Position numbers and translations under genes: made by a program
Assembly (NCBI GenBank): GCA_902518415.1
Contig: CABYGA010000012.1
Coordinates: 1 to 34,688, forward strand
Source: an uncultured Pelagibacteraceae bacterium
GTDB taxonomy: Bacteria > Pseudomonadota > Alphaproteobacteria > Pelagibacterales > AG-422-B15
DNA: 34,688 bases
Direction of reading: 5' to 3'
Notes under the pieces: generated by a model
Databases searched by the model: none
What the model was told of the DNA's origin: nothing
Seen by the model: only the letters and a program-made list of their open reading frames with translations
Shown here: positions 1 to 34,688 of the stretch, in pieces
Position numbering within the stretch: position 1 is the first letter of the stretch
How the letters are laid out: every line of letters begins with the position of its first letter

Positions 1-297
1 TCATTTTTTTTTATAAATATTAGTATAGCTAAGTCTGATGAAACTCTCATTGGTTTAAATGCTTCAGCAAAACACTATTGTGTTTGTTTCTTTATATCAG
101 AGATGAAAAGTGATTATTGCGATGAAGCATATGATCGTGTTATAACTGCATCGGTTTCAGACGATGAATTGTACAGTCAAATTAAACTATTGGGTTACAA
201 TAAAGATGAGGTGGGAAAAGAAATCTCAATTGAATATGGAGAGTATAATATAGTTTCTGTTTTCACTGAGGAAACTGGTTGTTATTTTAAAAAATAA
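1..297 (+). CDS. Hypothetical protein, 5'-truncated by the window edge (possible secreted small protein)
   Basis: The frame of the listed ORF (103..297) stays open back to base 1 (SFFFINISIAKSDETLIGLNASAKHYCVCFFISEMKSDYC...). The hydrophobic stretch then AKS is compatible with the end of a signal peptide. Confidence 0.5.
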   Translation, partial: SFFFINISIAKSDETLIGLNASAKHYCVCFFISEMKSDYCDEAYDRVITASVSDDELYSQIKLLGYNKDEVGKEISIEYGEYNIVSVFTEETGCYFKK

Positions 298-674
298 TTA
301 ATAACTTTGGTATTTGCAGGCAATAATTTTATTTTTTTTATCTCTTTAATTGAAATCCATTTTAATGTTTCATTATCTTTATTTTCAATTTGACCTGACC
401 AGTGTTTAACTTCAAATGTATACATCATTAACAAGAATGCTCGATACTGATGCCTAGTGAAAATATAGTTCTTTAACTTGTTTTTAGCGATATCAATTCC
501 TAATTCCTCTTTCAATTCTCTTATTAAGGCTTCAAAATAATCTTCGAAATTAGATAATTTTCCTCCAGGAAACTCCCAACAATTTCTGAATGTTTTTTTA
601 TTTTTTCGGCTCATGATTAGAATTTGGTCTTTTTTATTTCTAATAACTGCTGAAGAGCAAAAAACCAGATTCAT
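282..674 (-). CDS. mutT: NUDIX hydrolase, MutT-like (8-oxo-dGTP diphosphatase family)
   Basis: Nudix box GGKLSNFEDYFEALIRELKEELGI matches Gx5Ex7REUxEExGU. Start overlaps the argJ stop. Confidence 0.85.
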   Translation of the reverse strand: MNLVFCSSAVIRNKKDQILIMSRKNKKTFRNCWEFPGGKLSNFEDYFEALIRELKEELGIDIAKNKLKNYIFTRHQYRAFLLMMYTFEVKHWSGQIENKDNETLKWISIKEIKKIKLLPANTKVINYFLK

Positions 675-1906
675 GACTTATATGAAGCATTTATATCTAT
701 ATATTTGTGCGATAGATCACATGTTAAAATATCAGCGTGTGAATCTCCTATTGCGAGATCAATTTGTATTTCAACCTCTTTTTGACCTAAGTACTTCTTA
801 ATATCAGAATTATTTATTTTAGTATTAGCTTTTCCATTCATTGCTACTAAGTAATTGCCAAAGTAAATCTTTAATTTGCTTTGATTGATTTTTTCATATG
901 TTTTGCCAATTGCCATGATTACTCTCCCCCAATTGGCATCTCTTCCATAAATCGCAGTTTTAAAAAGATTTGAATTTGCGATAGATCTTGCAATTTTTTC
1001 AGCCTGCAAACTATTCTTAGCTTTCTTCACTTTAATTTTGATTAATTTAGTTGCTCCCTCACCATCTCTAACGATTTGTTCCGATAAAGAGCTGAACACT
1101 TTATATAAAGAGATTTTCAAGCTATTTATTCTTTTATCATTTATAGAATTAATTTTGTTTTTAAGTTTAATTTTATTCGAGCTGGCAAGTATAACTGTAT
1201 CATTCGTTGACTCATCTCCATCAACAGAAATTCTATTGAATGACTTGGCATTAAGTTGTTTTAATAAAGCTTGTAAAATTTTCTGAGGAATTTCTAAATC
1301 AATAAATATAAATCCTAACATGGTTGCCATATTTGGCTCAATCATTCCGGATCCTTTGGTAATTCCCGTAATTCTTACTACTTTGTTATCAACTTTAGTC
1401 TTTGATGAAATAGCTTTTGGAAAAGTATCTGTGGTCATTATGGCTTTTGCTGCATCCATCCAGTCATTACTTTTAATTTTATTTTTTCTTATCGCATTTA
1501 TTATTTTTTTTTCAGGAAATTCTTCTCCTATGACACCTGTAGATGCAAAAAATATTTTACTTTTTGAAACTTTAAATTTATTTGAAACAAGTTCGCTTAT
1601 CTTTATTAAAGACTGATGACCTTTTTTTCCTGTAAACGTATTTGCATTTCCAGAATTAATTATTATTGCTTGCACTTCTTTTTTTCTCAGCGCCTTTTCA
1701 TTCCAATCAAGAGTACAGGATCTCATGGTAGACTGAGTAAACACTTCAGCTATAGAACCTTTTTCTTTAAAAATAAAAATTGCTACATCGTTTCTTGACT
1801 TATCGTAAAGATTGGCACAGTAGGTATAAAGTTCTATGCCTTGAATACTTGACACCTTGTTTACCTTTTTTGGTGCAAGTGGTGATTTTCTGTATTTTTG
1901 TCTCAC
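671..1906 (-). CDS. argJ: Bifunctional glutamate N-acetyltransferase / ornithine acetyltransferase ArgJ
   Basis: 411 aa with the ArgJ autocleavage region EPNMATMLGFIFID and GRDANWGRVIMAIGK. Confidence 0.93.
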   Translation of the reverse strand: MRQKYRKSPLAPKKVNKVSSIQGIELYTYCANLYDKSRNDVAIFIFKEKGSIAEVFTQSTMRSCTLDWNEKALRKKEVQAIIINSGNANTFTGKKGHQSLIKISELVSNKFKVSKSKIFFASTGVIGEEFPEKKIINAIRKNKIKSNDWMDAAKAIMTTDTFPKAISSKTKVDNKVVRITGITKGSGMIEPNMATMLGFIFIDLEIPQKILQALLKQLNAKSFNRISVDGDESTNDTVILASSNKIKLKNKINSINDKRINSLKISLYKVFSSLSEQIVRDGEGATKLIKIKVKKAKNSLQAEKIARSIANSNLFKTAIYGRDANWGRVIMAIGKTYEKINQSKLKIYFGNYLVAMNGKANTKINNSDIKKYLGQKEVEIQIDLAIGDSHADILTCDLSHKYIDINASYKS

Positions 1907-2007
1907 TATTATCTCTTTAATTAATAATACTAATTTTAACTTAATTGAAGTTAGTATTTAATGTATAAAAGCTTGCAATTAAATAGAAAATAACAATATC
2001 AACTTAC

Positions 2008-4617
2008 ATGTTTAATCTAAATTCAATAGTAAATTCACTTTTTAGCGGAAATGATAAGAAAAAAATTAGTGAGTTTTCGAAAATTGCCAAAGATATTGAC
2101 GCACTTGAACCAGTATTTGAAAATAAAACTCAAGAGGACTTAATAACTCATATCGAAAAGATTAAAGCTAAAATCAAAGATGGGGCAAGTATTGATCAAT
2201 TTATTCTTGAAGCTTTCGCTATCGTTCGAGAAGCAGCAAAAAGAACACTTGGGCAAAGACATTTTAATGTTCAGTTAATTGGGGGGATGATTCTTCATAA
2301 CGGTGGTATAGCTGAGATGAAAACAGGCGAGGGTAAAACACTTGTATCCACACTTGCTGCATTTCTTAACTCACTAACTGATGAAGGTGTGCATATAGTT
2401 ACTGTAAATGACTATCTTGCAAGAAGAGACTCTGAGTGGATGGGTAATGTATTCAAATATCTTGGACTAACTGTTGGATGCCTCACAAATGATGTGACCG
2501 GGGTTGAGGAAAGACAAAAACAATACAACTGTGACATTACGTATGGAACAAATAACGAATTTGGTTTTGATTATTTAAGGGATAACCTAAGAGTGCTGAA
2601 AAAAAATATGGTACAAAGATCTCATAATTTCTGCATTGTTGACGAGGTTGATAGCATTCTTATAGATGAGTCACGAACACCCTTAGTAATTTCTGGAGCT
2701 GTTGAAGATAAAACAACACTCTATAATTCTGTAAACAAGATTATTCCTTTCTTAGACCCAGAAGATTACGAAATTGATGAAAAGACAAAAACAGGTACTC
2801 TTACAGATAAAGGAAATGATAAGGCAGAAAAAATTTTAAAGGAAAAAAATATTATTACTGAAGGTACGCTTTATGACGTATCAAATGTTTCAGTAGTTCA
2901 CCATATCAATCAAGCATTGAGAGCAAATAAACTATTTGAAAAAGATCGAGATTATATAGTTAAGTCTGGAAGTGTAATTATCGTTGATGAATTCACAGGC
3001 AGAACAATGGAAGGAAGAAGGTATGGCGATGGCTTGCATCAAGCAATAGAGGCAAAAGAAAATGTAAAGGTGCAAAATGAGAGCCAGACCCTAGCTTCTA
3101 TAACATATCAAAACTATTTTAGACTTTACAAGAAAATATCAGGAATGACTGGAACAGCCCTTACCGAAGCAGAAGAATTTGCAGATATATATAATTTACC
3201 AGTTTTTGCAGTTCCTACAAATACATCTGTTGTCAGAAAAGATAATGAAGATGAAATATACCGCACATCAGAAGAAAAATATGATGCAATCATAAAACAA
3301 GTTGTTGAATGTAATCAGAAAAATCAGCCTGTTTTGATTGGAACCACTAGTATTGATAAGTCAGAAAAAATATCAAAAAAATTAAAAAATGCCAAAATTA
3401 ATCACGAAGTTCTTAATGCAAAGCAGCATGAATCAGAGGCAAAAATAATTGCTAATGCTGGCGAGCCAGGCGCTGTGACGATAGCAACAAATATGGCTGG
3501 AAGAGGAACTGATATTCAACTGGGTGGAAATTTTGAATTTAATAAAAAGCAAATGAAAGATCATGGAGGTTCTGATGAATTAAAAAATAAAATCTCCATG
3601 CAAAATAAAAGCGTGATTGATGCTGGTGGTTTATACGTGATTGGAAGTGAAAGACATGAAAGTAGAAGAATAGACAATCAACTTAGGGGTAGATCTGGAA
3701 GACAAGGAGATCCAGGTGAAACTAAATTTTTTATAAGTTTAGAAGATGATTTGATGAGAATTTTTGGTTCTGAACGAATTGATAGCGTTCTTAAAAGTCT
3801 GGGTCTTAAAGAAGGTGAGTCAATCCAACATGCGTGGATATCAAAAGCTCTTGAAAGAGCGCAAAAAAAAGTTGAGGGTCGTAATTTTGATATCAGGAAA
3901 ACATTATTAAAATTTGATGACGTTTTAAATGATCAAAGAAAAACAATATTTGATCAAAGGCTGGAATTGATGAATGCTGATGATATATCTGAAATTGCAA
4001 AAGACATGCAATACGATGTCGCTGATGATATTATAAATCAATACGCTCCTGAAAAAGCGTACATAGATCAATGGAATATCGATGAATTAAGTAAGGAAAT
4101 TACTCAGCATTTTTCTCTAGATTTCAATCTAAAGAAAATAATAGAAGAGGAAGAGATCGATCATCAAGGATTAAAAAATAAAATTTATAAAATTATAGAT
4201 GATATTTCAATCGTCAGAGCTCAAAATCATTCAAAGGAAAAAATAAATGCTGCAGAAAAAATGGTTCTTCTTAAAATCCTGGATGATAAATGGAAGGATC
4301 ATATAAATAATTTAGAACAATTACGATCAACAATCGGCCTTAGAGGATATGGGCAAAGAGATCCTCTTAATGAATATAAAAATGAAGCATTCAGTTTATT
4401 TGAAGGATTAATCAATAGTCTAAAAACTGATGTAACGAAGATTTTCTCTCGGATGCGAATACGCGAGAATACTAATCTTAATATTGACAATGATAATGAC
4501 GAAGTTGATCAATCGTCAAATGAACCTATCAAAAAAGATAAAAAAATATCAAGGAACTCTCCTTGTCCATGTGGATCTGGGAAAAAGTATAAACACTGTC
4601 ACGGAAATATTAGCTAA
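2008..4617 (+). CDS. secA: Preprotein translocase ATPase SecA
   Basis: 869 aa. Contains MKTGEGKTL Walker A, VDEVDSILIDESRTPLVISG, TNMAGRGTDI and a C-terminal SEC-C zinc motif CPCGSGKKYKHCHG. Confidence 0.98.
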   Translation: MFNLNSIVNSLFSGNDKKKISEFSKIAKDIDALEPVFENKTQEDLITHIEKIKAKIKDGASIDQFILEAFAIVREAAKRTLGQRHFNVQLIGGMILHNGGIAEMKTGEGKTLVSTLAAFLNSLTDEGVHIVTVNDYLARRDSEWMGNVFKYLGLTVGCLTNDVTGVEERQKQYNCDITYGTNNEFGFDYLRDNLRVLKKNMVQRSHNFCIVDEVDSILIDESRTPLVISGAVEDKTTLYNSVNKIIPFLDPEDYEIDEKTKTGTLTDKGNDKAEKILKEKNIITEGTLYDVSNVSVVHHINQALRANKLFEKDRDYIVKSGSVIIVDEFTGRTMEGRRYGDGLHQAIEAKENVKVQNESQTLASITYQNYFRLYKKISGMTGTALTEAEEFADIYNLPVFAVPTNTSVVRKDNEDEIYRTSEEKYDAIIKQVVECNQKNQPVLIGTTSIDKSEKISKKLKNAKINHEVLNAKQHESEAKIIANAGEPGAVTIATNMAGRGTDIQLGGNFEFNKKQMKDHGGSDELKNKISMQNKSVIDAGGLYVIGSERHESRRIDNQLRGRSGRQGDPGETKFFISLEDDLMRIFGSERIDSVLKSLGLKEGESIQHAWISKALERAQKKVEGRNFDIRKTLLKFDDVLNDQRKTIFDQRLELMNADDISEIAKDMQYDVADDIINQYAPEKAYIDQWNIDELSKEITQHFSLDFNLKKIIEEEEIDHQGLKNKIYKIIDDISIVRAQNHSKEKINAAEKMVLLKILDDKWKDHINNLEQLRSTIGLRGYGQRDPLNEYKNEAFSLFEGLINSLKTDVTKIFSRMRIRENTNLNIDNDNDEVDQSSNEPIKKDKKISRNSPCPCGSGKKYKHCHGNIS

Positions 4618-5722
4618 ATAAGTAGTAAGCTAATCCTACTGAAAAAATAGTAATTGTAAAAGCAGCGATTGCTCTGAATAAAGTACTATTTTTGAATTTC
4701 TTTCTATCACTTGCCTTTCCATACTTTTCATCAAGCACAGAATTTGCTGTAGTAAGTGTATCACTAAATAACCCTGATCGCCCAATCTGCAAATATCTTT
4801 CTTGTCTTGCGTGTTTTAAATCATTTCCATGTTGGTTTGATAAAATATTAAGATACTCTTCTATTTGATCGCCGACATTGTTCATTGCGATGAGTCGATT
4901 CCTATGGGCTCCGCCTGAAGGTTCCTGAATTATTTTGTCAATCACGTCTATTTTCAACATATCATTAGCGGTAAGTTTAAGTGCTGATGCAGCCTCAACA
5001 GTTTTTGAGTTATCCTTCCATAAAATTGAGGAACAGCCTTCAGGTGAGATTACAGAATATATTGAATTCTCAAGCATCAAAACGGTATTGCCCGTTCCTA
5101 TTGCAACCGCTCCTCCAGAACCTCCTTCTCCTATAATTACCGCTACAATAGGCACTCCTAGTGATAAGCAGCATTCTGTAGTTTTCGCAATTGCTTCTGA
5201 CTGTCCTCGTTGTTCTGCTCCCACTCCTGGATAAGCGCCAGGTGTATCCACAAATGAAATAACAGGAATATCAAACTCTTCAGCAAGTTTCATTAAACGT
5301 TGGGCTTTTCTATAACCTTCAGGTCTTGGCATGCCAAAGTTATGCTCTATACGAGAAGTTGTGTCATGACCCTTTTCATGACCAATAACCAAAACAGATT
5401 TTCCCCTAAATTTTCCAAATCCACCTATAATCGCCTTGTCATCTGAAAATGCTCTATCACCTGATAAAGGAAAAAAATCTTCAATTAAGTGTTCTATGTA
5501 CTGCTTTGTTTTTGGCCTATCTGGATGCCTGGCAACAAGTGTTCTTTGCCACGGGCTTATATTTGAGTATATTTTTTTATAAGTATCACTAATCTCTAAC
5601 TCAACTTTAGAGATCTTGTCTAGCATATCCTCAGAAGGAGCGCTGTCATTCAGACTTTTTAATTCAACTATCTTACTATCGAGTATTTCAATTGGTTTTT
5701 CAAACTCAAGATAAGTGGTCAT
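4610..5722 (-). CDS. accA: Acetyl-CoA carboxylase carboxyltransferase subunit alpha with C-terminal extension
   Basis: AccA core motifs (FFPLSGDRAFSDDKAIIGGFGKFRGKSVLVIGHEKG, PEGYRKAQRLMKLAEEF, GEGGSGGAVAIGTGN). The C-terminus carries an extra ~45-50 aa ending in a hydrophobic helix. Confidence 0.93.
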   Translation of the reverse strand: MTTYLEFEKPIEILDSKIVELKSLNDSAPSEDMLDKISKVELEISDTYKKIYSNISPWQRTLVARHPDRPKTKQYIEHLIEDFFPLSGDRAFSDDKAIIGGFGKFRGKSVLVIGHEKGHDTTSRIEHNFGMPRPEGYRKAQRLMKLAEEFDIPVISFVDTPGAYPGVGAEQRGQSEAIAKTTECCLSLGVPIVAVIIGEGGSGGAVAIGTGNTVLMLENSIYSVISPEGCSSILWKDNSKTVEAASALKLTANDMLKIDVIDKIIQEPSGGAHRNRLIAMNNVGDQIEEYLNILSNQHGNDLKHARQERYLQIGRSGLFSDTLTTANSVLDEKYGKASDRKKFKNSTLFRAIAAFTITIFSVGLAYYLFS

Positions 5723-5737
5723 TAAATATAAATTATA

Positions 5738-6715
5738 TTAACTTAAAGTTTCAATTAATTTAGTTTGTTCAATGATTTGCTCAGCCTGTCTAATGGATGC
5801 AGCATCTATAAGTCTACCATTGAGAGTGGCAGCCCCTGCCCCAGATTCTTGAGCTTCTCTCATTGCCTTAATAATATCTTTGGCTTTTTGGACTTCGCTT
5901 TCAGGTAATGTAAAGACTTCATTGGCTAGGTCTACTTGACTAGGGTGAATCGCCCATTTCCCTTCACACCCGAGTATTGCAGTTCTTCTTGCATGCGATT
6001 TAAATCCATCTGGATCTGAAAAATCACCGAAAGGTCCATCAATAATTCTCATGCCGTGAGCCCTGCCAATAGTTGTCATTTTAGAAATAGGATAATGCCA
6101 CATATCATTCCAATGATTATTTCTCTCTCCATTAGTTTCGTCTGTTAAAATGGAATAATCTGAATTCGACCCACCTATATTAGTAGTCCTCATTCTGACT
6201 GATGCAGCATAGTCAGCGTAACCAAAATGAAGAGACTCAATTCTTTTGCTGCCAGTTAAAATACTGTCTAAGTTGGTGATACCCATAGAAATTTCAATAA
6301 TTAATTCAAAACCAATTTTTTTGTTTCTATTTATTTTGTCTTCTATTTGAGTAACCATCATGTCAATGGCATAAACATCAGCCGCAACTCCAACTTTTGG
6401 TATCATTATCAAGTCAAGTCGTTCACCACCTTGCTCCATTAAATCAACTACATCGCGGTAACAATAATGAGTATCGAGGCCATTTATTCTGACAGAAATA
6501 GTTTTTTTTCCAAAATCAAGTTCATTTAGAGCTTTAATAACATTTTCTTTTGCTTGCTCTTTGTCTTGTGGAGCCACCGCGTCCTCTAAATCTAAACAAA
6601 TAATGTCAGCATTACTCTTGCATGCTTTATCAAATAATTCGGGTTTAGAGCCTGGAACGAATAACTGGGAACGATTTAGTCTTGTTGGTTTTGTTGGTAC
6701 AGATGTGAAGCTCAT
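5738..6715 (-). CDS. mcl: L-malyl-CoA/beta-methylmalyl-CoA lyase, HpcH/HpaI-CitE family (Mcl1-like)
   Basis: LFVPGSKPELFDKA, DLEDAVAP, SVRINGLDTHYCYRDVVDLMEQGGERLD, DGPFGDFSDPDGF, GKWAIHPSQVDLANEVF closely resemble alphaproteobacterial Mcl1. Confidence 0.8.
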   Translation of the reverse strand: MSFTSVPTKPTRLNRSQLFVPGSKPELFDKACKSNADIICLDLEDAVAPQDKEQAKENVIKALNELDFGKKTISVRINGLDTHYCYRDVVDLMEQGGERLDLIMIPKVGVAADVYAIDMMVTQIEDKINRNKKIGFELIIEISMGITNLDSILTGSKRIESLHFGYADYAASVRMRTTNIGGSNSDYSILTDETNGERNNHWNDMWHYPISKMTTIGRAHGMRIIDGPFGDFSDPDGFKSHARRTAILGCEGKWAIHPSQVDLANEVFTLPESEVQKAKDIIKAMREAQESGAGAATLNGRLIDAASIRQAEQIIEQTKLIETLS

Positions 6716-6771
6716 ATTGTTTTTTCTATCACTATAAAATTATCTTTTCAAGGCCTTCTTCAGATACAAAT

Positions 6772-7692
6772 TTATTTATTGTAAATTTTTGAGAGTGGGT
6801 GGTTATCTTTAACAGTCTTTTTCAATCTATCATTTAAAATATGAGTATAAATTTGAGTTGTAGAAATATCTGCGTGACCCAGCAATATCTGCAAGGATCT
6901 CAGGTCGAGACCGTTTGCAAGCAGGTGTGATGCAAAGGCATGACGTAGTTTGTGAGGACTTACAAATTTCTCTTCTATGCCTACTTTTATCGTAAGTTCT
7001 TTTAAGAGCTGATTGAATCTCTGTCTGCTTATATGTCCTAATTTAGAATTTTTTGAAGGAAATAACCACTTTTGATCATTTTTATTTTTAATAAATAATT
7101 CTCTTATTTTTAAATAGTTTTCGATTGTGCCTAATGTATTTTTGTCAATCGGAACAAGCCTTTCTTTATTTCCCTTTCCATAAACAAGTAAAAAATTTTT
7201 TTTCTCATAAAGTGCTGAAATCCGCAAGTTAATTAGTTCCGTTATCCTTATGCCTGTTGAATAAAGTATCTCAAGCATCACTAAAAATCGAATACCTCCA
7301 TTAGACTTATCTTCTCGGGCAGCTTTTAAAAGTCGATCAATTTGCATATTTGTTAGGAAAATAGGTAACTTTGAACTTTTCTTTGGAATATTTATTTTTT
7401 TTATTGGATTTGATTCTAGAATTTCCTCTTCGACTAAAAAATTAAAAAAGTGCCCTAACGCTGAGATTTTTCTAAGTACAGTAGATCGCTCAAAACCCTT
7501 TGCATTCAATGAAGCAACGTATTTTTCAATATCTAGATTTAAATTTTTTGATGAAATTTTATCTATATTAAGTTTAGTTATTTTTAAACATTGCTTGATG
7601 TCAAGGCTATATGATTGAATAGTATTCTTACTAAGTCCTTTTTCAGACGCAAGAGACTCTAAAAAATTTTCGATTAGTGATGCATTGGCCAT
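6772..7692 (-). CDS. xerD: Site-specific tyrosine recombinase XerD
   Basis: 306 aa. Catalytic motifs STGIRITELINLR and HKLRHAFASHLLANGLDLRSLQILLGHADISTTQIYTHI; N-terminal SAM-like core-binding domain. Confidence 0.9.
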   Translation of the reverse strand: MANASLIENFLESLASEKGLSKNTIQSYSLDIKQCLKITKLNIDKISSKNLNLDIEKYVASLNAKGFERSTVLRKISALGHFFNFLVEEEILESNPIKKINIPKKSSKLPIFLTNMQIDRLLKAAREDKSNGGIRFLVMLEILYSTGIRITELINLRISALYEKKNFLLVYGKGNKERLVPIDKNTLGTIENYLKIRELFIKNKNDQKWLFPSKNSKLGHISRQRFNQLLKELTIKVGIEEKFVSPHKLRHAFASHLLANGLDLRSLQILLGHADISTTQIYTHILNDRLKKTVKDNHPLSKIYNK

Positions 7693-7697
7693 TTAAT

Positions 7698-9419
7698 CTA
7701 AAGCGTATCTTTTGTGAGATATTCAAATACGTATTGATTTGCATATAAAGGGTCTATGTTAATAAGTCCCTCTATGATCGTAAATATTGTAGTTTCATGA
7801 AGATTTACGAAATTTTGATCACCGTGTATGAGATTTAAAAGCAAGATCATTTCTCCAATCTGATTATCTAGTGATTTTAAGTATTCATCAAGCTTCACAT
7901 TTGTAATTACAGATGAAACCCTGTTTAAATCATTTGGCGTTTTCCAATAATTACTTATTTTCTCATCTGTCATTAACTCATAATATTTGACAATAATGTT
8001 TTTTTGTTTTGAGCTAAGTTTTTTATCTTTAAGTAAAATTTCAAGCTCATCTAAAGAAAAAGAGATATCAGAATTGAGGAATAAATAAAACTTAATCTTC
8101 GCCATTAATATTTTATAATCATCTTTATAATTAATTACATTTAACCATTCCTTACATTTATCTAAATCTTTGTTAAGTATAAGAATTAAACAAACATCTA
8201 AACTTTCTGCTGCAAAATTTTGTTTTGGAGTAATTACTTTAACTTTATCATAAATAAGAGTTGAAGCTTTATTAAGGAAGCCTTGCTTGCTAAATGTATC
8301 GATAAATTTTGGAATTAGTTTTACAATTTTTTCTTGAGATGCAGTTTTTCTAATTTCTTGATAAATTGAAATCCTATTCTCCAATGTTATATTTTTTTCA
8401 TTACCATTATCAAACTTATAACCTTTATAAAAATCTGCCAAGTAGGACACGTCAAGTAGCCCTAGTTCTAGCAATGTTTCAATGATGTTTATTTTTTTTA
8501 AGTTACTATCTTGACTAGATAAAACATAGAATAATTTATATTCAATATCTGCATCTTCTTTAATCAGGTTATCGTAATTTATCTTTTCATTCTTTAGCAG
8601 ATTTAATTTAATGAGACTAATGTCTCCAATTTCATTAGTATTAGTAAGTTCATCATTTAATAAAGAAATCAAAAGTTCAATATATTCTTTTTCGTGCTTA
8701 GTCTCTTCACGCATAAGAGAAATATTTAAATCCAAAGCCAACAAGTTTGAGTTCATTGCATTACAAAATGATGTGTAATATAAATCATTAAAATAATCAG
8801 AAAAATAAGTTACATCTCTATTACAAATTCTCTTATAATTTCCACTAATAAGAAAATATTTTTCAATATTCCTTAATATCTGTTCATTAACTTCATCTTC
8901 ATTCATTAGAGTGGATAATAAATAAATTTCTTCAAAATACCCTTTGGAGGCCAGAAAATTAATTTTTAAATCTAAATAACTTTGAGCACTTTCTAAATTA
9001 TATTTTGGAGGAGTAGCTATAGTAAGAAGTGAATTAACCAACAGCGCTCTAAGTGTTGAACTATGGGATACTTCAGGTAAGGAATTTATCAAATACTCAA
9101 TATCAGAGTAACTTGATCCATCCCATAAAGTTGTATCAAACCCACCATTTGAGATATCTATCAAGCCAAGTGAGTCTTTTCTAGAATAAGAAAAATCAGA
9201 CTCTTTTACTGCAGACTTTGACTCTGTATTTTCATCAATTTTCACATCCTCTTCTATGTCATTTTCATTAATTGGCACCAAACTATCCTCAGCCCAAATA
9301 TCAAATGGTTCTTTCGTGTCTGTTTGTTCGGCATTTGCTGAGAAAATTATAAAAATTATACTTACGAGATAAATAGTAATAATATATAGTAGATATACAA
9401 AAATGCTTTTTTTCGTCAT
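7698..9419 (-). CDS. Hypothetical exported or membrane-anchored protein, predominantly alpha-helical
   Basis: 573 aa with an N-terminal hydrophobic segment KKSIFVYLLYIITIYLVSIIFIIFSANA|EQ, an acidic linker, then leucine-rich helical sequence. No family recognised. Confidence 0.7.
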   Translation of the reverse strand: MTKKSIFVYLLYIITIYLVSIIFIIFSANAEQTDTKEPFDIWAEDSLVPINENDIEEDVKIDENTESKSAVKESDFSYSRKDSLGLIDISNGGFDTTLWDGSSYSDIEYLINSLPEVSHSSTLRALLVNSLLTIATPPKYNLESAQSYLDLKINFLASKGYFEEIYLLSTLMNEDEVNEQILRNIEKYFLISGNYKRICNRDVTYFSDYFNDLYYTSFCNAMNSNLLALDLNISLMREETKHEKEYIELLISLLNDELTNTNEIGDISLIKLNLLKNEKINYDNLIKEDADIEYKLFYVLSSQDSNLKKINIIETLLELGLLDVSYLADFYKGYKFDNGNEKNITLENRISIYQEIRKTASQEKIVKLIPKFIDTFSKQGFLNKASTLIYDKVKVITPKQNFAAESLDVCLILILNKDLDKCKEWLNVINYKDDYKILMAKIKFYLFLNSDISFSLDELEILLKDKKLSSKQKNIIVKYYELMTDEKISNYWKTPNDLNRVSSVITNVKLDEYLKSLDNQIGEMILLLNLIHGDQNFVNLHETTIFTIIEGLINIDPLYANQYVFEYLTKDTL

Positions 9420-9471
9420 AACAATTTCTTTTAACAGATTAATCTGAAACTGTGAAATTTATTCACATTTA

Positions 9472-10011
9472 ATGATGTCAAAATTAAGACTTTCTAATAG
9501 TAATAAAAGTATTGTTCTTGTGGGTCACATGGGATCAGGAAAATCAACGATAGGCAAAAACCTCTCAAAGAAATTGGGTATTGATTTTTTTGATTCTGAT
9601 AAAGAAATCGAGTTAAGAGAAAAAATAAAAATTAGTAATATCTTTAGTTTACACGGGGAAAAATATTTCAGAAACCTTGAGGAAAAAATTAATCTTAAAC
9701 TTCTTAAATATAAGAATGTAGTTCTTGCACTTGGTGGTGGAGCATTTCAAAATCCTTCTGTAAGAAAAGTAGCATTAGAAAAATGTAATTGTATTTGGCT
9801 AAAATGTAGCTTAAATCTATTAGAACAAAGGTGTAATTTTAAAAAAAATAGACCTTTACTTGAAAATAAAAATATTAAATCAGAACTGTTAAAGTTAGAT
9901 AAAATTCGAAGAAAAAATTATTCTAAAGCCCACTTATCAATAAATGTGGGGGGGAAAACGAAATATCAGGTTACAAAGGAATTACTAAATCAAATTAAAT
10001 TTAATGATTAA
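9472..10011 (+). CDS. aroK: Shikimate kinase
   Basis: Walker A GHMGSGKSTIGKNL, DSD motif, LALGGGAF, RPLL. Overlaps aroB. Confidence 0.95.
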   Translation: MMSKLRLSNSNKSIVLVGHMGSGKSTIGKNLSKKLGIDFFDSDKEIELREKIKISNIFSLHGEKYFRNLEEKINLKLLKYKNVVLALGGGAFQNPSVRKVALEKCNCIWLKCSLNLLEQRCNFKKNRPLLENKNIKSELLKLDKIRRKNYSKAHLSINVGGKTKYQVTKELLNQIKFND

Positions 10012-11110
10012 AACTCTCAAGGTTACAACTCCTCTTAAGAAATATAATATAATTATTGGCAATAATATTATAGCCAGCTCTGGAAAATATTCTAAAAAAT
10101 ATTTAAGGAGTGATAGGGTATTCATTGTTACAAATAAGCTTCTTAAATCTTTGTATTTAAAAAAAATAAAGAACTCATTTGTTAAGCATGGAATAACTGT
10201 CAGCGAAATTATCATTAACGATAGTGAAAGTAAGAAAAATCTTGAGTCAGTAAAAATCTTAACAAGCCATTTATTAAAAAATAAAGTTGATAGAAATGAT
10301 ACTCTGATTGCTCTTGGGGGAGGCGTAATAGGTGATCTCGTTGGATTTGTAGCAAGTATAACCCTAAGGGGTATTAACTTTATTCAAATTCCTACAACTT
10401 TACTTTCACAAGTAGACTCATCAGTTGGTGGGAAAACAGGAATTAACACGCCAATTGGAAAAAATTTAATAGGTTCTTTTTATCAGCCTGCTCTTGTTAT
10501 TTCTGACGTAGGCATATTAAAGAGCTTATATAAAAGAGAGGTATTGTCAGGATATGCAGAAGTAATCAAGTATGGCATTATAATGGACAAAGCGTTTTTT
10601 AATTGGCTATTAAAAAATGATAAACATTTTTTGAGTCAAAATGCTAATTACCTAATAGAGATGGTATATAAATCATGCAAAAATAAAGCAAAAATAGTAA
10701 ATCAAGATGAAAAGGAAAAAAATATTAGAGCCTTATTAAACCTTGGCCATACTTTTGGACATGCTATCGAAGCACTTAATAATTATAAAAAAACAGTTGT
10801 GCATGGTGAAGCTGTTGCGATAGGAATAATAATGGCACTAGAGCTATCTTTCTTAGAAGGAAAAATATCAAAAGACATTATAAATAAAATAAAATCACAT
10901 TTTGATAAAATAGGCATTAAAAGAAAAATACCAAAGCAATTAAAACTGCATTTAAACACTTCACAGTTTATAGAAGCAATGTCTTCTGATAAAAAAGTAA
11001 AAAATAAAAAAATAAATTTAATACTATGTAAAAGTATTGGTGAAGCTTATATCACTGATACTTTCAAACATAAGAACATGAAAAAGGTAATAAAAGATTT
11101 TTTAAACTAA
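10004..11110 (+). CDS. aroB: 3-dehydroquinate synthase
   Basis: ALGGGVIGDLVGFVAS, QIPTTLLSQVDSSVGGKTGINTPIGKNLIGSFYQP, LNLGHTFGHAIEA, HGEAVAIGI. Confidence 0.97.
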   Translation: MIKTLKVTTPLKKYNIIIGNNIIASSGKYSKKYLRSDRVFIVTNKLLKSLYLKKIKNSFVKHGITVSEIIINDSESKKNLESVKILTSHLLKNKVDRNDTLIALGGGVIGDLVGFVASITLRGINFIQIPTTLLSQVDSSVGGKTGINTPIGKNLIGSFYQPALVISDVGILKSLYKREVLSGYAEVIKYGIIMDKAFFNWLLKNDKHFLSQNANYLIEMVYKSCKNKAKIVNQDEKEKNIRALLNLGHTFGHAIEALNNYKKTVVHGEAVAIGIIMALELSFLEGKISKDIINKIKSHFDKIGIKRKIPKQLKLHLNTSQFIEAMSSDKKVKNKKINLILCKSIGEAYITDTFKHKNMKKVIKDFLN

Positions 11111-12379
11111 ATGTTATTTGAGATAATTATTTTATTTTTCGCTATTATTATACTGCTTGCATTATCTGCATTTTTCTCAGGATCAGAAACTGGATTGACA
11201 GCCAGTACAAGAAGTCGACTTACAGGTTTGCGAATGAAAGGTAGTAAAAATGCTGATGTTGCTCTTCAATTGCTAAATAAAAAAGAATCATTAATCGGTG
11301 CGATATTATTAGGTAATAATCTTGTAAATATTCTTGCTTCCGCATTGGCTACAAGCCTACTCATTAAAGTATTTGGAAATTCAGGTGTAGCTTACGCAGT
11401 AATAATCATGACGGCATTAATTGTGATCTTTGCTGAAATTCTTCCTAAAAGCTATGCAATTGCGAATGCGGAGAAATTAGCGTTGATTGTTAGTCCATTA
11501 TTAAAACCACTGGTTACTGTACTGGCGCCCGTTACATGGATTATGGAAAAAATAGTTTTTTATATTCTAGGAATTTTTGGAATTAAACATGATCAAAATT
11601 CTCGCAGTATATCTGTTGCCGATGAAATAAGAGGAACGGTAGACCTACATCATAAAGAAGGTCGACTATTTAAAATTGACAAGGATATGGTTACTGGAAT
11701 TTTAGACTTATCTGAAATTGCGGTTGAAGATATTATGGTACATAGAAGCAACGTGTTTATGCTTAATATTGATGATGATCCTGAAAAGATTGTTAATCAG
11801 GTAATAGAAAGCCCATATACAAGAGTCCCAATATGGAAAGACAATAATGAAAATATAATAGGTTTAATACATGCTAAAAATTTACTGAAATTACTTAAAG
11901 AAAAGCAAACCCTTTCAATTACGCGGGAAGACATAAAGGATTCACTTATTAAAACATGGTTTGTTCCAGAAACAACTTCTCTGAAAGATCAACTTCAAAT
12001 GCATCTTAATAGAAAAATTAAATTAGCAATGGTTGTTGATGAGTACGGAGTACTGAGTGGAATGATTAGCCTAGAAGATATTATAGAGGAAATCGTTGGC
12101 GAGATAAGTGATGAACATGATATTGAGCTTTCTGACATAAAGAGGAATCAAGATGGTTCAGTAAAAGTAAAGGGTTCGACAGAAATAAGAAATATCAACA
12201 GAAGTTTTGGATGGGATTTGCCTGATGAAGAAGCGAATACGATTTCTGGACTTATAATAAATGAGTCAAGATCCTTTCCCAAGACTGGTCAGATTTTTCA
12301 ATATTATGGTTTTAAGTTTGAAATATTAGGAACTAATAAAAATATTATTACTCAAGTAAAAATATCTTCACTTAATTAG
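11111..12379 (+). CDS. CNNM/DUF21 + CBS-pair + CorC/HlyC domain membrane protein
   Basis: DUF21-like N-terminus SAFFSGSETGLTA, two CBS segments (VEDIMVHRSNV..., MVVDEYGVLSGMISLEDIIEEIVGEI) and a CorC_HlyC C-terminal domain. Confidence 0.92.
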   Translation: MLFEIIILFFAIIILLALSAFFSGSETGLTASTRSRLTGLRMKGSKNADVALQLLNKKESLIGAILLGNNLVNILASALATSLLIKVFGNSGVAYAVIIMTALIVIFAEILPKSYAIANAEKLALIVSPLLKPLVTVLAPVTWIMEKIVFYILGIFGIKHDQNSRSISVADEIRGTVDLHHKEGRLFKIDKDMVTGILDLSEIAVEDIMVHRSNVFMLNIDDDPEKIVNQVIESPYTRVPIWKDNNENIIGLIHAKNLLKLLKEKQTLSITREDIKDSLIKTWFVPETTSLKDQLQMHLNRKIKLAMVVDEYGVLSGMISLEDIIEEIVGEISDEHDIELSDIKRNQDGSVKVKGSTEIRNINRSFGWDLPDEEANTISGLIINESRSFPKTGQIFQYYGFKFEILGTNKNIITQVKISSLN

Positions 12380-12649
12380 AGAATATTCTGCTTCAGTATG
12401 CAACTTTAGTCTGATTGAATGAATATCATCTAAAATTTCCTGTTCGAGTACTTTATGCACTTTTCTCTCTCTATCAATTCGTGATAGGTTTAGAAACTCT
12501 TCAGAAACTATAATAAGTTTTATATGGGAAGTATCTTTATTTTCGCCAGAATAATGGTTTTTGTGTTGGTCAGAAAAATTTATTATTTTGAAAAATGATG
12601 GTTTAAAAAAATCATTAATCTTCCTGTTTATATTTTTTTCAAGACTCAT
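12368..12649 (-). CDS. bolA: BolA family protein
   Basis: 93 aa with HYSGENKDTSHIKLIIVSEEFLNLSRIDRERKVHKVL, typical BolA/IbaG fold sequence. Confidence 0.85.
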   Translation of the reverse strand: MSLEKNINRKINDFFKPSFFKIINFSDQHKNHYSGENKDTSHIKLIIVSEEFLNLSRIDRERKVHKVLEQEILDDIHSIRLKLHTEAEYSLIK

Positions 12650-12685
12650 ATATAATCATATATACTTAACATAATTAATTGCGAT

Positions 12686-13225
12686 ATGGATAACAGAAAA
12701 TGCTCTTTTGAAAATTGCCCCAATGATGGAGAATTTAAAGCACCTTCATCGCCAAAAGAGCTTAAAAGGTATGTATGGTTCTGTTTGAAGCATATCAGAG
12801 AATATAATAAAAAGTGGAATTATTTCTCTGATATGTCTGCTGACGAAATTGAAGAGTTTATTGAAAACGACATCATTGGCCACAGAAAAACCAAAAAAAT
12901 AGGCACGAATGATGTGAATTACTTCGAAAAAATATCAAAAATCTCCGAACAGATGTTTTCTGGCATGAATAATCTTGAAAACCTGAATATGCACCCTAGT
13001 TTTTATAGTTCTAAATATCTAAATGCACTAGCAACTTTAGGTATGGACAAAAAAGAAAGTTCATTAGAGGATATTAAGTCTAAATTCAAAAAGATTGTAA
13101 AAGAACTTCACCCTGATACAGTTGGACTGAATGAAGAAAACAAAGAAAAACTTACTAAGGTTCTAGAAGCCTACAAAATAATAAAGGATCAACATGACAG
13201 CAACAGAAAACCTAATTCAAAATAA
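12686..13225 (+). CDS. J-domain (DnaJ-like) protein
   Basis: C-terminal J-domain with HPD (KFKKIVKELHPDTVGLNEENKEKLTKVLEAYKII), Cys-containing N-terminus (KCSFENCPNDGEF...WFCLKHI). Sits directly upstream of cobS. Confidence 0.85.
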   Translation: MDNRKCSFENCPNDGEFKAPSSPKELKRYVWFCLKHIREYNKKWNYFSDMSADEIEEFIENDIIGHRKTKKIGTNDVNYFEKISKISEQMFSGMNNLENLNMHPSFYSSKYLNALATLGMDKKESSLEDIKSKFKKIVKELHPDTVGLNEENKEKLTKVLEAYKIIKDQHDSNRKPNSK

Positions 13226-14183
13226 GCCTGACATTTCTATTTCAGTAAATCAGGCCTTTGGCATTGATACAGATTTACACGTTGAGGGGTTTTCAAAGAA
13301 GTCTGAATATGTTCCAGATATCGATAGCAGCTATTGTTTTGATAAAGCAACAACAATGGCAGTTTTATCGGGTTTTAAATATAATAGAAGGGTAATGGTC
13401 CAGGGATTACATGGTACTGGAAAATCTACCCATATCGAACAAATTGCTGCGCGGCTTAATTGGCCTTGTATTAGAGTTAACCTTGACAGTCATATAAGCC
13501 GAATTGATTTAATAGGTAAAGATGCGATCGTATTGAAAGAAGGCAAGCAAGTAACAGAATTTCAGGATGGAATTCTTCCTTGGTCATTACAAAATCCAAC
13601 GGCATTAGTTTTTGATGAATACGATGCAGGTAGGCCTGATGTCATGTTTGTAATACAAAGAGTCTTGGAAGCAGATGGCAAATTTACACTTCTAGATAAA
13701 AATAGAGTTTTAAAACCAAATCCTTATTTTAGAATGTTTGCAACAACAAACACAGTTGGCTTAGGTGATACCACGGGCTTATATCACGGAACACAACAGA
13801 TTAATCAGGGTCAAATGGATAGGTGGAATATTGTGACCACACTCAATTATCTTAATTTTGAGCAAGAAAAACAAATCATGCTCTCAAAAGTTCCTTCTTT
13901 TAACACACAAGAAAAGCAAGAAATCATTGAACTTATGATTAAAGTAGCAGACCTATCCAGAAAAGGGCTATCAAATGGAGATATATCAACGGTTATGAGT
14001 CCACGAACAGTTTTAACCTGGGCTCAAAATGCTGAAATATTTGACTTCAATTATGCAATGGCATTCAAACTTACTTTCTTAAATAAATGTGATGAGAGTG
14101 AAAGACAAATTATATCTGAATATTATCAACGCTGTTTTGGTGACGATCTCTCATTAGAAAAGAATGAGTTTAACTTAATATAG
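13194..14183 (+). CDS. cobS: Aerobic cobaltochelatase subunit CobS (AAA+ ATPase)
   Basis: Walker [71 protein letters not shown]. Confidence 0.94.
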
Positions 14184-16018
14184 TGAAAGAAGATATTTTA
14201 GAAGATATCAAAAGGGCTATCTCATCTGCTACAAGGGCTATTGCTGAAAACAAAGAGCTTGAAATTGTATTCGAAGATACCGGTTCTTCATCTGAAAATA
14301 AAATTGTTTTACCCCAAATAAAGTTAGATGTTAATCCTGAATCGCTTAGCCAGCTTAGAGGGAATGCTGATAATCAAGCCCTAAGATATAAATACCACAA
14401 TCAAGACACTTTCAAAGAATACGAGCCCTCCGGAGAAAAAAATAGAAAGATTTATGAAATACTTGAAGATACTCGCATACAACTAATAGGCAGTAAATTG
14501 ATGAGAGGTGTTAAAAATAATTTACATTCTCTCTATGAAGATAAATTTAAAGACAAAAATATTTCTGAAATCTCTAAACAATCTGATATTGATATTGAAG
14601 ATGCTATTGATTTATATTTTAGAAATAAAGTCAGTCCTGATTATCTACCTAAAAATTCTGATAAAGCAATAAGCGTATGGAAGAAATGGCTTCAAAGTAG
14701 GATTGGCGACTCTTCCAATTCGCTCTTAGAGAATATTTATGATCAAAAAGTTTTTGCTGAAAATGTAAATAAATTAATAAATGACTTAGACTATTATGAT
14801 GAACAAAATAGTAATGATGAAAAGAATGAAGAGGAAAAAAATCAAAACACAGAGCAACTCGAAAATAATGAATTAGATGAGATGGAGAATCAGTCATCTT
14901 TTAGTGATGATGAGGCCACACAGTCAGAAGAAGAAGTGGGGTATGAAGAAACAGAAATGAATATTGACCAACAAGAGGATGATGAACTTTCAGAGTTTGA
15001 TGAAGGAAATAGTGAAAATGCAACACCTCAGTATAGAGCTGAGAATTCAAGTGAACAAATACTAAGTGAGTATGGTATATACACTGAGGAATTTGATGAG
15101 ATAATTACTGCTTCAAATATATGCGAAGATGAAGAATTAAACCGCCTTCGCGCTTACTTAGACCAGCAACTAAAGTCATATCAAACAATTATTTCTAGAT
15201 TGGCTAATCGATTACAAAGGAAATTGCTTGCTAAGCAAAATCGAAGCTGGGATTTTGATTTAGAAGAGGGATTGCTAGATACATCAAGATTAACCAGGAT
15301 TATAATGGACCCATATCACTCATTATCCTTCAAAAAAGAAAAAGATACTGACTTCAAAGATACAGTAGTTTCACTCTTAATTGATAATTCTGGATCAATG
15401 AGAGGAAGGCCCATTACTGTAGCTGCTATGAGCGCAGATATTCTTGCCAGAACTCTCGAGAGATGTGGTGTGAAGGTTGAGATACTTGGCTTTACAACAA
15501 AAGCTTGGAAAGGTGGCAAAAGTAGAGAACATTGGATGCAAAACAAGAAGATTCCAGCACCAGGAAGATTGAATGATTTAAGGCACATTATTTATAAAGC
15601 TGCAGATGAACCTTGGCGTAGATCAAAAAAGAATTTAGGTCTCATGATGCGAGAGGGTCTATTAAAAGAAAATATTGATGGAGAGGCACTTTTATGGGCG
15701 CATAAAAGGCTGCAAGTCAGATATGAAGCAAGAAAAATATTAATGGTTATATCCGATGGAGCTCCTGTAGATGATAGTACTTTATCCGTGAATACAGGAA
15801 ATTATCTTGAAAAACATTTAAGAGGTGTAATCGAATGGATAGAATCAAAATCTGCCATTCAACTGTTGGCCGTAGGAATAGGTCATGATGTTACTAGATA
15901 CTATAAAAGGGCTGTCACCATAGTAGACGCTGAACAGTTAGCAGACGTTATGACAGAGCAGTTAGTTGATTTATTTGAAGAGAGTGAGAAAAAAAGTAAA
16001 AGTCAGCTTGCTAATTAA
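14183..16018 (+). CDS. cobT: Aerobic cobaltochelatase subunit CobT (vWA/MIDAS protein)
   Basis: GTG start overlapping the cobS TAG stop (TAGTG). Acidic linker then [47 protein letters not shown], and [13 protein letters not shown]. Confidence 0.94.
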
Positions 16019-16301
16019 TTTTACTCGCAGCTATGCCCATTGCGCGTTGTAATCTCTTAGCTTTAAGTGATAGTTTCTTACTTTTTGTTTTTGTTAAAAA
16101 TTCGTCTATTCCACCAAATTTCGAGACTGTTCTAATTGACGACGTAGCCACTGATAACTTTATTTTTTTATTCAACAATTCACTTTTAAAAGTTACTGCT
16201 TGAAGATTAACATTGAATTTTCTTCTAGTTTTATTATTGGCTTTACTTACGTTGTTTCCAAATTGAACTTTTTTGCCAGATAAATCACATGCTTTTGTCA
16301 T
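16011..16301 (-). CDS. rpmB: 50S ribosomal protein L28
   Basis: 96 aa: [34 protein letters not shown]... typical alphaproteobacterial L28. Confidence 0.95.
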
Positions 16302-16344
16302 AATTTGTGTTAGTTAAAGATAATAATAAATATTGTCAATATGA

Positions 16345-17310
16345 TTATTTACTCTGCAAATTCTTGGTAATAGCTTCAATAGCTTCAAACATTTGAATCT
16401 TGCCATCCATTACTTTTTGTGAAAATTTGCTAATACTGCCGTCTGCTTTGATTTTCTTTTGAATATTGAATTGGATTATTTCTCTAACCTCTTCTTCTAT
16501 CCAATAATTAAACTGTTTAGCACGCCTTTCATCAAAATTTTTATTTTTTTTATTTTGTGAGACTATATTCTTTATGGTTTCTATTACTTTTTCCATGCCA
16601 GTTTGCTCAATGGCCGAGACAAGTAAGACCTCCTTATCAGCAGTATCATTTGATTTTTTATAATAACTTATTGCCGATTTATAATCAGAAGCAGTTTTAG
16701 AGGCCTCAGATTTTAGGTCACCATCATTTTTATTAACTATAAATATATCAGCATATTCCGTTATCCCTTTTTTTATTCCCTGCAGCTCATCTCCAGAACC
16801 TGGTCCTACAATTAGAGAAAATATATCTACTAAATTAGTTGCCATGATTTCTGACTGACCTACACCAACAGTTTCAATAAAAATAAAATCATAACCCGCT
16901 GCATCCAATATGATTGACGCTTCTCTTGTTCCAATTGAAATGCCCCCCAAAGAACCCCTTGAGGGAGTAGACCTTATGAATGTATTGGGATTTTTAGAAA
17001 TTTCTATCATCCTAGTTTTGTCGCCCAATATAGACCCTCCTGTAATCTGTGAAGATGGGTCAATAGCTAAAATGCCAAGCTTATAATTTTTTTCAACCAG
17101 ATAACGACCAAATGATTCAATAAATGTTGATTTGCCAACACCAGGAGGTCCTGAAAATCCAACACGAATTGATTTACCTGGCTTATTTAATAGCTCTGAA
17201 ATCAGTTTTCTACTTTCTTTTTTATCATTTTCCCTAGAGGACTCAACTAATGTGATGGCTTTAGCAATTGCAGCTCTTTCACCTTTTATAATTTTTTCAA
17301 CAAGCTGCAT
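16345..17310 (-). CDS. meaB: Methylmalonyl-CoA mutase-associated GTPase MeaB (ArgK family)
   Basis: VGFSGPPGVGKSTFIE P-loop, LAIDPSSQITGGSILGDKTRM, FIETVGVGQSE, NKNDGD. Start abuts the mcm stop. Confidence 0.95.
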   Translation of the reverse strand: MQLVEKIIKGERAAIAKAITLVESSRENDKKESRKLISELLNKPGKSIRVGFSGPPGVGKSTFIESFGRYLVEKNYKLGILAIDPSSQITGGSILGDKTRMIEISKNPNTFIRSTPSRGSLGGISIGTREASIILDAAGYDFIFIETVGVGQSEIMATNLVDIFSLIVGPGSGDELQGIKKGITEYADIFIVNKNDGDLKSEASKTASDYKSAISYYKKSNDTADKEVLLVSAIEQTGMEKVIETIKNIVSQNKKNKNFDERRAKQFNYWIEEEVREIIQFNIQKKIKADGSISKFSQKVMDGKIQMFEAIEAITKNLQSK

Positions 17311-19467
17311 TTAATTATTTTTATGAATTTTATCTGATATCAAATCGATAACCTTTTCTGCTGATTCAATAATATTTGAACCTGGGCCAAAGATGGCTGA
17401 AATATTATTTTTATATAAAAAGTCGTAGTCTTGCTCAGGTATAACTCCACCAACAAAAACAATTATTTTTGACTTGGGATCTATTTCTTTTAGGCTTTTC
17501 ATAAGCTCTGGTACAAGTGTTTTGTGACCTGCCGCAAGTGTTGAGACACCTATTGCATGTACATCATTTTCAATTGCGTCTTTTGCCACATCTTTTGGAG
17601 ACTGAAATAAAGGACCCATATCAACATCAAATCCCATATCTGCAAATGACGTAGCAACAATCTTTGCTCCTCTATCATGACCATCTTGACCCATCTTAAC
17701 TACCAAAACTCTAGGTCTTCGACCATTTTCCTCTTCAAAAATATTTACTTTTTTTGTTACATTCATAAAATCCTCATCACCCTCAAAATGTTTTCCATAT
17801 ACCCCTGAGACACTTAACGATGTTGCAAAATGTCTTCCATATACTTGCTCTAACGCTTTTGAAACTTCCCCAACTGTTGCTCTCTTTTTTATAGCATCAA
17901 TTGAACACGCTAACAAATTACTGTCCTCTTTGGCTGCATTTACTAATTTAGCTAGAGACTCATCAACTGCCTTTTGATCCCTAGAGGCTTTTATGTCATT
18001 TATTTTTTTTATTTGATCATCTCTCACTTTATTATTGTCAATTACCCTAACATCTACCTTTGGCTCTTTGGGGTTTTTAAACTTATTTACCCCAACAACA
18101 ACTCTTGACCCACTATCTACTTTTGCTTGTTTTTTAGTAGCCGATTCCTCAATTTTTAATTTTGGCACGCCCGCCTTTACAGCTTTCGTCATCCCTCCAA
18201 GGGACTCTATCTCTTCTATAATCTCCCAAGCTTTTTTTGATAATTCGTCAGTAAGACTTTCTATAAAATATGATCCTGCTAATGGATCTACAGTATTCGT
18301 TACGCCAGTTTCATTTTGAAGAATAAGCTGAGTATTTCTAGCTATTCGAGCTGATTCATCAGTAGGAAGAGCAATTGCTTCATCAAATGAATTAGTGTGT
18401 AAACTCTGAGTTCCGCCTAGTATAGCGGACAGTGCCTCATAAGATGTCCTAATAATATTATTATATGGATCCTTTTCAGTAAGTGATACTCCAGAAGTCT
18501 GACAGTGTGTCCTGAGTATCATGGACTTTTCATTTTTTGCTCCAAAATCTTTCATTATTTTATACCATAATGTTCTAGCTGCTCTGAGTTTTGCAATCTC
18601 CATGAAGAAATCAGTTCCAATAGCAAAAAAGAATGAAAGACGTGGAGCGAAGTCATCAATATCTAACCCTTTTGAGAGAGCTGCCCTTACATATTCCATA
18701 CCGTCAGCAAGTGTGTAAGCAAGTTCAAGCACATTATCTGCACCTGCTTCTTGCATATGATAGCCAGAGATTGAAATCGAATTAAACTTTGGCATTTCCT
18801 TAGACGTAAATTCAATTATGTCAGCAACGATTTTCATAGATGGATCAGGAGGATAAATGTATGTATTTCTCACCATGAATTCCTTTAAAATGTCATTTTG
18901 TATAGTTCCAGATAGTAAATTTTTGTTAACATTTTGCTCTTCCCCGGCAACAATGAATGAGGATAAGACAGGAAGCACTGCCCCATTCATCGTCATTGAT
19001 ACAGACATTTGATCAAGTGGAATGTCATTGAATAGAATTTTCATGTCTTCAACAGTATCAATGGCAACACCAGCCTTGCCAACATCTCCCATTACTAAAT
19101 CATCATCAGAGTCATAACCTCTATGAGTCGGCAGATCAAAAGCAACTGAAAGACCTTTTTGACCAGATTTTAAATTTTTCTTATAAAAATCATTTGACTC
19201 CTCTGCTGTAGAAAACCCAGCATACTGCCTTATCGTCCAAGGTCTATTTGTATACATTGAAGCTTTTGGGCCCCTCGTATATGGCAACTGACCAGGTAAT
19301 GAGTCATTATCTACAAATGAAAGATTCTCAATGTCAGCTTTTGTATAAACTGGCTTTATTTCAATACCTTCGTCTGTTTCAGAAGACGCCTCGTTGAGAT
19401 CAATCTTGGTTTCTCGTTCAAAGCTTTTCTGCCACTTTGTATAATTATCACTATTATTTGTTTTCAT
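17311..19467 (-). CDS. mcm: Methylmalonyl-CoA mutase (catalytic + C-terminal B12-binding domain)
   Basis: 718 aa: [31 protein letters not shown], and B12-binding [36 protein letters not shown] (DxHxxG). Confidence 0.96.
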
Positions 19468-19649
19468 ATTTAATTAAGAAACTTTTAAATTTAGACTATG
19501 TGATGTATATAATTATTTGATTATAAAAAAAAATAGAATATTTAAAGAACATAGCTTGTTAGTGATTCGGACACATAATCTACCTGTTTTGTTCTATATT
19601 ATAAACAATATGTTGTGTCAGTTAATAGTTAATATACAAAAATAATATT

Positions 19650-20087
19650 ATGTTTGAAAAGTTTACATCATTGTTTGAAAAGACTGAAACTAAAGAAGAT
19701 AACGAATTTGATGCAACGCAGTTGGCTGTTGCCTCGCTAATGATTACGACAGCAAAACACGATGGCATATTTGATGAAATTGAAAAGGAAGAAATTCTTA
19801 AGTTACTTAACAATTACTACAAGTTGACAGATGAAAGCTTAATCAATTTGTTTGAAATATCTGACTCTATGGTTGATAACGCCAGTGATATTCACCAGTT
19901 TACTTCAAAAATAAATTCTTCCTTAGATGATGAAGAAAAACTAGCAATAATTGAAATGCTTTGGAAGATAATCATTGCTGATGGGCGAATTGATGATTAT
20001 GAAAATGCTCTTGTGAGAAAACTATCAGGACTACTTTATATTGATGATTTTAAAGTTGGTGAAATCAAAAAAAGACTTACAGGTTAA
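19650..20087 (+). CDS. TerB-domain (tellurite resistance/COG4103-like) protein
   Basis: 145 aa: ATQLAVASLMITTAKHDGIFDEIEKEEIL and a second acidic motif IIIADGRIDDYENALVRKLSGLLYI, typical of TerB-like folds. Confidence 0.8.
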   Translation: MFEKFTSLFEKTETKEDNEFDATQLAVASLMITTAKHDGIFDEIEKEEILKLLNNYYKLTDESLINLFEISDSMVDNASDIHQFTSKINSSLDDEEKLAIIEMLWKIIIADGRIDDYENALVRKLSGLLYIDDFKVGEIKKRLTG

Positions 20088-20093
20088 TCCTCT

Positions 20094-20426
20094 ATGACAT
20101 ACGTAGTAAATGAGAATTGCATTAAATGCAAATTCACTGATTGTGTGGAAGTTTGTCCAGTTGATTGTTTCTATGAAGGTGAAAACATGCTAGTAATCAA
20201 TCCTGAGGAATGTATTGACTGTGGTGTTTGTGAGCCAGAATGTCCGGTAGATGCAATAATCTCTGATACTGAAGATAAAGATGGCAAATGGTTGAAAATT
20301 AATACGGAGTTCTCTAATGAGTGGCCGAATATTACATTAAAAAAAGATCCGCCAGTTGATGCGGAAAAATATGAGAATGAAGATGATAAGTATATCAAAT
20401 TTTTTTCAAAAAAACCTGGGGGATAA
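20094..20426 (+). CDS. fdxA: 7Fe-type ferredoxin FdxA
   Basis: [47 protein letters not shown] cluster-ligating cysteine pattern, with C-terminal extension. Confidence 0.93.
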
Positions 20427-20435
20427 GTCAATTAT

Positions 20436-21257
20436 ATGAAAAAAAATAAGAAATCCATAAAGAAGAAAAAGAAAATTATTAAAAAAGTTCTTAAGAAAAA
20501 GAAAGCCATTAAAAAAGTTCTTAAGAAAAAGAAAGTAGTAAAAAAAACTATTAAAAAAAAGAAAGTTGCCTCAAAAAAAAAGGTAGGAGCAAAAAAAACT
20601 GTAAAAAAATTTGTAGCTCCAAAAATGCCTCAACAATCTAATAAAAAGGTTAATAATAGAATAATTAATCCTTCCCACTATCAAGCAAAAAAAGTAAAGA
20701 AATTTTTAGAAATAAAAACAATAAAAGAAAAAAAAGTCAAAAAAATATTTGAGACTAAAGACCATGTTGTTTATCCAACTCATGGCGTTGGGCAGGTCAT
20801 CGATATAGAAAAAAGAGAGGTAGTTGGTCAAAAGCTTGAAATGTACGTCATTGAATTTGTAAAGGATAAATTAATACTAAGAGTACCAGTTGATAAAGCA
20901 AAGAAACTCAGTTTAAGAAAAGTTTCAAAGCCATCAAAAATCCAAAATGTTTTGAAAATTCTCTCTCAGAAAGCCAAAATTAAAAGAACTATGTGGAGTC
21001 GACGCGCGCAGGAATATGATTTAAAAATTAACTCTGGAGAAATTGAGCAAATTGCTGAAGTAGTTAGAGATTTAAATAGGGCAAACAACCAGATAGAACA
21101 GTCTTATAGTGAACGCCAACTGTTTGAATTATCTTATGATCGTTTTTTACGCGAAGTTATTGCAAGCCTTAAAATCACTGAAGAAAATGCAATCAAAAAA
21201 ATAGACAAAATTCTTGGAAGAGACAAATTAAAAAACGCCCCTAGTCTGTTAAACTAA
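20436..21257 (+). CDS. carD: CarD/CdnL-family transcriptional regulator with long lysine-rich N-terminal tail
   Basis: CarD domain begins near residue 106 (FETKDHVVYPTHGVGQVIDIEKREVVGQKLEMYVIEFVKDKLILRVPVDKAKKLSLRKV). Preceded by ~105 aa of Lys-rich repeats. Confidence 0.88.
   Translation: MKKNKKSIKKKKKIIKKVLKKKKAIKKVLKKKKVVKKTIKKKKVASKKKVGAKKTVKKFVAPKMPQQSNKKVNNRIINPSHYQAKKVKKFLEIKTIKEKKVKKIFETKDHVVYPTHGVGQVIDIEKREVVGQKLEMYVIEFVKDKLILRVPVDKAKKLSLRKVSKPSKIQNVLKILSQKAKIKRTMWSRRAQEYDLKINSGEIEQIAEVVRDLNRANNQIEQSYSERQLFELSYDRFLREVIASLKITEENAIKKIDKILGRDKLKNAPSLLN
20478..20535 (+). repeat. 30-nt period tandem repeat encoding IKKVLKKKKx in the CarD tail
   Basis: The 28-nt string attaaaaaagttcttaagaaaaagaaag occurs exactly at 20478-20505 and 20508-20535. 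Flanking degenerate copies continue the pattern. Confidence 0.8.
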
Positions 21258-21262
21258 GGGCG
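21236..21262 (-). terminator. Hairpin overlapping the carD stop; intrinsic-terminator-like on the minus strand
   Basis: cgcccctagt-ctgttaa-actaagggcg, 10-bp stem with one mismatch. On the minus strand it is followed by a T-run (aaaaa on + immediately upstream). Confidence 0.5.
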
Positions 21263-21263
21263 C

Positions 21264-21290
21264 AAAAAAAAAGCATTGATTAATCAATGC
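21264..21290 (-). terminator. Rho-independent terminator for the 40-aa lysine-rich peptide gene
   Basis: Perfect 18-bp palindrome GCATTGATTAATCAATGC. On the minus strand it is followed by a run of nine T (aaaaaaaaa on +). Confidence 0.75.
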
Positions 21291-21293
21291 TAT

Positions 21294-21416
21294 TTATCTT
21301 TTCCTTTTTTTCTTTTTAGCTGGCTTCCTTTTAGCGGCTTTTTTCTTCTTTTTAGGAGCTGCTTTTTTCTTAGCTTTTTTCTTTGCCTTCGCAAAGATTA
21401 CTTTAAGTTCCTCCAT
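21294..21416 (-). CDS. 40-aa lysine/arginine/alanine-rich histone-H1-like basic peptide (not in supplied ORF track)
   Basis: Translates as MEELKVIFAKAKKKAKKKAAPKKKKKAAKRKPAKKKKRKR*. Preceded by GGGGGGAGATAATT-ATG (SD-like) and followed directly by the palindromic terminator. Confidence 0.7.
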   Translation of the reverse strand: MEELKVIFAKAKKKAKKKAAPKKKKKAAKRKPAKKKKRKR

Positions 21417-21454
21417 AATTATCTCCCCCCATTTGGGTTTAGTTAGAGGTTAAT

Positions 21455-21537
21455 TAATGAATCAAAAGTTTGATTCGTTATGTTCAATGATTAAACTTTT
21501 ATTGAAAACTGTCAATTTCTCAATCTTTTCAAAGATT
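21455..21537. promoter_or_regulatory. Cluster of three inverted repeats upstream of the lysine-rich peptide gene
   Basis: taatgaatcaaa-ag-tttgattcgtta (21455-21480), ttcaat-N12-attgaa (21483-21506), aatcttt-tc-aaagatt (21522-21537). Confidence 0.45.
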
Positions 21538-21707
21538 AGCACTAAAAATGTAAGAAAATTAAATTTATTTTAAATTATTAGTTTATTTATTTAAATACTT
21601 ATAGTCATTGAATTTTTTTTAATAAAAAAAACTTATTCTTTAAAATTTATAATTTTAAAACAAAAAAAGAAAAAAAAATTTGTTATAAGTTTATTTCTGA
21701 TTAATGT

Positions 21708-21784
21708 GCGCTCGTAGCTCAGTAGGATAGAGCACAGGATTCCTAATCCTGGGGTCGGATGTTCGAATCATCTCGAGCGCGCCA
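21708..21784 (+). tRNA. tRNA-Arg (anticodon CCU), CCA encoded
   Basis: Acceptor GCGCTCG/CGAGCGC, anticodon arm CAGGA-TTCCTAA-TCCTG, T-loop GTTCGAATC, 3' GCCA. Confidence 0.95.
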
Positions 21785-21796
21785 ACGAGAATTTAT

Positions 21797-22150
21797 CTAA
21801 GCTATTTCAGAACCGTTATCTACCAATTGACGCGGTTCCAACAATATCACTTCTTCCCTTTTATTTATGGCACCTAATACTAGCACTTCTGATTCGACGC
21901 CTGCAATATTTCTATTTTCAAAATTGCAAACTGCAACAATTTGCCTATTAATTAACTCATCTATTGAATAATTAGTGATTTGAGCAGAGCTGATTTTTAT
22001 TCCTAATTCTGGACCAAAATCAATTGATAAAACATACGCTGGTTTTCTTGCTTTTACATTAATTTCAGCAGATTTAATGGTACCTGTTAAGATTTGTATT
22101 TTTTGAAAATCATTATATTTTACAACGCTTTTTTTATCTATAAGAGCCAT
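21797..22150 (-). CDS. csaA: CsaA-like tRNA-binding (EMAP-II/OB-fold) protein
   Basis: 117 aa: IQILTGTIKSAEINVKARKPAYVLSIDFGPELGIKISSAQITNYSIDELINRQIVAVCNFENRNIAGVESEVLVLG. Confidence 0.88.
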   Translation of the reverse strand: MALIDKKSVVKYNDFQKIQILTGTIKSAEINVKARKPAYVLSIDFGPELGIKISSAQITNYSIDELINRQIVAVCNFENRNIAGVESEVLVLGAINKREEVILLEPRQLVDNGSEIA

Positions 22151-22222
22151 ATTGGCAGTTGTTTATACCCTTAGTTGTTTGATTCAATTTGTAATTATTT
22201 ATTCAATTTGTATTTTAGCCTC

Positions 22223-23089
22223 ATGTCAAGTTTTGATGATACGAATGAAATGAAAGCTTTTACTAAAAAAGCCATGTCAATTCCCCTTTTGGCTGAAGAA
22301 CACGAAAAAGTTTTAGCTAAAAAGTGGATTGAAAAGAAAGATGAGAGTGCTCTTCACGAACTTACGCAATCTCATATAAGATTAGTAATTGCTTTTGCAG
22401 TAAAGTATAAAAATTATGGTTTAAACCTCAGTGATCTAATTCAAGAGGGTAACATTGGATTAATGAAAGCCGCTGAGAGATTTCAGCTCGATAAAGAAGT
22501 TAGATTTTCTACTTATGCAGGCTGGTGGATAAGAGCTTCTATTCAGGATTTTGTTCTAAAAAACTGGTCACTAGTAAGAATAGCTACGACATCAAAACAA
22601 AAAAGCCTATTTTTCAATCTAAGAAAATTAAAACATAAAATCCATCAAACTGAGCACGGATCAATTGACTTTAGAACGGCTCAAGGAATTGCAAACGATT
22701 TAAATATTTCTACGTCCGACGTCATTAAAATGGACAGTAGATTAAGCCAAAATGATAGTTCTCTTAATCACAAAATTAATGATGAAAGCCAAAGTGAATT
22801 CATGGAATTAATTGAAGACGAAGATGCGAGGCCTGATGATAAGGTTTTAGAGAAGGATCAAGTAAATTTCAAAAAGGAATTAATTAAACGATCCCTTGAG
22901 ATACTAGATGATAGGGAAATTAGAATTATTAAAGATCGCCACTTAATTGAAAATACTAAAACTCTAGATGTACTAGGAAAAGAACTTAAAATTTCAAAAG
23001 AAAGAGTTAGACAGATTGAAAAAGCTGCAATGATGAAGTTGAAATCGTATATTGCTAACTCTCAAAGCAAAGATCTCCTTTTTAGCTAG
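22223..23089 (+). CDS. rpoH: RNA polymerase heat-shock sigma factor RpoH (sigma-32)
   Basis: Region 2 LIQEGNIGLMKAAERF...VRFSTYAGWWIRASIQDFVLKNWSLVRI, RpoH-box-like QKSLFFNLRKLK, region 4 LGKELKISKERVRQIEKAAMMKL. Start chosen at MSSFDD; the ORF extends upstream to 22175. Confidence 0.93.
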   Translation: MSSFDDTNEMKAFTKKAMSIPLLAEEHEKVLAKKWIEKKDESALHELTQSHIRLVIAFAVKYKNYGLNLSDLIQEGNIGLMKAAERFQLDKEVRFSTYAGWWIRASIQDFVLKNWSLVRIATTSKQKSLFFNLRKLKHKIHQTEHGSIDFRTAQGIANDLNISTSDVIKMDSRLSQNDSSLNHKINDESQSEFMELIEDEDARPDDKVLEKDQVNFKKELIKRSLEILDDREIRIIKDRHLIENTKTLDVLGKELKISKERVRQIEKAAMMKLKSYIANSQSKDLLFS

Positions 23090-24188
23090 CTAATTCTACA
23101 ATATATTCTCCCAAAACTAAGGAGGAAGTTAAACCAGGTGATTCAATCCCATAAAGATTTATTAAATTCTTACTTTTGTGAATCTCTTCACCTTGTATGA
23201 TGAAATCACTTTTTCCCTCTCCACGATTTTTCAACTTTGGCCTTACCCCCGAATAACCTTTTTTTAATAAACTCTTATCAAAAGTAGGTATATATTTTCG
23301 AATATCATTATAAAAAGATTCAAGTCTATTCTCATCTACATCATAACTTATTTCATCAATCCATTCTACATCTGGACCAAATCGTACTTGCATACCGATA
23401 TCTAGACCCAAATGTAAGCCAAGACTTGCTTCATTTGGTATAGGGTAAATTAAGTGCCTAATATTTAAATCCTTACTGGTCTCAAAATAATTTCCTTTAG
23501 CTAAGTATGTCTTTGGAATTAGTGTCTTATCCATGGAGGATATTGATTTGGCAACATCTTCAGCATAAAGACCCGCTGCATTGATTAAAATTGAAGACTC
23601 AATTTTGATTTCATCATTTTCATTAAGAACTGTCGAGACATGAACATTGTTCTTTAGTTCAGATTTAATAAATCTACTGTTGTAGGCAATGCTTCCTGAC
23701 GACTCTAACTCTCCTAGATATGATCTCATTAATGATGCTTGGTCAACAATGCCTGAAGATGGAACAAACAATGCTTCCTCACATTTTACTAGCGGTTCCA
23801 CCTGAGAAACATAATCTCCAGTCACTTTCTTTATTCCTTCAACACCATTATCCCCTGCTTTTTCATATATCTCATCAAGCTTTGGGATTTCGTCTTTTGA
23901 ACAAGCCACAATAAATTTGCCTGTATTGAAGTGTGGGATTCTAAATTTATTACAGTATTCATAAATACGTTTATTTCCAGGAGCGCAAAATTTTGCTTTT
24001 AATGAATTCTGATCGTAATAGACACCAGCGTGGATTACACCACTGTTTCTTGAACTTGTTACTGAACCGAAAGTATTCTCTCTTTCAACGACTAGTACGT
24101 CCCTTCTTTCAGCGGCAAAAGTCTTAGCAATTGCCAGCCCAACAACTCCTCCTCCTATAACTAATACGTCTACAAAATTATTACTCAT
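23082..24188 (-). CDS. lhgO: FAD-dependent oxidoreductase, L-2-hydroxyglutarate oxidase-like (DAO superfamily)
   Basis: VLVIGGGVVGLAIAKTFA, SSRNSGVIHAGVYYDQNSLKAKFC, IESPGLTSSLVLGEYI. Confidence 0.75.
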   Translation of the reverse strand: MSNNFVDVLVIGGGVVGLAIAKTFAAERRDVLVVERENTFGSVTSSRNSGVIHAGVYYDQNSLKAKFCAPGNKRIYEYCNKFRIPHFNTGKFIVACSKDEIPKLDEIYEKAGDNGVEGIKKVTGDYVSQVEPLVKCEEALFVPSSGIVDQASLMRSYLGELESSGSIAYNSRFIKSELKNNVHVSTVLNENDEIKIESSILINAAGLYAEDVAKSISSMDKTLIPKTYLAKGNYFETSKDLNIRHLIYPIPNEASLGLHLGLDIGMQVRFGPDVEWIDEISYDVDENRLESFYNDIRKYIPTFDKSLLKKGYSGVRPKLKNRGEGKSDFIIQGEEIHKSKNLINLYGIESPGLTSSLVLGEYIVELAS

Positions 24189-24673
24189 AAAATTTTCTTT
24201 ATCATTAATGATACTTTCTTTGTTTCATTTTCTGTAAGCTGATATCCAACGTTTTCATAGTTGAGGTTTTCATGAAATTTTTTTGATATAGGGTTTGGTG
24301 GCTCAATATTAAATTCACATGCGATTAATTCATACTCACTAATGTTTTTTTCTAAGTCTTGATATAGACTTTTTCCAATACCGTTTTTCTTAAACTCATC
24401 CATAATTACAATTCTATCGATATAAGCAAACTTTTCATACCTTCCACTAAACCATTTATAGTTTAAGCTTTTATAATCAAGTCCTGATGGCAAAACTAAT
24501 AAAAAACCAGAAATGACACCGTGAGAATTCTCAGCTATTTTGAAATATAGTTTTCTATTAAGAAACCACTCAAATTCATTATAGGATACATAATTGACAG
24601 CTGGAATTGCAGACTCATTAATTCGTACAATCTTATCTATATCAGAATGTTCAGCATCTCTTAACGTAAACAT
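24185..24673 (-). CDS. GNAT-family N-acetyltransferase
   Basis: IDRIVIMDEFKKNGIGKSLYQDLEKNI acetyl-CoA binding segment. Confidence 0.85.
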   Translation of the reverse strand: MFTLRDAEHSDIDKIVRINESAIPAVNYVSYNEFEWFLNRKLYFKIAENSHGVISGFLLVLPSGLDYKSLNYKWFSGRYEKFAYIDRIVIMDEFKKNGIGKSLYQDLEKNISEYELIACEFNIEPPNPISKKFHENLNYENVGYQLTENETKKVSLMIKKIL

Positions 24674-24674
24674 T

Positions 24675-25112
24675 TTAACAAGTTACATTATAATTTTCGA
24701 CAAATAGCTTTGGCATCCTTACTGGCTTAAAATTATTGAGACTTATGCAAGCGTAATCAACAAAAGAAGTGAAAATTGTTTGATCTTTAGCTATATTAAC
24801 AACTTGAAAAAATCTACTTAATCTAATTTTTTTATCAGTTGAAATAATCCAAGTTGAAATAGCCACTTGGTCTCCTTCAAACAAAGATCCTGTAAAACTA
24901 TTTTCACTTTTTATTACAACACAAGCACATTTCAAATTTTCATATACCTTTGGAGTAATACCTAATCTTGCTGAGTGTTTCCAGCTTACAATTTCACACC
25001 AATTTAAATAAACTTTATTATTAACGTGGCCAAGGATATCAATATCTTCTTTTGTAACAGTAAATTCTTCGATAAACGGATTTTTATATTTCCAATTTAA
25101 ATTTTCTAACAT
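24675..25112 (-). CDS. Hotdog-fold acyl-CoA thioesterase (4HBT family)
   Basis: EFTVTKEDIDILGHVNNKVYLNWCEIVSWKHSARLG is typical of YbgC/4HBT thioesterases. Confidence 0.82.
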   Translation of the reverse strand: MLENLNWKYKNPFIEEFTVTKEDIDILGHVNNKVYLNWCEIVSWKHSARLGITPKVYENLKCACVVIKSENSFTGSLFEGDQVAISTWIISTDKKIRLSRFFQVVNIAKDQTIFTSFVDYACISLNNFKPVRMPKLFVENYNVTC

Positions 25113-25114
25113 GA

Positions 25115-26065
25115 TTATTTTCTGACTTCCTTAGGAAGTTTAAATTGAACATCTTCCTCACCAAGTGAAACATTCTCAATCTCTAATGAATAGTTTTTTT
25201 GAAATTTTGAAATTATATTTTCTACTAAAATCTCTGGCACTGATGCTCCTGACGATATTCCAATAATATTACTTGAAGAATAATTACTTAAATTAAGACT
25301 TTCTGCATTTTCTAATAAATGAGAATTAATACAGCCTGCTTTTTTTGCAACCTCGACGAGTCTGTTCGAATTAGATGAATTCTTAGACCCAACTACAATA
25401 AATGCATCACACTTATCAGCATATTCTTTAATGGCCTTTTGCCTATTTGAAGTAGCATAACATATGTCTTCTTTTGGAGATGACTCAATATTTGGAAATT
25501 TTTTACGTAATTCATTAATAATGTTTTGGGTATCATCAATAGACAAGGTAGTTTGAGTTAAATAAGCAATTTTATCATTTCCAGAAAAATTAAGTTCATT
25601 TATATCATTTATAGTTTCTACTAAGTAAATAGCATCTTGAGGCAATTGACCCATAGTTCCTTCTACTTCGGGATGGTTCTTATGTCCTATTAAAATAATT
25701 TTGAAGCCTAATTTATAAAACTTGTCTGCCTGCACGTGCACCTTTGTAACAAGTGGACAAGTAGCATCTATAATAGTTTTATTATTATCTTTTGCATAAT
25801 TAGTAATCTTTTTTGAGACTCCATGTGCTGAAAATATAATTGGTCTATCTTTTGGAGCATCTTCAATATTCTTTAAAAATACTGCTCCTTTTTTAGTTAA
25901 ATCATCGATCACATGCTTATTGTGAACAATTTCGTGATTTACATATACTGGTGATCCATATTTTTTAAGTGTTTCTAATACAACATCAATAGCTCTAGTA
26001 ACTCCTGCACAAAAGCCTCTTGGCGAAACTAAAATTATTTTCTTACTATTATTCATACTAGTCAA
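25115..26065 (-). CDS. ispH: 4-hydroxy-3-methylbut-2-enyl diphosphate reductase IspH
   Basis: VSPRGFCAGVTRAIDVV, EIVHNKHVIDDL, DATCPLVTKVH, GHKNHPEVEGTMGQ, SGASVPE. The ORF start is TTG; an ATG lies at 26056. Confidence 0.96.
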   Translation of the reverse strand: MTSMNNSKKIILVSPRGFCAGVTRAIDVVLETLKKYGSPVYVNHEIVHNKHVIDDLTKKGAVFLKNIEDAPKDRPIIFSAHGVSKKITNYAKDNNKTIIDATCPLVTKVHVQADKFYKLGFKIILIGHKNHPEVEGTMGQLPQDAIYLVETINDINELNFSGNDKIAYLTQTTLSIDDTQNIINELRKKFPNIESSPKEDICYATSNRQKAIKEYADKCDAFIVVGSKNSSNSNRLVEVAKKAGCINSHLLENAESLNLSNYSSSNIIGISSGASVPEILVENIISKFQKNYSLEIENVSLGEEDVQFKLPKEVRK

Positions 26066-26096
26066 ATTTACAAATTTCTTTATATAGTATTTCTAT

Positions 26097-28388
26097 ATGA
26101 ATATAGAAAATATAGTTGAAAAATTTACCACTTTCATAATATCCCATAAAATTAAAACTATTACGTTAGCAATAGTGCTTGTTTTACTTGCTACTTCTGG
26201 TGTACGTTTTTTAGAAACTCCTGCTGGCTATAGATCTTTTGTTGAAAGTGATCAGCAGAATTACCAAGATATACTTAATATAGAGGAGAAGTACGGCACG
26301 ATTGATACGCTTACTTTTGTGATAAAGCCCAAAAGTGGTGAAATTTTTCAAAAAAATGTTCTTAAAGTCATAGATGAATTGACAGAATTATCATGGAAAG
26401 CTCCATACTCATCAAGAGTTAGTTCATTGACAAATTATCAATATACAACCGTTGATGGTGACGACATAAACATTAGTGACTTCATAAGTGACATAGACTC
26501 ACTTACTGATAATGAATTATTAGATCTAAAAAACCTAGCGTTAAAAGAAAAAAATATAGTAAACTTTATATTATCGAAAAGTTCAAAAGTAAGCTTTGTA
26601 AATATTACACTTGATGTACCTATTGGGATTGACTTCATCGAACCAATTGCATTTGCAGAAGAACAAAAAAAAATATTTAATGAAAAAAATCCTGACATCT
26701 TTGTAACTGTAGCAGGCTCAGCTAGATTTTCTCAGAACTTTCAAGAAACAGCTCAAAGTGATGCTACTAATATGTACCCTGCATTCCTAGTTCTTATAAT
26801 TATACTCTCATATATACTTTTAAGGTCAGTGTCTGCATCGCTACTATCACTTATTGTTATTTTTCTATCAATTCTACCTTCAATGGGCTCTGCTGGATGG
26901 CTAGAGTATCAAGTTCTACCTCCTTTAATTATTGCGCCTATAATTATACTAACTATTGCTTTAGCTCATGCTATTCATATTCTTTCAATAGCACTTTCTA
27001 ATATGAATGAAGGAATGCAAAAAGATAAGGCGATTATAGAAAGTATGAAAATTAACTTTATGCCAGTATTCTTAACAAGTTTTACAACTGCTGTGGGTGT
27101 TGCTGGAGTAAATTTTGGAAATATTCCGGCATTTAGTCAAATGGCAAATGCTGTTGTATTTGGTGCTGCCTACAGCTTTGTACTATCTGTTACAGTATTG
27201 CCAGCATTATTTATGATGATGCCTATAAAGTCTGATGGTAAGAATAATATTATTTTGCCTGCCTTGCATGCATTGGGCAATTTTATTTTTAAATTTAAAT
27301 ATTATGTAATCACTTTTATATCTCTGATCACAATTTTTTTAATTTCACTGATACCAACGCTATATTTTGATGATGACTTTGATGCTTACTTTGATCGCGT
27401 TGATGACTGGGTTGAAGTTAAGAATATTGTTAACGATGAATTTGGTAGTTCGTTTTTTATTTTTGCTAATATGGATTCAGGGGAAGTAGATGGCATTACT
27501 GATCCAAATTATTTAAAAAAACTTGATGATTTTGCAAGTTGGCTTGAGAGTCAAGATGAGGTTGTTACAGTTGCTACAGTTGCGGATGTTATAAAGACCC
27601 TGAATAAAAATATGAACGAAGGGTCAGAAGAGTTTTATTCAATACCAGATAATAAATCATTAAATGCACAATATTTCTTAATGTATGAATTTTCAGTACC
27701 TTATGGAATGGATCTAAAAGATCAGATGACTGCCAACAAGTCAGAATCACGTTTACTTATAAGACTTAATAACTTTACCTCAATTCAATCTAGAGATTTT
27801 CACCAAAGGACCAAAGAGTGGATAAAAAATAATCTTGGCTCCTATCAATCTGATGGAATTGTTGGCATACCTGTGATGTTCCCATACGTATATCAAGAAA
27901 ATACGAACGGACTTCTAAGGGGACTTATTTTTTCTTTTGGAATAATAATTGTTGTAATTGGCATTACACTCAGAAGCATTAGGTTCGGACTAATTAGTGT
28001 GGTTCCCAATGTAGTTCCCTTTGTTCTTGCCTATGGTGTACTGTCAATTTTTACCAAAATAGTAACTTTCAGTCATACTGTTGCCATTCTAATTGCCATT
28101 GGTCTTGTGGTAGATGCAACAATTCATTTCTTAACAAAATTTAAAAAAGCAAACGTTATGAATTTGTCATCATACGACGCAATCCAATATTGCTATAAAT
28201 ATGTTGGCTACCCAATCATTGTTGCATCAGTCTGCCTTTTTTGTGGATTTCTATTCTTACTTCAGTCAAGCTTTCAGACGAATTACGTGTTAGGAGGAAT
28301 GTGTGCATTAATAATTTTACTTGCACTGATAATCGACCTATTATTACTGCCATCACTGTTATTAATCTTCGGAAATAAATCAAAATGA
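26097..28388 (+). CDS. RND superfamily (MMPL-type) transporter
   Basis: 763 aa with two repeats of 1 + ~5 TM helices (LVLIIILSYILLRSVSASLL..., GIIIVVIGITLRSIRFG...). Contains HAIHIL/HAIL-like segments and DATIHFLTKF. Confidence 0.88.
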   Translation: MNIENIVEKFTTFIISHKIKTITLAIVLVLLATSGVRFLETPAGYRSFVESDQQNYQDILNIEEKYGTIDTLTFVIKPKSGEIFQKNVLKVIDELTELSWKAPYSSRVSSLTNYQYTTVDGDDINISDFISDIDSLTDNELLDLKNLALKEKNIVNFILSKSSKVSFVNITLDVPIGIDFIEPIAFAEEQKKIFNEKNPDIFVTVAGSARFSQNFQETAQSDATNMYPAFLVLIIILSYILLRSVSASLLSLIVIFLSILPSMGSAGWLEYQVLPPLIIAPIIILTIALAHAIHILSIALSNMNEGMQKDKAIIESMKINFMPVFLTSFTTAVGVAGVNFGNIPAFSQMANAVVFGAAYSFVLSVTVLPALFMMMPIKSDGKNNIILPALHALGNFIFKFKYYVITFISLITIFLISLIPTLYFDDDFDAYFDRVDDWVEVKNIVNDEFGSSFFIFANMDSGEVDGITDPNYLKKLDDFASWLESQDEVVTVATVADVIKTLNKNMNEGSEEFYSIPDNKSLNAQYFLMYEFSVPYGMDLKDQMTANKSESRLLIRLNNFTSIQSRDFHQRTKEWIKNNLGSYQSDGIVGIPVMFPYVYQENTNGLLRGLIFSFGIIIVVIGITLRSIRFGLISVVPNVVPFVLAYGVLSIFTKIVTFSHTVAILIAIGLVVDATIHFLTKFKKANVMNLSSYDAIQYCYKYVGYPIIVASVCLFCGFLFLLQSSFQTNYVLGGMCALIILLALIIDLLLLPSLLLIFGNKSK

Positions 28389-29173
28389 AAATTTATTCTT
28401 TCTTATTTATACTAATTCTAATATTTAATTTTTCTTCGTTTGCGGAAACAGATGAAGAAATAGGTTTGAAAATAGCAAAAGAAGCTTATGAAAGTACACG
28501 AGGATATATAGATAGTACATCAGAGCAATTAATGATTCTAATTGATCCAAAAGGCAATGAGGTCATAAGAGAAATTTCAGGTAAAAATTTAGAAAATATG
28601 GACCCAGATGATGGTGATAAATCATTAATTTTCTTTAATAAACCTAAAGATGTCCAAGGCACAGTAATGCTTTCACATACACATGTGAATGATGATGATG
28701 ATCAATGGCTTTATCTTCCTGCCTTAGGTAGGGTAAAAAGAATTTCGTCTAGCAATAAATCAGGGGCGTTTATGGGAAGTGAAATTTCATTTGAAGACTT
28801 TTCAGGTTTAGATTACAGAAAATACGACTGGAAATATTTAGGTGAAGAAAACTATGAAGGTGAAGTGTGCTATAAACTTGAGTCTTATCCTAAGTATGAA
28901 AATTCTGGGTACACAAAGAGAATTGGTCTTACGGACGAGTTGTTAAGAGCTCGAAAAATTGAGTATTATGATAGAAAAGGCGATCTCCTAAAGACTATAT
29001 ATTTTGAGGATCATAAATTATACAACGATGCTATCTGGTTTGCAGATACTTTTCGTGTTGTAAATCATCAAAATGACAACTCAACTATTTATAAATGGGA
29101 AAATCGTCAATTAAATATAGGACTAAATAAAAAGGACTTTGAGAAATCCAGTTTGATGCGTTTAGCTGATTAA
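28385..29173 (+). CDS. Outer membrane lipoprotein-sorting-like protein (LolA-like fold, COG2834 type)
   Basis: Signal peptide MKIYSFLFILILIFNFSSFAE; SHTHVNDDDDQWLYLPALGRVKRISSSNKSGAFMGSEISFEDFSGLDYRKYDWKYLGEE motif of this family. ATGA overlap with the RND gene. Confidence 0.85.
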   Translation: MKIYSFLFILILIFNFSSFAETDEEIGLKIAKEAYESTRGYIDSTSEQLMILIDPKGNEVIREISGKNLENMDPDDGDKSLIFFNKPKDVQGTVMLSHTHVNDDDDQWLYLPALGRVKRISSSNKSGAFMGSEISFEDFSGLDYRKYDWKYLGEENYEGEVCYKLESYPKYENSGYTKRIGLTDELLRARKIEYYDRKGDLLKTIYFEDHKLYNDAIWFADTFRVVNHQNDNSTIYKWENRQLNIGLNKKDFEKSSLMRLAD

Positions 29174-29175
29174 TT

Positions 29176-30369
29176 GTGATTGAAAATCTTTTTCAACGAA
29201 AAATACTTATTTTCTTTTTAGTTTATTTATTTCTTACATCTCATATTAATGCATTAGACTTTAAAGCTTACGGTTTCATTCAACCAGAATCATCTATTTA
29301 CATAAATGGGGACGGAAAACACAATCAGGATAATTACAATACTTCTTTTTTTGGAAAAGGAACCTTTATATCATACTTGCAAGAAGGTGATGCAAAATTT
29401 ACCATTAGTGCAATTGGTCGTTTCGACCAGAATGATGATGAACTTCGCTACTTAGATTTTCAAAAGTTTAAATATGAATATTATTTTGACGATATAGCGC
29501 TAAAAGTTGGGAATGAAATAGTTTTTTGGGGAGTCAATGAAACGTTTAATGTTGTAGACATTATCAATCAATCAAATTTAGCAGAAGATATAGCTGGAAC
29601 AAAGAAACTTGGTCAGCCTATGGCTTCAATTTCATACAGTCAGGATTACGGGATATTTGATATCTACTTAATGCCATATTTTAGAGAGAGACCATTTGCT
29701 GGCAAAGAAGGTCGTCCGAGACTTTTATTTGAAGTTGATAAGAATTCTATTACCTATGAGTCTTCAGCAAAGAAACGTAAAATGGATTTTGCATTAAGAT
29801 ACTCTGCAGTTATCGAGGATTTAGATATTGGTTTATCTCACTTCTACGGAAATAACAGAACACCTGTCTTAAGCCCTAATCCATCAACTTTAAAATTTGA
29901 CTCTCATTATCCTATATTATCTCAAACAGGAGTTGATATTCAAGCTACTAAAGGTCCTTGGCTGTACAAGCTTGAGTCTGTAAGCGCTAAAGATGGGAGT
30001 GAAAGACATTTGAGCGCTGCGGGTGGAATCGAATATACATATTATAGTATTCGTAATACGCAAAGTGATCTTGGTGTAATTGTAGAATATGCCTTTGATG
30101 ATAGGAATGATAATCCTTTTAATAACGAAGGTGTTATCGGTTTAAGATGGAGCTTAAATGATATTAAATCTTCTAGTCTAATAGCTGGCTATGTATTTGA
30201 CATAAGAGGCAACTCAAATCGCTTTCAAGCAGAGTTTGAACAAAGAGTAAATGACGACTTAAAACTTTTTTTTGATGTATCTTTAAATGGAAGCATTGAT
30301 AAGGCTGATTTTACTCATCAATTTAAAGAAGATTCAAGTTTAACTCTTAAAATTGCTAAATATTTCTAG
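29176..30369 (+). CDS. Predicted outer-membrane beta-barrel protein partnering the RND cassette
   Basis: GTG start, signal peptide (ILIFFLVYLFLTSHINA|LD), many alternating beta-strand-like segments, C-terminal ...LTLKIAKYF ending in an aromatic residue. Confidence 0.75.
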   Translation: MIENLFQRKILIFFLVYLFLTSHINALDFKAYGFIQPESSIYINGDGKHNQDNYNTSFFGKGTFISYLQEGDAKFTISAIGRFDQNDDELRYLDFQKFKYEYYFDDIALKVGNEIVFWGVNETFNVVDIINQSNLAEDIAGTKKLGQPMASISYSQDYGIFDIYLMPYFRERPFAGKEGRPRLLFEVDKNSITYESSAKKRKMDFALRYSAVIEDLDIGLSHFYGNNRTPVLSPNPSTLKFDSHYPILSQTGVDIQATKGPWLYKLESVSAKDGSERHLSAAGGIEYTYYSIRNTQSDLGVIVEYAFDDRNDNPFNNEGVIGLRWSLNDIKSSSLIAGYVFDIRGNSNRFQAEFEQRVNDDLKLFFDVSLNGSIDKADFTHQFKEDSSLTLKIAKYF

Positions 30370-32162
30370 ATTCTAACTTCTGAACTATAAATTTTATCAA
30401 ACATGTTTTGATCTAAATCTACATATGTTGAGTCGGGTCCTGATGCAAAATAGAGCGGATCTTGAATTCTGTTAGGATTAAATCCTTCTTCGACCAAATC
30501 TGTTTTTTTATATTTAAATGTTCCAGTCTTTTCTATCTCAGGACTTATACGAATAAAAACAGGCACACTATAAGCTGGCAATTGTTCGGATAAATATTGA
30601 TAGAGCTCATCTAATTTAAATTCACTATTTACAACAAGAGATGCCATACCTGCTCTACCATCTTGATTGGGAACCTCCACACCATAAACATTAACTTCAT
30701 CGATTCCTTTAAATGATGAAATTGCTTCACTTACTTCATTAGTTGATACATTTTCAGATTTCCACCTAAAGGTATCCCCAATGCGATCTACAAAATAAAA
30801 ATAACCTTGCTTGTCTTTTTTTAATAAATCACCTGTGGAAAACCAACGATCACCTTTTTCAAAAACATCCTCAAGAATTTTTTTCTTTGTAGCTTCTTTA
30901 TCTGTATACCCTTCAAATTTCCCAGTAAATTTATCATCATTTGGGATGAAGCCAATTGCTTCACCAGCCTCATCATTTTCACACTCGATACAGAACCCGT
31001 CTTTATTTCTAATTACAACTTCATTTTCAACATCAAATTTAACAATTTTAGTCGGTAAAATACCCTTTAAATATGGAGGAATTCTTCCAATTGAACCAAA
31101 TTCACTGTCCACATTTGTTAAAGATACATTTCCCTCCGAGGAACCGTAAAACTCTATAATTTTGTTAATACCAAACCTTTCTTGCACTACTTTCCAGACC
31201 TCTGGCCTCAATCCATTTCCATATATTCCTCTAATCTTATGTTTTTTTTCATAATCGTTTTCTTTTCCAGCCACCAAATATCTGAATAGTTCACCAATGT
31301 AAGTGATTACTGTAACTTCATACTTTACACAATCTTCCCAAAACTTTTCAACAGAGAATTTCTTTCTAAGCACAACAGTACCACCTGTACAAAAAGTTGA
31401 ACCTATACCGACTACACCTCCAGTTGCATGATACAATGGAAGAACCATGTACGTTTTATCTGTAGGTTTCATTTGAAGTGAAAACATTTGTAATCCGCAT
31501 CCAACTAAAAACTTTTGATGGCTAAAATTTGATGCTTTGGGCATGCCTGTCGTACCACTTGTATAAATATAGAAAAGGGATTGGCTATTTGATAAATTTT
31601 CTCTCACAGAATTGTCTGGTCTAATTTTTCCTTCTTCATTAAAGCTATTAGACAATGACTCATAGCCTTGAACTTCTTTGCCAGCTACATAAACATCCAA
31701 GTCATCCTCGATATAGCTTTGTGCTGACGAGAGGTTTTCCATTAAGTCAGAACTTATAATGAGACTTTTACTTTCGGATTTTTTAATACAATGAGCTAGA
31801 GACTTACTTTTAATATTGTTATTTAAGCAAGCTACAGTAACCCCAATTTTTGCTAAGCCAAACCAAGTAAAGATATACTCTGGCTTATTTTCCATTAATA
31901 AAGAAATTGCATCACCAGTTTTGTATCCTTTGCTAATTGCCCAGTTAGCAATTTGATTAGCCTCATCATCCATCTGTCGGTACGTATATTTTTTTTCCTC
32001 AAATTCTATTGCAATGCTATCTGGAGATTTATCTACCTGCTCCTCCATGATATCTGCCACAGTTGTTGATTTTTTTTTATCAAACTTTCTAGAACGTCCA
32101 ACAAGTTGCAAGAAAAATTTAAAATAACTATACTCTCTAGATACTGTATTTAAAATGCCCAT
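30366..32162 (-). CDS. Long-chain (very-long-chain) acyl-CoA synthetase, FATP/FadD6-like
   Basis: AMP-binding motif YIYTSGTTGMPKASNFSH, EFYGSSEGN, WFSTGDLLKKDKQGYFYFVDRIGDTFRWKSENVST. Confidence 0.88.
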   Translation of the reverse strand: MGILNTVSREYSYFKFFLQLVGRSRKFDKKKSTTVADIMEEQVDKSPDSIAIEFEEKKYTYRQMDDEANQIANWAISKGYKTGDAISLLMENKPEYIFTWFGLAKIGVTVACLNNNIKSKSLAHCIKKSESKSLIISSDLMENLSSAQSYIEDDLDVYVAGKEVQGYESLSNSFNEEGKIRPDNSVRENLSNSQSLFYIYTSGTTGMPKASNFSHQKFLVGCGLQMFSLQMKPTDKTYMVLPLYHATGGVVGIGSTFCTGGTVVLRKKFSVEKFWEDCVKYEVTVITYIGELFRYLVAGKENDYEKKHKIRGIYGNGLRPEVWKVVQERFGINKIIEFYGSSEGNVSLTNVDSEFGSIGRIPPYLKGILPTKIVKFDVENEVVIRNKDGFCIECENDEAGEAIGFIPNDDKFTGKFEGYTDKEATKKKILEDVFEKGDRWFSTGDLLKKDKQGYFYFVDRIGDTFRWKSENVSTNEVSEAISSFKGIDEVNVYGVEVPNQDGRAGMASLVVNSEFKLDELYQYLSEQLPAYSVPVFIRISPEIEKTGTFKYKKTDLVEEGFNPNRIQDPLYFASGPDSTYVDLDQNMFDKIYSSEVRI

Positions 32163-32984
32163 TTAAATTCCTAAACTTTCTGAATATTTCATTATTGTTT
32201 TTGTTTTTGGCCCAAAATCAAATGAAATTTTATCAATTTTGGTTACCGGTCTTACCCCAAGAATACTATTTGTTAAGAATACTTCACTTACTTTTTTTAG
32301 ATTATTCAATGATATGCTCTTTACTGCAACCTTTTTCTTTTTCAAAAGCAGCTTTCTGACAGTGCCATCTAGAGCTCCATCTTTTAGGGGAGGTGTAAAA
32401 ATTTTGTTATTTTCAACAAAATAGATGTTTGAACTAGAACAGCAGCATATTTTATTTTTTTCATTTAAGAATAATGCATCATCAAATTTTTCTTTTTTTG
32501 AAATATGTTTTGCAACAATATTTTCAAAATAATTGCTCGTCTTATTTTGTGACAATATTGAATTACTTAAGCGTTTTATATCTGAAGTTTTAATTCTTAT
32601 CTTTGGTATAGTCTTGTTGGTGCCTAGATTTGAAAGAGTAATTAGAAAAGTGCACGCATGATCATTATTAAAATCAAGCCCTCGAGCCTTCGATACTCCC
32701 CTTGAAAGCGTTAATCTAATGGCCACACGCCTTGTGTCTATTTTATTTTTTTTTACTAATTTATAAATTATGTCTTCAAGCTTTTTTTTTGAGATGGAAA
32801 AATTGAAGTAATTTTTTTTGATAGATTTAATGAATCTTTCATAATGGTAGTTAAATAAAATGATTTTTTGATTATTAAAAAGAATTGTTTCAAATATAGC
32901 ATCTCCTAAAAGGAAGCCTCTATCCCTAACATCTATTAGAATATTTTTATTATTTGAAAATTTATTATTAAAGTAAATTATCAT
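32163..32984 (-). CDS. pabC: Aminotransferase class IV, likely 4-amino-4-deoxychorismate lyase PabC
   Basis: DRGFLLGDAIFETI, RLTLSRG, CCCSSSNIYFVENNKIFTPPLKDGALDGTVR. Overlaps pabB. Confidence 0.8.
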   Translation of the reverse strand: MIIYFNNKFSNNKNILIDVRDRGFLLGDAIFETILFNNQKIILFNYHYERFIKSIKKNYFNFSISKKKLEDIIYKLVKKNKIDTRRVAIRLTLSRGVSKARGLDFNNDHACTFLITLSNLGTNKTIPKIRIKTSDIKRLSNSILSQNKTSNYFENIVAKHISKKEKFDDALFLNEKNKICCCSSSNIYFVENNKIFTPPLKDGALDGTVRKLLLKKKKVAVKSISLNNLKKVSEVFLTNSILGVRPVTKIDKISFDFGPKTKTIMKYSESLGI

Positions 32985-34393
32985 TCTACACGTTGTGCTT
33001 TATGTGACGCGTTGTTTCTTGTTGTTCTATTTATATTAACTAGGTTTTCTACTTTTTCATTTAGCTCTATAAACTCGTTTAGTGGATCTGAATCAGAGAC
33101 AATTCCTCCTCCAGAATTAAGGTAAGCTCTTTTTTTATTTACAGTTACTGTTCTTATAGGAATATTAAAATCAGAATAACCAGAGAATGATACATATCCA
33201 ATAGCACCACAATAGACGCCTCTATTACTATCTTCTAGTTCAGAAATTATCTGCATTGCTCTAATTTTTGGAGCTCCTGTAACTGATCCTCCAGGCATAC
33301 AAAAATTCAAAATATCAAATATATCACTTCCCTTTTTTATATTTCCTTCAATATCTGAGACTAAATGATGAACATTATTATAGGTTTCTACTTCTGCAAG
33401 TCTCGTAACTTTTACTGAACCTGGTTTACAAGCTTGAGAAATATCATTTCTTAATACATCAACAATCATAAGATTTTCTGCATTATCTTTTTCACTTGCT
33501 TTTAAAGTGGCAACTAATTTTCTGTCTTCTAATTCACTTTGTCCTCTTTTAATTGTGCCCTTGATTGGCGACACCTTGATTTTGTTACCCTCAAGTCTTA
33601 GAAATCTTTCTGGCGAATAAGATAATATTGTAAAATTTGAATTTTTAATAAAACAGGAAAAAGGTGTTTCTGTATTTTCTCTGTACTTTAAATAATATTG
33701 AACGGATTTAAAATCATTAGGTATTTTTGACAAAAATCTTTGTGTTATATTAGCTTGGAAGATGTCTCCATCTTTAATGTATTTAAGAACTTTTTTTATT
33801 TTTGAAATATATTTTTTCTTTGTAAAATCTTTCTTCCAATTAAATCCTTTTAATTTTACTTTAGCATTATTTAATCTTGGAATTGAATATAAATTTTTAG
33901 CTTTTTGTAAGCGTACTTCATGATTTACTTTATTTTTAATCTCATTATTTAGATTGCACGAAAATAAAAATGCTTTCTTAAATTTATTATCAAAGGCAAA
34001 AACAATATCAAATAATCCTAAATAGATATTAGGAACAATTTTTTCATTTTTTTTATTATTTCTTATTTTTTCATTAATTAAACCAGATTCATACGATAAA
34101 TATCCGGCATAACCACACTGAAAATGCGGTAAGCTTCTTATTTTTTTAAAACTGACTTTTGATAATATATTTCTTGCTTTTATAAATTCTTTCGATGAGA
34201 AATTTATATTTTTCTTATTTATTTTAATGGAGTCTATCGGATCAAACGCAATATATGAATATCTATTATTTTTTGAAATAGTATTGTTCGCACTGTCTAA
34301 AAAAATAAGATTATTCTGATCTTGAAATCTTAATAGTGCATCCTGAGGATTTATGTAATCAAGTTTTTCTGTTTTAATTTTAATTCTTTTCAT
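32981..34393 (-). CDS. pabB: Aminodeoxychorismate synthase component I PabB
   Basis: Chorismate-binding domain with PIKGT (PabB-type Lys rather than TrpE-type PIAGT), GDIFQANITQRF, MPGGSVTGAPKIRAMQIISELE, GGGIVSDSDPLNEF. Confidence 0.9.
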   Translation of the reverse strand: MKRIKIKTEKLDYINPQDALLRFQDQNNLIFLDSANNTISKNNRYSYIAFDPIDSIKINKKNINFSSKEFIKARNILSKVSFKKIRSLPHFQCGYAGYLSYESGLINEKIRNNKKNEKIVPNIYLGLFDIVFAFDNKFKKAFLFSCNLNNEIKNKVNHEVRLQKAKNLYSIPRLNNAKVKLKGFNWKKDFTKKKYISKIKKVLKYIKDGDIFQANITQRFLSKIPNDFKSVQYYLKYRENTETPFSCFIKNSNFTILSYSPERFLRLEGNKIKVSPIKGTIKRGQSELEDRKLVATLKASEKDNAENLMIVDVLRNDISQACKPGSVKVTRLAEVETYNNVHHLVSDIEGNIKKGSDIFDILNFCMPGGSVTGAPKIRAMQIISELEDSNRGVYCGAIGYVSFSGYSDFNIPIRTVTVNKKRAYLNSGGGIVSDSDPLNEFIELNEKVENLVNINRTTRNNASHKAQRVE

Positions 34394-34403
34394 AGTTTTT
34401 GTT

Positions 34404-34488
34404 TGGTAGGGATATCCGGAGTCGAACCGGAACGCCCGAAGGCACCAGATTTTGAGTCTGGCGCGTCTACCAATTCCGCCATATCCCC
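34404..34488 (-). tRNA. tRNA-Leu (anticodon CAA), CCA encoded
   Basis: Minus strand GGGGATATGGCGGAATTGGTAGACGCGCCAGACTCAAAATCTGGTGCCTTCGGGCGTTCCGGTTCGACTCCGGATATCCCTACCA. Long variable arm; anticodon loop CTCAAAA. Confidence 0.94.
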
Positions 34489-34577
34489 ATTTTACAAATT
34501 ATTCTTTAAACCATTATTATAATCAATAAGAGCCTAAAATTATTATGTATGCTAATATATGTATATTACCATAAATT

Positions 34578-34688
34578 ATGTTAAACTCTATTTATCAAAA
34601 ATTTAAGCTATATTTCGTCTCTAAAACTTTACAGTTCTCTAACAGTCCATTCGCGTATCCTTTTCTATTTGTAATTTGCTTAGCAGAA
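34578..34688 (+). CDS. Hypothetical protein, 3'-truncated by the window edge (hydrophobic segment)
   Basis: ATG followed by 36 open codons to the last base: MLNSIYQKFKLYFVSKTLQFSNSPFAYPFLFVICLAE. Not in the ORF track. Confidence 0.4.
   Translation, partial: MLNSIYQKFKLYFVSKTLQFSNSPFAYPFLFVICLAE

Follow-up and report, generated by a model that had tools for sequence, protein, structure and literature searches.

A conserved, order-specific gene for a very small basic protein, convergent with carD, in the Pelagibacterales

Introduction

Does an open reading frame (ORF) of only 40 amino acids, lying beside carD in an uncultured Pelagibacteraceae bacterium, encode a real protein, and if so, what might that protein do? 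We considered these questions in a stretch of 34,688 nucleotides, here called the window, where the minus strand reads MEELKVIFAKAKKKAKKKAAPKKKKKAAKRKPAKKKKRKR from ATG to TAA, with GGGGGGAGATAATT before the ATG. The initial annotation had described this ORF, its ATG and its Shine-Dalgarno (SD) sequence, GGGGGGAGAT, exactly as we find them. The SAR11 bacteria (order Pelagibacterales) belong to the most abundant groups of bacteria in surface seawater and are used as a model for genome streamlining; a gene that such reduced genomes have kept throughout the group is presumably one that matters.

The gene and its surroundings

The neighbors of the peptide gene in the window encode a ferredoxin, CarD, tRNA-Arg(CCT), a tRNA-binding-domain protein and a sigma-70-family factor, and it is the 3' end of carD that adjoins the ORF (Table 1). 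A promoter scan identified TTGACA-17-AATCAT at 21515-21487, a combination that alone is no better than shuffle expectation. The first terminator is predicted to fold into an 8-bp stem with a TTAA loop followed by T8, or T9 if the palindrome's own last base is included; the palindrome and T-run noted initially are thus present, although the palindrome is 20 nt long rather than the 18 first claimed. There are five terminator-like sites in a 2.2-kb region, compared with 1.2 ± 1.1 in shuffles. The near-consensus TTGACA box, the strong SD and the tandem terminators suggest that output may be high. A leader peptide or attenuator would have a same-strand gene downstream; here the terminators follow directly and carD is on the opposite strand.

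The tRNA-Arg(CCT) gene lies divergently upstream, at 21708-21784 of the window. It is likewise upstream in one genus of the other family (L021) and absent from that family's other scanned loci; the AGG codon is used twice in the window ORF.

Table 1. Features of the peptide gene and of carD in the window
Feature	Position	Strand	Basis
ORF, 40-aa Lys/Arg/Ala/Pro peptide, ATG to TAA	21294..21416	-	sequence, orthologs, coding test
Shine-Dalgarno region, GGGGGGAGAT	21421..21430	-	sequence, relatives
Candidate second hairpin, CTC..CCC-AAAT-GGG..GAG, over the SD, window's family	21423..21448	-	folding, alignment
5' leader hairpin, GAATCAA-ACTT-TTGATTC, beside the predicted transcript start	21459..21476	-	folding, relatives
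Candidate -10, AATCAT, weak, not conserved	21487-21492	-	scan
-35-like box, TTGACA, common to both families	21510..21515	-	scan, relatives
First terminator, 20-nt palindrome AGCATTGATTAATCAATGCT + T-run	21264..21291	-	scan, relatives
Second terminator, GCGCCC..GGGGCG (GCGCCCTTAGT..ACTAGGGGCG) + T-run, overlaps carD 3' end	21230..21263	-	scan, relatives
carD, CarD_TRCF_RID + CarD_C domains, constant convergent neighbor	20436..21257	+	domain matches, locus survey

Distribution of the gene

In the window's genus, most genomes proved to have the block when searched with 621 bp of DNA. All 15 complete copies, including that of the window, share the TTGACA box, the leader, the SD, an ORF beginning MEELKVIFAKA and the terminators, while the ORF itself ranges from 40 to 85 aa. 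Five genomes of 77-88% completeness (G005, G016, G019, G021 and G022) lack the block and a CarD match alike, and as CarD is unmatched there too, we did not count them as cases of gene absence.

Both of the Pelagibacterales families sampled contain orthologs, at 180 loci in all (with some places counted twice). Among the 72 distinct peptides that they encode, the share of Lys+Arg stays within 53-83%, while lengths range between 21 and 99 aa, changing by Lys/Ala/Pro units. The basic ORFs of the second family have 21-58 aa and start with MAKKRKKA, MPKRRKKA or similar; as in the window, they come with a TTGAC box, a hairpin with CGAATC and an SD upstream, and with a terminator and a convergent carD downstream. 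In 175 of the 180 loci carD is convergent, and in the remaining five the downstream sequence amounts to no more than 18-353 bases.

An ORF pattern matched at least 187 of 298 Pelagibacterales genomes, a lower bound because the pattern derives from second-family sequences and does not catch variants like MATKKKAKK; the reversed pattern matched none. Of 30 loci taken by this pattern, 29 are true, the exception (L048) being an unrelated 469-aa gene, and in a sample of the class the pattern matched only a Pelagibacterales genome. Records matching the leader pattern come from uncultured Pelagibacteraceae and Candidatus Pelagibacter genomes, and a narrow leader-ORF pattern had no match in viral contigs. 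In a survey anchored on CarD, which made no use of the peptide, the gene was beside carD in 14 of the 17 loci from the order. The remaining three have short or incomplete sequence: L062 is truncated at 2088 bp, and L074 and L078 are so judged by contig coordinates and a partial match. The gene is missing at all 29 carD loci taken from other alphaproteobacteria. Judging from these sequences, every SAR11 genome with a fully readable carD neighborhood carries a real, order-specific small-protein gene, whose encoded protein consists almost entirely of Lys, Arg and Ala. Conservation of the frame, start, SD and terminator in relatives, one of the checks proposed in the initial annotation, is found across the order.

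Four further genomes of 92-98% completeness (G054, G118, G173 and G164) gave no CarD match, through either true loss or the sensitivity of the search.

The leader RNA

The first 42 bases of the leader have a mean folding z of -3.9 relative to dinucleotide shuffles, in 47 distinct leaders whose loci were selected without the leader pattern. The universality of CGAAT is partly by construction, because the locus filter required it, but CGAAT is also in all 29 true loci of the ORF-pattern set, where it was not required. For the window's family, 97.6% of the pair cells in the leader alignment pair, compared with 40-63% for slid versions, and two pairs have changed on both sides. The spacing between the leader half-sites varies, and so an RNA hairpin fits better than a dimer operator. 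The candidate second hairpin has one compensatory change in its inner stem and no covariation in its outer stem. Nothing in Rfam exceeded its gathering score over the gene or leader, only tRNA passing, and with a lax threshold the matches over the gene were at chance level. The region is absent from the motifs in the sections consulted of a paper on structured RNAs in Pelagibacter (PMC2704228).

Evidence for a protein product

Such a structured leader, together with the strong terminators and the constant convergence with carD, might suggest that the transcript acts as an RNA (a small RNA or an antisense regulator of carD) and that the ORF is incidental; as the second terminator lies inside carD, the 3' ends of the two transcripts can overlap. 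The pattern of substitution argues against this, and we consider it very unlikely. Among 146 changes in 18 clusters of equal-length copies, 88 are synonymous (null 50.4 ± 4.8), 23 are Lys/Arg swaps (null 27.4 ± 4.2), 35 are other replacements (null 63.0 ± 5.2) and none is nonsense (null 5.2 ± 1.8); this null ignores phylogeny, but the direction is nevertheless clear. The window's own 40-aa subgroup holds few changes, below what the coding test needs on its own. Length differences among the orthologs are in-frame only, and at 80 named loci taken by the leader pattern, which is blind to the ORF, the basic ORF is intact in 77 cases, the other three lying at locus ends.

The A-rich codons of lysine and the AT-rich genome would also favor a chance ORF. 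We reject this explanation, whose probability is negligible, as frame, start, charge and location are conserved across the order; it is the span of this conservation that settles the matter. The ORF is, on this comparative evidence, a real protein gene with its peptide under purifying selection, a test of the dN/dS type having been another of the checks initially suggested. The view that the gene is independently transcribed is also strongly supported as a prediction, promoter, leader, frame, charge and terminator being kept order-wide.

Nature of the peptide

In Pfam, four orthologs had no family at E ≤ 1 and the window peptide had none at E ≤ 0.1. NCBIfam and PHROGs had no match to the peptide either. 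These negatives are limited by low-complexity corrections. We found no paper describing the gene in the open-access literature as judged by title and abstract. By these searches the peptide matches no known family. Trypsin would leave no fully cleaved fragment longer than 7 residues from any of the 72 peptides, so that standard trypsin-based proteomics would hardly detect the product, and the gene sits in a blind spot of both annotation and such proteomics.

The suggestion made initially, a nucleic-acid-binding peptide resembling histone H1, is plausible and is our best inference; that the product is specifically an abundant polycation like the tail of histone H1, binding DNA and/or RNA, we would put at about an even chance. 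The peptide would then be a tail-only variant of the bacterial H1-like proteins. Hc2 of Chlamydia (similar proteins occur in Bordetella and elsewhere) and the AlgP and PhaF tails of Pseudomonas share with it the Lys/Ala/Pro composition and a length that varies with repeat number; Hc2 varies in size through Lys-rich repeats (PMC2848022), and peptides of the AlgP KPAA tail bind DNA (PMC9239181). Unlike them, the SAR11 peptide has 21-99 aa and no folded domain, is order-specific and is convergent with carD behind a structured leader. According to this scheme, a monocistronic Pelagibacterales gene would supply, in quantity, a tiny polycation similar to the disordered Lys/Ala/Pro tail of histone H1. 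It would bind nucleic acid by charge, with an affinity set by repeat number, and condense DNA or coat RNA alongside HU and IHF, while the leader hairpins might stabilize the mRNA and allow free peptide to feed back on translation. Several observations count against an H1-like protein: composition and repeat-number variation fit, but there is no match to a curated family model, whether Hc1, Hc2 or any other; the genomes still have two or three HU/IHF-type genes, leaving no gap for the peptide to fill; and the forms of 21-25 aa equal ribosomal eL41 and bS22 in shortness and basic charge.

This last resemblance supports the chief rival to the polycation, a tiny ribosomal protein like bS22, eL41 or mS38, that is, a short basic helix in an rRNA pocket, which we regard as somewhat unlikely. 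These proteins are also very short, very basic and readily missed by annotation: Borrelia bS22, with 61% Lys+Arg, escaped annotation, and eL41 consists of one helix of 24 aa (PMC10618245). The commonest SAR11 form, of 25 aa and 76% Lys+Arg, is near bS22 and eL41 in size and charge, and in the short forms the residues other than Lys and Arg recur every 4 positions (lag 4 z = 9, with repeats that are not independent), as one face of a helix would give. On the other hand, a more than fourfold range of length, 21 to 99 aa, produced by expansion of Lys/Ala repeats with Pro spacers would be odd for a fixed pocket. COX24_C (PF08213) does not match the peptides and was not found in 8 SAR11 genomes, and no PDB sequence, ribosomal chains included, matched them, although low-complexity filters weaken this point. 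On either the nucleoid or the ribosome, the peptide offers a testable case of a minimal polycation.

A possible link to HU

The HU gene in three genomes of the window's genus (L239, L240 and L241) has TTGAC..ACGAATCA before its SD, with spacing nearly as in the peptide gene. In the other family, AACGAATC stands in the HU leaders of two genera and AACGATTCG in a third, while the largest genus is without. In the three leaders above and in those of L247 and L251, ACGAATC is directly 5' of the SD, as in the peptide gene. Shared control of the peptide gene and HU, two basic proteins of nucleoid type, is possible, but when a TTGAC..CGAATCA regulon was sought genome-wide, the matches were about as numerous as for the reversed control, so the link is a lead only. 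A search for ACGAATC-SD-ATG gave few matches, one of them before a PstS-like gene. The fullest version of the scheme, an order-specific nucleic-acid-packaging micro-protein co-regulated with HU through the ACGAATC leader element, autoregulated through the SD hairpin and overlooked because of the tiny size of its gene and the near lack of usable tryptic peptides, seems to us improbable as a whole.

Relation to the CarD tail

As CarD has a Lys-rich tail and the two genes adjoin, the peptide might be a free-standing copy or fission product of that tail, and the initial annotation had likened the two and placed the tail opposite the ORF. The tail is N-terminal, however, and is encoded roughly 500-900 bp away, so it does not lie opposite. 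It is also part of a larger protein and persists in full in SAR11, and its spacers differ: Ile, Leu and Val make up about 19-27% of SAR11 CarD tails and 0-4% of the peptide, where Ala and Pro serve instead. Because of these spacers and the N-terminal position, the idea of a free-standing tail is unsupported, and descent from the tail seems to us less probable even than an RNA function. CarD N-terminal tails (window 20436-20770, and loci L080-L108) are long and Lys-rich throughout SAR11, at 64-152 aa; in other alphaproteobacteria they are Lys/Ala-rich in some and very short in many.
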